A stretch of DNA of 64,000 bases from Profundicola chukchiensis (GTDB lineage Bacteria > Bacteroidota > Bacteroidia > Flavobacteriales > Weeksellaceae). Positions within the stretch are counted from its first letter, which is position 1; each line of letters opens with the position of its first letter. The notes beneath the pieces are model-generated. The model ran no database searches and was not told where the DNA came from. It saw only the letters and a program-made list of their open reading frames with translations. The DNA lies in contig NZ_JANAIE010000002.1 in the NCBI RefSeq assembly GCF_029664245.1, positions 310,001-374,000 on the forward strand, written 5' to 3'. A program made the translations under genes and the position numbers. Of the stretch, positions 1 through 64,000 are shown in pieces.

Positions 1-48
1 TGATTAAAAGCTTCTTCACATTCATTTTATTCCTGCTGCTAAATCTTT

Positions 49-56
49 TATATTTG
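49..56 (+). promoter_or_regulatory. -7 promoter element upstream of the MBL hydrolase gene
   Basis: The octamer TATATTTG fits the Bacteroidota -7 consensus TAnnTTTG and lies about 100 bases upstream of the first gene. No convincing TTG is present at -33. Nothing else is recognised in bases 1-158; the TGA at 1-3 could be the stop of an upstream gene, but this cannot be told from the window. Confidence 0.4.
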
Positions 57-158
57 TACGAGAAGATTTTTTTTAAGGCATTTAATGCTCGATGATTTTG
101 AGTTAAAATAATTTAAACTCATATCAGTTCTTATTGTTTAATTTTAAAAATATATCCA

Positions 159-1022
159 ATGAAAATATATCCAATAGAATGCGGAAATCTTAAGTTAGAT
201 GGTGGTGCTATGTTTGGCGTAGTCCCTAAAACTATTTGGACAAGAACCAATCCTGCAGACGACAAAAACATGATTGACATTGCTACGCGCTCCCTTTTGA
301 TTGAAGACGGCGATCGTTTGATTTTAATCGATACGGGTATGGGTAACAAGCAAGACGAAAAGTTCTTTGGATATTATTATTTATGGGGAAATCACGATAT
401 CGATAGCTCCTTAGCTAAATATGGCTTTACACGTGACGATGTTACCGATGTGTTTTTAACTCATTTACATTTTGATCACTGTGGTGGAGCTATTCAATGG
501 AATAAAGACAGAACTGGATATGAGCCAGCTTTCAAAAATGCTAAATTCTGGTCTAACAAAGATCATTGGCAGTGGGCTGTTGAACCAAACCCAAGAGAAA
601 AAGCATCGTTTTTAACAGAAAACATTCAGCCGATTAAAGACAGTGGACAATTAAATTTCATTGATGTTCCTCAGGATAATTTCAATGGAACGACTCCCCT
701 AGGATTTGATGTGATTTTTGTGGATGGTCATACCGACAAACAAATGCTTCCAAAAATTCAATACAAAGACAAAACGATTGTTTACACAGCTGATTTAATT
801 GCAACGGCAGGGCATGTTCCTTTGGTTTATGTTATGGGATATGATACTAGACCTTTATTAACCATTAAAGAAAAGGAGATTTTCTTAGATAAGGCAGTTG
901 ATGAAAATTGGATTTTAGCTTTCGAGCACGATGCACATAATCAGTTAGCCACCCTAAAACGCACCGAAAGAGGTGTTAGAATTGATGAAACATTCACATT
1001 TAATGAAGTTTTTGGTGAGTAA
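159..1022 (+). CDS. MBL-fold metallo-hydrolase
   Basis: A 287-residue metallo-beta-lactamase-fold hydrolase without a signal peptide, so cytoplasmic. The metal-binding signature THLHFDHCGG lies near residues 100-109. Further ligands are expected from DGHTDKQ (about 188-194), TADL (about 207-210) and the His of FEHDAH near residue 253. The length and single-domain layout suit the lactonase/quorum-quenching-like branch of the superfamily, but the substrate cannot be read from sequence. The 3' end overlaps the start of the next gene by about 20 bases, which suggests one transcript and possibly translational coupling. Confidence 0.85.
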   Translation: MKIYPIECGNLKLDGGAMFGVVPKTIWTRTNPADDKNMIDIATRSLLIEDGDRLILIDTGMGNKQDEKFFGYYYLWGNHDIDSSLAKYGFTRDDVTDVFLTHLHFDHCGGAIQWNKDRTGYEPAFKNAKFWSNKDHWQWAVEPNPREKASFLTENIQPIKDSGQLNFIDVPQDNFNGTTPLGFDVIFVDGHTDKQMLPKIQYKDKTIVYTADLIATAGHVPLVYVMGYDTRPLLTIKEKEIFLDKAVDENWILAFEHDAHNQLATLKRTERGVRIDETFTFNEVFGE

Positions 1023-2709
1023 GTATTACATTTTTACAATCGCATTAGTATATCTTCTTTTTTCTTGGTCTTGCGCCAGAAAAGGAAGACCCGATGGTGG
1101 TCCTAAGGATATTACGCCACCGGTTTTGTTGCAATCGATTCCAGATACATTTAGCACGAATGTAGATACCAAAATCAAAAAAATTGAACTTAATTTTGAT
1201 GAATATGTGACTTTGAAGGATTACATGAAAAATGTAATTATTTCTCCGCCAGTTGACCCTCAGCCTATTTTCACGCCAACAGGAATGGCCGCAAAGAAAG
1301 TTACTGTTGAGTTTTCTGGAGAATTACAACCAGAAACCACTTATACCATCAATTTTGGTCAAAGTATTCAAGATAATAACGAGGGAAATCCACTCTCCTA
1401 TTTTTCTTATATTTTCTCTACAGGCGATAAAATCGACTCATTAGAAATTATAGGTAAAGTGAATAACATGGGCGAAAGAAAGTTGCCAGAAAATGTGATT
1501 GCCGCCCTTTACCGAATTGATTCTACTTATAATGATAGTTTAATTTTTAAGCAAAAGCCTTATTACGTTGCTAAATTAGACACAGCGAATCAATTTTCGC
1601 TTAAATATTTGCGTTCAGGATCGTATAGATTAGTTGCGTTTAATGATGAGGTTGCGAATACAAGACTAGATCCTGCCAAAGAAAAGTTTGCTTTTTATCC
1701 TGAAATCGTAGAAGCTGGAAGCAGCCAAAATTATGATTTAAATTTATTTAAGTTAAATCAGCCTTATAGAGCTAAAGAAGTAAGCCAAGTAGATTATGGT
1801 AAATTAGAATTTTACTTTGAAGGAAAACCAGAAAAAGTAGACATTCAAGCTTTGGAACCTACTTTCACGACTTCTAAAATTTATCACAAAGCTTATTCAG
1901 ATACAGCTACCTTATATTTTAATCCAAGCATAGATTCATTGACTGAAAAGCGCGTTCGCATGCATTTTGCCGTGAATTTCATGGATAAAATTGATTCTTT
2001 ACCGCCTGTAATTTATCAAACAGAAAAATACACGCCTCTAAAGGTTTATGGAAGAAACTTGGATTATGTTCCAGGGAAGATGTATGAGATTGAGGCAAAT
2101 TATCCGCTAGATACGTTGGATAAATCTTTTATATCTGTCGTTAAAGATTCTGTTGATTTAGACTTTGAAGTGAAACGATTGAAGCCTAATAAATTTGGTT
2201 TAGACTTTCCGATTGAATTTAATTCAAAATATAAAATTGCGGTTTTACCAGAAGCTGCTAAAGATTATATGCAGCGAACCAATGATACTTTAAACCTAAG
2301 TTTTGGGGTAAAAGAATCAAGAGACTTCGGTAACCTCATCTTGAACATTCAGAACAAGCCTGAAGCTCCTTTTTGGTTAAAGTTAATGAATGCGCAGGAT
2401 AGAGAAGTTACTTCAGTGTATGGCACAAAGGCAAAGCATGAGTTTAAACATCTAAAGCCGGGAGAATATTATTTTAAACTCTTGGTAGATGAAAACGCTA
2501 ATGAGCGATATGATACGGGAGATTGGTATGAACAAAAACAACCAGAACCGATTTATATTTATCAAGAAAATGTAACGGTTCGTGCGTATTGGGACATTGA
2601 GGAAACCTGGGTATTAGGTTCTTCTAATCAAAAATCTATAGAAGCACCAGAGAAAAAGGATATAGAGGAGTTGATGGATACACGTCCGAGAACCTTGGAT
2701 AGACCCTAA
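1003..2709 (+). CDS. Ig-like domain-containing lipoprotein
   Basis: About 568 residues. I place the start at ATG 1003, because it gives a compact signal peptide ending in the lipobox-like LFSWSC; an upstream GTG at 973 would add a polar leader. After the Cys comes RKGRPDGGPKDITPPVL, typical of a widespread Bacteroidota family with an N-terminal bacterial Ig-like (SbsA-type) domain followed by beta-rich repeats. The protein is probably anchored in the outer membrane. Its function is unknown. It overlaps the preceding hydrolase gene and is followed by a strong terminator at 2761. Confidence 0.8.
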   Translation: MKFLVSKYYIFTIALVYLLFSWSCARKGRPDGGPKDITPPVLLQSIPDTFSTNVDTKIKKIELNFDEYVTLKDYMKNVIISPPVDPQPIFTPTGMAAKKVTVEFSGELQPETTYTINFGQSIQDNNEGNPLSYFSYIFSTGDKIDSLEIIGKVNNMGERKLPENVIAALYRIDSTYNDSLIFKQKPYYVAKLDTANQFSLKYLRSGSYRLVAFNDEVANTRLDPAKEKFAFYPEIVEAGSSQNYDLNLFKLNQPYRAKEVSQVDYGKLEFYFEGKPEKVDIQALEPTFTTSKIYHKAYSDTATLYFNPSIDSLTEKRVRMHFAVNFMDKIDSLPPVIYQTEKYTPLKVYGRNLDYVPGKMYEIEANYPLDTLDKSFISVVKDSVDLDFEVKRLKPNKFGLDFPIEFNSKYKIAVLPEAAKDYMQRTNDTLNLSFGVKESRDFGNLILNIQNKPEAPFWLKLMNAQDREVTSVYGTKAKHEFKHLKPGEYYFKLLVDENANERYDTGDWYEQKQPEPIYIYQENVTVRAYWDIEETWVLGSSNQKSIEAPEKKDIEELMDTRPRTLDRP

Positions 2710-2760
2710 AGTAATTTTTCTACCCTAGATATTTAGACCTCTAAATTAAAAGATTTAGTA

Positions 2761-2801
2761 AAGCCCAAGCTTGATAAAATAATTCAAGTTTGGGCTTTTT
2801 T
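2761..2801 (+). terminator. Rho-independent terminator
   Basis: The arms AAGCCCAAGCTTGA and TCAAGTTTGGGCTT enclose a short AT loop and run into a T tract. It lies 50 bases after the Ig-like lipoprotein gene and ends that two-gene unit. Confidence 0.8.
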
Positions 2802-2857
2802 AATTGATTCAAAGTATAACTTTCCTTTTCATTTAAACACGAAATAAATGACTCGGA

Positions 2858-3003
2858 GCGCGGCCTGGATTGTCGTGGAAATCCTTTCTTTGCTGGCAAG
2901 CAACAATTTGCGAAGCCAAAGAGCGACCAACGGAAGCTCCTTTGGCGAGATAAATTGTCTTGTTGGCTAAGAAAGATTGGAACAGAAAGCCAGTTAAGCC
3001 GCC
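2858..3003. other. GC-rich, highly structured intergenic element (candidate ncRNA or palindromic repeat)
   Basis: This block is visibly more GC-rich than its surroundings and folds into nested stems. Outer stem: GCGGCCTGG (2860-2868) with CCAG (2990-2993) and GCCGC (2998-3002). Middle stem: 2880-2909 with 2952-2978, including CTTTCTT/AAGAAAG, GCTGG/TTGGC, CAAG/CTTG and ACAATTT/AAATTGT. Inner hairpin: GCCAAAG (2915-2921) with CTTTGGC (2940-2946). No credible reading frame crosses it. It sits between two convergent terminators, so it belongs to neither neighbouring transcript. Strand is undecided. It may be a ncRNA or a copy of a dispersed palindromic repeat. Together with the two terminators it accounts for most of the 387-base gap 2710-3096. 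Confidence 0.6.
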
Positions 3004-3046
3004 CAAATAAAACTAAATCCCATGTTGATGAACTAATTATTAAAGC

Positions 3047-3077
3047 AAAAAAAAGAGGCCCTATAGACCTCTTTTAT
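3047..3077 (-). terminator. Terminator after porV
   Basis: The inverted repeat AAAAGAGG / CCTCTTTT with a loop of about nine bases is followed on the minus strand by an eight-base T tract. It lies just beyond the porV stop codon. Confidence 0.75.
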
Positions 3078-3096
3078 ATTTTGTATTAACTGAATT

Positions 3097-4272
3097 TTAG
3101 TAATCGTAGCTATTGTAAGTTTCGCCACCGAAATCCCAAGTTAATCCGAATCTTAATGTATTTTCTAAAGCGTTGTTTACGTTGTTAGTTGGGATTAAAT
3201 AAGAGAAGTCTAATCCGAATGCGTTAAATCTCATTCCAGCACCTAAAGTAGCGTATTGTCTAGCTCCTTTTTCCATGCTTTCGTGGAAATAACCTGTTCT
3301 GAACGCGAATGCATTGTTGTAAACATATTCAGCTGAAAGTGCCCAAGTGAACTCTTTTAATTCTTCTGAGAAACCACCTGGAGCATCGCTAAATGAGTTG
3401 AAAATTCCCGAAACAACTCCATCATTTGGAATCGCCCAATAATCTACATTTCCGTCGTTGTTAACGTCCACAGGAACACTTGGCGTAGGAACTAATAATT
3501 TGTTCACCTCTACTCCTGCTGTTACTTTGTTGTAATCATCTAATAAGAAATCAAACGCCCCTCCCAAACGCATATTCGTTGGCAAGAAAGATCCTGTTTC
3601 TTGATCATCTGTATAGCTAATTTTTGGTCCAATATTACTAATGTTGAAACCACCTCTAATTCTACCGTCGAAGCTATTGAAGTTCATTCTCTCGGTTTGG
3701 AAATAACCTGCTACGTCCACCGCGAAAGAGCTTCCCGCTTTGGTCAATGCGTCTTGGTCATTGTTGAATAAATCTGAGCGAATATATCTTGCGGCAACCG
3801 CCATACCATAATAGTCACTTAATTTCAAACCATAAGAAACGTCAATTGAAAACTCGTTTGGTTTTGCCTGACCTAAGCTAGTGATTTCACCTCCAACTAG
3901 CTCTGTTAAGTCAACTTGTCCTAAGTTGAAGTAATAAATACTTGCCGCTACCGTACTTCTTTCCTCCTCACCTAAATAAGTGTAGAATGTACCGTTTAAT
4001 AAGAATACATCGTCTGTAATTTCACTTAAATAAGGTGTATATGAAATACCAACTCCTGAATAGTTTTTGGCGAAAACATATTTTGCAGGGTTCCAATATT
4101 GTGAGAAGGCATCTGGAGAAGTTGCAACTCCCATATCACCTAAACCACCCGCACGAGCATCTGGAGAAATTCTTAAGAAAGGTGCACCTGTTAGAACTGG
4201 TCTGTTGGCTTCTTGAGCCCAAATACATCCTGTTAATACAACCAACAGGATCAAGCTTAATTTATTTTTCAT
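3097..4272 (-). CDS. porV: Type IX secretion system outer-membrane protein PorV (LptO)
   Basis: About 391 residues. PorV is an outer-membrane beta-barrel of the FadL-like PorV/PorQ family. In studied Bacteroidota it brings cargo to the attachment complex and works with the sortase PorU. Visible here are a signal peptide (MKNKLSLILLVVLTG...WAQE), then the family-typical start PFLRISPDARAGGLGDMG, repeated beta-strand segments and an aromatic C-terminus. I prefer ATG 4272 because it directly begins the signal peptide; ATG 4299 would add nine residues. It lies 50 bases downstream of porU on the same strand, so the two are likely co-transcribed. Confidence 0.9.
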   Translation of the reverse strand: MKNKLSLILLVVLTGCIWAQEANRPVLTGAPFLRISPDARAGGLGDMGVATSPDAFSQYWNPAKYVFAKNYSGVGISYTPYLSEITDDVFLLNGTFYTYLGEEERSTVAASIYYFNLGQVDLTELVGGEITSLGQAKPNEFSIDVSYGLKLSDYYGMAVAARYIRSDLFNNDQDALTKAGSSFAVDVAGYFQTERMNFNSFDGRIRGGFNISNIGPKISYTDDQETGSFLPTNMRLGGAFDFLLDDYNKVTAGVEVNKLLVPTPSVPVDVNNDGNVDYWAIPNDGVVSGIFNSFSDAPGGFSEELKEFTWALSAEYVYNNAFAFRTGYFHESMEKGARQYATLGAGMRFNAFGLDFSYLIPTNNVNNALENTLRFGLTWDFGGETYNSYDY

Positions 4273-4322
4273 AGGTTTCGCAATATAATGTATTTTCATT
4301 TTTAAAGATTCAAAATTAAGAT

Positions 4323-7300
4323 TTATTTTAATATTACAAGCTTCTCTGTTTCGGAAGCTGTGCCTTTACAACTTTCGGGGTTGGCTCCTTTTATAATTGT
4401 CTTATATATATAGACGCCTTTTCCGATTTTATTGCCAAAGTCATCTAAACCATCCCAAGGAATTCCGAATTTATCGGTTCTATATCCTTCTCTAAAGGGC
4501 GCTGAAGAAACTTGTTGGCGAATCGTTTTCACTAATTTACCTGCAATACTGAATATTTGAACTTGAACTTCTAGGGCTTCTGGGCAATTATGCTCAAAAT
4601 GGAAATAAGTCTGATTGGTAAATGGATTGGGCCAATTCATCAATCGATTCATATGCAATTGTTGGTCACCGTTGTCCATAACTACAAAATCTAACGTTTC
4701 GGTTGTGGAATTATTGTTAATATCCCAAACTCTAAAAGTAACGGTATGCTCGCCTAGTTCTAAATCACTCAACTTATATAATACACGTCCTTTTTGGAAA
4801 TCTCTAACATTTGGATTGATACATGGCGAAGCATCTCCTCCCTCGAAATATTCGTTCAATACGGTTGTTGTACTAATCTTCCCATCTAGTAAATAAGTTA
4901 TATCATGTCCGATTCCGGCTCCTGTTGCATTAATTCCGGTACTATCTACAACACAGGCCAATAAATAAGGACTTCTATCGGTAATTCCACCGTTGGCAAA
5001 GTTTAAGTTGTTCATATATAAACCAACCACCGGACCTTCGTCGTCATTTACTCCATCTGGGTTAATGTCACCCACCAAGATATCATTCTTATACGTCATC
5101 CCGTCTACCTCGTTATTATGCGCATACAATGAAATCTTTCCTTCACCTACATCGAAGTTAATATCTTTAGGTACATAGAATTCTAATTTGTAGTTACCAT
5201 TTTCCACTGAAGTGGTACCTCTATATATTGCGTCTACTTGTTCTGTGAATTCTAAAACATCAATATTTCCATCGTTGTTTAAAGTTGTTCTCTCTACTGC
5301 CTTATCGAATAAAGTTCCTGTGATTTCTCCATTAAAGTTAGCATCCACACCAGAATTGCTAGCGTTTAAAACTTTACCTTCAAAACTCACAAAATCTAAG
5401 GCGCGTAGAGTTCCTGTAAACGCATCTGCTGGCTCTCCATTAATTTTATCAATTGTAATTTCTCTTGGCGGGCGAGCTAAAGAAATTAGCGGATCACCAA
5501 TTAAATTAATACTCAAACCTTCGTCTCCTAAATTATAATCAAGCTTTGCTAAACGTAATGCTTCTCCAATGGGTAAGAATTTATCACCATCCTCTTGAAA
5601 TATTCTTCGAATAATTTTATCGTTAATTCCAAGTCCATAAACTACTGCAATCTCTCTACTGGTTGTCAACATGGCGACTGAACCACCATTTGGGTTTTTG
5701 ATTAGCATTTCTCCACCAGAATCGATTTGAGGTATATCCCAAACTGTAAAATCACAAGTCACCGTTACGAAAACAGGCAAACGACTAAACTGCTGCTGAA
5801 AGTTGGTTAATTCTCTAATCTCATTTGGCGTAAAAACTCTTTCTTGCGCCCAACCATTTACACCACCATGACCAAAATAATTCACCAATAGTGTTCCCGT
5901 TTCGATTCCATTTACAATAGCATCGGTAACTGCTGGATAACGTAATCCACCTGAGCTACCTTCTTGTAAAAAAGCATCTATGTATAATTTCCTTAAAGTA
6001 TAAGCTGGTTCATTTTGCTCTAAAAATTGAGCAGCATCTTGATCAACTGTATGATGGAAAGCGTTGTTTGGTCCTGGATTATCATCGTCTACCACAAACA
6101 TGATTTTAGATCGCCAATCTCCGAATGGACTTCCTAAATTACTATCTGGACTAAAATAACTCAAAGTTTTATCGACCAATACTTTTGCTTCAGCGCGTGT
6201 GGCTGCGGGTAATCTCCCAATAGCAATATCGATTTGAAGCGGGTGTAAGCCTACATCGGTATCGTCTAACATTCCATAAAAATCATCCGAAACATAAGTT
6301 GTCCCTAGTCCTCTACTCGCCTCTGATTGATAAGTCGGAACCATATTGGTATTATTCGGAATTCTCTCTTTAAAATCATAAGACCCATCCCCAAAAAGTA
6401 AAGCATATTTAAGATTCCCATGTTCGTATAGCATTTTAAAGAAATCTCTAATCGCACTAATATCCTGCGACCCCGAACCAAATTCATTATATACTTGCTC
6501 AGTCGTCACAACAGCTGTGTTTACTCCACTATATAATTGGTGAGCGTTTGCCAACCTTTCAGCTTGGGCTTTATAGTCTGGATAGGTTACAATTACATAA
6601 TCTACATTGGAAATTGTACTAATCGCTTGGTTGTCGATTTGTTCTACAAATTTTGGACTTAATGCTTGCTCTTTATTAAAGGCAATAAATTCGTTCTTAT
6701 AATTTGAACTTGTTGTTCTAAACTTATAAGTTCCTCCTTCTGAAACTAGCATTTTAGCGTTTACTCTATCCGAAACATCCCAAACCATTTGAGGTGAGCC
6801 AGTTAAATTAAAGTCGTAAACCGTATTTTCATTCAAGTCTTCTAACCATCTAAACCCTAATTGTTGATTATTAAAAGCTAAGTTCTGCTTAAAGCTTAAT
6901 CGCACATAATCTAAATAAACACTTGCTGCAGGATTCGAAGAATTATTGAGATTTAAATTTAAACTAAAAGGAAGGTTGCCCGTAAACTCGCTATTTCCCA
7001 TTCTCACTTCAAAAAGCGCATTGGCTCCACCAGCAAAACTAGTTGTTCCAACAGTTGCTCCATTCAAATTTACATCTACACTGGTATTTCCTGCGTTTAC
7101 CCCAACATAGCGGTATTCTATTCGGCCAGTCCCCACCATATTACCCATATGATTTAAATTGATATTAAAATCATTATCTCTGGCTAAGTTCTGTCCAAAC
7201 CATTGTCGACCTACATTATATATATTGATATTATCTTTTTCGTAAAATAAGACTTGATCGAAATCTCCTTTGTTAGCAACTGCGTTTTCTTGAATATTTT

Positions 7301-8159
7301 CAAGCTGAACTCTTTTACCATTTCCTGGACTTTCAAAATTAATAAAGTAATATGCTTTATCCTCATACAAGTGCTTAGAATGTCTTGGGTAAATTGAATT
7401 AGAAATCCTATCGATCCCATTAGGTCCCTGCGCATAAAACAAGAAATAATCTGACTCGTCGAAACTACCATCCTCTAAACCTTCGGCATAGATCGCATTT
7501 TCTTGTAGTCCATTGTATCTAAAATCCCCTGGATTCTCTGGAAGCATCATTCCTCCATTACCATAAATTTTAAATTTACTGGGGTTAAAGTCTGTTGGTA
7601 TTCCATTTTGCCTTAAAAAAGCCTTATCTATTTTATATATACCTGTGGTATCAACGCTGATTTTATAGAACCTTCCATTGCTTGCATTTAAAACGGCTGG
7701 CGGTGGCGTACGATTCGAATTAGAGTTGGTAGTAATAGTACGGTTTGAATTAACTACTTCAAAACTTGTAATCTGATAGGCTCTATTTTCGTCGCGATAA
7801 AGTCCTGTAATATCTAAAGCTTTATGAATAGCTTTACCACCTTTCATGGTTTTAATCCAAAATTCTGGCTCTTTGGGAAGGTCGGTAAACTGCACATCTC
7901 CCAATTCTTTTCTTGATATTTCTTTGGACTGAATATTTTGGATTTCAAAATTATCAAGACCACTTGCTACTTCCTGATAATAAAAGTGGGCTATATTTTT
8001 TGAATCTAAATAATTTCCAGTTGATTGGATACTTGGAACAAAAACCGTATTTTCGCCAAACGAATTTATTTCTGACTTAGCTTTCCAAGTTAATTGAAAG
8101 CTCTGTGCAGCGAGTGAATTCAGCGAAAAGAGGAGGAGGATATATAAATAGTATTTCAT
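4323..8159 (-). CDS. porU: Type IX secretion system sortase PorU (C25 gingipain-like)
   Basis: A 1278-residue secreted protease of peptidase family C25. PorU removes the C-terminal sorting domain of T9SS cargo at the cell surface and attaches the cargo. Visible are a signal peptide (residues 1 to about 18), a long beta-rich N-terminal region, and the gingipain core with catalytic His in NYFGHGG (about 764) and catalytic Cys in TVTCDFTVWD (about 800). A C-terminal sorting-domain-like region follows (about 1173-1278), with WPNPFTNQT, the GK-V-I segment and KGVYIYK. Length is within the family range. Its partner porV follows directly; gldJ is divergent across 148 bases. Confidence 0.93.
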   Translation of the reverse strand: MKYYLYILLLFSLNSLAAQSFQLTWKAKSEINSFGENTVFVPSIQSTGNYLDSKNIAHFYYQEVASGLDNFEIQNIQSKEISRKELGDVQFTDLPKEPEFWIKTMKGGKAIHKALDITGLYRDENRAYQITSFEVVNSNRTITTNSNSNRTPPPAVLNASNGRFYKISVDTTGIYKIDKAFLRQNGIPTDFNPSKFKIYGNGGMMLPENPGDFRYNGLQENAIYAEGLEDGSFDESDYFLFYAQGPNGIDRISNSIYPRHSKHLYEDKAYYFINFESPGNGKRVQLENIQENAVANKGDFDQVLFYEKDNINIYNVGRQWFGQNLARDNDFNINLNHMGNMVGTGRIEYRYVGVNAGNTSVDVNLNGATVGTTSFAGGANALFEVRMGNSEFTGNLPFSLNLNLNNSSNPAASVYLDYVRLSFKQNLAFNNQQLGFRWLEDLNENTVYDFNLTGSPQMVWDVSDRVNAKMLVSEGGTYKFRTTSSNYKNEFIAFNKEQALSPKFVEQIDNQAISTISNVDYVIVTYPDYKAQAERLANAHQLYSGVNTAVVTTEQVYNEFGSGSQDISAIRDFFKMLYEHGNLKYALLFGDGSYDFKERIPNNTNMVPTYQSEASRGLGTTYVSDDFYGMLDDTDVGLHPLQIDIAIGRLPAATRAEAKVLVDKTLSYFSPDSNLGSPFGDWRSKIMFVVDDDNPGPNNAFHHTVDQDAAQFLEQNEPAYTLRKLYIDAFLQEGSSGGLRYPAVTDAIVNGIETGTLLVNYFGHGGVNGWAQERVFTPNEIRELTNFQQQFSRLPVFVTVTCDFTVWDIPQIDSGGEMLIKNPNGGSVAMLTTSREIAVVYGLGINDKIIRRIFQEDGDKFLPIGEALRLAKLDYNLGDEGLSINLIGDPLISLARPPREITIDKINGEPADAFTGTLRALDFVSFEGKVLNASNSGVDANFNGEITGTLFDKAVERTTLNNDGNIDVLEFTEQVDAIYRGTTSVENGNYKLEFYVPKDINFDVGEGKISLYAHNNEVDGMTYKNDILVGDINPDGVNDDEGPVVGLYMNNLNFANGGITDRSPYLLACVVDSTGINATGAGIGHDITYLLDGKISTTTVLNEYFEGGDASPCINPNVRDFQKGRVLYKLSDLELGEHTVTFRVWDINNNSTTETLDFVVMDNGDQQLHMNRLMNWPNPFTNQTYFHFEHNCPEALEVQVQIFSIAGKLVKTIRQQVSSAPFREGYRTDKFGIPWDGLDDFGNKIGKGVYIYKTIIKGANPESCKGTASETEKLVILK

Positions 8160-8232
8160 TTCAAATCTAAACGTTTAATAGAAATTTTTATTTCGATTAC
8201 AATAAAAAAATTAAGTAATCGTTATGAAAGAG

Positions 8233-8240
8233 CAAAGTAA
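8233..8240 (-). promoter_or_regulatory. Putative -7 element for porU-porV
   Basis: On the minus strand this reads TTACTTTG, one mismatch from TAnnTTTG. It lies about 73 bases before the porU start, in the porU/gldJ divergent spacer. Confidence 0.35.
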
Positions 8241-8242
8241 AA

Positions 8243-8273
8243 TTGCAATATTCGTTGTAAATTTTTTTCTTTG
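8243..8273 (+). promoter_or_regulatory. Putative promoter of gldJ
   Basis: TTG at 8243-8245 is followed after 20 bases by TTTCTTTG at 8266-8273, close to the Bacteroidota -33/-7 pattern. The gldJ start is 35 bases downstream. It nearly abuts the putative porU promoter, so the two T9SS/gliding units may be controlled together. Confidence 0.5.
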
Positions 8274-8307
8274 CAAGATATATAAAAGTTGAAAACAAAT
8301 AAATCAA

Positions 8308-9942
8308 ATGAATAAAAGTAAGTTCATTTTAGTTCTTACCCTGATGACATCTCTTGTATTCCTAAGCTGTGGAGGCGGCGGAGGCAGCAAAGGTGGTGGG
8401 ACTAAGAATTTTACCAGTCGTTCTGGATGGAAACCTAATGACCAAAAAGGTTGGATGTTTACCGGGAAAAAGAACAAAGAGAAAGCGTGGGTCGGAATGG
8501 TTTATATTGAAGGTGGTTCTTATACCATGGGTCAAGTTAAAACCGATGTAATGCGTGATTGGAACAATACGCCTAGACGTATGCAAGTTCGTTCTTTTTA
8601 TTTAGGAGATGCAGAGGTTACAAACTACGAGTATCGTGAGTATATGGCGTGGATGGCTTATGTATTCCCATCAAGCGACCCAAATAACAAATTAATCAAT
8701 CAAGGTATTCTACCTGATACATTGGTTTGGGGGAATAAATTATCTCGCAACGAATTATTTGTTAATGAATATTTAAGAAATCCTTCTTTCGACTATTATC
8801 CAGTTGTTGGTGTTTCTTGGCTACAAGCAGAAAGATACTGTGAGTGGTTGACAGACAGAGCTAACGAAAAAGCGATGATGGAGAAAGGCTATATCGACAA
8901 GGATTTATACTTAAATGAAGAGGTTAACTTAGGTTCTAATCACTTTAACACAGATAAATTCCAACAAAGTCCTGATCAAGTATTTGAGGGGGATAATGTA
9001 ATCGATACGGCTAGAATCTTGAAAGAAGTTAAAGTTAAAACTCCTAACTCAAGAATCAACTATCGTGCAACCATGAACTCAAACTTGGTTTCTCAATTTA
9101 GACTTCCAACAGAAGCTGAGTGGGAATATGCAGCTTTAGCTTTACCTGCTGATCGTGTTTATAACGAATATAAAGGTAAAAACATTGCTGGATACTCATT
9201 AAGAGAGGAGCGCGGTAGAAAACGTGGTGATTTCATCGAGAACTTCAAACAAGGTCGTGGTGACTACTCCGGTATTGGAGGTTGGGGTAATGATGGTTCT
9301 GCCATTACCAATGATGTTAAGAAATTTAAAGCCAATCCATTTGGATTACACGGTATGTTAGGTAACGTTGCTGAGTGGACTGCGGATGTTTATCGTCCAA
9401 TCATTGACGACGAAGCAAATGACTTCAACTACTTCCGTGGTAATATCTATACAAGAAGAATTGAAAATCCAGATGGTGGTTACGAAACTTACCAAGAAGG
9501 TGAAGTTCAATATGACACTTTAGACAATGGTCAGTTATTAGCAAGAGGTTTACCAGGACACTACAAAAAAGAAGTTATCGAAGATGCTAGAGATTACCGT
9601 GATGGTGACTACAGATCTTCTCTTGAGCTAGCTGGTGAGGATATCGATCCAGATGCGACCAACGATGCTATGTATAATTCGCCTGTAAGAAACTTCGTAG
9701 TTGCTGATGATGGTAGAGTTATCATGGAGAAAGATGGAAATCAAAGATTCACTGATATTAGCAAGTCGCTTAGAGTTGTTAAAGGTGGTTCTTGGAAAGA
9801 TGACATCTATTGGTTAGATCCAGGTCAGAGAAGATACCTTAACGAAGGTTCTGCAGCTGCTTGGGTAGGATTCCGTGTCGCACAAGACTATACAGGAAAC
9901 GAAGAAATGGGAGGCAAACGCAGCAAGAGAGGCGTTAAATAA
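8308..9942 (+). CDS. gldJ: Gliding motility lipoprotein GldJ
   Basis: A 544-residue lipoprotein. GldJ is part of the gliding/T9SS machinery of Bacteroidota and is needed for GldK stability in Flavobacterium johnsoniae. The lipobox LVFLSC at about 17-22 is followed by a Gly-rich linker. The rest is a formylglycine-generating-enzyme-like (SUMF1) fold: YIEGGSYTMGQ, DAEVTNYEYREYM, VVGVSWLQAERYCEWLT, RLPTEAEWEYAA, GNVAEWTADVY and VVKGGSWKDD. It has its own promoter and a strong terminator. The porU-gldJ-murF neighbourhood is one I associate with Flavobacteriales. Confidence 0.93.
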   Translation: MNKSKFILVLTLMTSLVFLSCGGGGGSKGGGTKNFTSRSGWKPNDQKGWMFTGKKNKEKAWVGMVYIEGGSYTMGQVKTDVMRDWNNTPRRMQVRSFYLGDAEVTNYEYREYMAWMAYVFPSSDPNNKLINQGILPDTLVWGNKLSRNELFVNEYLRNPSFDYYPVVGVSWLQAERYCEWLTDRANEKAMMEKGYIDKDLYLNEEVNLGSNHFNTDKFQQSPDQVFEGDNVIDTARILKEVKVKTPNSRINYRATMNSNLVSQFRLPTEAEWEYAALALPADRVYNEYKGKNIAGYSLREERGRKRGDFIENFKQGRGDYSGIGGWGNDGSAITNDVKKFKANPFGLHGMLGNVAEWTADVYRPIIDDEANDFNYFRGNIYTRRIENPDGGYETYQEGEVQYDTLDNGQLLARGLPGHYKKEVIEDARDYRDGDYRSSLELAGEDIDPDATNDAMYNSPVRNFVVADDGRVIMEKDGNQRFTDISKSLRVVKGGSWKDDIYWLDPGQRRYLNEGSAAAWVGFRVAQDYTGNEEMGGKRSKRGVK

Positions 9943-9963
9943 TCCAACAACATTTATATATTT

Positions 9964-9993
9964 AAAAAGAGAGCTTAATCGCTCTCTTTTTTT
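9964..9993 (+). terminator. Terminator between gldJ and murF
   Basis: AAAAAGAGAGC, a TTAATC loop, then GCTCTC and a T run. It separates gldJ from murF, so murF needs its own promoter. Confidence 0.85.
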
Positions 9994-10005
9994 ATGCTTT
10001 TATTT

Positions 10006-10013
10006 TATCTTTA
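10006..10013 (+). promoter_or_regulatory. -7 element of murF, possibly leaderless
   Basis: TATCTTTA differs from TAnnTTTG only in the last base and ends four bases before the murF ATG at 10018. If used, the transcript would start at or next to the start codon. The strong terminator just upstream makes some promoter here likely. Confidence 0.4.
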
Positions 10014-10017
10014 TATC

Positions 10018-11298
10018 ATGAATGTAAAAGAATTTTATCCACTATTTCTTAAGTCAACAGGTGTATGTACCGATACTAGAAAAGTTGAAAAAGGAAACGT
10101 ATTTATCGCTTTAAAAGGTGATAACTTTAATGGTAATGAATATGCTAGTCAAGCTTTAAAAGGAGGCGCCATGGCAGCTATAGTTGATGAAGCAGAATTT
10201 GCTAAACCAGAAGAAAATATTTATTTGGTTGAGGATGGATTGATTTTTTTACAAAACTTAGCACAATATCATCGTTTACAATTAGACATTCCCTTTATTG
10301 GATTGACGGGCAGTAATGGAAAAACCACCACCAAAGAGCTAATTGCTACTTGCCTTGAGCCAAAATATAAAGTTGCCTACACCCAAGGAAACTTTAATAA
10401 TCATATTGGCGTTCCTCTTACTTTATTATCCATAGATGCTTCACATGAGATTGCAGTCATAGAAATGGGCGCAAATCATATGGGAGAGATTGCTGATTTG
10501 TGCGAAATTGCTCAACCTGATTTTGGCTATATCACCAATTTTGGAAAAGCGCACATAGAAGGCTTTGGAAGTAAGGAAGGAGTGATCAAGGCTAAATCTG
10601 AGTTATATCAATTTTTGAATAAAACCAATGGCACTGCATTTATAAATGTGGATGATCCAATTCAACTAGAAAAATCTACAGATTTAAAAACCATTAGGTT
10701 TGGTTTTGAACAAAATGCTACTTACAATTTTAATAGAACTTCTGAAAACGGTTTGGCAGCCATTCAATATAAAGACTCCTCATTACAAACTCATTTAAGC
10801 GGGAATTATAACGAACCGAATATTGCAGCTGCCGCCAGTATAGCTTTACATTTTGGTGTATCGGCTATTGAAATTCAGAAAGCACTGGCATCCTATCACC
10901 CTAATTTGAATCGCTCACAAGAAATCGAAAAAGACGAACGAAAAATCCTTTTAGATGCCTATAACGCGAATCCAACTTCTATGGAAGCTGCTCTGCGTAA
11001 CTTTGCTACTTTAGAAGGTTCTAAGACGGTGGTATTAGGTGATATGTTTGAGTTGGGTGATATATCTGACCAAGAACATCATCAGATCGCCAAATTAGCG
11101 ACAGAGTTGAAGTTTGATAACATCATTTTAATTGGTCATGAATTTCAAAAGGTGAAATTGGCGCATCCAAATATTCATCAATTCCCAAGTAGAGATGTAT
11201 TTATGGAGCACATAAAGCAACATAAGATTGAAACAGATCGCATCTTAATTAAAGGCTCAAGAGGAATGGCGTTGGAGAAAGTGTTGGAGGTTATTTAA
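10018..11298 (+). CDS. murF: UDP-N-acetylmuramoyl-tripeptide--D-alanyl-D-alanine ligase MurF
   Basis: About 426 residues, cytoplasmic. It adds D-Ala-D-Ala to the UDP-MurNAc-tripeptide in peptidoglycan synthesis. The N-terminal domain carries TDTRKVEKGNVFIALKG. The ATP-binding loop GLTGSNGKTTTKEL lies near residues 93-106, followed by GNFNNHIGVPLTLL, the central-domain EMGANHMGEI, and the C-terminal LLDAYNANPTSMEAAL and GDMFELG. I chose ATG 10018 because ATG 9994 lies in the T tract of the gldJ terminator and would precede the putative promoter. Confidence 0.93.
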   Translation: MNVKEFYPLFLKSTGVCTDTRKVEKGNVFIALKGDNFNGNEYASQALKGGAMAAIVDEAEFAKPEENIYLVEDGLIFLQNLAQYHRLQLDIPFIGLTGSNGKTTTKELIATCLEPKYKVAYTQGNFNNHIGVPLTLLSIDASHEIAVIEMGANHMGEIADLCEIAQPDFGYITNFGKAHIEGFGSKEGVIKAKSELYQFLNKTNGTAFINVDDPIQLEKSTDLKTIRFGFEQNATYNFNRTSENGLAAIQYKDSSLQTHLSGNYNEPNIAAAASIALHFGVSAIEIQKALASYHPNLNRSQEIEKDERKILLDAYNANPTSMEAALRNFATLEGSKTVVLGDMFELGDISDQEHHQIAKLATELKFDNIILIGHEFQKVKLAHPNIHQFPSRDVFMEHIKQHKIETDRILIKGSRGMALEKVLEVI

Positions 11299-11368
11299 AG
11301 GATGATGGTGTTTTGGATAAAACTAATTTCTAAGAAAATATTTTTCCAATTAAAAATTATTCCCTATT

Positions 11369-11388
11369 TTTATGATATAAATCATAAA
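11369..11388. promoter_or_regulatory. Perfect 8-bp inverted repeat just upstream of an island gene
   Basis: TTTATGAT, four bases, then ATCATAAA, ending nine bases before the ATG at 11398. It is shaped like a dimeric repressor site, or a short hairpin over the translation start. AT-richness makes chance occurrence possible. Confidence 0.3.
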
Positions 11389-11397
11389 TTCAAAGAG

Positions 11398-12113
11398 ATG
11401 AAAAGACTATTTACCCCCCTATTTTTAGGCGGTGGTTTTTACACTCCTGGAGATAACGGACCTCCCGGACCTGGGTCTCCAGGCGGAACTTATAGTGGTC
11501 CTAGTGAAAGTGACGGCTCATCAGTTGGTTACACAAGATTTGTTATTGGTGATGGTGGTACAGGAAACCAAGATGATGTGGATGCTATAAATCAAATTAC
11601 CCTCGAAATGGATGCTGCTTTTGGGGTTGGGAATTGGGTTTTGTTGAAAGTATGCCCGATGACGCGCCCAGCTTTGATAGTGCAACTGAATATTATAACT
11701 TTTTAATTAACTCATTAAACATTGCATATTTAGATGAAACTAGCACTGAGGATTTAGAAACTAATTCAATGCTAAAAAGTTATAGAATTGTTATTTTTGA
11801 AAACCTTTTGGGAAGCGAGAGAGGTTTAAATGTTAGGATTAAGTTTGATTTAAATTATAATCTACCTGATATTATTGGTGTTACAACGAATTGGTTTGGT
11901 GGCGAACTATTTAATGAGTGGTTTTATGATGATAATAATTGGTCAAGTACTATTAACAATAATCATATTCATTTAATAGGTTCGCTGGAACAGAGGGTTT
12001 TAATAAATGGCTATGGAATAAAAATTATTGAACATGAGATTCATGTAGATTTTAACGTGGATTCTCTTGGGAATATGGTTGGCTCACCAAATGTCGAACT
12101 AATAATTCAGTAA
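11398..12113 (+). pseudogene. Frameshifted Gly/Pro-rich hypothetical gene
   Basis: Two reading frames join into one about 238-residue protein if one T is restored in the T4 run at 11639-11642. Upstream the frame reads AAFGVGNWV; the other frame then continues naturally as FVESMPDDAPSFDSATEYY to the stop at 12113. After MKRLFTPLFLGGGFYTP comes a collagen-like Gly/Pro stretch (GDNGPPGPGSPGG), then an acidic, probably folded C-terminal domain without recognisable motifs. It could be a recent inactivating mutation, a phase-variable tract or a sequencing error. The function is not recognised. It opens the accessory island. Confidence 0.6.
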
Positions 12114-12115
12114 CT

Positions 12116-12253
12116 ATGCATCCAAAATATGGAGAATTTTTAGGTTTTATAATTAGTATATTAATAATCGTTTTCATTTTCTATTTAATTTACAAATTAA
12201 TTTTCGTGAAAAATAAAAGAAATCGATATGATAAGTCAAATTATAAGAAATGA
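12116..12253 (+). CDS. Small single-span membrane protein (45 aa)
   Basis: It starts three bases after the preceding stop codon. After MHPKYGEF there is one strongly hydrophobic helix (about residues 9-30, GFIISILIIVFIFYLIYKLI) and then a basic, Tyr- and Asn-rich tail (VKNKRNRYDKSNYKK). The positive-inside rule puts the C-terminus in the cytoplasm. The close spacing suggests co-translation with the frameshifted gene before it. It could be an immunity protein or membrane-active peptide, but nothing in the sequence proves either. Confidence 0.55.
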   Translation: MHPKYGEFLGFIISILIIVFIFYLIYKLIFVKNKRNRYDKSNYKK

Positions 12254-12267
12254 ATAATGCCAATTGA

Positions 12268-12465
12268 AAAGGAATTGTATTTGTTCCACAAGGAACCCCT
12301 TTAAATTCTGATGCCCACGCAATAAGAATTATGGAGCCTACAACTACTGGCACATACCCACACCCAAAAGGATATGTGAAGTTTTATAATAGTAATGGTC
12401 ATCCAATTAACCCTAATAATGGTCAAACCTTAGGAAATGCTAATAATCATTTTGACTTTCCTTAA
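12268..12465 (+). pseudogene. Headless toxin-tip fragment 1
   Basis: An open frame of 65 codons begins right after an in-frame TGA and has no start codon ahead of its conserved part. It reads AIRIMEPTTTGTYPHPKGYV, KFYNSNGHPINPNNGQ and ends NNHFDFP. In my knowledge, the pattern GYV-(K/R)-FYN-x-x-G-x-P-x-N followed by a terminal H-F is seen at the C-terminal ends of Rhs and other polymorphic toxins. An immunity-like gene follows after 13 bases. I take it as a displaced toxin tip lacking its carrier. Family assignment is uncertain. Confidence 0.5.
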
Positions 12466-12691
12466 TGAAACAAAAATAATGAATGAAAATATTATCTTTC
12501 AAGGAGAATCGAAATTCGAAAAAATAATCTTTGACAAAAATTCAATGTTATTCTACTTTTATTTCGAAAAAATTCACTTAATTCCTACCGATTTTTGGAG
12601 GTTCTATAAGGAAAATAAAATAGAACATATTTCAAGAGATCATACTTTAAAATATCATTTTCAAAAACCTAAAATAGATTTAGTTCCTTAT
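12405..12691 (+). repeat. Direct repeat, copy A (pairs with 13600-13881)
   Basis: About 287 bases covering the last codons of toxin tip 1 and the first 71 codons of immunity gene 1. It is nearly identical to 13600-13881, with a handful of substitutions and one five-base gap. The copies are offset by 1195 bases and flank toxin tip 2 with immunity gene 2. Confidence 0.9.
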
Positions 12692-12889
12692 ATGATAGAA
12701 GAACTTAAAAATGAATATTTAACTAGAATAGAAATATCAAAAAATAATGATTTAAATTTATTTTTTTCATCAAATAAAAGAATTGAAGTATACATTGTTT
12801 CTATGGCTTTTGAGAATTGGGAAATTATGATTAAAAGTAAAAAATATATTTGTCTTCAAGGAGGTTACGACATTGCTACTATTGGGTAA
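12479..12889 (+). CDS. Putative immunity protein 1
   Basis: 136 residues, no signal peptide, so probably cytoplasmic. It is clearly related to the 134-residue product at 13192. Shared positions include FWR, K-x-NK, IS-x-DH, KP, LKN, (I/V)E-x-Y, SM-x-x-ENW and a closing Y-(I/V)-CL-x-GG. A C-terminal E-x-W...C-x-x-GG pattern recalls small immunity-like families such as DUF6188, but I hold that loosely. It directly follows a toxin-tip fragment, the usual toxin-then-immunity order. The start MNENIIFQ at 12479 is chosen because an upstream frame opening overlaps the toxin tail. Confidence 0.6.
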   Translation: MNENIIFQGESKFEKIIFDKNSMLFYFYFEKIHLIPTDFWRFYKENKIEHISRDHTLKYHFQKPKIDLVPYMIEELKNEYLTRIEISKNNDLNLFFSSNKRIEVYIVSMAFENWEIMIKSKKYICLQGGYDIATIG

Positions 12890-12939
12890 ATTGTTAATGT
12901 TTTAGGATCATTCAATTCAATACAGATATGCTGGCTTAA

Positions 12940-13188
12940 TTAGAGTTATGGAAGTTAAGATCTATCATCAAAGTGGGAGAAGATGTAAACGTTAGACCTT
13001 ATACACCAATTAATCCCATGTATCCAGATGCTAATCTTATAAGAGTGACGCAACCAGGAGTTTCTGGAGGAGTGTTTTACCCTAAAGGTTACGTTAGGTT
13101 TTACAATAGTTATGGTCAACCCATGAATAATCCTCAAGTAAATACCAATCCAGGGTCAAACAATAATACTCATTTTGTATTTCAGTAA
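12940..13188 (+). pseudogene. Headless toxin-tip fragment 2
   Basis: The frame opens after a TAA at 12937 and has no ATG before its conserved part; GTG 12973 is the only alternative start. It contains LIRVTQPGVSGG, FYPKGYVRFYNSYGQPMNN and ends THFVF. It aligns in outline with fragment 1 (IRIMEP, GYVKFYN, HFDF). Immunity gene 2 starts three bases after its stop. A further trace of the pattern (YAGLIRVME) occurs in another frame at about 12927-12953, suggesting more than one round of decay here. Confidence 0.5.
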
Positions 13189-13191
13189 ATT

Positions 13192-13596
13192 ATGGAAAGA
13201 CAACTAAAAACATTATCTGAAGGAAAAGCAAAACTTATTAGTTTAACTTGCACTAATACAAATTATTGGCAATTCGTATTTGAAGATAAAATAGCGTTTA
13301 GTACTTTCTGCTTTTGGCGATTACTTAAAGCAAATAAACCCTTTTATATATCCATAGATCATAAAGAAAAGTTTGGACTAAAAAAACCTTTAGATTTAGT
13401 TTATGAACTAAATATACTTTTAAAGAACATTTCTCTTATTCAAATTAAGAGAGATGTGAATTCAGGAGACTCTTTTTTTATTTTTGAAGAAAATATTAAA
13501 ATTGAATTTTATACATCTTCTATGGGATACGAGAATTGGTCTTTGTATATTGATAAAAGACAATATGTATGCTTGGGAGGAGGTGAAATCGCATAA
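13192..13596 (+). CDS. Putative immunity protein 2
   Basis: 134 residues, a cytoplasmic-type paralogue of immunity protein 1, with the shared FWR...ISIDH...KKPLDLV, an Ile/Glu-rich middle and the terminal SMGYENWSLYI...YVCLGGGEIA. It begins three bases after toxin tip 2, which suggests coupled expression. The divergence between the two immunity copies beside two divergent toxin tips fits paired specificity. The role is inferred from order and family resemblance only. Confidence 0.6.
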   Translation: MERQLKTLSEGKAKLISLTCTNTNYWQFVFEDKIAFSTFCFWRLLKANKPFYISIDHKEKFGLKKPLDLVYELNILLKNISLIQIKRDVNSGDSFFIFEENIKIEFYTSSMGYENWSLYIDKRQYVCLGGGEIA

Positions 13597-13599
13597 TAG

Positions 13600-13881
13600 A
13601 ATTAATCCTAATAATGGTCAAGCCTTAGGAAATGCTAATAATCATTTTGACTTTCCTTAATTTAACAAAAATAATGAATGAAAATATTATCTTTCAAGGA
13701 GATTCGAAATTCGAAAAAATAATCTTTGACAAAAATTCAATGTTATTCTACTTTTATTTCGAAAAAATTCACTTAATTCCTACGGATTTTTGGAGGTTCT
13801 ATAAGGAAAATAGAATATATTTCAAGAGATCATACTTTAAAATATCATTTTCAAAAACCTAAAATAGATTTAGTTCCCTAT
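13600..13881 (+). repeat. Direct repeat, copy B, holding a toxin-tail scar and a broken immunity gene
   Basis: It carries only the last codons of toxin tip 1 (INPNNGQ to NNHFDFP, stop 13658-13660) and a second copy of the start of immunity gene 1 (ATG 13674). A five-base deletion relative to copy A, near 13810, shifts the frame, and translation would stop at 13862. It looks like a leftover from a duplication or cassette exchange. Confidence 0.85.
13674..13862 (+). pseudogene. Truncated immunity gene 3
   Basis: The first 44 or so codons match immunity protein 1 nearly perfectly (MNENIIFQGDSKFEK, then FWRFYKEN). A five-base deletion then changes the frame and produces a spurious C-terminus. 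The original frame resumes in sequence at KPKIDLVPY and at once diverges into an unrelated tail (13882-14184). It is probably non-functional. Confidence 0.7.
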
Positions 13882-14184
13882 CATATCAAATTAGATGAAA
13901 AGTTTATTTATAATAAAAATTTACCTGGATTTAACTTATCGGCCGTGTCAAAGAATATAAGATTTCCTCTATTTAAAAGTGGTTCAGATAATGCTGATAA
14001 GCTTTATAGTTCAAGTTATTTATCTGATGTGGAACATATTTATATTGTGGAAAGCTTAAATCAAGCCGAAGCAAAAATATCTAAAGTCAAAGCGCGCCGA
14101 AATGAATGTATAAATCTCGTAGATGATTCTTGGGAATTATTTGAGGTATATAGATTAAACTATAATCTTCTTAATAAGAATTAA
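13882..14184 (+). pseudogene. Orphan 3' gene fragment joined to the immunity repeat
   Basis: An open frame of about 100 codons continues from the repeat boundary (HIKLDEKFIYNK) to LNYNLLNKN and a stop at 14184. A GTG at 13945 could start a 79-residue product, but no good start is evident. It is not recognised; the helical, charged middle (SLNQAEAKISKVKARRN) suggests a small soluble protein, perhaps another immunity gene's 3' end. It overlaps the end of tatD on the other strand by 14 bases. Confidence 0.45.
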
Positions 14185-14941
14185 ATACCTCCCGAGCATT
14201 CTCACTCGTAATCGTCGCAATCTCTTGTGGCGTGGCATTATAAATATCACAAAGCTTTTCTACCACCAACGGAATATAACTAGGTTCATTTCGCTTACCT
14301 CTGTGAGGGACCGGTGCTAAATAAGGCGCATCTGTTTCTAAAACGATATGTTTCAAATCGATTTCATGCAAAAATTGATCGATCTTGCCATTTTTGAAAG
14401 TAACTACACCTCCAATTCCTAATTTAAAACCTAGATCTATAGCTCTCTGAGCGTCTTCTAATGTACCCGTAAAACAATGAAATATGCCAAATAATTCCGG
14501 CGATTTATTATCTTCTACCACCTCAAAAGTCTCAGGAAAACTATCTCGGGTGTGAATCACGATCGGCCAACCTTTTTCCTTGGCCCAACCAATTTGTGTA
14601 GCGAATGCTTCTTGCTGTTCTTTCAAATACGTTTTATCCCAGTACAAATCAATACCGATTTCTCCTATGGCAGCAAAATCCCGCTGATCAATCCATGTTT
14701 TAACTTTAGCTAATTCCTCTTGATAAGTCTCTTCCTTCACAGAGGTAGGATGCAACCCCATCATTAAATGCATCATTTTTGGATGCTTTGCTTCTACCGC
14801 AAACATGGCATCGGTATAGGAACTATCAATCGCAGGTAAATAAAATTCGATAACTCCAGCTTCTATAGCACGTTGAATCGCCTCTTCCCTATCTTCGTCA
14901 AAAAGCTCTGAATATATATGGTTGTGCGTATCAATATACAT
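14171..14941 (-). CDS. tatD: TatD family metal-dependent hydrolase
   Basis: 256 residues, cytoplasmic, amidohydrolase-like TIM barrel with DNase activity in studied members. Visible metal-site motifs are DTHNHIYSELF at the N-terminus, GEIGIDLYWD (about 92-101), IHTRDSF, HCFTGT and ETDAPYLAP. The length is normal. It overlaps the GSCFA gene upstream by 11 bases, so the two are likely co-transcribed. Confidence 0.9.
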   Translation of the reverse strand: MYIDTHNHIYSELFDEDREEAIQRAIEAGVIEFYLPAIDSSYTDAMFAVEAKHPKMMHLMMGLHPTSVKEETYQEELAKVKTWIDQRDFAAIGEIGIDLYWDKTYLKEQQEAFATQIGWAKEKGWPIVIHTRDSFPETFEVVEDNKSPELFGIFHCFTGTLEDAQRAIDLGFKLGIGGVVTFKNGKIDQFLHEIDLKHIVLETDAPYLAPVPHRGKRNEPSYIPLVVEKLCDIYNATPQEIATITSENAREVFNSY

Positions 14942-15917
14942 GAATTCTATTTTTAAGTTCGTTTATCTCTTCATTCAAACTATTCTTGGGCATCTGCATG
15001 GCAAGTCTTTCTAGTTTTTTCATCGTATCAAATAAAAACTTTCTATGTTCTACACCCTCTGGATTGATAGGTTTATGTGCTAAAGCCATCAACATTTTAT
15101 CTACTTCTTGCATCATTCCTTGAGTTTCTCCCGAAAAATAAGTTGATTTAAACTTATCCCAGATATAGTCAACACCCAATTCATTAAGATGAACCAAATC
15201 TTTATCATAATAACGATAATCGCGTAATTCATCTAACACAATTTCATATGATGGAAAATAATTCACATCTTGATATTCTCTCAACAAAACATGAAGCGCT
15301 CTATGCAACACCCCTTTGCTCACATGGTTTTCTCTATATCCATCACGCACATGACGTACTGGACTCACCGTGAAAATGATTTTAGCATTAGGCTTCACAT
15401 CCTTCACCATAAGAACCATATTGCGCAGAGCATCAAATACTTCTTTCTCCGAAAGCAATAATTTATTAAAATTATTTTGAGGTACTTTATGGCAATTACT
15501 TACCGAAAAACCACCATTTAGGTAATACGCCCAAGCAGTACCAAGCGTAAATACAAAAACCGAAGTTCTCGTTAAGAAATCATTTGCTTCTTCTATACTT
15601 TCGTTCACCAAGTCTAAGACTTGTTTTAGCTTGGATCTAGAAAACAAATGACTATGATCCCAGCTAAAAAACAGACCTTGGTAATTGTAAATTTCTTTTT
15701 CTGTATAGTAACTTCTCGTATATACCCTAGAAAGCACATTTTCCATCGCCAAAGGATGGAACTGTGTACCAAATGGATTGATGAGTGTCTGAAACTTAGC
15801 TTGTTTTAATCTTTCGCCTATTTCAGCTACAAAGCAAGACCCCAAACAAAAAATACCATCTTGATATTGAATATCAAAATTAGGTTTTTCGATAGGAACT
15901 TGAGAGAAAAGATTCAT
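14931..15917 (-). CDS. GSCFA domain-containing protein
   Basis: 328 residues. The family name motif appears as GSCFVAEIGERL near residues 26-37, followed by NPFGTQFHP, LGTAWAY, TVSPVRHVRDG and a closing HLNELGVDYIW. Such proteins resemble GDSL/SGNH esterases; the molecular role in Bacteroidota is not settled. There is no signal peptide. It lies three bases from the polyprenyl synthase gene and overlaps tatD, forming a three-gene minus-strand run. Confidence 0.85.
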   Translation of the reverse strand: MNLFSQVPIEKPNFDIQYQDGIFCLGSCFVAEIGERLKQAKFQTLINPFGTQFHPLAMENVLSRVYTRSYYTEKEIYNYQGLFFSWDHSHLFSRSKLKQVLDLVNESIEEANDFLTRTSVFVFTLGTAWAYYLNGGFSVSNCHKVPQNNFNKLLLSEKEVFDALRNMVLMVKDVKPNAKIIFTVSPVRHVRDGYRENHVSKGVLHRALHVLLREYQDVNYFPSYEIVLDELRDYRYYDKDLVHLNELGVDYIWDKFKSTYFSGETQGMMQEVDKMLMALAHKPINPEGVEHRKFLFDTMKKLERLAMQMPKNSLNEEINELKNRIHVY

Positions 15918-15920
15918 TTT

Positions 15921-16889
15921 TTAGAAACTTCTTCCAATCAAATCATCACAGAAATCTTTTAAAACTTTCTTGTTTTCGATTCCTTCGATTTTCTCTAAAT
16001 ATTGCTTAGCTAACTTGGTATGCTCAAGAATTTCGTGTTCTACCATGTGATCAACACGTAATTGCTTGAAAATATTTTCGACACTGTAAACCTTGTCTAT
16101 GTTTTCTGTGTTTAGCTTATACCAATACCTCAGCTCAGTTGCTTGCTCTTCGCTTGCTTTTTCTAAAGCCTTAATGAACAAAATAGTCTTTTTATTCTCG
16201 AAGATATCTCCTGCGTGCATTTTCCCAACTTTCGATGAATCTCCATAAACATCTAGCAGGTCATCTTTCAATTGAAATGCAATCCCCAAATGTTTACCAA
16301 AATCAAAGATATGATTTGCATCCTCTGGACTAGCATCAGCGATAATAGCTCCAATTTTAAATGAAGCCGCCGTTAGAACACCGGTTTTGTAGTATATCAT
16401 TTTCATATACTCTTCCTCGGTCACCTCCAATTGAGTTTCGAAGTTCATATCATATTGTTGACCTTCGCATAAATCCTGACCTGTTTTAGAAAATAAAGTC
16501 ACGATTTCCTTGAATTTATTATCTGGAAGATCCTCAAAGTATTGATAAGCTTTAATTAATAAAGCATCACCTGAAAGAATGGCTCTATCAACATTATATT
16601 TTTCATGAACCGTAGTTTTTCCTCTTCTCAAAGGAGCTTTGTCCATGATATCATCATGCATTAAAGTGAAGTTATGGAAATATTCAATGGCCAGACTTGG
16701 TTTAATCGCTTGGCTCATATCACCCCCAAACAAATCAGTCGCCATCAGGGTAATAATGGGGCGCAATCTTTTACCGCCTAATGTTAGGATGTAATTGATT
16801 GGTTCATATAGCTCTTTTGGCTCATCTTTAAATTCATTCTGTTTCAGTGCTTCCTGAAAAGTCTCAACATATTGATTTAAATACTTCAT
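15921..16889 (-). CDS. Polyprenyl diphosphate synthase (trans-isoprenyl transferase)
   Basis: 322 residues. It condenses isopentenyl diphosphate units onto an allylic primer for quinone or other isoprenoid chains. Both aspartate-rich motifs are intact: LMHDDIMDKAPLRRG (first, about 78-92) and FQLKDDLLDVYGD (second, about 212). GGKRLRPIITL near residue 33 is the usual IPP-binding start. Chain length cannot be assigned confidently. A TATCTTTA sequence on the minus strand (16907-16914) may be its -7 element. It leads the run to the GSCFA protein and tatD. Confidence 0.88.
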   Translation of the reverse strand: MKYLNQYVETFQEALKQNEFKDEPKELYEPINYILTLGGKRLRPIITLMATDLFGGDMSQAIKPSLAIEYFHNFTLMHDDIMDKAPLRRGKTTVHEKYNVDRAILSGDALLIKAYQYFEDLPDNKFKEIVTLFSKTGQDLCEGQQYDMNFETQLEVTEEEYMKMIYYKTGVLTAASFKIGAIIADASPEDANHIFDFGKHLGIAFQLKDDLLDVYGDSSKVGKMHAGDIFENKKTILFIKALEKASEEQATELRYWYKLNTENIDKVYSVENIFKQLRVDHMVEHEILEHTKLAKQYLEKIEGIENKKVLKDFCDDLIGRSF

Positions 16890-17050
16890 GCATGTAGATT
16901 AAAGTGTAAAGATAGGTTTTGGTGTCCTAATTGGAAAATATGTAACTAGATAATTTATTCTTTCCATCAATACAGAAAAATTCAAACTATTAGTTTAGTA
17001 ATTTAATGTTTTTAATGAGAGTAAATTAGACCTAAAATTACCGCTTAATA

Positions 17051-17650
17051 CTAGTCTTTATTCATTTCAATCTCGAGAAGATTCCTTGCTCTCAAAATTC
17101 GAACTTTTACATTGCTCATAGTAAGGTTGAGCTCCTTAGCAATATCTTTATAAGTCTTCTCCTCCCAAAATCTTAATTTGATTACTTTCTGATAAATATC
17201 CGGAAGGTTTTCAATGGCTTTCATCAGTTTCTTATTATCCTGTTTAATAATAAGATGCTGCTCGGGAGAGGGCATCATAGCCTCTAAGTCTAAATGCGTA
17301 ATTTCATTATCTAACGAAACATTCAATTCAGGCTTAGCCCTAATATGATCAATCATAGTATTGTAGGCAATCGCGCGCAGCCATGTCCCAAAATCAAAAT
17401 CTTCGTTATAAAGTTTTAATTTTCTGAATGCCTTGGTAAAAGTAAGAATAGTAATATCCTCGGCATCCGTTTTATCATGAATTTTTGATAGGACAAAATA
17501 GTAGATTTTATCCCAAAAAAGATTCATCAAAGTCGTTTGTTCAAACTGCCTTCCTTTCTTAGCTTCTTCAATAAGTTCTAATAGCTCAGGCTTTTTCAAC
17601 TCCAGGTGTATTGCTTTCACAAAATTCTGGCATTTTTCCACAGTAGCCAC
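17051..17650 (-). CDS. RNA polymerase sigma-70 family (ECF-like) factor
   Basis: 199 residues. Region 2 runs from about FWDKIYYFVLSKI through DAEDITILTFTKAF and FGTWLRAIAYN; region 4 contains LPDIYQKVIKLRFWEEKTY and AKELNLTMSNVKVRI. No anti-sigma gene is adjacent. The ATG start overlaps the upstream small membrane gene by 65 bases. A GTG at 17620, giving VKAIHLELKKPEL, is an equally reasonable start. The overlap argues that the two genes share a transcript. Confidence 0.88.
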   Translation of the reverse strand: MATVEKCQNFVKAIHLELKKPELLELIEEAKKGRQFEQTTLMNLFWDKIYYFVLSKIHDKTDAEDITILTFTKAFRKLKLYNEDFDFGTWLRAIAYNTMIDHIRAKPELNVSLDNEITHLDLEAMMPSPEQHLIIKQDNKKLMKAIENLPDIYQKVIKLRFWEEKTYKDIAKELNLTMSNVKVRILRARNLLEIEMNKD

Positions 17651-17792
17651 AAGACTCTCCTTCTTTATTTAGATGGGGATTCTGACTTGCACATGTACCT
17701 GCGAATTTACCGTCTTTTTTAGCCCATATTTTAATAGCAATTCCTGCGAATGCTAGTAATAATAAAGCTATTGTAATAAATATAAGTTTCAT
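17586..17792 (-). CDS. Small Cys-rich membrane or secreted protein
   Basis: 68 residues: one N-terminal hydrophobic helix (MKLIFITIALLLLAFAGIAI), a basic stretch (KIWAKKDGKF), then a compact Cys motif (GTCASQN...GESCGYCGKMPEFC). The four cysteines could bind a metal or form disulfides. I recall this as a conserved Bacteroidota family of unknown role, often just upstream of a sigma-factor gene, as here. It has a good promoter at 17825. Confidence 0.75.
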   Translation of the reverse strand: MKLIFITIALLLLAFAGIAIKIWAKKDGKFAGTCASQNPHLNKEGESCGYCGKMPEFCESNTPGVEKA

Positions 17793-17824
17793 TTTTTAGT
17801 TTTTAAATGTCGAAAACTTGTAGG

Positions 17825-17832
17825 CAAAGATA
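17825..17832 (-). promoter_or_regulatory. -7 element for the small membrane protein / sigma factor pair
   Basis: On the minus strand this is TATCTTTG, a perfect match to TAnnTTTG, 32 bases before the start codon at 17792. Confidence 0.6.
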
Positions 17833-17864
17833 CGACTTTTACATCAATTTGAATCTTCTGAATC

Positions 17865-17893
17865 TTGATTTAAAATAATTTAACTTAGTTTTG
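17865..17893 (+). promoter_or_regulatory. Promoter of the EEP-fold gene
   Basis: TTG at 17865-17867, 18 bases, then TAGTTTTG at 17886-17893, a perfect -7 match. The start codon is 17 bases downstream, giving a very short leader. Confidence 0.6.
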
Positions 17894-17910
17894 CAATCCT
17901 TAATAGCACA

Positions 17911-18903
17911 ATGAAATCCATTCTTATATTATTACACTTTGGACTTTTGGCTGCAGCCTATGCTGTGGTGCTTAACCAATGGATTCAACCCAGTATTTTT
18001 CCTTATTTTAATTTACTATCTCTAGGCTTTCCGGTGTTAATGGTTCTAAATTTAATTTTATTGGTTTTTTGGTGGTTTTATCGCTGGAAAATTGCTTTAG
18101 TATTTACCCTATTATCATTGTGTCTAGCTATTCCGCTTAATAAGATAGTTCATATTTATGGTGCACCAGAAACTACAGAAAGTAATTTAAAGCTTATATC
18201 TTATAATGTTCAATACTTTTTTCAAGATGCTGAAGGCATTATGAAAATCCTAAAAGATGAAAACGCAGATGTAATCTTCATTCAGGAAATGGGGCCTGGT
18301 CCCGAAGGTATTATTGAAAATTCAACGAATGATAAAGCTTATTTTTTTGAAAATTATAATTCTCTAGGAATTGCAAGCAAATATCCTATCATAGAAACTC
18401 AAAGTTTTAGGTTAGATCACTACCCCACAACCTATGCCTATGCCGATATTGCATTACCAAACGACACAGTGCGTTTTATTACTTTTTATTTAGAATCTTT
18501 ACATATCGACCAAGAACAAATTAAGGATCCCAATGTTGACTCAGAAAGGATAAAAAATAACTTTAAAACTTTGTCTAGTAAAGTTTTAAAAACAGCAAAA
18601 ATTCATCAGAAACAAATCGATGCCATTAGGGAAAACATAAAAAGCTCGCCTTATCCAGTAGTTTTAGCGGGTGATATGAATGCTGTTCCATCCTCTTATG
18701 AATATTATGCATTGAAAAGAGGCAAAAAAGATGCTTTCTTATATGGCGACAAAGTTCTAGGAACCACCTTTCCGAGCTTTGGAGTTCCTTTGAGACTAGA
18801 TTTTGTATTTGTTCCGGAAGAGTTTAAAATTAAATCTCATAGAATCGAACCTGTGCCATACTCCGATCACTACCCTGTGATTGTTGAGATTCAAATTCCT
18901 TAA
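17911..18903 (+). CDS. Membrane-anchored endonuclease/exonuclease/phosphatase family protein
   Basis: 330 residues. Three hydrophobic helices occupy the first 85 or so residues, then an EEP (DNase I-like) domain carries LISYNVQYF, FIQEMGPG, LAGDMNAVPSS and the closing YSDHYPVIVEI. The catalytic Asn, Glu, Asp-x-Asn and Asp-His residues are all present, so it should be active. The substrate could be nucleic acid or a phospho-lipid or sugar; the membrane anchor with the domain outside the cytoplasm makes the second at least as likely. Confidence 0.82.
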   Translation: MKSILILLHFGLLAAAYAVVLNQWIQPSIFPYFNLLSLGFPVLMVLNLILLVFWWFYRWKIALVFTLLSLCLAIPLNKIVHIYGAPETTESNLKLISYNVQYFFQDAEGIMKILKDENADVIFIQEMGPGPEGIIENSTNDKAYFFENYNSLGIASKYPIIETQSFRLDHYPTTYAYADIALPNDTVRFITFYLESLHIDQEQIKDPNVDSERIKNNFKTLSSKVLKTAKIHQKQIDAIRENIKSSPYPVVLAGDMNAVPSSYEYYALKRGKKDAFLYGDKVLGTTFPSFGVPLRLDFVFVPEEFKIKSHRIEPVPYSDHYPVIVEIQIP

Positions 18904-19005
18904 AATCAAAAATTTAAGACAAAGAATCAGCTCCCACTAAATAGATTCTTTTGGTTGATGAGATTTTAGTAAATTTACATTTTAAATAAAATTAATTATT
19001 ATCTA

Positions 19006-19029
19006 CTTGATTTTTAATCATAAATCAAG
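19006..19029. repeat. 8-bp perfect inverted repeat upstream of the HerA-like gene
   Basis: CTTGATTT and AAATCAAG are separated by eight bases, 33 bases before the start codon at 19063. There is no T tract, so it is not a terminator; an operator or hairpin in the leader is possible. Confidence 0.3.
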
Positions 19030-19062
19030 CGATACATTTTAATTTTTAAACCTTATACATTC

Positions 19063-20610
19063 ATGATAGATTCACAAGAATTTGTAAAAACAATAAACGA
19101 AGGTTACACGCCAAAGGGTGAATACATTACTCTAGGTAAAGGTAAATTTAATAACGAGGTACTACCAGAAGCGGCAGTTAATATTCCCCTTAAAACCTTG
19201 AACCGTCATGGCTTGATTGCGGGCGCAACAGGTACAGGTAAAACCAAAACTTTACAGATTTTTTGTGAGCAACTATCTAATCACGGAATTCCATCTTTAG
19301 TAATGGACGTTAAAGGTGATTTGAGTGGTATTGCCAAACCAGGTGACCCAAGTAGCAAACACATCATCGAAAGGATGAATTTGCTTGATATTCCTTACCA
19401 AGCTACTGGATTTCCGGTTGAATTGATGAGTCTAAGTGAGGAAAAAGGTGTTCGCTTAAGAGCTACTGTTACAGAGTTTGGACCTATTTTATTAAGTAAA
19501 ATTTTATCTCTGAACGACACGCAAGAAAGTGTAATTTCTGTAATTTTTAAATTCTGTGATGATCATGCCTTGCCTTTAGTAGACCTAGACGACCTTAAGA
19601 AAGTTTTATCTTACATTAAAGACCATGACGAGGGTAAAGAAACTTTCAAAAAAGAATACGGAAGTGTTTCGAGTGCCTCAGTTGGAGCTATTCTTAGAAA
19701 AATAGTTGCCTTAGAGCAACAAGGGGCTGAGAGATTCTTTGGTGAACCTTCTTTTGACGTAGAAGATTTATTACGCACCAAAGACGGAAAAGGGATTGTT
19801 AATATTGTGCGTTTAGTTGATATTCAAGATAAACCTGCATTATTCTCCACCTTTATGCTAAGCTTGTTAGCAGAGATTTATGCTACCTTGCCAGAAGAAG
19901 GTGATGCTGGAAAACCTAAACTATGTCTATTTATAGACGAAGCTCATCTTGTTTTCCAAGAGGCATCAAAAACATTGTTAAACCAAATTGAAACCGTTGT
20001 TAAACTAATCCGATCCAAAGGAGTTGGTGTGTATTTTATTACGCAAATTCCAGGTGATGTACCAGAGTCGGTTTTAAGTCAGTTAGGTTTAAAGATTCAA
20101 CATGCTTTGCGTGGTTTCACTGCCAAAGACAGAAAAGAAATTAAAAAAGCAGTAGAGAATTACCCTATCACCAAATTCTATGATGCCGATCAGTTAATCA
20201 CCCAACTAGGTATTGGAGAAGCTTTTATTACGGCCCTTAATGAAAAAGGTATTCCGACTCCTTTAGTTTATACACATTTGGTTGCTCCACAATCTAGAAT
20301 GGATGTCTTGTCTCAAGCAGAAATTGATCAATTACTTAGAGATTCTGACTTAATGACCAAATATGAAAAAGACATCAACCGAGAGTCTGCCTATGAGTTA
20401 CTCACTGAAAAAATTGAAAAATCAGCAGATTTAAAAGCTGAAGAAGAAAACAAACCAACACCAAGTAGACGAAGCAAAAAGGACGAGGAAGGTTTCTTTG
20501 AATCTGTGATCAACAGTCCTTTTGCTAGAGACATGGGAAGAACATTAACTCGAGAAATATCTAGAAGTATTTTAGGTGTTTTAGGAGTTAAAAAAACACG
20601 AAGAAGATAG
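19063..20610 (+). CDS. HerA-like / DUF853 family ATPase
   Basis: 515 residues, cytoplasmic, a hexameric HerA/FtsK-type P-loop ATPase family. Walker A AGATGTGKTK is at about 52-61, Walker B LCLFIDEAHLVF at about 287-298, and the sensor-like VYFITQIPGDVP at about 323-334. The lysine/arginine-rich C-terminus (SRRSKKDEE, VKKTRRR) could bind DNA. It overlaps the exonuclease gene by one base (TAGTG) and leads a three-gene operon. A DNA-pumping ATPase directly joined to a nuclease gene recalls HerA-NurA pairs; that link is inference. Confidence 0.85.
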   Translation: MIDSQEFVKTINEGYTPKGEYITLGKGKFNNEVLPEAAVNIPLKTLNRHGLIAGATGTGKTKTLQIFCEQLSNHGIPSLVMDVKGDLSGIAKPGDPSSKHIIERMNLLDIPYQATGFPVELMSLSEEKGVRLRATVTEFGPILLSKILSLNDTQESVISVIFKFCDDHALPLVDLDDLKKVLSYIKDHDEGKETFKKEYGSVSSASVGAILRKIVALEQQGAERFFGEPSFDVEDLLRTKDGKGIVNIVRLVDIQDKPALFSTFMLSLLAEIYATLPEEGDAGKPKLCLFIDEAHLVFQEASKTLLNQIETVVKLIRSKGVGVYFITQIPGDVPESVLSQLGLKIQHALRGFTAKDRKEIKKAVENYPITKFYDADQLITQLGIGEAFITALNEKGIPTPLVYTHLVAPQSRMDVLSQAEIDQLLRDSDLMTKYEKDINRESAYELLTEKIEKSADLKAEEENKPTPSRRSKKDEEGFFESVINSPFARDMGRTLTREISRSILGVLGVKKTRRR

Positions 20611-21911
20611 TGGAGTACGCAATACTCGACATAGAAGCCACCGGCGGACAAGTAGGCACAGAAAAAATCATAGATATTTATATTTATAGATTTAATGGAG
20701 TTGAAGTAGAAGACCAATTTGGATCTATGGTTAATCCTCAAAGGTCAATAGATTTCTACGTTCAGAAACTAACTGGTATTACGGAAAAAATGGTAAGATC
20801 AGCTCCAAAGTTTCATGAACTAGCCAAACGTATTATTGAAATCACAGAAGACTGTGTTCTCGTTGGACATGGTGTTGATTTCGATTATAGAATGCTTAGA
20901 CAGGAGTTTAAAGAACTTGGATATGATTATCAAAGAAAGACTCTAGATAGTTTAGATTTAAGTCAAAAACTTCTCCCCGAAATGGAATCTCATTCTTTGG
21001 GGAAACTTTGTAAAGCGCTCGGAATCCCAATGCGGTCTAGACACACAGCCGAAGGTGATACACGAGCTACTTTAGATTTGTTTAAACTTCTATTGGAAAA
21101 AGACAAGGATAAAAACATCATTAATTCTTTTGCAATTCACAACACCCATACGCGCCAACAAATTTCTAAACTGATTAAATTAGAAGAACAGTTACCAGCC
21201 AAAACGGGAGTTTATTATTGTTTAGACGAAAACAAAGAAATTATTCACCTCGCTGCGTCCAAAAACATTAAACAAGATGTAAACGAAGTATTTACATCTA
21301 CCAAAAAGACGGAAAAGAGAATTCAAACCATGGTAGAACATGTGAATTTTGAATTAACCGGAAGTTTCTTAATCGCTTTATTTAAGGAATACAACGAAAG
21401 TGACGGGCTAAAGAATTTATTAAAACCTAAGCCTAAACATATGAGCTATGGTTTATATGCAGATTTAGAAAAGAATGAATTGCAGATTTTGCCAACTCAT
21501 GTAACTAAAGACAAGGCTCTGCTTTTGTTTAATAATAAAAGAAAAGGATTCAAAACGATTGAACAGCTTTATAGAAAGCTTAAAATATCTAGTGAAACTC
21601 CTATCAAAGAACAACTTAAAAAGATTAGAGAAGGAATTAAGTTAAAGCATAAAAACTTAATCTTAATTGACAAAGGAAGAGAGAAAAACGAAAAGTCTTT
21701 TATAGAGATTATTGATGAAAAAACAGCTGGTTATGGTTACTATACATTCTATAATCAAATAGAAAATGACGAGATTCGTGAAAATATCCGAGTTGACTTA
21801 GTATCCAACGGCAGACACGATGTGCTATTGAAAACATTTCTTCAGTTTCATCACTTTGTACACGTGATTCCTTTTTCTGAAAATGAACCCATAAAATTAC
21901 CTAAAAAATGA
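20610..21911 (+). CDS. DnaQ-like 3'-5' exonuclease fused to a GIY-YIG/UvrC-like domain
   Basis: 433 residues. The N-terminal DEDDh exonuclease (about 1-170) shows AILDIEATGG, VGHGVDFDYRML and RHTAEGDTRATLDLF, so the acidic residues and the catalytic His are present. After a linker, LPAKTGVYYCLDENKEIIHLAASKNI (split here by reading: GVYY at about 195) resembles the UvrC/Cho GIY-YIG N-terminal fold, with LTGSFLIALFKEYN. The rest of the C-terminus is not assigned. It starts at GTG 20610, overlapping the ATPase stop, and its stop overlaps the next gene's ATG. Confidence 0.82.
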   Translation: MEYAILDIEATGGQVGTEKIIDIYIYRFNGVEVEDQFGSMVNPQRSIDFYVQKLTGITEKMVRSAPKFHELAKRIIEITEDCVLVGHGVDFDYRMLRQEFKELGYDYQRKTLDSLDLSQKLLPEMESHSLGKLCKALGIPMRSRHTAEGDTRATLDLFKLLLEKDKDKNIINSFAIHNTHTRQQISKLIKLEEQLPAKTGVYYCLDENKEIIHLAASKNIKQDVNEVFTSTKKTEKRIQTMVEHVNFELTGSFLIALFKEYNESDGLKNLLKPKPKHMSYGLYADLEKNELQILPTHVTKDKALLLFNNKRKGFKTIEQLYRKLKISSETPIKEQLKKIREGIKLKHKNLILIDKGREKNEKSFIEIIDEKTAGYGYYTFYNQIENDEIRENIRVDLVSNGRHDVLLKTFLQFHHFVHVIPFSENEPIKLPKK

Positions 21912-22615
21912 ATAAACAAGATCCTAGATTAGTAGAGAAGTTCCAGCAAAAAGATTGGAATGAAGTTAAAATAAATGATTCTTGGGCCGTTTTTAAAATC
22001 ATGAGCGAATTTGTCGCTGGTTTTGAAAGCATGGCTAGATTAGGTCCTTGCGTTTCTATTTTTGGCTCTGCTAGAACACAATCAAGCCACAAATACTATG
22101 AGTTAGCCGAAGAAATTGCTTACGGAATCACCAAAGTTGGTTTTGGTGTCATTACAGGTGGAGGTCCAGGCATCATGGAAGCAGCTAACAAAGGAGCCAA
22201 TCGTGGTGGTGGAAAATCTGTTGGTTTAGGGATCACCCTACCTTTTGAAGCCGGAAACAATGATTATATCGACTTTAACTTAAGTCACACTTTCGATTAT
22301 TTTTTCGTACGAAAAGTAATGTTAGTAAAATATGCTCAAGGATTTATCGCTTTACCAGGTGGATTTGGAACCTTAGATGAATTATTTGAGGCTTTAACCT
22401 TAATTCAAACAGACAAAATCGGTCGTTTCCCAATCGTATTAGTAGGCTCTGAATATTGGGGTGGACTTATCGATTGGATGAAAGCAACTTTACTAGAAGA
22501 AGGGAAAATCAAAGAAGAAGACTTAAAGTTATTTAGGTTGGTAGATACAGCTGAAGACGCAGTTGGTCACATTAAAGCCTTCTACGATAAATATGCTGTC
22601 AAACAGAATTTCTAA
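21908..22615 (+). CDS. LOG-family (TIGR00730) Rossmann-fold protein
   Basis: 235 residues. LOG-type proteins include cytokinin-activating phosphoribohydrolases acting on nucleoside monophosphates. The signature GGGPGIMEAANKGA (about 81-94) and PGGFGTLDELFEAL (about 153-166) are both intact. It overlaps the nuclease gene by four bases (ATGA), so it is translationally coupled. Terminator at 22639. Bacterial role may be nucleotide salvage or purine monophosphate hydrolysis; its coupling to a nuclease is suggestive but unproven. Confidence 0.87.
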   Translation: MNKQDPRLVEKFQQKDWNEVKINDSWAVFKIMSEFVAGFESMARLGPCVSIFGSARTQSSHKYYELAEEIAYGITKVGFGVITGGGPGIMEAANKGANRGGGKSVGLGITLPFEAGNNDYIDFNLSHTFDYFFVRKVMLVKYAQGFIALPGGFGTLDELFEALTLIQTDKIGRFPIVLVGSEYWGGLIDWMKATLLEEGKIKEEDLKLFRLVDTAEDAVGHIKAFYDKYAVKQNF

Positions 22616-22638
22616 AACCGAAATTAGCACAAAATATA

Positions 22639-22669
22639 AATCCCGAAACTTAATGTTTCGGGATTTTTT
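22639..22669 (+). terminator. Terminator of the HerA-like/nuclease/LOG operon
   Basis: AATCCCGAAAC, five-base loop, GTTTCGGGATT and a T tract, 23 bases after the LOG-family stop. Confidence 0.85.
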
Positions 22670-22697
22670 ATTCATAATTGAATCAGATAATACAATT

Positions 22698-24689
22698 TTA
22701 TTTTTCTTTATAAGCTAATAATCTTAATGCATTCAACACCACCAAAAGTGTAGAACCTTCGTGAAAAATTACCGCTGGACCAATAGACGCAATTCCAAAT
22801 AAAGTTAAAGGAACCAGAATCGCAACCATTCCCATACTTATCCAAATATTTTGATGGATAATTCGTTTGGATGCTCTACTCAAACCAATTAAGAAAGGTA
22901 AACGTTCAATTTTATCTGACATCAAAGCAACATCTGCAGTTTCCAAAGCCACATCACTACCAGCAGCTCCCATGGCTACGCCCACTGTAGCAGTAGCCAT
23001 TGCAGGCGCATCGTTTACACCATCACCAATCATAGCTACTTTTTCATATTTCGCCATCAGTTCTTTAATCGCTGCTACTTTATCTTCAGGCATTAAGCCA
23101 CCTTTGGCCTCCGTTAAACCAATTTGTTTTGCAATATTATCTCCAACATTTTGATGATCTCCTGTCAACATCACCATGTTTTCAATACCAATTTTCTTAA
23201 GTTCTTTTAAAGTTGATTTGGCTGTATCTCTTGGTAAGTCCATCACACTAATCAAACCAACCAAAAGATTATTATAAGCTACCAACATAGCTGTCTCCCC
23301 ATTCGAAAGGAGTTCTTGCATTTTATCTTTGATTTGCGCCGAAACCATAATTCGGTTTTCCTGCATCAATCTTTCATTTCCAATAAATACCGTACGATTA
23401 TCATATTGCGCGGTAATTCCCATTCCTTGAATTGACTCTAAATCTGCAACGCTTTTTTCATTTCTAACCTTATGCTCCTCTTCTAATGCTTTAGCAATTG
23501 ACCTTGCCAAAGGGTGATTACTCAAACCTTCTACACCAAGAACCATTTGTTTTAACTCTGTTAAGTCAAAATTATTCAAGGCAACAATAGAAGTTAATTT
23601 CGGTTTTCCTTCAGTTAAAGTACCGGTCTTGTCAAAGGCTATAGTTCTCAGATTTCCTAAATTCTCTAAAGCTCTTCCGCCTTTAATCAGAACTCCTCCT
23701 CTAGCGGCTCGCGCTACTCCACTCAACACAGCACTTGGCGTAGAAATCGCTAACGCACAAGGACTTGCCGCAACCAATACCGTAATCGCTCTATATAAAC
23801 TCTCCTCATAAGTTTCATCTAATACCAAGAAGGCAAAACATAATAAGAAGATAACAACAATTACAGATGGCACGTACCATTTCTCAAATTTCTTAGTTAA
23901 TAATTGTGTTGGAGATTTATTCCCCTCTACTTCGCTCACTAATGAAATCATTCTAGCAATCGCACTGTCTGTACTTAGCTTCAAAACTTGAATCTCTAGC
24001 GCACGATCACCATTGATACTTCCAGTATAAACCCTATTTAAACTATCAAAATCTTCGAATTTCTTATTACCAACATCTCCAGTAAATGCTTCTTTATCCA
24101 CTGGCATACTTTCACCCGTAATGTTAGCTTGATTCACACTTGAAGAACCTTCTATCACCACTCCATCAGCGGCAATTTTTGAGTTAGGTTTCACCAAAAT
24201 TACATCACCAATTTTCAAATCCTCAATTGGCGTTTCTACCACATCACCATTTACTTTTAAGAAAGCTACCTTAGGACTTAATTCTCCTAAAGATTTAATA
24301 TTCTTTCGTGCTCTATTCATGGCATAATGCTCTAAAGCATGCCCTAAACTGAATAAGAATAATAACAGTGCCGCTTCTCCCCATCTATCTATATAGACAG
24401 CTCCAACTGCGGCTGCAAGCATCAAGAAGTCAATTTCGAACTCACCTTTACTTGTTTTCTCTATGGCTTCTTTGGCAGTATAAAACCCTCCAAACAATAA
24501 GGAAATAATAAAACTTCCCTTGGCAAACCATTCATTTAGATCTAGTAAGTGCTCAAAGACCAATCCTGCAAAAAAGAAAACACCTGCAGCAATCGCAAAA
24601 TACAATTCTGTGTTTTCGCCTAAAAACCCACCATGATTATGCTCATGACAGCAATCACTAACTTGCTGATTTTCGGTATGTTTTTCCAT
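22698..24689 (-). CDS. P1B-4-type metal-transporting P-type ATPase
   Basis: 663 residues, inner membrane. It exports a transition metal using ATP. Motifs: actuator TGESMPVDK, membrane metal site ASPCALAIS (about 305), phosphorylation site DKTGTLTEG (about 350), GDGVNDAPAMA (about 553) and HEGSTLLVVLNALRLL near the end. SPC instead of CPC together with the C-terminal HEGxT and no N-terminal heavy-metal domain is the P1B-4 signature (cobalt, iron or zinc in studied members). A short His-rich start (CCHEHNHGG) may bind metal. It stands alone, divergent from hutH. Confidence 0.88.
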   Translation of the reverse strand: MEKHTENQQVSDCCHEHNHGGFLGENTELYFAIAAGVFFFAGLVFEHLLDLNEWFAKGSFIISLLFGGFYTAKEAIEKTSKGEFEIDFLMLAAAVGAVYIDRWGEAALLLFLFSLGHALEHYAMNRARKNIKSLGELSPKVAFLKVNGDVVETPIEDLKIGDVILVKPNSKIAADGVVIEGSSSVNQANITGESMPVDKEAFTGDVGNKKFEDFDSLNRVYTGSINGDRALEIQVLKLSTDSAIARMISLVSEVEGNKSPTQLLTKKFEKWYVPSVIVVIFLLCFAFLVLDETYEESLYRAITVLVAASPCALAISTPSAVLSGVARAARGGVLIKGGRALENLGNLRTIAFDKTGTLTEGKPKLTSIVALNNFDLTELKQMVLGVEGLSNHPLARSIAKALEEEHKVRNEKSVADLESIQGMGITAQYDNRTVFIGNERLMQENRIMVSAQIKDKMQELLSNGETAMLVAYNNLLVGLISVMDLPRDTAKSTLKELKKIGIENMVMLTGDHQNVGDNIAKQIGLTEAKGGLMPEDKVAAIKELMAKYEKVAMIGDGVNDAPAMATATVGVAMGAAGSDVALETADVALMSDKIERLPFLIGLSRASKRIIHQNIWISMGMVAILVPLTLFGIASIGPAVIFHEGSTLLVVLNALRLLAYKEK

Positions 24690-24773
24690 ACTAACAAAAC
24701 TACATTAAAAATATTCAATTTTAATAAATCTAATCAAAATTGTATCTTTCAAGACTTAATCAAATAAGAACAT

Positions 24774-26285
24774 ATGACATCAGAATTTCTCTTAGGTGAA
24801 TCAAAATTGACGGTAGACAAATGCATGTCTATCATACAAAATAAAACAAAAGTAAGCTTATCCAAAAAAGCGATTAAAAATATTGAAGCGTCTACAGAAC
24901 GCGTTAATAATATAGTTTCTTCAAATCAAACTGTTTATGGTGTAAACACAGGGTTTGGTCCTTTATGTACAGTTAAAATTTCAGCTGAAGAGACTAAAAA
25001 ACTTCAAGAAAACATTCTAAAAAGTCATGCGGTAGGCGTTGGAAATTCACTTTCTGATGATTTAGTACGCTTAATGCTTCTAACCAAGATGCACGCATTA
25101 TCTCGTGGTTATTCTGGAATTCAACTTGCAACCATAGAAAGAATTAAGTTTTTATTTGAAAACGACATCTTACCGGTTGTCCCAGAGCAAGGTTCTGTTG
25201 GAGCATCTGGAGATTTAGCTCCATTATCTCATTTATTTTTACCACTTATTGGTTTAGGAAATGTTAAATACAAAGGTGAAACACGCACGACTGAAGATGT
25301 TTATAAAGAATTAAATCTTGAGCCTATCGATTTAGGTGCAAAAGAAGGTTTAGCCCTAATCAATGGAACGCAATTCATTCTTGCTCATGCAGTTTTAGGT
25401 GTTTATAGAATGAAAAATGCTTTAGAAAATGCAGACTTAATCGGATCTTTAATGCTTGATGCTTTAAAAGGTTCTGTAAGTCCATTCAGAAAAGAATTAC
25501 ACACCATTCGTCCATTCAAAGGCACAAAAACTGTTGCTAAAAACATTAGAAAATATTTAAAAGGTTCTGAAATTCCAGCTTCACATGTCGATTGTGACAG
25601 AGTACAAGATCCATATTCATTGAGATGTATGCCTCAAGTACATGGTGCTAGCCGCAATGCTTGGAAACACTTAAAAGAATTAACAGAAATAGAATTAAAC
25701 TCAGTTACCGATAATCCAATCATTACGCTAGATGGAGATGCTATTTCTGGAGGAAACTTCCACGGTCAGCCTCTTGCAATGGTGTTAGATTATGCTTCTA
25801 TCGCTGTGGCAGAATTAGGAAATATCGCCGACAGAAGAGTTTATTTAAGTTTAGAAGGCGAAAAAGTTGGTTTACCTAAATTATTATTGAAAGAAACTGG
25901 ATTAAATTCAGGTTTCATGATTCTTCAATATACAACCGCAGCTTTGGTAACGGAGAATAAATCATTGTTATTCCCTCCTTCTGGAGATTCTGTACCAACG
26001 AGTATGGGACAGGAAGACCACGTTAGTATGGGAAGTATTTCAGGTAGAAAATTAAATCAAATCTTAGATAATTTAGAGAAAATTCAAGCTATTGAATTAC
26101 TAACAGCTTGTCAAGCTTTAGACTTTGCTAGACCACTTAAATCATCTGAAACAATAGAAAAAGTTCATGCTAAAGTGAGAGAAAGTATTCCATTCTTTAC
26201 TCAAGATGAGATTTTCTCTGAGGCAATAAATAAAGCGATTGATATCATTAAGAAAGACGAATTAAAAGAATTTAGAATTAAATAA
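24774..26285 (+). CDS. hutH: Histidine ammonia-lyase
   Basis: 503 residues, cytoplasmic. It converts L-histidine to urocanate and ammonia, the first step of histidine degradation. The MIO-cofactor triad Ala-Ser-Gly is in GSVGASGDLAPLSH (about 143-145). Also seen are YGVNTGFGPL, the NGTQF segment, DNP and HGQPLAMVLDY. Length matches the family. TATCTTTC at 24743-24750 is a possible -7 element. The hutI ATG follows with no gap. Confidence 0.94.
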   Translation: MTSEFLLGESKLTVDKCMSIIQNKTKVSLSKKAIKNIEASTERVNNIVSSNQTVYGVNTGFGPLCTVKISAEETKKLQENILKSHAVGVGNSLSDDLVRLMLLTKMHALSRGYSGIQLATIERIKFLFENDILPVVPEQGSVGASGDLAPLSHLFLPLIGLGNVKYKGETRTTEDVYKELNLEPIDLGAKEGLALINGTQFILAHAVLGVYRMKNALENADLIGSLMLDALKGSVSPFRKELHTIRPFKGTKTVAKNIRKYLKGSEIPASHVDCDRVQDPYSLRCMPQVHGASRNAWKHLKELTEIELNSVTDNPIITLDGDAISGGNFHGQPLAMVLDYASIAVAELGNIADRRVYLSLEGEKVGLPKLLLKETGLNSGFMILQYTTAALVTENKSLLFPPSGDSVPTSMGQEDHVSMGSISGRKLNQILDNLEKIQAIELLTACQALDFARPLKSSETIEKVHAKVRESIPFFTQDEIFSEAINKAIDIIKKDELKEFRIK

Positions 26286-27518
26286 ATGAAGATAGTAGGC
26301 CCATTTACACAATTATTGAGCATGCAAAACTTACCTCTAAAAGGAAGTTTGCAAGACGAGCAATTAGACATCATTAAAAATGCTGGAATTTGCATTAATG
26401 CGGATGGAAATATTGAGAAAGTTGGCGACTACGATCAATTGATTCAAGATTATCCTGATGCTAAAGTTGAAAAACTTGAAGGAAATAAAGTTGCCATTCC
26501 AGGTTTAATTGATAGCCACACCCACATCTGCTTTGGCGGTACGCGCGCCATGGATTTTGCGATGAGAAATGCTGGTAAATCTTATATGGATATCGCAAGA
26601 GAGGGCGGTGGAATTTGGAGTACGGTAGTTCAGACAAGAAAAGCGACTCAAGAAGAGTTAACTCAAGGAATCGTTGACAGAGCGAATGAATTATTAGCAC
26701 TTGGGATTACGACTGTTGAGGTGAAAAGTGGCTATGGATTAACCGTCGAGGAAGAGCTGAAAATGCTAAGAGCTATAAAAGAAGCCAACAAGCGAACGAA
26801 ACAAACTTTGATTCCTACTTGTTTGGCTGCCCATACGCTACCTAAGGATTTTGAAGGAAACCATGCGGAATATTTAAAATTAATGCAGGAAGAGTTATTC
26901 CCTGTTTTAATTGAAGAAAATTTAGCAAAACGAATGGACGCTTTTATAGAGGAAGAAGCTTTTGACGAAGCGGTTACAATTCCTTACTTCCAGAAGGCTA
27001 AAGAAATGGGATTTGATATTACGGTTCACGCCGATCAATTCTCTACGGGAGGTTCAGAAGTTGCCATTAAAATTGGTGCTGTAAGTGCAGACCACCTTGA
27101 AGCGAGTACTCAAAAAGAAGTTGAAATGTTAGCTAATTCAGATACCGTAGCAACAGCCTTACCTGGAGCTACATTAGGTCTTGGGTGTGCCTTCACCCCT
27201 GCTAGAGCTTTATTAGATGCTGGCGCTTGTGTTTCTATTGCCTCGGACTGGAATCCAGGTTCTGGACCTCAAGGAAATTTATTATCTCAAGCATCTATTA
27301 TTGCAACTTTTCAAAAGTTAAGTAATGCGGAGGTTTTCGCTGGAATCACAAGTAGAGCAGCTTATGCCTTAAGAGAAGATAAAATTGGGCAAATAGATAA
27401 AGGATTCGAAGCTAATTTTGCCATTTTTGACACCGATAACTATCAAGAAATCACCTATCAGCAAGGGCGTCTTATACCTTCTGCAGTTTATGTGAAGGGC
27501 GAAAGTGTACTTAATTAA
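26286..27518 (+). CDS. hutI: Imidazolonepropionase
   Basis: 410 residues, cytoplasmic amidohydrolase. It hydrolyses 4-imidazolone-5-propanoate to N-formimino-L-glutamate. Metal-site motif LIDSHTHICFGGTRA is near residues 70-84; ITVHADQFSTGGSE, SADHLEAS and ASDWNPGSGPQGN complete the active site. It starts at the base after the hutH stop, so it is coupled to hutH. No hutG or formimidoyltransferase gene is in the window. Confidence 0.94.
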   Translation: MKIVGPFTQLLSMQNLPLKGSLQDEQLDIIKNAGICINADGNIEKVGDYDQLIQDYPDAKVEKLEGNKVAIPGLIDSHTHICFGGTRAMDFAMRNAGKSYMDIAREGGGIWSTVVQTRKATQEELTQGIVDRANELLALGITTVEVKSGYGLTVEEELKMLRAIKEANKRTKQTLIPTCLAAHTLPKDFEGNHAEYLKLMQEELFPVLIEENLAKRMDAFIEEEAFDEAVTIPYFQKAKEMGFDITVHADQFSTGGSEVAIKIGAVSADHLEASTQKEVEMLANSDTVATALPGATLGLGCAFTPARALLDAGACVSIASDWNPGSGPQGNLLSQASIIATFQKLSNAEVFAGITSRAAYALREDKIGQIDKGFEANFAIFDTDNYQEITYQQGRLIPSAVYVKGESVLN

Positions 27519-27554
27519 GTAGAATTAAAAAACCATTGAAACTTTCATAATTAC

Positions 27555-29024
27555 ATGAAAAAAACACTCATCACGCTTTTATTAATCGGATCCGTTATTG
27601 GCTGTAAAAATGCGAATAATCAGCAGGGAACTGAGAATTCAGTTGAAGAAACTTCTGTTATTCAATCATCAGAAAACCTAACCGATAGTATTCAAGTAAA
27701 AACGATACAGGTTGGTTCTGAAGGAGAGGAAATCAAGAATCGTTTTCATGGATCTTATCCAAATACGATTTATGATTTTATCAATAAGGAGGAAGAAAAG
27801 TTCATTCAAACTTATTATGATGAATTCAAGGAGGTTTCTAAAAATCATGGTGAAGACGCGGTTTCTAGAGTGAGTTTTGGACAACACTTTGAAGTTGTAG
27901 AGCAAAGTAATCGCTTTTTAGGCTTTTTAATTGAACGTTATACTTCTTATGGGAATAACTATGATGTTCAATACTTTACACACATCTACGATCTTGAGTC
28001 AAAGCAATTAATCAAATTTTCTAACTTATTTTCCTCAGAAAGTGAGTTTAAAAATGTTGTAAAACTTATTCGAAATAAAACTGAAGTGGTTTTAAAGGAT
28101 CAACTAAAAACCATGGACTTGACAGAAGATGACCGAAAAGCCATGTGGTCTAATATGCAAGAACAAATTGAAGAAGGAACAGCCGCAGATGAGAAAAACT
28201 ATCACGCTTTTTCTTGGGATGAATCTGGTAATTTAACTATTTACTTCGATAAGTATCAAGTTGCGTCAGGGAACTTTGGAAATATTGAGGTTACATTAAC
28301 GCCAGAGGAATACAAGAACTTCGTTTCCAATAAATATCAAGAATTATTTCATATTAAAATAGAAGAATCTGTTCCTTCGGAAGATGATGATTTAACCCAG
28401 ACTACACCTGTTAAAAGTGATGTAGACTGTGGAGAGGTTCCGTGTGTAGCATTAACATTTGATGATGGGCCTTCGGTTTACACTAATCAATTATTGGATA
28501 TATTAAAAGAAAATGATGCGAAAGCAACTTTCTTTGTTTTAGGTAAATCAGCCAAAGTTCAAAAGAATACACTTTTACGAACCTTTCAAGAAGGTCATCA
28601 AATAGGGAATCACAGTTGGGATCACAAAGGTTTGAAGAAATTATCTAAAGCCGATATTGAAACACAAATCAATGAAACCAACCAAACCATAAAAAGCATA
28701 ACAGGTAAAGCACCCAACGTGCTTCGTCCGCCCTATGGCTCTTTTAACAATTTGGTAAAAGAGGTAGCGAATATGCCTATCATTTTATGGAATTTAGATC
28801 CATTGGATTGGAAAGATCGTGATGCTACCTTAGTTGCCCAAAGAATGAGCGAGGCGCAACCCAACGGAATTGTCTTAGCGCATGACATTCATAAATCTAC
28901 TGTAGAAGCTATGCCTAAAGTAATTTCAGCCTTAAAGAAAAAAGGTTATCATTTGGTAACCATAGACGAACTTTTTGCTGGAAAAAGTTTAAATAGCGGA
29001 CAAACTTATAATAAAAGAAAATAA
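27555..29024 (+). CDS. Polysaccharide deacetylase lipoprotein with N-terminal DUF3298-type region
   Basis: 489 residues. A lipobox-like LLLIGSVIGCK is at the N-terminus. Residues of about 60-265 resemble the DUF4163/DUF3298 module seen in PdaC-like proteins. The NodB deacetylase domain follows: LTFDDGPSVYTNQLLD, NHSWDHKGL, LRPPYGSFN and VLAHDIH, with all metal and catalytic residues present. It should de-N-acetylate peptidoglycan or another glycan at the cell surface. Its place between hutI and hutU, with short gaps, is odd and has no obvious metabolic reason. Confidence 0.87.
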   Translation: MKKTLITLLLIGSVIGCKNANNQQGTENSVEETSVIQSSENLTDSIQVKTIQVGSEGEEIKNRFHGSYPNTIYDFINKEEEKFIQTYYDEFKEVSKNHGEDAVSRVSFGQHFEVVEQSNRFLGFLIERYTSYGNNYDVQYFTHIYDLESKQLIKFSNLFSSESEFKNVVKLIRNKTEVVLKDQLKTMDLTEDDRKAMWSNMQEQIEEGTAADEKNYHAFSWDESGNLTIYFDKYQVASGNFGNIEVTLTPEEYKNFVSNKYQELFHIKIEESVPSEDDDLTQTTPVKSDVDCGEVPCVALTFDDGPSVYTNQLLDILKENDAKATFFVLGKSAKVQKNTLLRTFQEGHQIGNHSWDHKGLKKLSKADIETQINETNQTIKSITGKAPNVLRPPYGSFNNLVKEVANMPIILWNLDPLDWKDRDATLVAQRMSEAQPNGIVLAHDIHKSTVEAMPKVISALKKKGYHLVTIDELFAGKSLNSGQTYNKRK

Positions 29025-29051
29025 TTTTCTCCTTTCTTAATTTAAAATAAA

Positions 29052-31052
29052 ATGACTTTTAAAGATCAAATATTACAAGGAATTCCATCAGAATTACCAC
29101 AACCACAACAAAGAAACGAACAGGTTCCACACGCACCGGTTCGTAAAAAAATATTAAATACAGCTGAACGCAAATTAGCCATAGAAAATGCTTTGCGATA
29201 TTTCCCTAAGGAATGGCATGCTGAATTAGCACCAGAGTTTGCAGCAGAATTAGATAAATATGGTAGAATATACATGTATCGATTCCGTCCGGAATATGAT
29301 ATGTATGCTCGCCCTATTTCTGAATATCCTGGAAAATCAGAACAAGCTAAGTCTATCATGTTAATGATTCAGAACAACTTGGATCCTGCTGTGGCACAAC
29401 ATCCAGATGAGCTAATTACCTATGGTGGAAATGGTGCTGTATTCCAAAACTGGGCACAATACTTATTGACCATGAAGTATTTGGCGGAAATGACTGAAGA
29501 TCAAACATTGCACATGTATTCTGGTCACCCAATGGGCTTATTTCCGTCTCATAAAGACGCACCAAGAGTGGTTGTTACTAATGGAATGATGATTCCTAAT
29601 TACTCAGCTCCAGACGATTGGGAGAAGTTTAATGCATTAGGTGTTACTCAATATGGCCAAATGACAGCAGGTTCTTATATGTACATTGGCCCTCAAGGAA
29701 TTGTGCACGGAACGACCATTACCGTAATGAACGCATTTAGAAAAATGTTGAAAAAAGGAGAATCTCCTAATGGGAAAATCTTTTTAACTGCTGGTTTAGG
29801 TGGAATGTCAGGAGCACAACCTAAAGCAGGAAACATTGCGGAGTGCATTACAGTTTGTGCCGAAGTGAATCCTGCAGCGGCAACAAAACGCCACGAACAA
29901 GGCTGGGTCGATGTTTTGATTGATGATATAGATGAGCTTGTAAAACGTGTTCGTGAAGCGCAAGAAAAACAAGAAGTTGTATCCATTGCCTTCATTGGGA
30001 ATGTTGTAGATGTTTGGGAAAAGTTCTTGGAGGAAGATATTTTTGTTCATGTAGGTTCAGACCAAACTTCTCTTCATAATCCTTGGAGTGGTGGATATTA
30101 TCCGGTGGGAGTTTCTTTTGATGAAGCGAATAGATTAATCGCAGAAGAGCCAGAAAAATTCAAAGAATTGGTTCAAGAATCACTGAGAAGACAAGCAGCA
30201 TCTATTAATAAGCATGCAGAGAAAGGAACTTATTTCTTTGATTATGGAAATGCGTTTTTATTAGAAGCCTCTCGCGCAGGAGCAGACGTTAAAGGAGAAG
30301 ATGGCAAGGAATTTAAATTCCCAAGCTATGTTCAAGATATTTTAGGCCCGATGTGTTTTGATTATGGTTTTGGACCGTTCAGATGGGTTTGTACGTCTGG
30401 AAATCCAGAAGACTTAAAGAAAACTGATGAAATTGCCCATGCTGTTATGAGCGAAATTAAGGCGACAGCTCCAGAAGAAATTCAGCAGCAAATGGCCGAT
30501 AATATGAAGTGGATTGAAGAAGCGCTTCAAAATAAATTAGTTGTGGGATCTCAAGCGAGAATTCTGTATGCAGATGCAGAAGGAAGGTCTAAAATTGCCG
30601 AAGCATTCAACAACGCGATTAAGTCTGGTGAGATTTCAGCACCGGTGGTGTTAGGACGAGATCACCATGATGTGAGTGGAACTGATTCTCCATACCGTGA
30701 GACAAGTAACATTTATGATGGATCAAGGTTCACAGCGGATATGGCAATCCAGAACGTTATTGGCGACAGCTTTAGAGGTGCCACTTGGGTAAGTATTCAC
30801 AATGGTGGTGGCGTTGGCTGGGGCGAAGTTATCAATGGCGGATTTGGAATGTTATTAGACGGATCCGAAGATGCTGATAGAAGATTAAAATCGATGTTAT
30901 TTTATGATGTGAACAATGGAATTGCAAGAAGAGCTTGGGCAAGAAATGACGAAGCTTTGTTTGCCATTAAACGTGAAATGGAGCGCAGACCCGATTTGAA
31001 AGTGACGATGCCTAATTTGGTGGATGATGAGGTGTTAAAATCAATTTCTTAA
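29052..31052 (+). CDS. hutU: Urocanate hydratase
   Basis: 666 residues, cytoplasmic, NAD-dependent. It turns urocanate into imidazolonepropionate, the step between HutH and HutI. Visible: ELITYGGNGAVFQNWAQY, SGHPMGLFPSH, LTAGLGGMSGAQPKA, GNVVDVW, GSDQTSLHNPW and IHNGGGVGWGEVINGG. It is longer than the about 555-residue enzymes of Bacillus or Pseudomonas, as in the longer Bacteroidota form. It lies 27 bases after the deacetylase and is last in the unit before the hairpin at 31129. Confidence 0.93.
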   Translation: MTFKDQILQGIPSELPQPQQRNEQVPHAPVRKKILNTAERKLAIENALRYFPKEWHAELAPEFAAELDKYGRIYMYRFRPEYDMYARPISEYPGKSEQAKSIMLMIQNNLDPAVAQHPDELITYGGNGAVFQNWAQYLLTMKYLAEMTEDQTLHMYSGHPMGLFPSHKDAPRVVVTNGMMIPNYSAPDDWEKFNALGVTQYGQMTAGSYMYIGPQGIVHGTTITVMNAFRKMLKKGESPNGKIFLTAGLGGMSGAQPKAGNIAECITVCAEVNPAAATKRHEQGWVDVLIDDIDELVKRVREAQEKQEVVSIAFIGNVVDVWEKFLEEDIFVHVGSDQTSLHNPWSGGYYPVGVSFDEANRLIAEEPEKFKELVQESLRRQAASINKHAEKGTYFFDYGNAFLLEASRAGADVKGEDGKEFKFPSYVQDILGPMCFDYGFGPFRWVCTSGNPEDLKKTDEIAHAVMSEIKATAPEEIQQQMADNMKWIEEALQNKLVVGSQARILYADAEGRSKIAEAFNNAIKSGEISAPVVLGRDHHDVSGTDSPYRETSNIYDGSRFTADMAIQNVIGDSFRGATWVSIHNGGGVGWGEVINGGFGMLLDGSEDADRRLKSMLFYDVNNGIARRAWARNDEALFAIKREMERRPDLKVTMPNLVDDEVLKSIS

Positions 31053-31128
31053 TATATTTTTAACATTAAATATTTTGTTAATTTTTTTTTTTGAATTTAG
31101 CGATATATTTAATACTAATAAAGATATG

Positions 31129-31174
31129 CAACTTCTAAAAGTAAATGATAAATACTTTAGAAGTTGTTTTTTTT
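31129..31174 (+). terminator. Terminator of the hut unit, or attenuator of the next gene
   Basis: CAACTTCTAAA...GTA pairs with TAC...TTTAGAAGTTG and is followed by eight T. It is 76 bases after hutU and only 11 bases before the next start codon. Confidence 0.75.
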
Positions 31175-31185
31175 AAATTAAATAT

Positions 31186-31992
31186 ATGAAAATCAAAGTT
31201 GTTATAATTATTATATTCTTATCGGTTTTTGGCTATTCCCAAACTACGAAGGCAATATATGATGTTCGAATAAATAGATTAAATTATGACCTTTCTATAC
31301 AAGGAGATTATGAATTAATACTCTCTAATAATTTATCAATTTTTCAGCCTATTGAAAGGAAACCAGAACTGCGATTAATACATTACGATAAAGCCAAAAT
31401 ATTATGGGAGAAAGAAAATCTTGTAAATGTCAATATTAAAGCTGGTGTAAGTTCTGTTTTACTAAATGATCTTCAATACAAAAATTATAAAGAAGATACT
31501 ATATTGAGTAGAGAATTACTTTTGTCAAATATTGCTATAGTTGGAGAAAAATTAAACAAATTTAAGTGGGAATTAGCTCAAGGTAATGATACAATTATTT
31601 TAGGATTCAATTGTCAAAAAGCCTATACCAATTATAGAGGCAGAACTTATAATGCCTATTTTACAACTGAATTAAACACGCTTGGTGGTCCATGGAAATT
31701 TGATGGTTTACCTGGATTTATATTATCTGTATCCAGTACAGATCAGTATTTCTCATTGAATGCTATCAAGATTGAGACTAAGAAAGAAAGCACCAAAATT
31801 CAAAATCCCTTTACTTCTGAAAGAGTTTTTTCTTTCGATGAGTATGTAAGCGAGATGAAGGCGAGATATGAAAAACAATTCAAGGCATTCCATAGTTTAA
31901 ATAAGGAAAGTGATGAAGGAGGAACATTTAGATTAGAATTTTCTGATTTTATTGAAGATTTGGGTATTGGCGTTTTGGAGTTTAATTACTAA
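31186..31992 (+). CDS. GLPGLI family protein
   Basis: 268 residues with a signal peptide (IIIIFLSVFGYSQ). The family motif appears as FDGLPGFILSV near residue 180, preceded by GFNCQKAYTNYRGR and AYFTTELN. This secreted Bacteroidota family has no known function but is often next to a large outer-membrane beta-barrel gene, exactly as here (five-base gap). Confidence 0.85.
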   Translation: MKIKVVIIIIFLSVFGYSQTTKAIYDVRINRLNYDLSIQGDYELILSNNLSIFQPIERKPELRLIHYDKAKILWEKENLVNVNIKAGVSSVLLNDLQYKNYKEDTILSRELLLSNIAIVGEKLNKFKWELAQGNDTIILGFNCQKAYTNYRGRTYNAYFTTELNTLGGPWKFDGLPGFILSVSSTDQYFSLNAIKIETKKESTKIQNPFTSERVFSFDEYVSEMKARYEKQFKAFHSLNKESDEGGTFRLEFSDFIEDLGIGVLEFNY

Positions 31993-31997
31993 TATAG

Positions 31998-34646
31998 ATG
32001 GAAATAAAGCTTTGGCGCCTTTGTTCTTGTTTAGGGCTATTCATAACAATGCTTTCATATGTTAATGGGCAGGTTATAATGGGCTCAACATATAGTGATG
32101 ACGGGTCAGACTTGTCAGCTACTATATTCATTAAAGATGCAAAGGAAAAGAATAAGATTGTTGAGTATACCTTTTCTAAAAATGGAAAGTTCAAAATTGA
32201 ATTACAACATAGCTATGATAGTATTTTCATCGAGACTATGTTAAATGGATATAGTCCAGCGACTTATCTTATTAAATCTCCAAAAAAAAATAAAACCTAT
32301 ACTTTAGATTTAGTTTTAGTACAAACTCAAATATTGAAAGATGTTTTTGTGGAAGGCAAACGCCCCAAGTATACTACTTCCGAGGATACAATTTCATACA
32401 ACGTTTCCAGATACCAGGACGGTAGTGAAAGAAAAATACAAGACGTTATTAAAAAGCTCCCTGGCATTCAACTTAATGATCAAACAGGAGAAATTAAATA
32501 TAAAGGAAAATCCATAGAAACCGTTACTTTAGATGGAGATAATTTATTTGGCTTTAATTATACTTTAGGTACTAAAAACATAAATGTTGATATGGTGGAA
32601 CAAATTGAAGCCATAGATAATTATTCAGAAAACCCACTTTTAAAAGGTATTGAACAAGGTGGGAAAGTATCCTTAAATTTAAAATTAAAAAAGGGGAAAT
32701 TAGATTTTTCAGGAAGTATAGATATTGGAGGCGGTTCTTTTAATGATGGCACATTGGCTAAAGGGATAAGTACAAATATTGTGGGCGTTACGAAAAGCTA
32801 TAAATCCTTTGCTTCCCTGTCTTATAATAACATTGGAATAAATAATTCGCCGTTCGACTATTTTGGATATAGTTATAATATAGAACAAAAGGAACAAAAT
32901 TATTTTGCAGAAAAAATTATTCCAGAAAGTTTGTTCTCTAATTTATTAGAGGACCACAGGTCAAATATAAACAATCAATTTTTTGGAAATTACAATGCTA
33001 TTTTTAAACTGAATCCGAAACTAAGTATTAAAACCAATTTGTATTATTTACAAGATAAAATAACTACTAATCAACTTCATGAAGCTCAATTTGATATAGA
33101 AACTGAAAGCTTCACCACCTCAGACAATACTTTCATCACCAAAAAGCCTCAACAATATAGGGGTGATTTGGAGATGAAATACAATACTTCTAAAACATCA
33201 TTATTAGAATATAATTTTAAATTGAAGAATGAAAAAATAGAAACCCCAACAAGGGTAATTCAAAATAAAATAGAGGATTATTCATCATTCTTGCAAACTG
33301 ATGATTTCTACATGAAACAAGATTTGCTTTGGACTAAAAAATTATCCGACAAAAAAGCTTTACAACTTTCTATTTTACAAACGTACAATGATACTCCTCA
33401 AAAATTAAAGATTTCACCCTCAATTTTATATGAAAACACCCAACATGATGTTCAAGAAAGTCAATTCAAGAAAACTTTTGTTGAAGGTAAAGCAACTTAT
33501 TTAGGTTCTGGATCAAATGACAAATATACTTTTACTGTAGGTGCAAACTACAATAATTCTCCTTTTGAATCACGCCTGTTTAATGAAACTGACCTGATAT
33601 CTGAAAATAAATTTAATTACACACAAACCAATATTTATAATACAGGAGTATATAATCTAAATCATGGAAAATGGCAAGTAACGCCTTCCTACTCTATTCG
33701 TTTCACACATCAAAAGTTACAATATCCTTTAGATAGTCACTACGAAAATAAAGGGGATTTAATCTTTGAACCAACTCTTAGTATTAAATACACCCTAAAT
33801 CCTATTTCATTTTTATCTGGAAATGTTGGATTTAATCAAAATACAAGCTCAGAAAACTATTTTTTCTTGCATCGAGTTTTAACTGATAATAGAACTATTA
33901 TTACCAATAGCCCCAAATTAGATTTTCAAAAAACTCAAAGATATAATCTGTTATATTTTAATAATGATTTAGATAATCAGTTTCAATTGTCTGCTAATCT
34001 GGGGTTTCAAAAATCGAAAGGTAACTTTTTTACCAATTCTATCATTACAGAAAACACAACGCAAATCAATTATTTCTATCTACCAACAAATAATAGCAGT
34101 TGGAATTTAGATACAAAAATTTCTAAATATATTTCACTTATAGAATCTACCTTAAAACTATCTAATAATGTTTCTATATCTAATTTTAAAAATATTATCA
34201 ATAATTCTGATTTAAGAAGAAATAAGAATACATTTCTTCGTCATGAATTATTTTGGAAAACGGCATTTGACATTCCGATTAATTTTGAGAATTCTTTTTC
34301 TTTTAATCAATCTATATCCAAAAGTGAAAATCAGCGTTCTATTAACAACAATTCTTGGAAAAATACCTTTAAAATGATAGTAAGGCCCAACAAAAAATGG
34401 TTTTTCATTCTATCAGGAGATTACTATCTGCCCGATACTAAAGCAAAAAACGAACAGTTTCTGTTTATAGATACAAGTATAAGATACAAACCAAATAGCA
34501 AAAGATGGGATGCAAGTTTTAACATGCGTAACCTAACCAACGAATTAAATTTCGAGCAAGTACAAACCTCAGATTATGGTAAATTCGTCTATAGAAGCAA
34601 CCTATTGCCAAGACGTTTTCTTTTAAACCTAACTTGGAATTTTTAA
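31998..34646 (+). CDS. TonB-dependent receptor-like outer-membrane protein (GLPGLI partner)
   Basis: 882 residues. Signal peptide (LCSCLGLFITMLSYVNGQ), then a carboxypeptidase-regulatory-like beta-sandwich (about 25-110), a plug-like region (IQDVIKKLPGIQLNDQTGEI, IDNYSENPLLKG, VSLNLKLKKGK) and a long beta-barrel ending in NLTWNF, with the terminal aromatic residue typical of barrels. It probably binds or imports a substrate with the preceding GLPGLI protein. The substrate is unknown. This pair is noticeably AT-rich compared with neighbouring housekeeping genes. Confidence 0.85.
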   Translation: MEIKLWRLCSCLGLFITMLSYVNGQVIMGSTYSDDGSDLSATIFIKDAKEKNKIVEYTFSKNGKFKIELQHSYDSIFIETMLNGYSPATYLIKSPKKNKTYTLDLVLVQTQILKDVFVEGKRPKYTTSEDTISYNVSRYQDGSERKIQDVIKKLPGIQLNDQTGEIKYKGKSIETVTLDGDNLFGFNYTLGTKNINVDMVEQIEAIDNYSENPLLKGIEQGGKVSLNLKLKKGKLDFSGSIDIGGGSFNDGTLAKGISTNIVGVTKSYKSFASLSYNNIGINNSPFDYFGYSYNIEQKEQNYFAEKIIPESLFSNLLEDHRSNINNQFFGNYNAIFKLNPKLSIKTNLYYLQDKITTNQLHEAQFDIETESFTTSDNTFITKKPQQYRGDLEMKYNTSKTSLLEYNFKLKNEKIETPTRVIQNKIEDYSSFLQTDDFYMKQDLLWTKKLSDKKALQLSILQTYNDTPQKLKISPSILYENTQHDVQESQFKKTFVEGKATYLGSGSNDKYTFTVGANYNNSPFESRLFNETDLISENKFNYTQTNIYNTGVYNLNHGKWQVTPSYSIRFTHQKLQYPLDSHYENKGDLIFEPTLSIKYTLNPISFLSGNVGFNQNTSSENYFFLHRVLTDNRTIITNSPKLDFQKTQRYNLLYFNNDLDNQFQLSANLGFQKSKGNFFTNSIITENTTQINYFYLPTNNSSWNLDTKISKYISLIESTLKLSNNVSISNFKNIINNSDLRRNKNTFLRHELFWKTAFDIPINFENSFSFNQSISKSENQRSINNNSWKNTFKMIVRPNKKWFFILSGDYYLPDTKAKNEQFLFIDTSIRYKPNSKRWDASFNMRNLTNELNFEQVQTSDYGKFVYRSNLLPRRFLLNLTWNF

Positions 34647-34648
34647 AT

Positions 34649-35035
34649 TCACTCCCTCTCCGCCAAAATTACATCAGAAAAAGTAGGTGGATTTTCTACG
34701 ATACTTCCCGCTTTCTTTTTATTGATTTTGAAAATGACGTCCTTTTCTGTTGTAAATAAAACGACCGAAAAGAATGGGTTTAATAAATGTTCTTGAATTA
34801 CATTTTTTGTTTCAACTAGGCTTAATTCTAGTTCTTTATCTTCAACTTCGCGAGATCTATATCTATGTTTCACTAATAGCTTAGCATCACTATCTAAAGA
34901 CATAGGTCTCACAAAAATATTCTTCAACTCTTGCTTACCAATAGTCTTGGCCATGGTTAGTTTAGCAAAATTCCCTTCCTGAACACTTTCTTCTACTTGT
35001 TTCCAGAATTCAGTAAATACTTCTTGATAGGACAT
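34649..35035 (-). CDS. Conserved hypothetical protein
   Basis: 128 residues, no signal peptide. Starts MSYQEVFTEFWKQVEE and carries FAKLTMAKTIGKQELKNIFVRP, read here only to show a mixed alpha/beta pattern, then LLVKHRYRSREVEDKE and a C-terminal TEKDVIFKINKKK. I recall similar short proteins in Bacteroidota but no function. It converges on the TonB receptor with a two-base gap and no obvious terminator. Confidence 0.65.
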   Translation of the reverse strand: MSYQEVFTEFWKQVEESVQEGNFAKLTMAKTIGKQELKNIFVRPMSLDSDAKLLVKHRYRSREVEDKELELSLVETKNVIQEHLLNPFFSVVLFTTEKDVIFKINKKKAGSIVENPPTFSDVILAERE

Positions 35036-35152
35036 AACATACATTTAGTTGATAAAAGTAAGACAATTAGGTTAATTCTGTATAAAAGCCAGCCTGAGAA
35101 CTTTCTGATTAATGCAAAAAAATAGTATTTTTATAGAACGAAATCAATAATT

Positions 35153-35704
35153 ATGAGAACTTTACTTTTATTTTTAATGATCAGCAGCTTTTCATTTAGT
35201 CAAGAAATATTAATTTCAGAAAACTTTAGCGAAGGATTACCAGAGGATTGGACAGTAGAGACAACAAATTCTCAAAGAAATTGGATGTTCAAAAACTTTA
35301 GGGACTTTAATTATATGCAAATGTCAGCTTTTGGTGGTCGAGGTAAACCAGGTTATAAAGTAAAAGCTATTCTACACACTCCTTTATTAGATATCTCCGA
35401 CAAAGAATGTAAATTGAAGTTTTCATTTGCCGATGCATATAAAAACGGACAACCTTTATATGTTTCAATCACTAATGCTCAGAAAAAGCCTATAAAAAAT
35501 CTCAACCCTAAGGATTGGGAGTCTTTGGTAAATAATGAAGCTAAATATGATAATAATGAGGAAAGCACGCCTTGGATTTCGTTACCTAAAATTCAACAAG
35601 CTTATCATATAAGCTTTATTTATGATAGCCAAAAAGGTGGTAAAAAATCAAAACCCTCTACCACTATTATACAATTAAGTGAAGTAGATGTTTGGTGTGA
35701 ATAA
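35153..35704 (+). CDS. Secreted choice-of-anchor J-type protein
   Basis: 183 residues with a signal peptide (MRTLLLFLMISSFSFSQ). The mature part, with LISENFSEGLPEDWTVE, WMFKNF and LHTPLLDISDKECKLKFSF, matches the pattern of cleaved-adhesin / choice-of-anchor J beta-sandwich domains. Unlike many such proteins it lacks a C-terminal T9SS sorting domain, so it may be periplasmic. It converges on mutS. Confidence 0.65.
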   Translation: MRTLLLFLMISSFSFSQEILISENFSEGLPEDWTVETTNSQRNWMFKNFRDFNYMQMSAFGGRGKPGYKVKAILHTPLLDISDKECKLKFSFADAYKNGQPLYVSITNAQKKPIKNLNPKDWESLVNNEAKYDNNEESTPWISLPKIQQAYHISFIYDSQKGGKKSKPSTTIIQLSEVDVWCE

Positions 35705-35711
35705 TAAATTC

Positions 35712-38303
35712 TTATCTTATTCTACTTTTAATTTCATTCAACTTCATTAAGGCTTCTACAGGTGTTAACGTATTGATATCCAATCCTTCTAAATCATCAC
35801 GCATAGCTTCTAAGATGGGATCATCTAATTGAAAGAAAGACAGTTGCATGTTTTCTTGTGTGATTTTAGAAGTGGTGTTGGTTAAGTTCTCGTTGGCGTG
35901 AGATTTCTCTAATTGCTTTAATACATCTTCTGCTCTACGCACCACTTTATTAGGCATTCCGGCCATTTTTGCTACATGAATTCCAAAACTGTGTTCACTA
36001 CCTCCGGGCTGTAACTTTCTTAAAAATAGAATCGTATCTTTGGTTTCTTTAATACTAACGTGATAATTCTTGATACGTTCAAATGATTTCGCCATTTCAT
36101 TTAATTCATGATAATGAGTGGCAAAAAGTGTTTTAGGTTTTCCTTTATTTTCATGAATAAATTCTGTAATCGACCATGCAATAGAAATTCCGTCGTAGGT
36201 GCTTGTTCCGCGACCAATTTCATCTAAAATAATAAGACTGCGATCGGTTAAGTTATTTAGAATTTGAGCTGTTTCATTCATTTCTACCATAAAAGTAGAC
36301 TCACCTTGAGATAAATTATCGCTTGCACCTACTCTGGTGAAAATCTTGTCAACATAGCCAATCTGAGCAGCTTTTGCAGGAACATAACTTCCCATCTGTG
36401 CCATCAATACGATTAGAGCCGTTTGTCTCAATAAGGCCGATTTACCTGACATGTTGGGACCTGTAATCATAATGATTTGTTGGTCGTTGTCGTCTAAATA
36501 CAAGCTATTGGCGATATAGGGTGAACTTGCCGGCAACTGTTGCTCGATGACTGGATGTCGTCCATCCTCAATATGCAATGATTTAGAATCATTAATTTCT
36601 GGTTTTATATAATGATTCTTCTCGGCTAAACCTGCAAAATTCAACAAGCAATCTAAACTTGCTAAAGCGTGCGCTGTTTTTTGAATTTCAGGGATGTAAG
36701 GAGCTATATTTTGTATCAATTCTAAAAATAAATCCGTTTCAATTCTTAAAATTTTGTCTTCAGCGCCAAGAATTTGCTCTTCATACTCTTTTAACTCTTC
36801 CGTAATATATCTTTCGGAGTTAACTAAAGTTTGTTTCCTAGTCCAATCGCTAGGAACTTTGTCTCTATGCGTATTTCGAATTTCTATATAATAACCAAAA
36901 ACTTTATTGAAATCTACCTTAATGCTAGGAATTCCAGTTTTTTCACTTTCACGAAGTCGCATTTCTTCTAAAAATTCCTTTCCTCCATGTAAGATGTTTC
37001 TCAATTTATCTAAATCCTTCGAAACACCTTCTGCGATTACATTTCCCTTATGAAGAAAATGAGGTGGATTTTCGGTTAAGGTTTCTTTTAATTGACTAAA
37101 TAAACTATTAAAATTATTGAACTTAAAGTTTATTCCCTTTACCTGAGCAGGATTATATTCTTTAAGAATTTCATTAATTTCTTGAATCGAAGCAATACTT
37201 TCTGTTAAGGTAGTTAATTGCTTAGGTGTAATTTTACCAGTGGCAATTTTGGAACAAAGTCGCTCTAAATCTGCCATATTCCGTAACTGCTCCCTTAAAG
37301 CAATAGAAACTTCTGTGTTCTGCAATAAAAACTGAACCGTATTTTGTCTTTTTTGAATCGGTTCAATTTGACTTAAAGGCAGCGCCATCCATCTTCTCAA
37401 CAACCTAGCTCCCATAGGAGTAAGCGTATGATTCAAAATTGAGAAAAGCGTCACCGAATCTTGGTGAGGCGCATGAAATAGCTCTAAATTTCGAACGGTA
37501 AAAGCATCTAACCAAACAAAATCTTCATTTACAATTCTATGAATGTTATTGATGTGGTTTAAATCAAAATGATGGGTTTCATCTAAATAAGCAAAAACAG
37601 CTCCTGCTGCTGTAATTCCTAAATGCATGTCCTCTACACCAAATCCTTTAAGAGATTTTGTCTGAAAATGCCGTTTCATTTTGTCGTAGGCAAAATCATA
37701 TTGAAATGCCCAATCATCTAAACCAAAACGACTAATATTGGAAGTAATAAATTCAGGAAATTGTCTTTTCTGGAAAATTATTTCCTTTGGCGAAAAGTTC
37801 TGAATCATCTTCTGAACTGTTTCTTGATCACCTTCTTGCAGGAAAAACTCACCTGTAGAAATATCTAACAAAGCAGCTCCAAAATTATTCTTCTCTCGGT
37901 GAATCGACATTAAGAAATTATTGGAAGAAGACCCCAAGACTTGGTCGTTTAAAGCAACACCAGGCGTTACGAGTTCGGTTACACCACGTTTAACGATTGT
38001 TTTCGTAGCACTGGCATCCTCTAATTGATCACAAATCGCCACGCGTAGCCCCGCACGAACCAATTTTGGCAAATAGGTATCTAACGAATGATGTGGAAAA
38101 CCCGCTAACTCAATATAAGCTGCCGCTCCATTTGCTCTTCGAGTAAGAACAATATCCAAAATTTTGGCAGCCTTAATTGCGTCCTCACCAAAAGTCTCAT
38201 AAAAATCACCGATTCTAAACAATAACATAGCATCAGGGTATTTAGCCTTGATTTTATTGTATTGCTTCATTAATGGGGTTTCCTTTTTCTCCTTCTTCGC
38301 CAT
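35712..38303 (-). CDS. mutS: DNA mismatch repair protein MutS
   Basis: About 863 residues. It recognises mismatches and works with MutL, which is encoded at 62205. The mismatch-binding Phe-x-Glu is in GDFYETFGEDA (about 35), the ATPase Walker A is GPNMSGKSALLRQT (about 617), followed by STFMVEMNETA, ILDEIGRGTSTYDG and ATHYHELN. I use ATG 38303 (MAKKEKKE); ATG 38318 would add MYFCG, which is not typical. Confidence 0.95.
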   Translation of the reverse strand: MAKKEKKETPLMKQYNKIKAKYPDAMLLFRIGDFYETFGEDAIKAAKILDIVLTRRANGAAAYIELAGFPHHSLDTYLPKLVRAGLRVAICDQLEDASATKTIVKRGVTELVTPGVALNDQVLGSSSNNFLMSIHREKNNFGAALLDISTGEFFLQEGDQETVQKMIQNFSPKEIIFQKRQFPEFITSNISRFGLDDWAFQYDFAYDKMKRHFQTKSLKGFGVEDMHLGITAAGAVFAYLDETHHFDLNHINNIHRIVNEDFVWLDAFTVRNLELFHAPHQDSVTLFSILNHTLTPMGARLLRRWMALPLSQIEPIQKRQNTVQFLLQNTEVSIALREQLRNMADLERLCSKIATGKITPKQLTTLTESIASIQEINEILKEYNPAQVKGINFKFNNFNSLFSQLKETLTENPPHFLHKGNVIAEGVSKDLDKLRNILHGGKEFLEEMRLRESEKTGIPSIKVDFNKVFGYYIEIRNTHRDKVPSDWTRKQTLVNSERYITEELKEYEEQILGAEDKILRIETDLFLELIQNIAPYIPEIQKTAHALASLDCLLNFAGLAEKNHYIKPEINDSKSLHIEDGRHPVIEQQLPASSPYIANSLYLDDNDQQIIMITGPNMSGKSALLRQTALIVLMAQMGSYVPAKAAQIGYVDKIFTRVGASDNLSQGESTFMVEMNETAQILNNLTDRSLIILDEIGRGTSTYDGISIAWSITEFIHENKGKPKTLFATHYHELNEMAKSFERIKNYHVSIKETKDTILFLRKLQPGGSEHSFGIHVAKMAGMPNKVVRRAEDVLKQLEKSHANENLTNTTSKITQENMQLSFFQLDDPILEAMRDDLEGLDINTLTPVEALMKLNEIKSRIR

Positions 38304-38342
38304 TCCACAAAAATACAATCTTCTTTTAATAATAAAATCCCT

Positions 38343-38350
38343 TATCTTTG
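38343..38350 (+). promoter_or_regulatory. -7 element of the lipocalin-like gene
   Basis: TATCTTTG, a perfect TAnnTTTG match, 27 bases before the start codon at 38378. Confidence 0.55.
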
Positions 38351-38377
38351 CGTTAACTAAATTAAAGAAAAATACTT

Positions 38378-38836
38378 ATGAGAAAATTATTGTTATTATT
38401 CGGTGCATTAACATTCTTGTCGATGAGCTTCATTAGCTGTTCTAGCGATGACGACGGACCATCTGACACAGTAAATAATAGCATCTACGGAACTTGGAAG
38501 ACAGATTACAAAGTAGTAAATGATATGTTCGTAGAAGGATCAGACCTATGTGATGAGAAGCTAGAGTACAGATTCTCTAACAACGGAAGCTACACCTTAA
38601 AAACATTTACAGGAGATAATGAAGATGATTGTTTAATGGATACTGAAACTCACGGATCTTGGGAGTATTTAGGTTCTGATAAATATTTAATTCACAGCAA
38701 TAATGTTACTATTACAGATAACAACAGAGATATGTACACTTTCTATTTAGACTTCAGAAATAGTAACGAAGTTAGATGGTACACTTTAGCTGACCATAAT
38801 GCTGATAACAGGACATTTATCGTGTTGAAAAAATAA
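38378..38836 (+). CDS. Lipocalin-like lipoprotein
   Basis: 152 residues. Lipobox-like SMSFISC with an acidic Ser-rich tether (SSDDDGPSD), then the typical lipocalin-like opening IYGTWKTDYKVV and later YRFSNNGSYTLKTF and GSWEYLGSDKYLI. Bacteroidota encode many such outer-membrane-anchored small beta-barrels; the ligand is unknown. It has its own promoter and terminator, so it is monocistronic. Confidence 0.75.
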   Translation: MRKLLLLFGALTFLSMSFISCSSDDDGPSDTVNNSIYGTWKTDYKVVNDMFVEGSDLCDEKLEYRFSNNGSYTLKTFTGDNEDDCLMDTETHGSWEYLGSDKYLIHSNNVTITDNNRDMYTFYLDFRNSNEVRWYTLADHNADNRTFIVLKK

Positions 38837-38859
38837 GCTTTTGTTTATTAAAAAACTTA

Positions 38860-38886
38860 AAGGTGCTATTTTAGCACCTTTTTTTA
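38860..38886 (+). terminator. Terminator after the lipocalin-like gene
   Basis: AAGGTGCTA, TTT loop, TAGCACCTT and five further T. It ends 10 bases before the TrmH ATG. Confidence 0.85.
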
Positions 38887-38896
38887 TTTGAATACT

Positions 38897-39433
38897 ATGA
38901 GAAAATTAAAACTTGAAGAACTGGGAAGAGTTGATGTTGAAACTTATCAGCAGCAAAGCAAAATACCTGTTGTGGTTTTATGTGACAATATTAGAAGTAT
39001 GCATAATGTTGGTTCTATCTTTAGAACAGCTGATGCTTTTAGCATAGAAAAAATACATTTATGTGGCATCACCGCTCGCCCTCCTCATAAAGAAATCAGA
39101 AAGACAGCACTAGGTTCAACAGAAAGTGTTGTTTGGGATTATCACGAAAATGCGTCAGAGATATTAAAAGATTTAATATCGCAAGACTATACACCTATCG
39201 CTATTGAGCAAGTAGACAAAAGTGTTTCTTTAGAAAGTTTTGCAGTAGAAAACGAAAAGAAATATGTAGTTATACTAGGAAATGAAGTTGAAGGAGTTCA
39301 ACAAGATTTAATTGATATGTGTAACATTGCCCTAGAAATCCCACAGTCGGGCACCAAACATTCACTCAATGTTAGTGTTTGCTCAGGCATTGTGATGTGG
39401 AAGTTTTATCAGGCATTCTTGGATCGCATATAA
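38897..39433 (+). CDS. TrmH/SpoU family RNA methyltransferase
   Basis: About 178 residues. A SPOUT-fold 2'-O-ribose methyltransferase for tRNA or rRNA. Motif 1 is NIRSMHNVGSIFRTADAF (about 31-48), then VVILGNEVEGV and the C-terminal knot motif IPQSGTKHSLNVSVCSGI. Start ATG 38897 preferred over TTG 38888. It is short, without an extra N-terminal RNA-binding domain, so the target nucleotide cannot be assigned. Confidence 0.88.
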   Translation: MRKLKLEELGRVDVETYQQQSKIPVVVLCDNIRSMHNVGSIFRTADAFSIEKIHLCGITARPPHKEIRKTALGSTESVVWDYHENASEILKDLISQDYTPIAIEQVDKSVSLESFAVENEKKYVVILGNEVEGVQQDLIDMCNIALEIPQSGTKHSLNVSVCSGIVMWKFYQAFLDRI

Positions 39434-39504
39434 AATTGAGTTTTTAGGATATTTTCAAAAATTACTTAGTTCACTTGTTTATTTAAGTCAACATAATCAC
39501 ATAA

Positions 39505-39537
39505 TTGTTAATTATTACTAAAAAAACTATATATTTG
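39505..39537 (+). promoter_or_regulatory. Promoter of the TPR histidine kinase gene
   Basis: TTG at 39505-39507, 22 bases, then TATATTTG at 39530-39537. It ends 13 bases before ATG 39551 and rules out the GTG at 39539 as a start. None of the LytTR-type boxes found nearby lies here. Confidence 0.6.
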
Positions 39538-39550
39538 AGTGAATCTCAAC

Positions 39551-41476
39551 ATGATAGTTTTTGTGCGAATTTTCATTTCATATTTACTCCTTTTAATTTC
39601 GTTTTGCGCTTATGGCCAAGAAAACGAAAGGGAAGATTTTGATATTAAATTCCACGTAGAACAAAAGACGGACGACTTTAACACTGTCTTTGCACCTCTA
39701 TATTATGAAAAAGATACGCTGAGGTTTCAAGAATTATTGAAATTATCTAAAAGTAATGATTATGCCATAGGGGAAATTATTGCTTTAAATTTACTAGGAA
39801 CATATTATCGAGATCAGGCGCAGTATTTCAAATCCGTAGAACTACACAATCAAGCTCTCAATTTAGCAAAAGATAAAAACCTAACAGACGGAGTACTTTA
39901 CTCCAACAATATGTTGGGGGTTGTTTTCCGAAGAATGGATGATGTTCAAAAAGGCCTGAGATATCATTTTAAAGCCTTAGAAATTGCTGAAGAGGTTGAG
40001 GTTAAAAATGATTTCACCATTAGAAATACAGCAATCGCCGTAAATGGTATCGGGAACTCCTATTTAATACTTCAAGAATATGAGAGTGCGAAGAATCAAT
40101 TTCGAAGATCGTTTGAAATTGAAAAGTCCATTAACAATCATTTAGGCCTAGCTATTAATTATCAAAACATTGGATACTCTTTTGAGAAGTTAAACCAGCT
40201 AGATAGCGCACAACTAAATTATTTTCAATCGTTAAAAGAAAATAGTTTTATCAATAATGATATCGGTAAAATGATATGTTACAACAGCATCGGTCGTGTT
40301 TTTCTACTTAAAGAAAATTACAAAGAAGCCCTTGTTTTCTTAGATCGCGCTGAAGTCATTGCTGAAGAGACTGGTGATAGTTTTTATACGGCTACCATTT
40401 ATTACCTAAAAGGATTAACATTATTAAACCTTGATCGTAAAAAAGATTCCAAACGTTACTTGAGCAAAAGTGTTGAACTCAGTACAAAACATAATTTAAA
40501 ATCAAACCTTTCTGAGACTTATAACGCTTTTGCAACCTACTACGAACGTATTGGGGACTATCAAGAGGCTTTAAAGTATGTAAGAAAGAGCAAGGAAGTT
40601 GAGGCTGATTACTTAAATGAAAATAATCTAAGAATTAAAAATAATCTTGAGATTTCTTACGAAACAGAGCTAAAAGCCAATCAAATTTTAAATCTTAAAA
40701 AGGAAAAAAGTCAAATAATAGAGGAAGCTAGTAAAAAGCAAAGGACTATTTTATTTTTAATTTTATTATTAGCTGTACTTGCTTTATTAGGGATGCTATT
40801 TTATCAAAGAGATAAATTAAGAAAGGAAAAACAACTACTAGAGTTAGAACAAAAAGTTCTTCGCGCTCAGATGAATCCTCATTTTACCTTTAATGCGTTG
40901 AACTCAATTAAAACCTATATCATTTCACAGGATACTGAAGAAGCTGTAAAATACCTTAATAAATTCGCAAAACTTATTAGAGGGGTTTTATATTCTAGCG
41001 AAAAGAAGGTGGTTTCTTTGGAAGAAGAACTAGAAACTGTTGAATCCTATCTAAGTATAGAGCGCCTACGCTTTAACGATCCTATTGAATACCAATTAGA
41101 TATTAAAGATATTGATCCCGCCAATGTGGAAATTCCTCCATTGCTTCTACAACCTTTTATAGAGAATGCATTATGGCATGGACTCGCCCCCAAAAAAGGT
41201 GAGAAAATTATACGCTTAGAAATTTTTAAGCAATCTAAAAACATTGTCTGCATCAATATCATCGATAATGGTGTCGGTCGAAAAAACTCCAAGAGTTCTG
41301 ATAAGGAGAAAGGTTATAAATCTTTAGGTGTTGCTATTTCAAGAAAACGACTCAGCAATCATTTTAATATTAAGAATGATGACACCACTTTAATGTTTAC
41401 TGACCTCAAAGATGAGAACAATAATGCAACTGGCACTAAGGTTACAATTTGCATCCCTATTCGCTCACATGATTGA
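39551..41476 (+). CDS. TPR-containing LytS-type sensor histidine kinase
   Basis: About 641 residues. Signal sequence (IFISYLLLLISFCAYGQ), then a periplasmic TPR array (about 50-370), a coiled coil, one membrane helix (ILFLILLLAVLALLGMLFY, about 397-415), and a His_kinase/HATPase_c domain. The H-box NPHFTFNALNSIKTYI, N-box PFIENALWHGL and G-box IIDNGVGR are all intact, so it should be catalytically active. No regulator gene adjoins it; the nearest is the LytTR regulator 4.5 kb away. It probably phosphorylates that regulator, but the sequence does not prove this. Confidence 0.88.
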   Translation: MIVFVRIFISYLLLLISFCAYGQENEREDFDIKFHVEQKTDDFNTVFAPLYYEKDTLRFQELLKLSKSNDYAIGEIIALNLLGTYYRDQAQYFKSVELHNQALNLAKDKNLTDGVLYSNNMLGVVFRRMDDVQKGLRYHFKALEIAEEVEVKNDFTIRNTAIAVNGIGNSYLILQEYESAKNQFRRSFEIEKSINNHLGLAINYQNIGYSFEKLNQLDSAQLNYFQSLKENSFINNDIGKMICYNSIGRVFLLKENYKEALVFLDRAEVIAEETGDSFYTATIYYLKGLTLLNLDRKKDSKRYLSKSVELSTKHNLKSNLSETYNAFATYYERIGDYQEALKYVRKSKEVEADYLNENNLRIKNNLEISYETELKANQILNLKKEKSQIIEEASKKQRTILFLILLLAVLALLGMLFYQRDKLRKEKQLLELEQKVLRAQMNPHFTFNALNSIKTYIISQDTEEAVKYLNKFAKLIRGVLYSSEKKVVSLEEELETVESYLSIERLRFNDPIEYQLDIKDIDPANVEIPPLLLQPFIENALWHGLAPKKGEKIIRLEIFKQSKNIVCINIIDNGVGRKNSKSSDKEKGYKSLGVAISRKRLSNHFNIKNDDTTLMFTDLKDENNNATGTKVTICIPIRSHD

Positions 41477-41496
41477 GTAGTAAAGTAAATATATTT

Positions 41497-41709
41497 TTAG
41501 TCCTTTTCATTAATCAGCGAAACCTGTGGCTGAGCTAATAAGGAATCATTGATTTGTTTTTCAACAAAGACATTCGCCCTTTCAGTATCAACTTGATACT
41601 GATTATAATAAGTAGAGAAATCATCTGTTTGTTGATCACTTTCAAAAGCTGATGTGTGACAAGATGTGATAAATAAGAAGCATATAAGAGTAAAGAGTAG
41701 AGTTTTCAT
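41497..41709 (-). CDS. Small lipoprotein preceded by a LytTR-type box cluster
   Basis: 70 residues: MKTLLFTLICFLFITSC lipoprotein signal, then a short acidic, Gln-rich mature part (ESDQQTDDFSTYYNQYQ) with no recognised domain. It converges on the TPR kinase gene. Box cluster I and a weak -7 element lie upstream in the expected orientation, which suggests control by the LytTR regulator at 46008. Confidence 0.7.
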   Translation of the reverse strand: MKTLLFTLICFLFITSCHTSAFESDQQTDDFSTYYNQYQVDTERANVFVEKQINDSLLAQPQVSLINEKD

Positions 41710-41775
41710 AACATAAATAGGTTTTACTAGGTTGATTAATTAGTTTATATCTATAAGTTAGAGTTTTAGGTTATG

Positions 41776-41783
41776 TAAATATC
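41776..41783 (-). promoter_or_regulatory. -7-like element for the small lipoprotein
   Basis: The minus strand reads GATATTTA, a weak match to TAnnTTTG. It lies exactly 30 bases beyond the near edge of box cluster I, the same spacing as at cluster II. Confidence 0.45.
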
Positions 41784-41813
41784 AGCAATCTTTTCCTTAC
41801 TTAAAGAGGAAAA

Positions 41814-41867
41814 TGTATAAACGGTAGGAAAAACTGTATAAACTGCCTAAAACCGATGATTAAGTGT
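41814..41867 (-). promoter_or_regulatory. LytTR-type box cluster I (three boxes, 21-base period)
   Basis: Plus-strand units start at 41814 (TGTATAAACGGT), 41835 (TGTATAAACTGC) and 41856 (ATGATTAAGTGT, degenerate). The period is exactly 21 bases, two helical turns. Read on the minus strand the core is ACCGTTTATACA, in line with ACCGTT-type sites known for LytTR regulators. It points to the small lipoprotein gene. Confidence 0.75.
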
Positions 41868-41974
41868 AATTTTATCAATCTGAAGATTTAAAGTTTCTAG
41901 TTAAAGGCTGTGTGTTTTGTTGAATTTTAAAGCATAGAGTCAACTTTGATAACTCCGATTAAAATCAACTTCAT

Positions 41975-42000
41975 AAAAAAAGTGTCGATTTCTCGACACT
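41975..42000 (-). terminator. Minus-strand terminator with no annotated gene upstream
   Basis: AGTGTCGA, TTTC loop, TCGACACT; on the minus strand it runs into six or more T. No minus-strand gene ends here, so it marks the end of an unannotated transcript. Confidence 0.8.
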
Positions 42001-42164
42001 CCAAAAAAATTAAATAATATAAAAAATACTTTTACGCAAATAATTGCCGAATCATAAGATGAGATATCAACATTATATTTTAAAATCTACCACAATAAAT
42101 ATGGAAAACATTTACACTTTCATCATAATCACCGTGGTAGATTACAGAGTTAGTTGAATTCTCA
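41975..42164 (-). ncRNA. Candidate LytTR-controlled small RNA
   Basis: Box cluster II and a CATATTTG element (42170-42177) predict a minus-strand start near 42164; the hairpin at 41975-42000 ends it, giving about 190 nt. Minus-strand frames inside are at most 13 codons, so it is unlikely to code for protein. The perfect 10-bp inverted repeat AATCTACCAC (42084-42093) / GTGGTAGATT (42134-42143) closes a 40-base loop, giving a long-range stem. The start is approximate. With clusters I and II it explains most of the 672-base gap 41710-42381. Confidence 0.6.
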
Positions 42165-42169
42165 TAAGA

Positions 42170-42177
42170 CAAATATG
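42170..42177 (-). promoter_or_regulatory. -7-like element of the candidate small RNA
   Basis: The minus strand reads CATATTTG, one mismatch from TAnnTTTG, exactly 30 bases from the near edge of cluster II. Confidence 0.5.
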
Positions 42178-42207
42178 ATACATTTTTTCAATTCCTAGTT
42201 CAAGAAA

Positions 42208-42261
42208 TGTATGAAGTGTATGAAAAATTGTATAAACGGTCAGAAATCGTTGATTAAGTGC
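42208..42261 (-). promoter_or_regulatory. LytTR-type box cluster II (three boxes, 21-base period)
   Basis: Units start at 42208 (TGTATGAAGTGT), 42229 (TGTATAAACGGT) and 42250 (TTGATTAAGTGC). Period and orientation equal those of cluster I. It points leftward, away from proC and into a stretch without genes. Confidence 0.75.
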
Positions 42262-42381
42262 ATAAAACTCGTTTTTAACTGTATTTAAAATTTGACGAAA
42301 AATCTTTAGATTTCAATAATATATTAAGACTTCTAAGTCTCGCACTATTGTTGCAGTTAACTGAACAAAAACCAATCATTT

Positions 42382-43185
42382 ATGAAATTATTATTAATAG
42401 GCGCTGGAAATATGGGTTTAACCTATGCAGAAGGCATGCTAACCTCATCATTACTCAACGGGAATCCCATTCGCGTACATGATAAATCCCCAGAAGTGAA
42501 AGAGAAAATATTAAAAGATGATCGATTTATCTTCGAGGAGGATTTACAAACTGCACTTCCAGAAGCTGATATCGTTTTCTTAGCAGTGAAGCCCTATCAT
42601 AAAGAAGACGTTTTCGAAGAAATCAATGAGTTAGTGAAACCTGGGCAAATGTTTGTGTCGCTTATGGCGGGAGTAAACATCAAAACCTTATCAAAGGGCC
42701 TGAATGCTAAAAAGATCGTTAGAACCATGCCTAATCTGCCTGCACAGGTTGGAAAGGGTGTTACTTCCTTTACAGTCTCCAAGCATGTCTCTAAACTAGA
42801 AGCTAAGCTCGTGAAATCCTTACTGGACACGACTGGTGTTTCAGTTAAAGTGAAAAATGAAAAATTCATTGATGCTTCTACCGGAATTTCGGGTAGTGGC
42901 CCAGCTTATGTCTTTTATTTTATGGAATCTATGATGCAAGCCGCCAGAGACATGGGCTTTTCAGAGAAAGTATCTAAAGTGCTAGTTTCTCAAACTTTTG
43001 AAGGAGCTGTTGAGCTATTCAACCAAAATGACTTATCACCAAAAAAATGGATGGACCGAGTAGCATCTAAAGGTGGAACAACGCGAGCAGCGCTCGACTC
43101 AATGGAAGACAACAATATCCGGGAATTAATTCATGATGCTGCTTATGCCGCATTTGATAGAGCCGTTGAGCTTGGCAAAGAGTAA
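42382..43185 (+). CDS. proC: Pyrroline-5-carboxylate reductase
   Basis: 267 residues, cytoplasmic. It makes L-proline from pyrroline-5-carboxylate with NAD(P)H. The N-terminal Rossmann motif LLLIGAGNMGLTYAEGM, FLAVKPYHKEDV, VRTMPNLPAQVGKGVT, DASTGISGSGPAYVFYF and the C-terminal RVASKGGTTRAALDSM are all as in the family. A perfect palindrome CAGTTAACTG (42354-42363) lies 18 bases before the ATG and TATTGTTG at 42346 may be a -7 element. Cluster II points away from it. Confidence 0.92.
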   Translation: MKLLLIGAGNMGLTYAEGMLTSSLLNGNPIRVHDKSPEVKEKILKDDRFIFEEDLQTALPEADIVFLAVKPYHKEDVFEEINELVKPGQMFVSLMAGVNIKTLSKGLNAKKIVRTMPNLPAQVGKGVTSFTVSKHVSKLEAKLVKSLLDTTGVSVKVKNEKFIDASTGISGSGPAYVFYFMESMMQAARDMGFSEKVSKVLVSQTFEGAVELFNQNDLSPKKWMDRVASKGGTTRAALDSMEDNNIRELIHDAAYAAFDRAVELGKE

Positions 43186-43195
43186 TTAAAACAAC

Positions 43196-43229
43196 AAAGG
43201 CTTTTAGATAAACTAAAAGCCTTTATTTT
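43196..43229 (+). terminator. Terminator after proC
   Basis: AAAGGCTTTTAG, ATAAA loop, CTAAAAGCCTTT and a short T-rich tract. It may also serve the converging minus-strand operon that ends at 43264. Confidence 0.8.
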
Positions 43230-43263
43230 CGGACAAACAATCTTTTTCATCGAGTAGCATTAC

Positions 43264-43881
43264 TTAATTCAGGTCTGAGACATTTAGTTTTTCTATATAA
43301 GAATACAACTCGTCCGTTGTCATATTCTTTCCGTTTGCATTTACAAAAAACCGATCATCTACTGTAACTCTAATAGATGAGTCATTTTTATCTTTATAAT
43401 AAGTTTCAACAGATTGAACTCCATTTCGATCTACTATCTCTTCTTTTTTGGTATCAGATTCAGATTCAAAGTTACCATATAAGGCACCTAGCATACCCTG
43501 AGAGGCATATACTGCTGAACCAGTTTCACCCGCTCCGTCCATGATCGTAACCTCTAAAGACCTTTCTTCATTTTCATAAGACAACTCTCCAGTAGAGCCC
43601 ATAACTGTATTAAATTTATAGGAATTTCTTTTTAAATCCCCTAAATCATCAGGCATCCAATCTTTAAATTCATCACTGGTAATCGGAGTTAACTCTTTTA
43701 GTGATTCCATTCGAGATTCGATATTCTTGGCATTCTTTTCCATATTTGAAACATTTCCTACCATCGTAGAAGCTGTATTCACTTTGCTTTTAACATCCTT
43801 AATTTTATCCATCGTCTCGCTCTCACATGAGTAAGTTATGACCAACATTAAGGCAAATAAGCTTAAATATACTTTTTTCAT
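43264..43881 (-). CDS. Hypothetical lipoprotein, last gene of the OmpA operon
   Basis: 205 residues. Lipoprotein signal LMLVITYSC, then a predicted coiled coil (ETMDKIKDVKSKVNTASTMV region, about 22-65) and a compact domain with SLEVTIMDGAGETGSA. No known family recognised by me. It lies 29 bases after the membrane-protein gene, so it is likely in the operon led by the OmpA-like gene and under box cluster III. Confidence 0.7.
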   Translation of the reverse strand: MKKVYLSLFALMLVITYSCESETMDKIKDVKSKVNTASTMVGNVSNMEKNAKNIESRMESLKELTPITSDEFKDWMPDDLGDLKRNSYKFNTVMGSTGELSYENEERSLEVTIMDGAGETGSAVYASQGMLGALYGNFESESDTKKEEIVDRNGVQSVETYYKDKNDSSIRVTVDDRFFVNANGKNMTTDELYSYIEKLNVSDLN

Positions 43882-43910
43882 TTTCTTTAATTTTTAATTG
43901 AATTATTCTT

Positions 43911-44240
43911 TTAAATACCCTCTAACCATTCGTTATACTTCTCCCCTAATACTGGAACAGGCTCCATTTTTCCGTTAATGGCATTCATTAAACCCATGAT
44001 CCAAAGAAAAATTATGAAAAGTGAGCCTAGAATGGATATAATCCAACCTATAATCGGTATCATTCCGACGATCATTAAGGCTAAACTCGTTAGTCCAATT
44101 CCGAGCGACTGTCGAATATGGTAGCTGGTAAGCTCTTCTTTATCCTTATTTGAAATAAAGGCGATAATCAATCCTATAATAGTAATGTATGCAATAATAT
44201 GCATTGAACTATTAGCTTTTGTAGTTGTTTGTGTTTCCAT
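43911..44240 (-). CDS. DUF4870-like membrane protein
   Basis: 109 residues with about three membrane helices: HIIAYITIIGLIIAFI, a middle GLTSLALMIVGMIPIIGWII and FIIFLWIMGLMNAINGK. The motif YHIRQSLGI between helices is typical of the DUF4870/Tic20-like family, of unknown function. It lies 12 bases after the OmpA-like gene. Confidence 0.78.
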   Translation of the reverse strand: METQTTTKANSSMHIIAYITIIGLIIAFISNKDKEELTSYHIRQSLGIGLTSLALMIVGMIPIIGWIISILGSLFIIFLWIMGLMNAINGKMEPVPVLGEKYNEWLEGI

Positions 44241-44252
44241 TTTGTTTAGTTT

Positions 44253-45542
44253 TTATTGTTTTTTAAATTCTACTCTTCTATTTTTTGCTTTTCCTAAAGA
44301 CGTTGAGTTGCTAGCAATAGGCTCTGATTCTCCTTTTCCTACAACATTAATTCTATCAGAGTCAATATTGTATTTAGTAATTAAATATTTCTTAACCGCG
44401 CTAGCTCTATCTAGAGATAATTTTTGATTTGTATTGGCATCACCATCACTATCAGTATGCCCAATGATTGTTAGTTTCCAATTATCAGATGAATTTTGCA
44501 TGAGTTCACCAACTTCATTTAATATCGAGTTAGAAGAAGGTTCTATATAATCAGATCCAGTTGCAAATAATATATCACTAGAAGAAAAACTCCCTTTCTC
44601 CATCAGGTCTTTTTGAATACTACTTCTTCTATCTGTATCGCCCGCTGCAATTACTACATTCGAGAAATAGAAATAGTTATAAATAGTATCTCCATCTCCA
44701 TGAGTCATAGCGTTAATTATTAAATTGTTTGCATACTCAGGTTTAAATACTTTTGGCATATCAGATACTTTAGTACCATCCACATAAACACGTACGCGCT
44801 CATTATTATTAACTTGAATAGCCACATGAACTTTTTTATCAAAGGGATATTCATATCCCGTTTTCATCCAACCCGTAGTTCTATTACCTACTTCAAGAGA
44901 AGGTTGTTGTTTATGACTATAGAACATAACTCCAAATCCGTCCGTTGAAGACATAGAATGATGAAATCCTTTCTTATTTTCGCTAAACCCAAGCCCTGCG
45001 ATAGCGTATCGCACATCGCTCGGAAGGATTATATCCATTTCGAAAGTGTAATTTGCAGGCATTGGCTTAGGTAACTCTAAATTGATTACACTCTTAGCTG
45101 GAACCTTCAACCATTTTCCTGGAATTCCAGATAGTTTCTTAATATCTCCACCTAAATTCGTGTCCCACTTAGCCGGAAAATCTCCAATGGCATCTTGTAA
45201 AAAATCATCTTGAAAGATTATTTGATCACCACGCACAAAGCCAACTTCATTCACACCAATTTCTTTTAATGATGTATCCTCTAAACTTCCTCCTGTTGGT
45301 TGAGGGTTATTAGGGCTTTGCTGATTTGTAGTTTTAGACTTTTTCGATTTAGATTTCTTTTTCCCTAAAACAGTATCAATGGCATCATCTGTAGTCGCAG
45401 AGGCCTCTCTTTGAGATCGATTTTCTAAAGTTCTTTCTACGCCACGTTCAGCAGCCTTTTTTACTTTTTTCCAAATTTGCGCATCAGCCTGAGTACTTAT
45501 TGACAAGCTAAAAACGAGTGCTATAATTATTTTAAGTTTCAT
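44253..45542 (-). CDS. Jelly-roll/LamG-like and OmpA-domain envelope protein
   Basis: About 429 residues from ATG 45542. Signal peptide (IIALVFSLSISTQADAQ), a basic linker rich in Lys and Ser, a beta-rich region (about 115-310) that looks like a concanavalin/LamG-type jelly roll (YTFEMDIILPSDVRYAIAGL, VRVYVDGTKVSDMP), and a C-terminal OmpA domain (LTIIGHTDSDGDANTNQKLS, RASAVKKYL, GKGESEPIASNS, NRRVEF) that binds peptidoglycan. It leads a three-gene operon and has LytTR-type box cluster III upstream. Confidence 0.85.
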   Translation of the reverse strand: MKLKIIIALVFSLSISTQADAQIWKKVKKAAERGVERTLENRSQREASATTDDAIDTVLGKKKSKSKKSKTTNQQSPNNPQPTGGSLEDTSLKEIGVNEVGFVRGDQIIFQDDFLQDAIGDFPAKWDTNLGGDIKKLSGIPGKWLKVPAKSVINLELPKPMPANYTFEMDIILPSDVRYAIAGLGFSENKKGFHHSMSSTDGFGVMFYSHKQQPSLEVGNRTTGWMKTGYEYPFDKKVHVAIQVNNNERVRVYVDGTKVSDMPKVFKPEYANNLIINAMTHGDGDTIYNYFYFSNVVIAAGDTDRRSSIQKDLMEKGSFSSSDILFATGSDYIEPSSNSILNEVGELMQNSSDNWKLTIIGHTDSDGDANTNQKLSLDRASAVKKYLITKYNIDSDRINVVGKGESEPIASNSTSLGKAKNRRVEFKKQ

Positions 45543-45698
45543 TTTGTTAGGTTTTATTAAGAACATTTACCCAAGGAATTAGGTTGGTTAGTTAGTCGAT
45601 ATACGTTTTATAGGAATTTCCTTGGGCGATGTTCATAAATTTAATTAATCTTATTCCATACGAAATTGAGGAAAATTTGACCTATTTAGAGCAAAAAT

Positions 45699-45752
45699 TG
45701 TATGAAGTGCATGATTTATTGTATAAAATGCACGAAATCGATGATTAACGGT
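45699..45752 (-). promoter_or_regulatory. LytTR-type box cluster III upstream of the OmpA operon
   Basis: Units start at 45699 (TGTATGAAGTGC), 45720 (TGTATAAAATGC) and 45741 (ATGATTAACGGT), again at exactly 21 bases. Thirty bases beyond the near edge the minus strand reads CAATTTCG (45661-45668), a poor -7 match at the conserved spacing. The OmpA-like gene starts 156 bases downstream. Confidence 0.72.
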
Positions 45753-45903
45753 TTTTTGCAAATATTAATTTTAGCCCAAAATCACCTACTTCTATCGTTT
45801 TAGTAGGTTGAAATTTAATTTTAAATCAAATAATTGATTAGATTTAATGGTGAGAAAGCCAATTTTATAGTTCTTAAAGCAGATTTTTAAATAGATGGTT
45901 TGA

Positions 45904-45957
45904 ACCGTTTATACATGAAATCCTACCGTTTATACTGGAATTCATACCGTTCATACA
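45904..45957 (+). promoter_or_regulatory. LytTR-type box cluster IV upstream of the regulator gene
   Basis: ACCGTTTATACA at 45904, ACCGTTTATACT at 45925 and ACCGTTCATACA at 45946, the cleanest cluster. The orientation is reversed relative to clusters I-III, so it faces the plus-strand regulator gene. TACTTTTA at 45987-45994, 29 bases on, is the likely -7 element. This suggests autoregulation. Clusters III and IV fill the 465-base gap 45543-46007. Confidence 0.8.
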
Positions 45958-46007
45958 ATTTAATGGACACTTGGTTTATTTTTTAATACTTTTAATCAAA
46001 ATTGACA

Positions 46008-46751
46008 ATGCGCTGTATAATAATAGATGACGAAGTAAATGCTATAAAAGCACTACGTTGGGAGATTGAAAATTATCTACCAGAATTAACTATTGTATCA
46101 ACATTTAATTCTGCAATTGACGCTTTAGAATATTTAAAGTCTCATCCAGCTCCTGATTTAGTATTTCTAGACATTGAGATGCCAGAAATGAATGGCTTCG
46201 ATTTTATTAATAGTGTTCCAGATAGAGAGTTTGAAATTGTTTTCACTACCGCCTATAGCGAATTCGCATTAGAAGCAATTAAAAAAGAAGCGGTTGATTA
46301 TTTATTAAAACCGATCGATTCTGAGGATTTACGAAAAGCCGTTGAAAAATTAAAGAAAAGATTAGCGCCTATTCAAAAGCAAGAGAATATAACCGAAAAT
46401 TTAAAAGCTATTAAAGGTTATAATTCAAATGAATCTGATAAGGTTAAGATTAGTTTTGATGGTAAGATTAATTTCATGAACCCTGAGGAGATTGTCTATT
46501 TAATGAGTGATGGAAACTATTCTAAGCTTTATTTACAAGATGGCAAAGAGATTCTATTGACATTTAAACTCAAGGAAATGCAACAAGAATTACCAGAAAA
46601 ATATTTCTTTAGAGTGCATAAGTCATACATAATTAATGTTCAAAAAATAAGTTCGTTTTATAAAAACGAGAACTTTATAGTTTTAAATGAAAAGATAAAC
46701 ATTCCTTTAGCTAGAAGTAGAAAGGCAGAGTTTATAAGGAAATATTTATAG
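46008..46751 (+). CDS. LytTR-family response regulator
   Basis: About 247 residues. Receiver domain with acidic pair IIIDDE (7-8), phospho-acceptor Asp55 in LVFLDIEMPEMNG, Thr/Ser at FTTAYSE and Lys in LLKPID. A LytTR DNA-binding domain follows (about 150-247): KISFDGKINFMNPEEIVYL, SDGNYSKLYL, YFFRVHKSYIIN and IPLARSRK. ATG 46008 is chosen over TTG 46002. Cluster IV lies upstream, and a membrane kinase-like gene follows after three bases. Confidence 0.9.
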   Translation: MRCIIIDDEVNAIKALRWEIENYLPELTIVSTFNSAIDALEYLKSHPAPDLVFLDIEMPEMNGFDFINSVPDREFEIVFTTAYSEFALEAIKKEAVDYLLKPIDSEDLRKAVEKLKKRLAPIQKQENITENLKAIKGYNSNESDKVKISFDGKINFMNPEEIVYLMSDGNYSKLYLQDGKEILLTFKLKEMQQELPEKYFFRVHKSYIINVQKISSFYKNENFIVLNEKINIPLARSRKAEFIRKYL

Positions 46752-46754
46752 AAA

Positions 46755-48140
46755 TTGGTTTTTGAATTACACATATTCCTTTGGCATATTACCATGGCAG
46801 TCTTATTTGTTTATGGTTGTATCTCAATGGCATTGTTTTTCACCTCAAGGAGAAACTTATTCTTGTTTTATTCACTCTATTTGTTTCTTCTTTCCATTTA
46901 TATATTTGATAAAAACAGCTATACTTTTCAGATTCCAGCCAATACTTTTACCAAGATTTTCAATTGGTATATACAAGTTATTTATCATGTGGCTTACATA
47001 TGGTTCAGCGTTTCGTTTGTCAATTACCTAACACATTATCCTGGGCATAGAAAGGTTATAAAACAGTATTCATATATACTCCTTGGCTTAGGAAGTATCA
47101 TGTTCGTTTACACGCTAATCACCGCCAATGTTGTTTTATATATAGACTACTTTACATATATTCACGTGCCGCTGATAATTCTGGGAATTATTTATGGAAT
47201 TTATAAAACCTTATTGGTTAAAGAGCCGATGACGTCCTTCTATTTTCCAGGCCTGATATCTTATATCATATTTTCACTTAGTGCGCTATATCTTACACTT
47301 TACCCCGACCCAAGCATTTCATTTGAGCCAATATCGTATTTATATATTGGGATTTTGATTGAAACAAGTTTGTTTGCGATTGGTATTGGATATTATACAC
47401 AACAAATTTATTCTAAATCTCTTTTGGTTGAAAAAGAACTGAATACTGCACAAAATGAATTAAGAGAAAAATTAAGATTACAACTAGATCAAACGGAATT
47501 AGAAAACACGATTAGCAAGCTTAAGATTAACTCACTACAAGGCCAAATGAATTCTCATTTCATATTCAATATTCTGAATTCTATTAAAACCTTTATAGCT
47601 GAGAATAATCAAGAAGCTGCCATTAATTTTTTAAATAAATACGCCAAATTAGTGCGAGAGTATTTAAAAGGGAGTGATCTTGAGACCAATGATTTAGAGG
47701 ATGAAATCAACACCGTTAAACTTTATGTTGAATTAGAAAATATGCGCTTAAATAATTCACTTGATTTTAAACTAAACATCAGCGAGGAACTCAATCTGAG
47801 ATCCATAAAAATTCCTACGCATGTTTTAATTCCTTTTATTGAAAACTCTATTTGGAAAGGATTATTTAGACAAAAAGAGCAGAAATTTCTTTCTCTAGAT
47901 ATTGGAAAAGAGAATAATATGGTTGTGATTCGTATAGAAGATAATGGGATTTATAGCGCTCAAGAGTCCTCGAGAAATAATTTAAACTTGGTAAAGAGCA
48001 TGCAAGTGGCTGAAAAGAAGATCGATACCTTCAATAAATCCAATGAAGACAAAATCTCATATTATCATGAACTCAAAGAGGATGGCGGAATTCAAAAACT
48101 TGAAGTTCCAATACCATCCTCTTTTAAAATTCAGATTTAG
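46755..48140 (+). CDS. Membrane LytS-type histidine kinase homologue with degenerate ATP site
   Basis: 461 residues from TTG 46755, or 448 from ATG 46794; the TTG start completes the first membrane helix and lies three bases after the regulator stop. About six to seven hydrophobic helices (1-225) precede a coiled coil and a His_kinase-like region. The H-box reads NSHFIFNILNSIKTFI (Pro replaced by Ser) and the N-box PFIENSIWKGL is kept, but the G-box reads EDNGIYSAQE, lacking the second Gly of DxGxG. It may be a pseudokinase, phosphatase or modulator. Confidence 0.8.
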   Translation: MVFELHIFLWHITMAVLFVYGCISMALFFTSRRNLFLFYSLYLFLLSIYIFDKNSYTFQIPANTFTKIFNWYIQVIYHVAYIWFSVSFVNYLTHYPGHRKVIKQYSYILLGLGSIMFVYTLITANVVLYIDYFTYIHVPLIILGIIYGIYKTLLVKEPMTSFYFPGLISYIIFSLSALYLTLYPDPSISFEPISYLYIGILIETSLFAIGIGYYTQQIYSKSLLVEKELNTAQNELREKLRLQLDQTELENTISKLKINSLQGQMNSHFIFNILNSIKTFIAENNQEAAINFLNKYAKLVREYLKGSDLETNDLEDEINTVKLYVELENMRLNNSLDFKLNISEELNLRSIKIPTHVLIPFIENSIWKGLFRQKEQKFLSLDIGKENNMVVIRIEDNGIYSAQESSRNNLNLVKSMQVAEKKIDTFNKSNEDKISYYHELKEDGGIQKLEVPIPSSFKIQI

Positions 48141-48171
48141 TGTCGATTAGTTTTAAATCAATATTCTCATC

Positions 48172-50295
48172 TTAGAATCCGAACTTCGCTCCTATCATAA
48201 AGTTTCTTCCAGCTTGTGGGAAATAATAAGGTCCTTCGTAATAATATGCATTGTTAACATATAACTTATCGAAGATATTGTTTACCATTAATCTCAAGTT
48301 TAAGTCATGCTTATTAAACTTAAAGGTATAGCTAGCTAAGAAATCAGCTAGGAAGTAAGAATCTAATAAACCATCTTCTGCCTCGAAATTGGTTATAAAC
48401 TGCTCAGAAACATATTTATTAGTTAAATTCAATTTTAAAGCTTCTACTGGATAAACATCAAGTCCAAATGAAGTAACAATTTCTGGCGTATATGCAATTT
48501 TTGTACTTCCCATATCTACAATAGTTCCATCATCTTTCAGCAACTGATAATCTAAGTTTCTACTATGATTATAAGCAAAGTTTCCGAATAGATTCACTTT
48601 GTTTTGTAGTACTCTTTTGCTGAAATCTAATTCAATTCCAGATCTAAAGCTTTCTCCCACATTCTCTCTTACAGGGTTTCCAACATCATCAATTTGCCCT
48701 GTTAAAACTAATTGATCTAAGTAGTACATATAGAATACGTTCACACCAAAGTTCAACCAATTTTGAGTTCTAAATCCAAGCTCAAAATCGTGTAAAGTCT
48801 CAGGTTTTACTTTGTCAACATTTGCTAAAATATCTGAACGAGTTGGCTCTCTATGTGTTAATCCATAGCTTAAATACATTCTACTTTGAGGCATTCTATA
48901 AGTAATACCCGCCTTTGGGTTTACGAAAGTCCAAGAGAAATCATAAGGCACAAAGTCTTTAAATGAATTATCCCCGCCATTCTTATAATCTGCATCATAG
49001 TTAATCGTTCTTACCTGAACATCTCCGAACAATTCGAAATTATCCATTTTGTAGTTCGCTTTAGCATAACTAGAAAACTCTGTTTTCAAAGACTCATTCT
49101 CATAGTATCTGTGTCCAGCAGCAAAATTTACATCTGAATCAACTAAATCCTCTACGGTTCCATAATGGCCACCGATATAGTGATTTAAAGCAGCTCCAAA
49201 ATATAAATCGAAGTCATTTAAGTTTTTAGCTTCTAAGTTAAATACTCCACCAAAGAAATGATTATCTAAGTATTGTCTTCTAATCACATCCGCTTCATCA
49301 TCTGATGCTAACCAGTAATTTGATAATGTAGCATCTTGCTTATATTCTTCGTAATATCCTTTTCCACGGGTCCAATGAAGTGTAGCTGTAGAACGCCATG
49401 TATCATTCCATTTTTGTCTCCAATAAGTATGTAAGTGGTTTTGAACATAATTATCTGTTTGATTATCATAGTAATCAACCACATTCCAGTTTTCATCGTA
49501 GATAGCACCTGCTGGGTTATGCGTTCTATCATCTTCCATGGTTTGACCATCTATACCATACCAGGCTTGATATGTTTTTTGTGCTCCAAATAAGTTCATT
49601 ACTTGGAATTCCGTTTTCTTATTTGGTCTATAATAAGCGTTTAAGGCAGCAGAAAACAAATCGCTGCTAGCTCTGTCGATATAACCATCTGTCTGGATAT
49701 AACTTACTCGGGTATCTACATTAAATTTATTCTCTGCAAAATCACCTGTTCCCGCATTTAAACCATATTTCATAGTATTAAAACTACCATATGCAGCTTC
49801 TAAATCGGCATAAGGCTTTCTATTTCTGGCATTGGTTTCTAAATTCACGCTACCGCCAAAAGCTGCAGCACCATTGGAAGAAGTTCCAACCCCTCTTTGA
49901 ATTAAAACATCCTGTGCAGAAGAAGCTACATCTGGAAAGTTAACCCAGAAAATTCCGTGAGATTCACTATCATTAACGGGAACTCCGTTAAACGTCATAT
50001 TCATCTGATTTTGATCAATCCCACGAACACGCATAGACGTATATCCAATTCCGTTACCTGCATCAGATGTACTAACTACCGATGTCGCGTTCTTTAAAAG
50101 AATAGGCAAATCTTGACCTAAACCCTTCTCTCTTAGGGTTCTATTTGTAATTTTCTCACTAGTAATTGGAAGTTCAGCCATAGCATGTACGGCTGATAGC
50201 TGAATCGTATCGCTCTCCATTAATTCCTCTACTTCTTGCGCAAAGCCAAGTGTGCTTGCTCCAAGAATTGAACATAAAAAAATCCTCTTCAACAT
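48172..50295 (-). CDS. TonB-dependent outer-membrane receptor, probably for thiamin
   Basis: About 707 residues from ATG 50295. Signal peptide (IFLCSILGASTLGFAQ), plug domain (LGQDLPILLKNATSVVSTSD, MRVRGIDQNQMNMTFNGVPV, LIQRGVGTSSNGAAAFGG) and a 22-strand-type barrel ending in FMIGAKFGF. There is no carboxypeptidase-like N-terminal domain. A TPP riboswitch lies in its leader, so import of thiamin or a precursor is the likely role, as proposed for TPP-controlled receptors in Bacteroidota. No inner-membrane thiamin carrier is adjacent. Confidence 0.88.
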   Translation of the reverse strand: MLKRIFLCSILGASTLGFAQEVEELMESDTIQLSAVHAMAELPITSEKITNRTLREKGLGQDLPILLKNATSVVSTSDAGNGIGYTSMRVRGIDQNQMNMTFNGVPVNDSESHGIFWVNFPDVASSAQDVLIQRGVGTSSNGAAAFGGSVNLETNARNRKPYADLEAAYGSFNTMKYGLNAGTGDFAENKFNVDTRVSYIQTDGYIDRASSDLFSAALNAYYRPNKKTEFQVMNLFGAQKTYQAWYGIDGQTMEDDRTHNPAGAIYDENWNVVDYYDNQTDNYVQNHLHTYWRQKWNDTWRSTATLHWTRGKGYYEEYKQDATLSNYWLASDDEADVIRRQYLDNHFFGGVFNLEAKNLNDFDLYFGAALNHYIGGHYGTVEDLVDSDVNFAAGHRYYENESLKTEFSSYAKANYKMDNFELFGDVQVRTINYDADYKNGGDNSFKDFVPYDFSWTFVNPKAGITYRMPQSRMYLSYGLTHREPTRSDILANVDKVKPETLHDFELGFRTQNWLNFGVNVFYMYYLDQLVLTGQIDDVGNPVRENVGESFRSGIELDFSKRVLQNKVNLFGNFAYNHSRNLDYQLLKDDGTIVDMGSTKIAYTPEIVTSFGLDVYPVEALKLNLTNKYVSEQFITNFEAEDGLLDSYFLADFLASYTFKFNKHDLNLRLMVNNIFDKLYVNNAYYYEGPYYFPQAGRNFMIGAKFGF

Positions 50296-50347
50296 TTTAA
50301 AATTGTTTAGAAAAGGAGTACGATCGTTCACGAAATCGAAAAACTTA

Positions 50348-50420
50348 AATTCCTTGGCAGCATTACCTGCCCAGGTTCTAGAGTATTATCTCAGCTTTTG
50401 CGAACAAAAGCACCCCTTTT
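50348..50420 (-). promoter_or_regulatory. TPP (thiamin pyrophosphate) riboswitch
   Basis: On the minus strand the conserved THI-box parts occur in order: GGGGTGC, GCTGAGATAATACTC, GAACCTG, GGTAATGCTGCC and AAGGAA. CTGAGA and GAACCTG are the pyrimidine-binding and P4/P5 signatures; GGTAATGC replaces the usual GGATAATGC. It ends about 50 bases before the receptor start, leaving room for translational control. No clear terminator follows. Confidence 0.92.
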
Positions 50421-50430
50421 AATTATTCTG

Positions 50431-50438
50431 CAAATCTA
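50431..50438 (-). promoter_or_regulatory. -7 element of the riboswitch-receptor transcript
   Basis: The minus strand reads TAGATTTG, a perfect TAnnTTTG match, about 10 bases before the riboswitch P1 stem. Confidence 0.6.
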
Positions 50439-50500
50439 GGTATAAATATTCGAATAAATCGAAAATAATTCAATAAACTAAAGTCTTAAATAAATTTACC

Positions 50501-50707
50501 TTAATCGTTGAGGTCGTAATTATCATCGTCTTTCTTAATATACTTATAGTAAATAAATAAGCCGATCACCATTCCTACGCCTCCACCAAAGGCATTCATT
50601 AAGGCTTGTTCTTGTGTTGCACCATCTTGTCTAATCATAACAATATACATTACAACCACTGCTACAACAAAGCTAAAGGCAAAAAATGGCCAATTCAATT
50701 TTTTCAT
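50501..50707 (-). CDS. Small two-helix membrane protein
   Basis: 68 residues from ATG 50707. Two hydrophobic helices (NWPFFAFSFVVAVVVMYIVM and FGGGVGMVIGLFIYYKYI) are joined by a short polar loop (RQDGATQEQALM) and followed by an acidic tail (KKDDDNYDLND). No function recognised. It lies between the receptor promoter and folD on its own. Confidence 0.65.
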   Translation of the reverse strand: MKKLNWPFFAFSFVVAVVVMYIVMIRQDGATQEQALMNAFGGGVGMVIGLFIYYKYIKKDDDNYDLND

Positions 50708-50852
50708 AGACACAAATATACAGAATTAGGGATTAGAGCTAGAAATTAGAGTAAAATTAATGCCTCGAAAACCAAGTCACTTTCTTCTGAATGCCTAAAT
50801 TAAATCAGATATAATTCATCTTTTTAAATTCATCTTTCATCAACGAACTCCT

Positions 50853-50860
50853 TATCTTTG
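50853..50860 (+). promoter_or_regulatory. -7 element of folD
   Basis: TATCTTTG, a perfect match, 16 bases before the folD ATG at 50877, so the leader is about 10 bases. Confidence 0.6.
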
Positions 50861-50876
50861 CAAAAATTTTACTTCC

Positions 50877-51767
50877 ATGCAATTATTAGACGGTAACAAA
50901 ACTTCTAAACAGATCAAAGAAGAAATTAAAACTGATGTAGCTAAACACGTAGCAGATGGATATCGTCCACCTCATTTAGCCGCTGTTTTAGTAGGTAGCA
51001 ATCCTGCAAGCCAAAGCTATGTTAACTATAAAATCAAAGATTGTAGCATGGTTGGATTTAAATCTACCTTGCATGAATTAGCTGATGATGTTAGCGAAAA
51101 GGATTTATTAATTTTAATTGATGAATTAAACCGTCAAGAAGATTTAGATGGTTATATCGTTCAATTACCTTTGCCTAAGCATATTAATGAAGACAAAATC
51201 ATTCAAGCGATTGATCCAATTAAAGATGCTGATGGATTCCACCCAACCAACTTAGGTAGAATGGTCTTGGATTTACCAACCTATTTACCAGCAACTCCTT
51301 ACGGAATTATGGAAATGCTAGAGCGTTATCACATCGATACCAATGGTAAAAATGTTGTGGTTTTAGGTAGAAGTAACATTGTTGGTAGACCGATGAGTAT
51401 TTTGTTAAGCCAAAAAGGTAATCCAGGAAATGCTACGGTTATACTTTGCCACAGTAGAACAGAAAATATTAAAGAATTTACGCTAAATGCAGATATTATT
51501 ATTGCTGCATTAGGTGTTGCTAACTTCTTAACTGCTGATATGGTGAGCGATGGTGCAGTTATTGTAGATGTTGGAATCAACCGAGTAGAAGACAATACTT
51601 CAAAAAGTGGCTTTAAGTTAATTGGTGATGTTGACTTTGACAATGTTAAAGAAAAAGCATCTTATATAACACCGGTACCTGGTGGTGTAGGTCCAATGAC
51701 GAGAGCTATGTTATTGAAAAACACATTACACGCTTACAAGCGAAATTATTTAAACAAAGAAGATTAA
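50877..51767 (+). CDS. folD: Bifunctional methylenetetrahydrofolate dehydrogenase/cyclohydrolase FolD
   Basis: 296 residues, cytoplasmic. It interconverts methylene-, methenyl- and formyl-tetrahydrofolate. Motifs: SQSYVNYKIKDC with the catalytic Lys, DGYIVQLPLPKHI, DADGFHPTNLGRM, VVLGRSNIVGRPMSILL and the closing TPVPGGVGPMTRAML. Length and motifs are typical. queE follows after three bases, so the two genes are co-transcribed; both belong to pterin-related metabolism. Confidence 0.95.
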   Translation: MQLLDGNKTSKQIKEEIKTDVAKHVADGYRPPHLAAVLVGSNPASQSYVNYKIKDCSMVGFKSTLHELADDVSEKDLLILIDELNRQEDLDGYIVQLPLPKHINEDKIIQAIDPIKDADGFHPTNLGRMVLDLPTYLPATPYGIMEMLERYHIDTNGKNVVVLGRSNIVGRPMSILLSQKGNPGNATVILCHSRTENIKEFTLNADIIIAALGVANFLTADMVSDGAVIVDVGINRVEDNTSKSGFKLIGDVDFDNVKEKASYITPVPGGVGPMTRAMLLKNTLHAYKRNYLNKED

Positions 51768-51770
51768 TAT

Positions 51771-52412
51771 ATGACACAATCCCTAAGTGAGGAACAGAAA
51801 AGACGAATGAATGAAGGGACCTTGTTACCCATCATGGAGCATTTTTACACTTTACAAGGTGAAGGTGCACATACTGGCGTTGCATCCTATTTTATTAGAA
51901 TAGGTGGATGCGATGTGGGTTGCCATTGGTGTGACGTAAAAGAAAGTTGGGAAGCAGGAAAACATCCACTCACTGAGGTTGATAGTTTAATAGACGAAGT
52001 AACTAAATATACTAAGACCGTTGTATTAACTGGCGGCGAGCCATTAACTTGGAACTTAGATTACATAACTTCTAAGTTAAAGGAAAAAGGCTGCAGCATT
52101 CATATCGAAACTTCGGGAGCCTATCCATTAAGCGGACAATTAGATTGGATTTGTCTTTCTCCAAAGAAAACCATGCATCCAAAACCTGAAGTAATTGCTA
52201 AGGCCAACGAGTTGAAATGCATTGTTTATAACCATAGTGATTTTGATTTTGCAGAGAAGTTTGCAGCTCAAGTTTCTGATTCTTGTGAATTGTACTTACA
52301 GCCAGAATGGAGCAAAAGAGAAGTTATGATGCCTAAGATTGTTGACTATATTTTAGCCAATCCAAAATGGAAGGTTAGCTTACAAACACATAAGTATTTA
52401 AACATTCCATAG
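51771..52412 (+). CDS. queE: 7-carboxy-7-deazaguanine synthase QueE
   Basis: 213 residues, a radical SAM enzyme of the queuosine/7-deazaguanine pathway. The cluster-binding Cys residues are in GGCDVGCHWCDVKESW (CxxxCxxC), preceded by the substrate motif LQGEGAHTG, with VVLTGGEPLTWN and IHIETSG after. Other queuosine genes are not in the window. It is followed by a bidirectional terminator. Confidence 0.92.
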   Translation: MTQSLSEEQKRRMNEGTLLPIMEHFYTLQGEGAHTGVASYFIRIGGCDVGCHWCDVKESWEAGKHPLTEVDSLIDEVTKYTKTVVLTGGEPLTWNLDYITSKLKEKGCSIHIETSGAYPLSGQLDWICLSPKKTMHPKPEVIAKANELKCIVYNHSDFDFAEKFAAQVSDSCELYLQPEWSKREVMMPKIVDYILANPKWKVSLQTHKYLNIP

Positions 52413-52440
52413 ATCTTAGAATATTTAGATTTAACCTATA

Positions 52441-52477
52441 AAAAAAGAGCGAAGTGATATACTTCGCTCTTTTTATT
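52441..52477. terminator. Bidirectional terminator between queE and the DUF4136 lipoprotein
   Basis: AAAAGAGCGAAGT, five-base loop, ACTTCGCTCTTTT, with an A tract on one side and a T tract on the other, between two converging genes. Confidence 0.85.
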
Positions 52478-52479
52478 TA

Positions 52480-53016
52480 TTATTTCTTTTGGGGAGGATA
52501 TTTACTCAATAGCTTATTCATAGCTGTAGAAATAACCTCTGTATTATCTGCGTTTGGTGAAATATCTTTTTCAAATACACCTTGCCAAACCAAATTGTTA
52601 GTTTTAGAATCTACCATTTCTATGATATAGTTTTTATGAAGACGTTTTCTAGAAATCGGAATTCCTACAGAAACACCAACTCCACCTCGTCTACCATAGT
52701 TACCCGAACCTATTCCGATATTACCAGCATTGCGCTTAACTTCATTTTCATGTGTTTTAATATCGATTAATAAATCAGGCGCCTCTACCTTGGACATTCC
52801 TTTGGCGTTTAATTCATGTTCAATCGCATTTAAAATCCTAGTTTGATCTAAACCGTTTGTTTTTCCCCACTGAATATTTGTATAAAAATTATAAGTTTTA
52901 TACTGAGAAAAATCTACGTTTCTGTCGTAATCTGTAGCTACATCGGCTGTTCCACAAGAAGTAAGAACAAAAAACATAGCAACTAGAGATAATAAATATT
53001 GAATTTTCATGATCAT
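52480..53016 (-). CDS. DUF4136-like lipoprotein
   Basis: 178 residues. Lipoprotein signal MFFVLTSC, then VATDYDRNVDFSQYKTYNFY, the opening of DUF4136, a Gly/Arg-rich loop (GSGNYGRRGGVGVSVG) and the closing LVWQGVFEKDISPNAD. Function unknown, probably periplasmic face of the outer membrane. The first ATG (53016) overlaps the murB stop by four bases; ATG 53010 would start at MKIQYLL. Confidence 0.8.
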   Translation of the reverse strand: MIMKIQYLLSLVAMFFVLTSCGTADVATDYDRNVDFSQYKTYNFYTNIQWGKTNGLDQTRILNAIEHELNAKGMSKVEAPDLLIDIKTHENEVKRNAGNIGIGSGNYGRRGGVGVSVGIPISRKRLHKNYIIEMVDSKTNNLVWQGVFEKDISPNADNTEVISTAMNKLLSKYPPQKK

Positions 53017-54035
53017 ACGATTATATTCACTTCTCGCTCTAACTCTATGCCAAATTTCTCCAACACATCTTTTAGGATTTTCTCTGATAAATCATACACA
53101 TCCTGTCCCGAACCATGGTTATGATTTATTAAAACCAAAGCTTGTCTCTCATGAACGCCCACTTTGTCATTTCTGAAACCTTTCCAACCTGCTTTTTCAA
53201 TCAACCAACCTGCTGGAACTTTAGTTCGTCCATCCTCTACAGGATATCCTGGAATATCAGCGAAATCCCTTTGAAGAAGTATATACTCTTCGTTCATTAT
53301 CGTTGGATTCTTAAAAAAAGATCCCGTATTCGGAATTTCTTTAGGATTTGGTAATTTACTTTCTCTAATAGCAATTACCACCTGACTCACCTCTTGAATA
53401 CTAGGTTTTTTAATCCCCATTTCTTCTAATTGAGCTTGAATAGCGCCATAAGAAGTTTTTACTTCATGATAGTTTTTAGTCAACTTAAAAGTAACAGAGG
53501 TAATAATATATTGTCCTTTTAAATCATTTTTAAAAACTGATTCTCTATAACCAAATTTACACTCGGCGTGAGAAAATGTTCTTATCTCACCAGTTGCAAT
53601 TTCAATAGCTTCAAGTTCAACGAAATTATCTTTAATCTCAACACCATAGGCGCCTATATTCTGCATAGGTGACGCGCCCACCTTTCCTGGTATCAATGAT
53701 AAATTCTCTAATCCACCGAAATCATTTTGAAGGGTGTACATAACGAATTCGTGCCAGTTCTCGCCAGCATTCGCTTTTACCCAAACATGTGTTTCATCTT
53801 CTTTAACTACTTCTCTTCCTAGAATATTGATATAAAGAATCGTTCCTTTAAAATCTTGAAGAAATAAAACATTACTTCCTCCACCCAATATATAAAGAGG
53901 CGATTGGTAGTTTTTACTAACCAATAATTCCTTCAAGTCATTTATCGTATTTATTTCAATAAAATAACCTGACTGCACCTCCACTTGCATGGTGTTATAG
54001 TCGCGAAGAGAAAAATTGGTCTGTGTTTCGATCAT
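53013..54035 (-). CDS. murB: UDP-N-acetylenolpyruvoylglucosamine reductase MurB
   Basis: 340 residues, cytoplasmic FAD enzyme that makes UDP-MurNAc for peptidoglycan. N-terminal NFSLRDYNTMQVE, FAD-binding LGGGSNVLF, LIPGKVGASPMQNIGAYGVE, the active-site GYRESVFK and the Ser-containing NTGSFFKNP, then AGWLIEKAGWKG. The layout fits the longer type I (E. coli-like) enzyme. The downstream lipoprotein gene is coupled by an ATGA overlap. Confidence 0.94.
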   Translation of the reverse strand: MIETQTNFSLRDYNTMQVEVQSGYFIEINTINDLKELLVSKNYQSPLYILGGGSNVLFLQDFKGTILYINILGREVVKEDETHVWVKANAGENWHEFVMYTLQNDFGGLENLSLIPGKVGASPMQNIGAYGVEIKDNFVELEAIEIATGEIRTFSHAECKFGYRESVFKNDLKGQYIITSVTFKLTKNYHEVKTSYGAIQAQLEEMGIKKPSIQEVSQVVIAIRESKLPNPKEIPNTGSFFKNPTIMNEEYILLQRDFADIPGYPVEDGRTKVPAGWLIEKAGWKGFRNDKVGVHERQALVLINHNHGSGQDVYDLSEKILKDVLEKFGIELEREVNIIV

Positions 54036-54059
54036 CTAGATTTATTAATCAAGTATTAC

Positions 54060-55253
54060 CTATCTAGCTCTATAAGCCTCTAATCCTTTTTCTAAAATTT
54101 TAACCGCTTTATCTAATTCAGATATTTCTAATACATAAGCGATTCTAACTTCATCTAAACCAGAATTTGGTGTTGAGTAGAAACCTGTATTGGGAGCAAC
54201 CATAACGGTTTCACCATTGTATTCAAAGTCTTCTAGCATCCACTTAGCAAAATCTTCTGCGTTCTCAACAGGAAGTTTAGCAACACAATAAAACGCACCT
54301 TTTGGTTTTGGAACAAATACACCATCAATTCGGTTTAGCGCATCAACAACAAAGTTTCTTCGCTGTGAATACTCAGCCTTAGCTTGCATTAAATATCCCG
54401 CAGACTCCCTATGTGCAGCTGTTGCAATAATTTGGCTCACTAGAACTGGACTCAAACGAGCTTGTGCAAACTTCATTGCTGCTGCCAATAACTCTTCATT
54501 TCTACTAATCATAGCCCCCAAACGAATTCCGCACATACTGAAACGCTTAGATTCTGAATCTATAACGATTGCATTTTGCGCTAAATCTGGGTAAGCTAAA
54601 ACGGATATATGATTTTCATCGTAAGTAAATTCACGATAAACCTCATCTGAGATTAAATACAAATCATGCTTCAGAACTAAATCACGAAGTTTATCTAATT
54701 CTTCTTTTGAATATAAATATCCAGTTGGGTTTCCTGGGTGACAAATAACAATCGCTCTTGTTTTGTCTGTAATCTTTTTCTCGAAATCAGCAATATCTGG
54801 TAAAGCAAAACCACTTTCAATTGAAGCAGAAATAGGAACTACATTAACGTCTGTTTGCACAGAAAAGCCATTGTAGTTTGCGTAAAAAGGCTCTGGAATA
54901 ATGATTTCATCACCAGCATTCGCAATTAAACTTAAAGTAAATAACAAAGCTTCTGATCCGCCATTGGTTACCATAAAATTACTTGGAGTAAGATCAGAAA
55001 AACCTTTTCCGTGATAATAAGTAGTTAATGCTTCGCGATATTCTAGCGTTCCTTCTGATCGTGTATAGGCCAAAACCGGAATATTCCATTCGTGCATAGC
55101 CTCAATAGACTGAATTGGACTTGGTATATCGGGTTGGCCAATGTTTAAGTGATAAACATTCAATCCTTTCTGCATGGCAATATCTGCACTCGGCATCAAT
55201 TTTCTGATTGGCGAAGCAGGCATTTGATCTGCTTTATGTGATAATTTCGGCAT
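54060..55253 (-). CDS. Pyridoxal-phosphate-dependent aminotransferase (class I/II)
   Basis: 397 residues, cytoplasmic, fold type I. Substrate-pocket LNIGQPDIPSP, VTNGGSEALLFTL, CHPGNPTGYLYS, ISDEVYREFTYD and the Schiff-base Lys in DSESKRFSMCGIRLG are visible. It resembles aspartate/tyrosine-type aminotransferases of the AspB family; the exact amino acid cannot be assigned. TACTTTTA on the minus strand (55271-55278) may be its -7 element. It lies 24 bases upstream of murB and could be co-transcribed. Confidence 0.88.
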   Translation of the reverse strand: MPKLSHKADQMPASPIRKLMPSADIAMQKGLNVYHLNIGQPDIPSPIQSIEAMHEWNIPVLAYTRSEGTLEYREALTTYYHGKGFSDLTPSNFMVTNGGSEALLFTLSLIANAGDEIIIPEPFYANYNGFSVQTDVNVVPISASIESGFALPDIADFEKKITDKTRAIVICHPGNPTGYLYSKEELDKLRDLVLKHDLYLISDEVYREFTYDENHISVLAYPDLAQNAIVIDSESKRFSMCGIRLGAMISRNEELLAAAMKFAQARLSPVLVSQIIATAAHRESAGYLMQAKAEYSQRRNFVVDALNRIDGVFVPKPKGAFYCVAKLPVENAEDFAKWMLEDFEYNGETVMVAPNTGFYSTPNSGLDEVRIAYVLEISELDKAVKILEKGLEAYRAR

Positions 55254-55357
55254 AAAAAAATATTCTTCGGTAAAAGTAAGAAATATGGTATTGTTTTTGT
55301 AAATTTAAACAGAGAAAATATTAAAACTAATTAACTAACATTAAAAAATTGAATATT

Positions 55358-55627
55358 ATGAGTAGATACAATGAAACTGGAGCAATCCTAGGAAGTCTTT
55401 TTGTAGGCGCATTAGCAGGAGCAGTAGCTGCCTTATTATTAGCACCACAAAGTGGAAAAGAAACTAGAGACAAATTAGCTGACGAAGCTGAAAAGTTAAA
55501 AGAAGAAATCGAGAAATATGCTAGCGACTTTAGCGACAAAGCTAAACAAGCAAAAGCAGATCTTGAAGACAAGCTTAAACGCACTGAAGCTCAATTGAGA
55601 GATGTTGAGGAAGAGTTAGGAGTATAA
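55358..55627 (+). CDS. YtxH domain protein
   Basis: About 89 residues from ATG 55358. An N-terminal Gly/Ala-rich membrane helix (GAILGSLFVGALAGAVAALL) with the family motif LLAPQSGKETRDKL, then a long charged amphipathic helix (AEKLKEEIEKYASDFSDKAK). YtxH-type proteins are associated with general stress. It leads a three-gene unit. Confidence 0.85.
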   Translation: MSRYNETGAILGSLFVGALAGAVAALLLAPQSGKETRDKLADEAEKLKEEIEKYASDFSDKAKQAKADLEDKLKRTEAQLRDVEEELGV

Positions 55628-55645
55628 TAATATTATACCTTAACT

Positions 55646-55972
55646 ATGCTAGGACTTAACTCAATTAAAACTTACGTACAGGACCAAATAGCCTTGGTGA
55701 AACTTGAAGGAATCGAGGCTGTTGGTCGTGTAGTATCACGGATAGTTTATCTTCTATTAATTACCATGTTTGCAATGTTTTTTGTATTGCTACTTAGCTT
55801 TGCAGGAGCGTTTTATTTAGGTGAAATATATGGAAGAGGAAATGGGTTTTTGATGGTAACTGGAATATATCTATTGTTGATAATACTTCTAGTGATATTA
55901 AAAAAGCCAATACAGAATTTAATCTTAAATATCTCAATCGCTGCTTCTATGGCAGACAATAATGATGACTAA
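55646..55972 (+). CDS. Phage-holin-like / DUF1469-type membrane protein
   Basis: 108 residues. A short amphipathic N-terminus (IKTYVQDQIALVKLEGIEAV) precedes two membrane helices (LLLITMFAMFFVLLLSFAGA and FLMVTGIYLLLIILLVIL). This is the layout of the holin-superfamily III / DUF1469 group often found beside ytxH genes. It lies 18 bases after YtxH and two bases before the next gene. Confidence 0.8.
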   Translation: MLGLNSIKTYVQDQIALVKLEGIEAVGRVVSRIVYLLLITMFAMFFVLLLSFAGAFYLGEIYGRGNGFLMVTGIYLLLIILLVILKKPIQNLILNISIAASMADNNDD

Positions 55973-55974
55973 TT

Positions 55975-56325
55975 ATGGCGAATACTAAAATAAATACTTT
56001 AAACGAGCTAAGAGCGAGAAAAGAACAATTAAAACAAGAGTTGGAAGGAGGTTTTGAAAATCCTTTTGATAATGTTAAACAACTTCTTGGGAAATACACC
56101 TCGGGTGATGCAAATCCAGTTGCTCTTTTTGATAAATCCGAAAATGGACGAAATGAGCTTATGGATGAAGGCGTTAAAGCTATTCTAACGATTGTTGCGA
56201 GTACAGCCGTTACTAGATTTAAATTAGGCCCGATTCCAAAACTATTAATTACAACGGGTGTTGCGATCGCAACTCCTTACATAGTAGATAAAATTCAAGA
56301 AAAAATTCGTGGAAATAAGAATTAA
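55975..56325 (+). CDS. Conserved hypothetical envelope-stress operon protein
   Basis: 116 residues. Predicted N-terminal coiled coil (LNELRARKEQLKQELEGGF), a middle acidic region and a hydrophobic C-terminal half (AILTIVASTAVTRF, KLLITTGVAIATPYIV) ending in a basic tail (KIQEKIRGNKN). No function recognised. It is the third gene of the YtxH/holin-like unit, with a two-base gap. Confidence 0.75.
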   Translation: MANTKINTLNELRARKEQLKQELEGGFENPFDNVKQLLGKYTSGDANPVALFDKSENGRNELMDEGVKAILTIVASTAVTRFKLGPIPKLLITTGVAIATPYIVDKIQEKIRGNKN

Positions 56326-56377
56326 AAATTAAATCTTTCACGTTTTTATCACTTCAATTTTTTACCTTTAATACATT

Positions 56378-57616
56378 ATGGGTAATGGATTGAAGTTTTT
56401 TTATGCCTTCGCTATTCTAGGAATATTTTCCTACAGCCAAATTACAAGCGATTTTCAATCTGATAAAAATTGCTTTACTGTTACTTTCACAGAAATTAAT
56501 AACCTTATCATCTTCCCAGTAGTTCTCAATGAATCGACTGCTATGAATATGATTCTAGATAGCGGCTCTCCATTTACCCTCATCCTAGAAACCGCTGGTT
56601 TAGACGAACTCACCATTAAAAAAGGAAAGAACATTACCATAGGTGGGCTGGGGCATGGTTACACTATTGAAGCTTATGATTCTAGGTTCAATCATCTAAA
56701 GGTTGGAAAAGCGCTGAAAGAGGATACAAACCTTATTCTTATCATTGACTCTCCGATCAATCTACAGAAATTTCTCGGAATGCCAGTTCATGGTGTGGTA
56801 GGCTATGATGTTTTAAAAGATTTTGTGGTTGAGATAAATTATATCTCGAAAAAACTAAAATTCTATAAACACGATTACTTTTACGCTAAAAAGAAACATA
56901 AAATCAGAAAGCATGATTCTTTTCCACTAACTTTCCATGAGAGAAAACCCTATATTCAGGCTAAAGTGGGATACAAATCCTATCATGCAGAGGCTGCTAA
57001 TTTATTAGTTGATACGGGTGGATGGGATGCAGTTTGGTGGTTTGAACAATCTGAACCACATATACCTTTACCTACTCGAAATTATCAAGATACTTTGGGT
57101 TATGGAATCAACGGCCCCATTACAGGTCATCGCAGCAAGACAGACTATATAGAATTAGGCGAATATAAATTTAATCGTCCTACCACGAGTTTTCCAGATA
57201 GTGCTTCTATCGCTTATGCCATTTCACATAAAAGCAGAAATGGTAGTATTGGAGGTGAAATTTTAAAACGATTTAACGTTGTGTTTGATTACAAGAATCA
57301 ACTTCTATATTTAAGGCCAAATATTAACTTCAAGAATGCATTTCATTATGACATGAGTGGTCTTAAATTAGAGAAACCCTTTATTCCACTACCATTTTTA
57401 GAAATAGTTTCAATTAGACCAAATTCTCCGGCCTATCATAGCGGTTTAAAAAAAGGGGATTTATTGGTTTCAATAAATGGTGACGACATCAAGCAAGGAG
57501 AATTAGGGAAAGTAAATAAACTTTTCTCCTCAAAACCAGGCAAAAAAATAACCGTCTCTTTGTTAAGAGACGGTCAAAAGCTTTCTAAATCTTTTTATTT
57601 AGCAGAGCCGTTTTAG
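56378..57616 (+). CDS. Retropepsin-like aspartyl protease with C-terminal PDZ domain
   Basis: 412 residues. Signal peptide (FFYAFAILGIFSYSQ), then two protease lobes with the motifs LDSGSPFTLIL (about 61-71) and LVDTGGWDAVWW (about 211-222), both with intact D-(S/T)-G. A PDZ domain closes the protein (SIRPNSPAYHSGLKKGDLLV, ISINGDDI region). Likely periplasmic or surface-exposed. Targets unknown. It follows the stress unit by 52 bases and converges on the DUF1573 gene. Confidence 0.85.
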   Translation: MGNGLKFFYAFAILGIFSYSQITSDFQSDKNCFTVTFTEINNLIIFPVVLNESTAMNMILDSGSPFTLILETAGLDELTIKKGKNITIGGLGHGYTIEAYDSRFNHLKVGKALKEDTNLILIIDSPINLQKFLGMPVHGVVGYDVLKDFVVEINYISKKLKFYKHDYFYAKKKHKIRKHDSFPLTFHERKPYIQAKVGYKSYHAEAANLLVDTGGWDAVWWFEQSEPHIPLPTRNYQDTLGYGINGPITGHRSKTDYIELGEYKFNRPTTSFPDSASIAYAISHKSRNGSIGGEILKRFNVVFDYKNQLLYLRPNINFKNAFHYDMSGLKLEKPFIPLPFLEIVSIRPNSPAYHSGLKKGDLLVSINGDDIKQGELGKVNKLFSSKPGKKITVSLLRDGQKLSKSFYLAEPF

Positions 57617-57617
57617 C

Positions 57618-57992
57618 TTATAGCTGCTCTACTACTCTACCTTTAATTCTTACAATCTTACGTCCGTTTTCTTGTGCGTTAGAATGAACTTCGATGGTTT
57701 TGTTAAAAGGTCCAACACGTTTTGTGTCATATCCAACTTTGATCTTTCCAGATTCTCCTGGAGCAATAGGCTCTTTTGGATAATCTGCAACAGTACAACC
57801 ACAAGATGGCTTCACCAGTCTAATTACCAATGGCTTATCACCAGAGTTTTTAAACGTATAAGATCTCGCTCCATCTGCACCTTTGGTTATATCTCCATAG
57901 TCAATAACTTCTTGCTCAAATGCAATCTCTTGTGCTTGTAATCCAACAAATGCAACAAGAGTGAATACTAGGGAATAGAATAATTTTTTCAT
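57618..57992 (-). CDS. DUF1573 domain protein
   Basis: About 124 residues from ATG 57992. Signal peptide (LFYSLVFTLVAFVGLQAQE) and one Ig-like DUF1573 domain: VIDYGDITKGADGARSYTF, KNSGDKPLVI, VKPSCGCTVADYPKEPIAPG and KTIEVHSNAQEN. The conserved SCGCT motif is present. Secreted or periplasmic, function unknown. Confidence 0.88.
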   Translation of the reverse strand: MKKLFYSLVFTLVAFVGLQAQEIAFEQEVIDYGDITKGADGARSYTFKNSGDKPLVIRLVKPSCGCTVADYPKEPIAPGESGKIKVGYDTKRVGPFNKTIEVHSNAQENGRKIVRIKGRVVEQL

Positions 57993-58071
57993 AATACTTA
58001 TTTTCAATTACTTTTAAAGAAATTCAAATTTAAAGAAATTTTTTTTAAATCTAACTTATCTTACTTTTGCA

Positions 58072-58079
58072 ACTCATCA
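58072..58079 (+). promoter_or_regulatory. -7 element of valS
   Basis: TACTTTTG, a perfect TAnnTTTG match, 28 bases before the valS ATG. Confidence 0.5.
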
Positions 58080-58107
58080 CAAAGTTATTCAAAATACATA
58101 CCAATCT

Positions 58108-60723
58108 ATGAATATTCCTTCAAAGTACAACCCTAAGATTACCGAAGAAAAATGGTATAACTTCTGGCAGGACAATGGTTTCTTTCACTCAGAGCCCGAT
58201 GATCGTCCATCTTATACGATTGTAATTCCACCTCCAAACGTTACAGGTGTTTTACACATGGGGCACATGTTAAATAATACCATTCAGGATATTCTTATTA
58301 GAAAAGCTAGAATGTCAGGCTTTAATGCTTGTTGGGTACCTGGAACCGACCATGCTTCAATTGCCACAGAGGCTAAAGTTGTACAAAGACTAAAAGAAAA
58401 AGGTATTTCTAAAGCAGACTTAACAAGAGAAGAGTTCATGGACTATGCTTGGGAGTGGACACACGAGCATGGTGGAGTGATTTTAGAACAACTTAAGAAG
58501 CTAGGTGCTTCTTGTGACTGGGACAGAACTAAATTTACTTTAGACGAAGATTTATCTGCATCTGTTATTAAGGTTTTTGTTGATTTATACAACAAAGGTC
58601 AAATTTACCGAGGCTTTAGAATGATTAACTGGGATCCTCAAGCTAAAACCAATATCTCGGACGAGGAGGTAAATCACATAGAGCAAGCAGGTAAATTATA
58701 CTACGTTAACTACCCTATAGAAGGTGAAGATGGCGAATTTATTACCATTGCCACTACGCGTCCTGAGACTATCTTAGGTGATACTGCAATTTGTGTTAAT
58801 CCCAATGATGAGCGTTTCACTAAATATCACGGTAAAAATGTGATTGTTCCTATCGTTGGCAGATCAATTCCTATCATTCAAGATGATTATGTAGATATGG
58901 AATTCGGAACGGGTGCCTTAAAAATTACACCTGCTCACGACGTAAATGACTACGAAATAGGGAAAAGACATGAATTAGAAATCATTGATGTACTTGATGA
59001 TGATGCTAATCTAAATGAGCATGGACTTCACTATCAAGGAAAAAACAGATTTGTCGTTCGTAAAGAGTTTTCTAAAGAATTAGAAGAAAAAGGATTCCTA
59101 GCGAAGGTTGAAGATTATAAAAATAAAGTTGGAACTTCTGAAAGAACGGGTGAAGTTATTGAACCTAAATTATCAGTTCAGTGGTTCTTAAAAATGGATG
59201 AGATTACCAAGCCAGCTTTAAAAGCTATTGCTGATAAAGAAATCAACTTATATCCAGAAAAATATAAAAACACTTGGAATCACTGGTTGGAAAACACTTT
59301 CGACTGGAACATTTCTCGTCAGTTATATTGGGGACATAGAATCCCTGCTTATTTCTACGGTGAAGGAATGGAAGATTTTGTTGTTGCAACCACCCCAGAA
59401 GAAGCTTTAAAGTTAGCTCAGGAAAAATCTGGAAAAGATTTAAAATTAGAAGATTTACGTCAAGAAGATGATGTTTTAGATACTTGGTTCTCTTCTTGGT
59501 TATGGCCTATCTCTGTATTCAATGGAGTATTAGAGCCAGATAATAAAGAAATTAACTACTACTACCCTACGCAAGACTTGGTTACAGGACCAGATATTAT
59601 TTTCTTTTGGGTAGCTAGAATGGTAATGGCCGGATACGAGCTAAGAGACGAAAAACCATTCTCTAATGTTTACTTCACAGGAATTGTGAGAGATAAACAA
59701 AGAAGAAAAATGTCTAAATCTCTAGGAAACTCACCAGACCCTATTGAGTTAATGAACAAATACGGTGCAGATGGTGTTCGTGTTGGTTTGATGTTGAGTT
59801 CTTCTGCTGGAAACGATTTATTATTTGATGAAGATTTATGTTTACAAGGTCGAAACTTCGCCAATAAAATCTGGAATGCTTTCCGTTTGACACAAGGATG
59901 GGAAACAGCAGATCTTGAGCAAGAAAAAGCTGCAGCTACAGCAAATCAGTGGTTTGAATCTAAAATGAATGAAACCATTGCAGATATGGACGCCAACTTA
60001 CAGAAATTCCGTATTTCTGATGCCTTAATGAGCTTATATAAATTAATTTGGGATGATTACTGTTCAACTTATTTAGAAGCAATTAAACCTGCTTACCAAC
60101 AGCCTATCCCAGCAGCTACACAAAAACAAGCTACAGAGTTTTTAGAAAATCTGATTAAGTTATTACATCCTTATATGCCTTTCATTACAGAAGAAATCTG
60201 GCAATTAATGGAAGACAGAAATGCAGAAGATGCTTTAATTGTTGCTGATTATCCAAAAACTAAAGAAGTTGATTCAGCTATTTTAGAGAAGTTCAACGTT
60301 TCTACCGATGTGGTTTCAGGAATTAGAAATATCAGAAATGAGAAAAACATTCCTAACAAAGAAGTTTTAGAATTATTTACAGATAGTGACGAAACTTTCT
60401 TTTCAGAAATTATAGAAAAGCTAGGAAATGTTAATTTAAACATCTCAACCGAAGTTCCAGAAAATGCGCAGTCTTTCAGAGTGGGCACCCAAGAGTTTTC
60501 TATCCCATTAGAAGGATTTATTGATACCGAAGCAGAAATCGAGAAATTAACGGATGAGAAAAAATATTTAGAAGGTTTCTTAAATTCAGTTCGCAAAAAA
60601 CTAGGTAACGAAAAGTTTGTTAATGGTGCTCCAGAAGCAGTTGTTAATGCTGAACGCAAAAAAGAAAGTGATGCATTGGAGAAAATTGCAATGATTGAGG
60701 ATCAGTTGAGTAAATTGAAATAA
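58108..60723 (+). CDS. valS: Valyl-tRNA synthetase
   Basis: 871 residues, class I aminoacyl-tRNA synthetase. The HIGH motif is HMGH (50-53), the KMSKS motif KMSKS is at about 534-538. Also seen are [26 protein letters not shown], the editing-domain [13 protein letters not shown] and [15 protein letters not shown]-terminal coiled-coil arm ([18 protein letters not shown] region) is present. Monocistronic, with a terminator at 60747. Confidence 0.96.
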
Positions 60724-60746
60724 ATTCAATCAAACTAAATATAGAC

Positions 60747-60780
60747 AACTGCTACAATTTAAAATTGTAGCAGTTTTTTT
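60747..60780 (+). terminator. Terminator after valS
   Basis: AACTGCTACAATTT directly faces AAATTGTAGCAGTT, followed by T residues. It may also end the converging hydrolase transcript. Confidence 0.85.
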
Positions 60781-60798
60781 ATGTTGAATTTCAAGCCT

Positions 60799-61704
60799 TT
60801 ACTCTGATAAAAACTCCTTCAGAGGCTCAACACTCGTTTTAGGAATTTCCTCCATAGGAACGTGACCTGCTTCATCAAAAATCACCAACTTACTATTTGG
60901 TGTATTCTCATAAAACTGTTTTGCATCCTCTACGGGAAGTACATTATCTCGCTGTCCCCAAAGGATTAAAATAGGCTGCTTAATGTTAGAAATCTTATCT
61001 ATTCTTGGGTCAACTTTGTCTTTAACGAATTCTAAAGTTTTACTAATATCTACCATAGCCTTCATATTTCCCTCGCGCTTAATTAAATCTATGTATCTAT
61101 CAACTGTTTTAGAATGAATTCTATCTCGATTGGCATAAACTTCTTGCACCGTTCGTTTAAAAACCGAACTCGGCGCATAATTTCTAATCATGTAATCAAT
61201 CTTGGGAATTCTAGCTAAATGTGTCAACATGAGAAGTTTCTTATTTGTAATTCTACATCCAGCTGCATTGATTAAAATAAGTTTTTCTACCATATTTGGA
61301 TAATCTAAAGCAAAATTCCATGCAATATTTCCACCCATTGAGTTGCCACCAATAATGCACTTTTCGACTCCAAGTTCAGTCAAAAACTGCTTCAGAAAAC
61401 TGGTATATCGATTTGTGCTATAATCAGCATCTGGAAATGCACCCGTCAAACCAAATCCCGGTAAATCTAAACGTATAATCCTAAACTCACTACTCAATCT
61501 ATCTACCCAAGAATTAAAAGTATAAAGATGAGCTCCAAAACCATGCAGCAATACCAATGGTGTCCTATCATCAGCTATACCTTCATCACGATAATGAACC
61601 TCTAGGTTATTCAATTTTAAAAACTGAGAAGGAGCTTGAGCGTATTTTTCTTTAAGATCTTCTATACCTAAAGGCTTTTTGGTACTAAAATTAAATTTCA
61701 TCAT
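60799..61704 (-). CDS. Alpha/beta hydrolase
   Basis: 301 residues. Oxyanion-hole LLHGFGAHLYTF, nucleophile elbow GGNSMGGNIAWNF, acid near WGQRDNVLPVED and the catalytic His in DEAGHVPMEE are visible, giving a complete triad. Related to esterase/lipase and C-C hydrolases; no substrate can be named. The N-terminus lacks a clear signal peptide. It stands alone between valS and a small membrane protein gene. Confidence 0.85.
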   Translation of the reverse strand: MMKFNFSTKKPLGIEDLKEKYAQAPSQFLKLNNLEVHYRDEGIADDRTPLVLLHGFGAHLYTFNSWVDRLSSEFRIIRLDLPGFGLTGAFPDADYSTNRYTSFLKQFLTELGVEKCIIGGNSMGGNIAWNFALDYPNMVEKLILINAAGCRITNKKLLMLTHLARIPKIDYMIRNYAPSSVFKRTVQEVYANRDRIHSKTVDRYIDLIKREGNMKAMVDISKTLEFVKDKVDPRIDKISNIKQPILILWGQRDNVLPVEDAKQFYENTPNSKLVIFDEAGHVPMEEIPKTSVEPLKEFLSE

Positions 61705-61869
61705 CTAAGGTTAAACTAAGTTCTTAATTACTTTTAATGTATAATATCCCTGCAAATTCAAGTCCTATTTATTCAAAATCATAAGATTAAATCAAAACTT
61801 AACGATTCCTTTAATTTATAAATAAAATTCAAGCCCAAGCTTAGTTCAAGTGAACTCATCTAAAATTCA

Positions 61870-61877
61870 TATCTTTG
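61870..61877 (+). promoter_or_regulatory. -7 element seven bases before a start codon (likely leaderless mRNA)
   Basis: TATCTTTG, a perfect match, ends at 61877; the ATG is at 61885. A start site at the usual distance would fall at or within two or three bases of the ATG. Confidence 0.55.
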
Positions 61878-61884
61878 TAGGGAT

Positions 61885-62208
61885 ATGAGCAAACTTTTTA
61901 AGGGACATACAACGCGCAAGTTCAATTATATTCCTCGTTATTATGACAAGGAAAATAACGACTTGATTTACAATCGTATTGGCGATGGTAAATTCGCGCA
62001 GAATTATGTTAGAAAAAAGAAAATGAAGGGAGATCAAGAATTAGATAACGAAAAGCGCATTGACTTTTCTAGTTATAGAGTTCGTCCCAAAAGAAGTAAA
62101 TCTTCGCCTCAGTTTAATACCATGATAATTTTGGTAGCACTCATGCTTTTGCTAGCTATCATGTGGATTATTACCAACCCCAACTTTACCAATATTTTTA
62201 GCGAATGA
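61885..62208 (+). CDS. Small basic membrane protein upstream of mutL
   Basis: 107 residues: a basic, Tyr-rich N-terminus (HTTRKFNYIPRYYDKENND, RKKKMKGDQ, YRVRPKRSKSSP) and one C-terminal membrane helix (MIILVALMLLLAIMWIIT). Conserved in Bacteroidota before mutL in my recollection, with no known role and sometimes mislabelled as a riboflavin synthase subunit. Its stop overlaps the mutL ATG by four bases. Confidence 0.75.
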   Translation: MSKLFKGHTTRKFNYIPRYYDKENNDLIYNRIGDGKFAQNYVRKKKMKGDQELDNEKRIDFSSYRVRPKRSKSSPQFNTMIILVALMLLLAIMWIITNPNFTNIFSE

Positions 62209-63983
62209 GTGATGTGATTCGATTATTGCCTGACCATGTTGCAAATCAAATTGCTGCAGGTGAGGTAGTACAACGACCTGCGTCTGTGGTAAAAGAATTA
62301 TTAGAGAATGCCATTGACGCCAAGGCAACTTCAATTCAATTAATCATAAAAGAGGCCGGCCGACAATCTATTCAAGTGATAGATAACGGTAGCGGAATGT
62401 CTGTAACAGATGCGCGTATGGCCTTTGAGCGCCACGCAACTTCAAAAATATCTACTACAGATGATATTTTCCACATCCAAACCAAAGGATTTCGTGGAGA
62501 GGCACTAGCTTCGATTGCGGCAGTTGCCCAAGTTGAACTTAAAACTAAACAAGAAGATGAGGAAGTTGGTCATTTATTGAGGATTCATGGCGGAGAAGTC
62601 AAGGCACAAGAAGCCACAGTTACGCCAACTGGAACGATGATTAGTGTTAATAATCTATTTTTTAATGTTCCAGCGAGACGAAACTTCTTAAAATCAAATC
62701 AAGTAGAGTTTCGTCATATTATGGACGAGTTTCATCGTGTTGCTCTATCGCATGAAAATATTGACTTTAGCTTAATTCATAATGACAATGAGGTTTTTAG
62801 ACTTAATGGAACTCATTTAGCACAAAGGATTTTACATGTCTTTGGCAAAAAACTCGAAGGTCAATTAATTCCGATTTCAGAAGCCACCGATATCGTTAAA
62901 ATATCAGGATTCATCGGAAAACCAACCACTGCTAAGAAATCCCGTGGCGAACAGTTTTTCTTTGTTAATCATAGATTTATCAGAAGTGGCTATATGCACA
63001 AAGCAATTCAAAATGCTTTTGAAAATTTAATTGCTCCAGGCGAACATCCTACTTATTTTATTTTCATGGAAATCGATCCAGAAAATATTGATATTAATAT
63101 CCACCCTAGTAAAACAGAAATTAAATTTGTTGAAGAAGCAGCCATTTATGCACAACTTAGAGCGGCTACTAAACATGCTTTGGGTCAGTTTCAGGTAACT
63201 CCAACGATTAATTTCGATCAACCTGATTGGGATTTACCTGTAGTGAATAAGCAAAAAGAAATTAAAGCTCCACAGATCAGTGTAGACAGAAACTATAATC
63301 CTTTTCAAACACAGCCAAAAACTACTTATATACCCTCCACTCCTTCTCCGAAGCCAGGCGGGTCTTATAATTATTATGAATTAGAAAAGGAGCCCGAACC
63401 AACTCAGGCATTTTTTCTAGAGAAAGAAGAAACTAAATCGAACCAGTTAATGCAATGGCAAAATGCCTACATTATTACTGAATATGCCGGAGAGCTTATT
63501 ATCATTGACCAACATAGAGCGCATCAGAGCATTCTATATCAATCATTTATAAAGAAAAGCAAGGGTAATATTTTGAGTCAACAACTGCTTTTTCCAATTG
63601 AAATGGATTTATCGAAAAATGAATCCTTAAAAGTAAAAGACGCAGAGCAATATTGGATTTCCTTTGGTTTTGACTTAGAAATTGAAGAAGAATATTTAAG
63701 AATTAAAGCCATTCCAGGGGATTTACAATCTGAAATGATTACTCCATTGTTCACAGATTTTCTATCCGCTGATTTAGATATAGAAGAAGTTGAATACAGT
63801 TCTATCTTGGCTAAATTCATGGCTAAGGCGGCAGCTATTAGAAAAGGAACTCCAATATCACGTGAAAAACAACAAGATCTAGTGCAACAACTATTTGCTT
63901 TAGAGCAGTTTAATTATTCTCCCTTTGGAAAAGTAATTTATAAATCCTTTACTTTGCAGGATATCAAAAAGCAATTAGACTAA
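62205..63983 (+). CDS. mutL: DNA mismatch repair protein MutL
   Basis: 592 residues, complete. N-terminal GHKL ATPase with NQIAAGEVVQRPASVVKELL, ENAIDA, VIDNGSGM and TKGFRGEALASIAAVA, then NVPARRNFLK. The C-terminal dimerisation domain starts near residue 405. The endonuclease motif DQHRAHQSILYQ reads DQHRAH rather than DQHAxxERxxxE, so Mn-dependent nicking activity is uncertain. It is coupled to the upstream small gene by ATGA overlap. Partner mutS is at 35712. Confidence 0.95.
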   Translation: MSDVIRLLPDHVANQIAAGEVVQRPASVVKELLENAIDAKATSIQLIIKEAGRQSIQVIDNGSGMSVTDARMAFERHATSKISTTDDIFHIQTKGFRGEALASIAAVAQVELKTKQEDEEVGHLLRIHGGEVKAQEATVTPTGTMISVNNLFFNVPARRNFLKSNQVEFRHIMDEFHRVALSHENIDFSLIHNDNEVFRLNGTHLAQRILHVFGKKLEGQLIPISEATDIVKISGFIGKPTTAKKSRGEQFFFVNHRFIRSGYMHKAIQNAFENLIAPGEHPTYFIFMEIDPENIDINIHPSKTEIKFVEEAAIYAQLRAATKHALGQFQVTPTINFDQPDWDLPVVNKQKEIKAPQISVDRNYNPFQTQPKTTYIPSTPSPKPGGSYNYYELEKEPEPTQAFFLEKEETKSNQLMQWQNAYIITEYAGELIIIDQHRAHQSILYQSFIKKSKGNILSQQLLFPIEMDLSKNESLKVKDAEQYWISFGFDLEIEEEYLRIKAIPGDLQSEMITPLFTDFLSADLDIEEVEYSSILAKFMAKAAAIRKGTPISREKQQDLVQQLFALEQFNYSPFGKVIYKSFTLQDIKKQLD

Positions 63984-64000
63984 TTTACAGGTCTTTAATA

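Follow-up and report, generated by a model that had tools for sequence, protein, structure and literature searches.

In Staphylococcus, the LytTR response regulator AgrA turns on both its own operon and RNAIII, a structured regulatory RNA. The published LytTR site, in the portions of the sources available, is a pair of 9-bp repeats with a spacer of about 12 bp (PMC2714321, PMC6193735), and promoters of the PlnC/PlnD, YpdB and HdrR type carry two direct repeats with a period of about 21 bp just upstream of the promoter, with cooperative binding and, in the Pln and HdrR systems, positive autoregulation (PMC2714321, PMC4847170, PMC6193735). According to the accessible part of PMC11347149, the LytTR domains of CoxC (Afipia carboxidovorans) and RcoM1 (Paraburkholderia xenovorans) each read a row of three direct repeats spaced by about two helical turns; CoxC needs all three, and its boxes are of the TTCNNGCA type at 18-21-bp intervals. 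In the literature searched, we found no description of a LytTR operator or regulon in Bacteroidota, and no published triple LytTR operator came to light either for a REC-LytTR regulator or within that phylum.

The window, a stretch of 64,000 nucleotides from Profundicola chukchiensis, carries four arrays of three boxes near the gene of a REC-LytTR regulator. Box and period agree with the published LytTR site, as had been claimed: the arrays are promoter-facing direct repeats of 9-11 bp, two helical turns (about 21 bp) apart and at a fixed distance from a promoter octamer. They share this placement with the PlnC/PlnD, YpdB and HdrR-type promoters but have three or four repeats instead of two per site, and cooperativity and positive autoregulation are only proposed here. 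The three evenly spaced direct repeats correspond to the triple operators of CoxC and RcoM1, and the suggestion that triple-box control had not been described therefore falls. However, as far as the available text goes, CoxC and RcoM1 are one-component CO sensors, whereas a REC-LytTR response regulator is associated here with ACCGTTTATACA boxes at eight promoters; the CoxC/RcoM combination of a TTCNNGCA or TTNNNGCN box with a CO-sensing LytTR protein was not found. The arrays are real, and the interpretation given in the preliminary description was mostly right.

Phased boxes around a LytTR regulator gene

All 12 boxes, of 12 bases each and RCMNTTNATACA-like in form, were recovered in the window where they had been reported, in four groups of three with exactly 21 bases between box starts throughout. 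Array A (41814..41867, minus strand; box starts 41814, 41835, 41856) faces the gene of a small putative lipoprotein, array B (42208..42261, minus strand; 42208, 42229, 42250) a gene-free stretch, array C (45699..45752, minus strand; 45699, 45720, 45741) an OmpA operon, and array D (45904..45957, plus strand; 45904, 45925, 45946) the operon of the regulator itself, in agreement with the targets originally named. A weak fourth box is possible in array B at 42271-42282. With a matrix trained on the very boxes scored, the four triples reached 41.1-51.1 bits. No triple in 20 Markov-shuffled versions of the window exceeded 10.3 bits, and other periods from 13 to 39 gave at most 16.2 bits. Independent support came from six further arrays (four in the same genome, two in a congener) found with a model built without them. 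Arrays A-D are thus far beyond chance. Lone sites with up to three mismatches to ACCGTTTATACA were no more frequent in the window than expected (61 vs 65), indicating that the signal lies in the phased triples.

The regulator, the proposed binder (46008..46751, plus strand), is a LytTR response regulator with a receiver and a LytTR domain (Pfam Response_reg 73.2 and LytTR 69.4 bits, each exceeding its cut-off) and no further Pfam domain. Its operon also encodes a 7TMR-DISM sensor kinase of LytS type (46755..48140, plus strand; Pfam His_kinase and 7TMR-DISM_7TM). A TPR kinase of LytS type, assigned by Pfam (39539..41476, plus strand), has no adjoining regulator gene and no array was found upstream of it; a 58% counterpart adjoins the congener locus. 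Kinases of LytS type number three in the genome versus two full LytTR regulators, the second of which (C43:203139) is 36% identical to the window regulator. A third LytTR match, C32:86390, was rejected as a regulator because it is broken, with surrounding stops in all frames.

The target of array A is a putative lipoprotein of 70 aa (41497..41709, minus strand; lipobox by inspection), which weakly matches an array-led gene of the congener (E 2e-4). The operon behind array C begins with an OmpA-domain protein (44253..45542, minus strand; Pfam OmpA, start at 45542 by inspection) without a full-length counterpart in the congener G001, followed by a DUF4870-like membrane protein (43911..44240, minus strand; Pfam 24.2 bits, just under the cut-off of 25) with a 62% counterpart behind a congener array. 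The last gene (43264..43881, minus strand) encodes a 205-aa protein without Pfam or NCBIfam match.

A probable regulon of eight arrays with gene-free stretches

Eight arrays were found across the genome, promoter-linked throughout, four in the window and four on other contigs. The regulon is therefore not local, and the notion of a small neighbourhood regulon had to be given up. Arrays were separated from the remaining matches by 27.3 vs 15.3 bits with model R1, from which four of the eight arrays were absent, and by 53.9 vs 15.0 bits with model R2, which was built from the genome's own arrays. Outside the window, three of the four arrays precede proteins with a T9SS sorting domain (L160:7596-9860, L160:12838-14886 and L159:5736-7715); Por_Secre_tail is over cut-off in each, which identifies these distal targets as T9SS cargo. 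Array C87 consists of four boxes and faces a gene-free stretch.

Such a stretch with an intrinsic terminator lies behind four arrays in the two genomes (B, C87 and the congener arrays C2:176600 and C2:182533), suggesting that these arrays may drive candidate small RNAs. A promoter-like element, structure and a terminator come together at B, C87 and C2:182533, and an array and a terminator at C2:176600. The candidate behind array B (41973..42165, minus strand) ends in a terminator hairpin at 42002-41979 and has a fold z of -5.31 (0 of 200 shuffles as stable), or -3.95 without the terminator. Terminator hairpins were above expectation at C87 (2 vs 0.1) and at the congener sites (1 vs 0.2, 1 vs 0.1), and were not enriched in the wider region of array B (3 vs 2.0). 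Rfam had no match to 41400-46100, even with E allowed up to 1, and its one match in L161 and L162 was a tRNA; conservation of the array B RNA consisted of short matches in 6 of 58 other genomes (23-53 bases, E 1.4e-4 or weaker).

There is a minor but real chance that some of these arrays serve the opposite neighbour rather than a small RNA, namely proC for B, a glutamate dehydrogenase gene for C87 and a T9SS-domain gene for C2:176600. proC and the glutamate dehydrogenase gene, which run divergently from B and C87, have glutamate in common, the gene 370 bp past C2:176600 carries a sorting domain as other targets do, and the terminators at C87 and C2:182533 could belong to a convergent gene. Nevertheless, octamer and array point toward the gene-free side at the usual 29/30 nt, and the excess of terminator hairpins at C87 and the congener sites also argues for transcripts there. 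Transcription of the gene-free stretches into small RNAs would resemble the AgrA/RNAIII system, with its own operon plus a structured RNA, although the RNAs here are only predicted and unmatched in Rfam, and there is no sign of a peptide signal. We tentatively raise the idea of an obligate row of at least three protomers with operator length as part of the code, of T9SS surface and envelope genes coupled to small structured RNAs, and of an RNAIII-like circuit outside Firmicutes.

Promoter geometry and proposed mode of control

A TAnnTTTG-like -7 octamer is located 29/30 nt from the near box with a mean of 5.08 of 6 matches (12 arrays, two genomes), against at most 3.75 of 6 at any offset in 1000 shuffles, which bears out the octamer reported for the window, albeit a weak one at A and C. 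The sequences are GATATTTA for A (41783-41776, minus strand, 4/6), CATATTTG for B (42177-42170, minus strand, 5/6), TCAATTTC for C (45669-45662, minus strand, 4/6) and TACTTTTA for D (45987-45994, plus strand, 5/6). All 12 clear arrays of this genome and the congener have three or four boxes, and no isolated box pair passed the scan of 13 sources. One congener array is spaced 20, 21, so a step of exactly 21 is not essential. The proposed bias between far and near boxes stood in the window and not beyond it: far-box TTAATCA occurs in 3/4 arrays there and in 3/12 overall (4/12 when C87 is counted by its outermost, fourth box), and near-box TTCATACA in 3/4 and 5/12, so that position-specific box types are not general.

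Judged from the sequence, the arrays are probably operators of the REC-LytTR regulator, which would activate its own operon, envelope and T9SS-domain proteins and the candidate RNAs. The kinase of the operon, and perhaps the nearby TPR kinase, would phosphorylate the regulator, which would then line up along one face of the DNA, presumably cooperatively, on three or in some cases four boxes of the ACCGTTTATACA type in 21 bp steps. Counting the octamer as positions -12 to -5 puts the nearest box at about -53 to -41, and the bound row would thus stop just upstream of the -33 region, from where it may turn on sigma-A (TAnnTTTG) promoters. Activation through array D would provide positive feedback; further targets would be the OmpA/DUF4870 operon, the small lipoprotein, the three T9SS-sorting-domain proteins and the gene-free stretches of B and C87, the latter possibly expressed as small structured RNAs. 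Repression by the regulator is improbable. CoxC, likewise on three repeats, is a repressor according to the accessible part of PMC11347149, but its sites overlap the -35 box, whereas the near box of the present arrays stops 29-30 nt short of the -7 octamer, and a position upstream of the -33 region is the usual place of an activator.

For the proposed activator, what can be read from the DNA itself comprises the arrays, their phasing and number, their constant distance to a -7-like box on the downstream side, the content downstream of them and their co-occurrence with one regulator clade. As box, spacing, -7 position and the list of eight promoters were read off together, the regulon is directly testable. 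It supplies small-RNA candidates and a route by which T9SS-exported proteins may be controlled, and raises the question of why a LytTR regulator able to work on two sites has three.

Regulator clade and relatives

The congener G001, with a 62% orthologue of the regulator, has triple arrays before this orthologue and before a DUF4870-like gene and lipoprotein, and the congener G002, which lacks a close orthologue, has no array. Apart from the regulator and DUF4870/lipoprotein genes, the gene sets behind arrays differ between the window's genome and G001. Arrays above 40 bits occurred only in G000 and G001 among 197 family genomes. In four orthologues of 43-44% identity (Maribacter, Allomuricauda, Flagellimonas), a diverged triple array directly precedes the regulator, and no such array was found at the other 52 of the 56 LytTR loci tested; the 56 were taken from 80 after exclusion by hand of mainly non-Bacteroidota, receiver-only or short-contig loci, the Bacteroidota loci L010, L048, L050 and L081 also being left out. 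With arrays retained upstream of regulator orthologues and tied to promoters across the genome, neither of the sequence-based outcomes that the preliminary description named as refuting came about. Outer boxes in the four 43-44% orthologues are weak, some below 0 bits; of the 20 invariant columns, as counted by eye, 19 lie inside boxes or the -7 box. When these four Flavobacteriaceae genomes were scanned in full with a model built from their four arrays, each returned only the pre-regulator array, with remaining matches at 19.3 bits or less, so the regulon there may be the regulator alone. Relatives have up to 46 protein matches to the window regulator per genome, some perhaps receiver-only.

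In the tree, a single clade unites the window regulator with the congener orthologue and the four 43-44% orthologues, and the paralogous regulators lie outside it; the labels mark the array type of the window alone, and the rows of G026 (own array) and congener C7 (pair-like match) stand outside the labelled group. It is very unlikely that C43:203139, alone or with the window regulator, binds the arrays. In favour of such binding, it is 36% identical to the window regulator, and the congener C7 regulator operon has a weak array-like match upstream, a pair of related boxes at 20.1 bits. Yet the array stands directly before the window regulator and its five orthologues, the paralogues fall outside their clade, and no array match of E 5 or better lies upstream of the C43 operon. 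Although low-G+C DNA has many A/T repeats, a chance or functionless low-complexity repeat has a negligible probability and is refuted, as far as sequence decides, by the window scores of 41-51 bits against a null maximum of 10, the invariant columns in the four Flavobacteriaceae orthologues and the identical downstream spacing in 12 arrays.

Weak model matches occurred in 21 family genomes besides G000, G001 and G026; the one in G079, the single genome inspected of the 21, was rejected as an array since it lies inside a coding frame. At C7:69358, a third weak match of G001 (19.7 bits) that is not in the array counts, three box-like units at 21 bp without a good octamer were seen by eye. When three-copy repeats were sought de novo within 400 bp upstream of LytTR genes, none resembled the boxes. 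Over 108 whole loci at 9/12 columns, period 21 gave 7 matches and other periods 0-3, and those of this kind among the 7 were D, C21a and the G026 array.

Triple arrays in the window and across the genome

Four groups of three 12-base boxes, putative LytTR sites, were all present where the preliminary description had placed them, as array A (41814-41867, minus strand), array B (42208-42261, minus strand), array C (45699-45752, minus strand) and array D (45904-45957, plus strand), and the exact 21-base step claimed for every group holds in all four. With a matrix made from these boxes, the triple scores were 41.1-51.1 bits; 20 Markov-shuffled versions of the window reached 10.3 bits at most, and alternative periods of 13-39 gave no more than 16.2 bits. 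Single loose box matches were not enriched in the window (61 versus 65 expected). As the matrix was trained on the same boxes, the genome search serves as the independent test.

For the whole-genome scan proposed in that description, we searched 2.62 Mb in 108 contigs with R1, a model based on sequence alone and derived from two arrays of a congener (G001) together with the four in the window. Eight arrays scored at least 27.3 bits, sharply separated from the next match at 15.3 bits, and four of them, absent from the training set, lie outside the window: C98:76029 (minus strand), C21:101477, C21:106722 and the four-box C87:51030 (all plus strand). Model R2, built from 12 arrays plus 38 downstream bases each, recovered these eight with scores of at least 53.9 bits (next match 15.0), an agreement that is partly by construction. 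In 198 kb of this genome, 21 of 25 boxes of at least 11 bits fell inside the eight arrays. Of the 12 clear arrays, eight from this genome and four from G001, all but C87 comprise three boxes; C87 has four. No isolated box pair passed the scan of 13 sources. On contig C32, a single box (11.8 bits) was seen about 130 bp before a broken LytTR fragment, perhaps a lost regulator (locus L117, 8260 and 8391-8582).

Promoter geometry and published operators

The -7-like octamer reported 29-30 bases from the near, promoter-proximal box was borne out in the 12 arrays: a TAnnTTTG-like sequence begins 29 or 30 nt past this box with a mean agreement of 5.08 of 6 (4 to 6 in single arrays), the maximum at any offset being 3.75 in 1000 shuffles. 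According to a passage of PMC9723704, sigma-A promoters of Flavobacterium psychrophilum have TAnnTTTG as their -7 box, at -12 to -5. With the octamer set there, the near box would span approximately -53 to -41 and lie further upstream than the -33 region, a position that suits activation as judged from geometry. In contrast, CoxC is presented in a passage of PMC11347149 as a LytTR repressor whose site overlaps the -35 box.

Passages of PMC2714321, PMC4847170 and PMC6193735 describe the usual LytTR site as paired repeats with a period of about 21 bp. Triple-box control had been thought undescribed; however, three repeats each, as here, are published for CoxC and RcoM1 in a passage of PMC11347149, so the triple arrangement as such is not new. 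In open-licence PMC literature, covered mostly at title level and with passages including PMC5395568, triple operators were not found for any response regulator of REC-LytTR type, and the mostly title-level coverage likewise gave no description of a LytTR operator or regulon from Bacteroidota.

Putative target genes and candidate small RNAs

Array D faces the operon of the REC-LytTR regulator (46008-46751) and a 7TM kinase (46755-48140), array C the genes for an OmpA-domain protein, a DUF4870-like protein (slightly under the Pfam cut-off) and a 205-aa protein, array A the gene for a 70-aa putative lipoprotein, and array B a gene-free stretch. A perfect 9-base inverted repeat (CCCAAGGAA / TTCCTTGGG, 45570-45626) lies downstream of array C, in what is presumably the leader of the OmpA gene. 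The arrays do not form the small neighbourhood regulon first supposed, as four of the eight lie outside the window and three of these precede genes for proteins with a T9SS sorting domain. The proteins behind C21:101477, C21:106722 and C98 combine Por_Secre_tail with GEVED, NIDO or TSP_3/MopE domains. With 48 Por_Secre_tail matches in the genome (45 above cut-off), such targets at three of four distal arrays exceed chance expectation, the two C21 arrays not being independent because they share one cluster and similar sorting domains. Three other genes of this cluster (starts 3396, 10676 and 15400 in locus L160) had no upstream array by scan or eye. At the C98 locus (L159, about 7915-7966), a start codon and signal-peptide-like stretch are out of frame with the rest of the array-bearing T9SS-domain gene; a run of about ten T lies between the frames, reflecting phase variation or an assembly error.

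Array C87 also faces a gene-free stretch, flanked by a divergent glutamate dehydrogenase gene and a convergent SufB/D-type gene. Such targets are likeliest small RNAs, as predicted from sequence. The 192 nt behind B fold at -50.4 kcal/mol (z -5.31, 0/200 shuffles; z -3.95 without the 10-pair terminator at 42002-41979), and the 4.7-kb region around B showed no terminator excess (3 versus 2.0). Behind C87, 216 nt with a 15-pair terminator gave z -5.96 (z -2.34 without it, 3/200), and behind C2:182533 of G001, 84 nt with a terminator gave z -2.39 (6/200); both terminators could serve the convergent gene too. By eye, no ATG-started frame of at least 20 codons was found on the strand read behind these three arrays. 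Among 58 other genomes, 6 gave matches to the B candidate, all of them short (23-53 bases). Behind C2:176600, a decayed G001 array (22.7 bits; three boxes by eye, spacing 21 and TATCTTTG), there is a terminator and, 370 bp beyond the array, a gene encoding a T9SS-sorting-domain protein, so this array may instead drive that gene through a long leader.

Conservation in relatives and probable kinase wiring

The regulator orthologue in G001 (62% identity) is faced by a triple array with exact 21-bp steps. A second array (spacing 20, 21) points divergently at a DUF4870-like gene, 62% identical to its window counterpart and followed by a small putative lipoprotein gene weakly matching that of the window (E 2e-4), and the counterpart of the window's TPR kinase (58%) adjoins the locus. 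The gene order is rearranged in the window, where a separate array faces the lipoprotein gene and the OmpA operon includes the DUF4870-like gene; no full-length counterpart of the OmpA protein was found in G001. Array C12:48001 of G001 (46.1 bits) precedes a gene for a 258-aa protein without Pfam match. The third same-genus genome lacks both an array and a close orthologue of the regulator, the best match being 32% identical.

The window's genome encodes three LytS-type kinases but two full LytTR regulators; one further LytTR fragment is broken. Beside the window TPR kinase (39539-41476) there is no dedicated regulator gene, and this lone setting, together with the linkage in the congener, suggests that it probably feeds the window regulator. 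The other full regulator, on contig C43, might conceivably be a second binder of the arrays.

Array-model matches at E ≤0.01 occurred in 24 of 197 family genomes, of which only this genome and G001 exceeded 40 bits. G026 came next (25.8 bits), with four ACCGTTCATG-type boxes at 21-bp steps before a 196-aa protein. Further upstream there is another group containing two ACCGTTCATG boxes (locus L209, 8900-9391 for both groups). Next to the array lie the genes of a propeller kinase and of a LytTR regulator that has diverged (receiver 26.4, below the cut-off of 30.2), so that arrays of several boxes may occur again with a different LytTR protein.

Upstream of orthologues, arrays were present at the congener regulator and, in diverged form, at four orthologues of 43-44% identity (two Maribacter, an Allomuricauda and Flagellimonas). 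The upstream test took in 56 of 80 loci; in these four the best triple is spaced 20, 21 and sits 53-61 nt upstream of the start. It was matched by 0/60 shuffles, and none of the other 52 loci fell under 3/60. Their outer boxes are weak, some below 0 bits, and 19 of the 20 columns invariant among the four fall inside boxes or the -7 box (manual count). The six regulators form one clade in a 40-row tree (95/84, bootstrap not fully settled; one change, 0/500 shuffles as low). No further arrays were found in these four genomes. In Maribacter and Allomuricauda, genes for collagen-like (GxxGxxG) putative lipoproteins lie near or adjoin the orthologous regulator on the opposite strand (L004 8032-8649, L005 8512-9126, L006 9100-9756), that of L005 being faced by a weak array-like triple at about chance level (3.8 bits).
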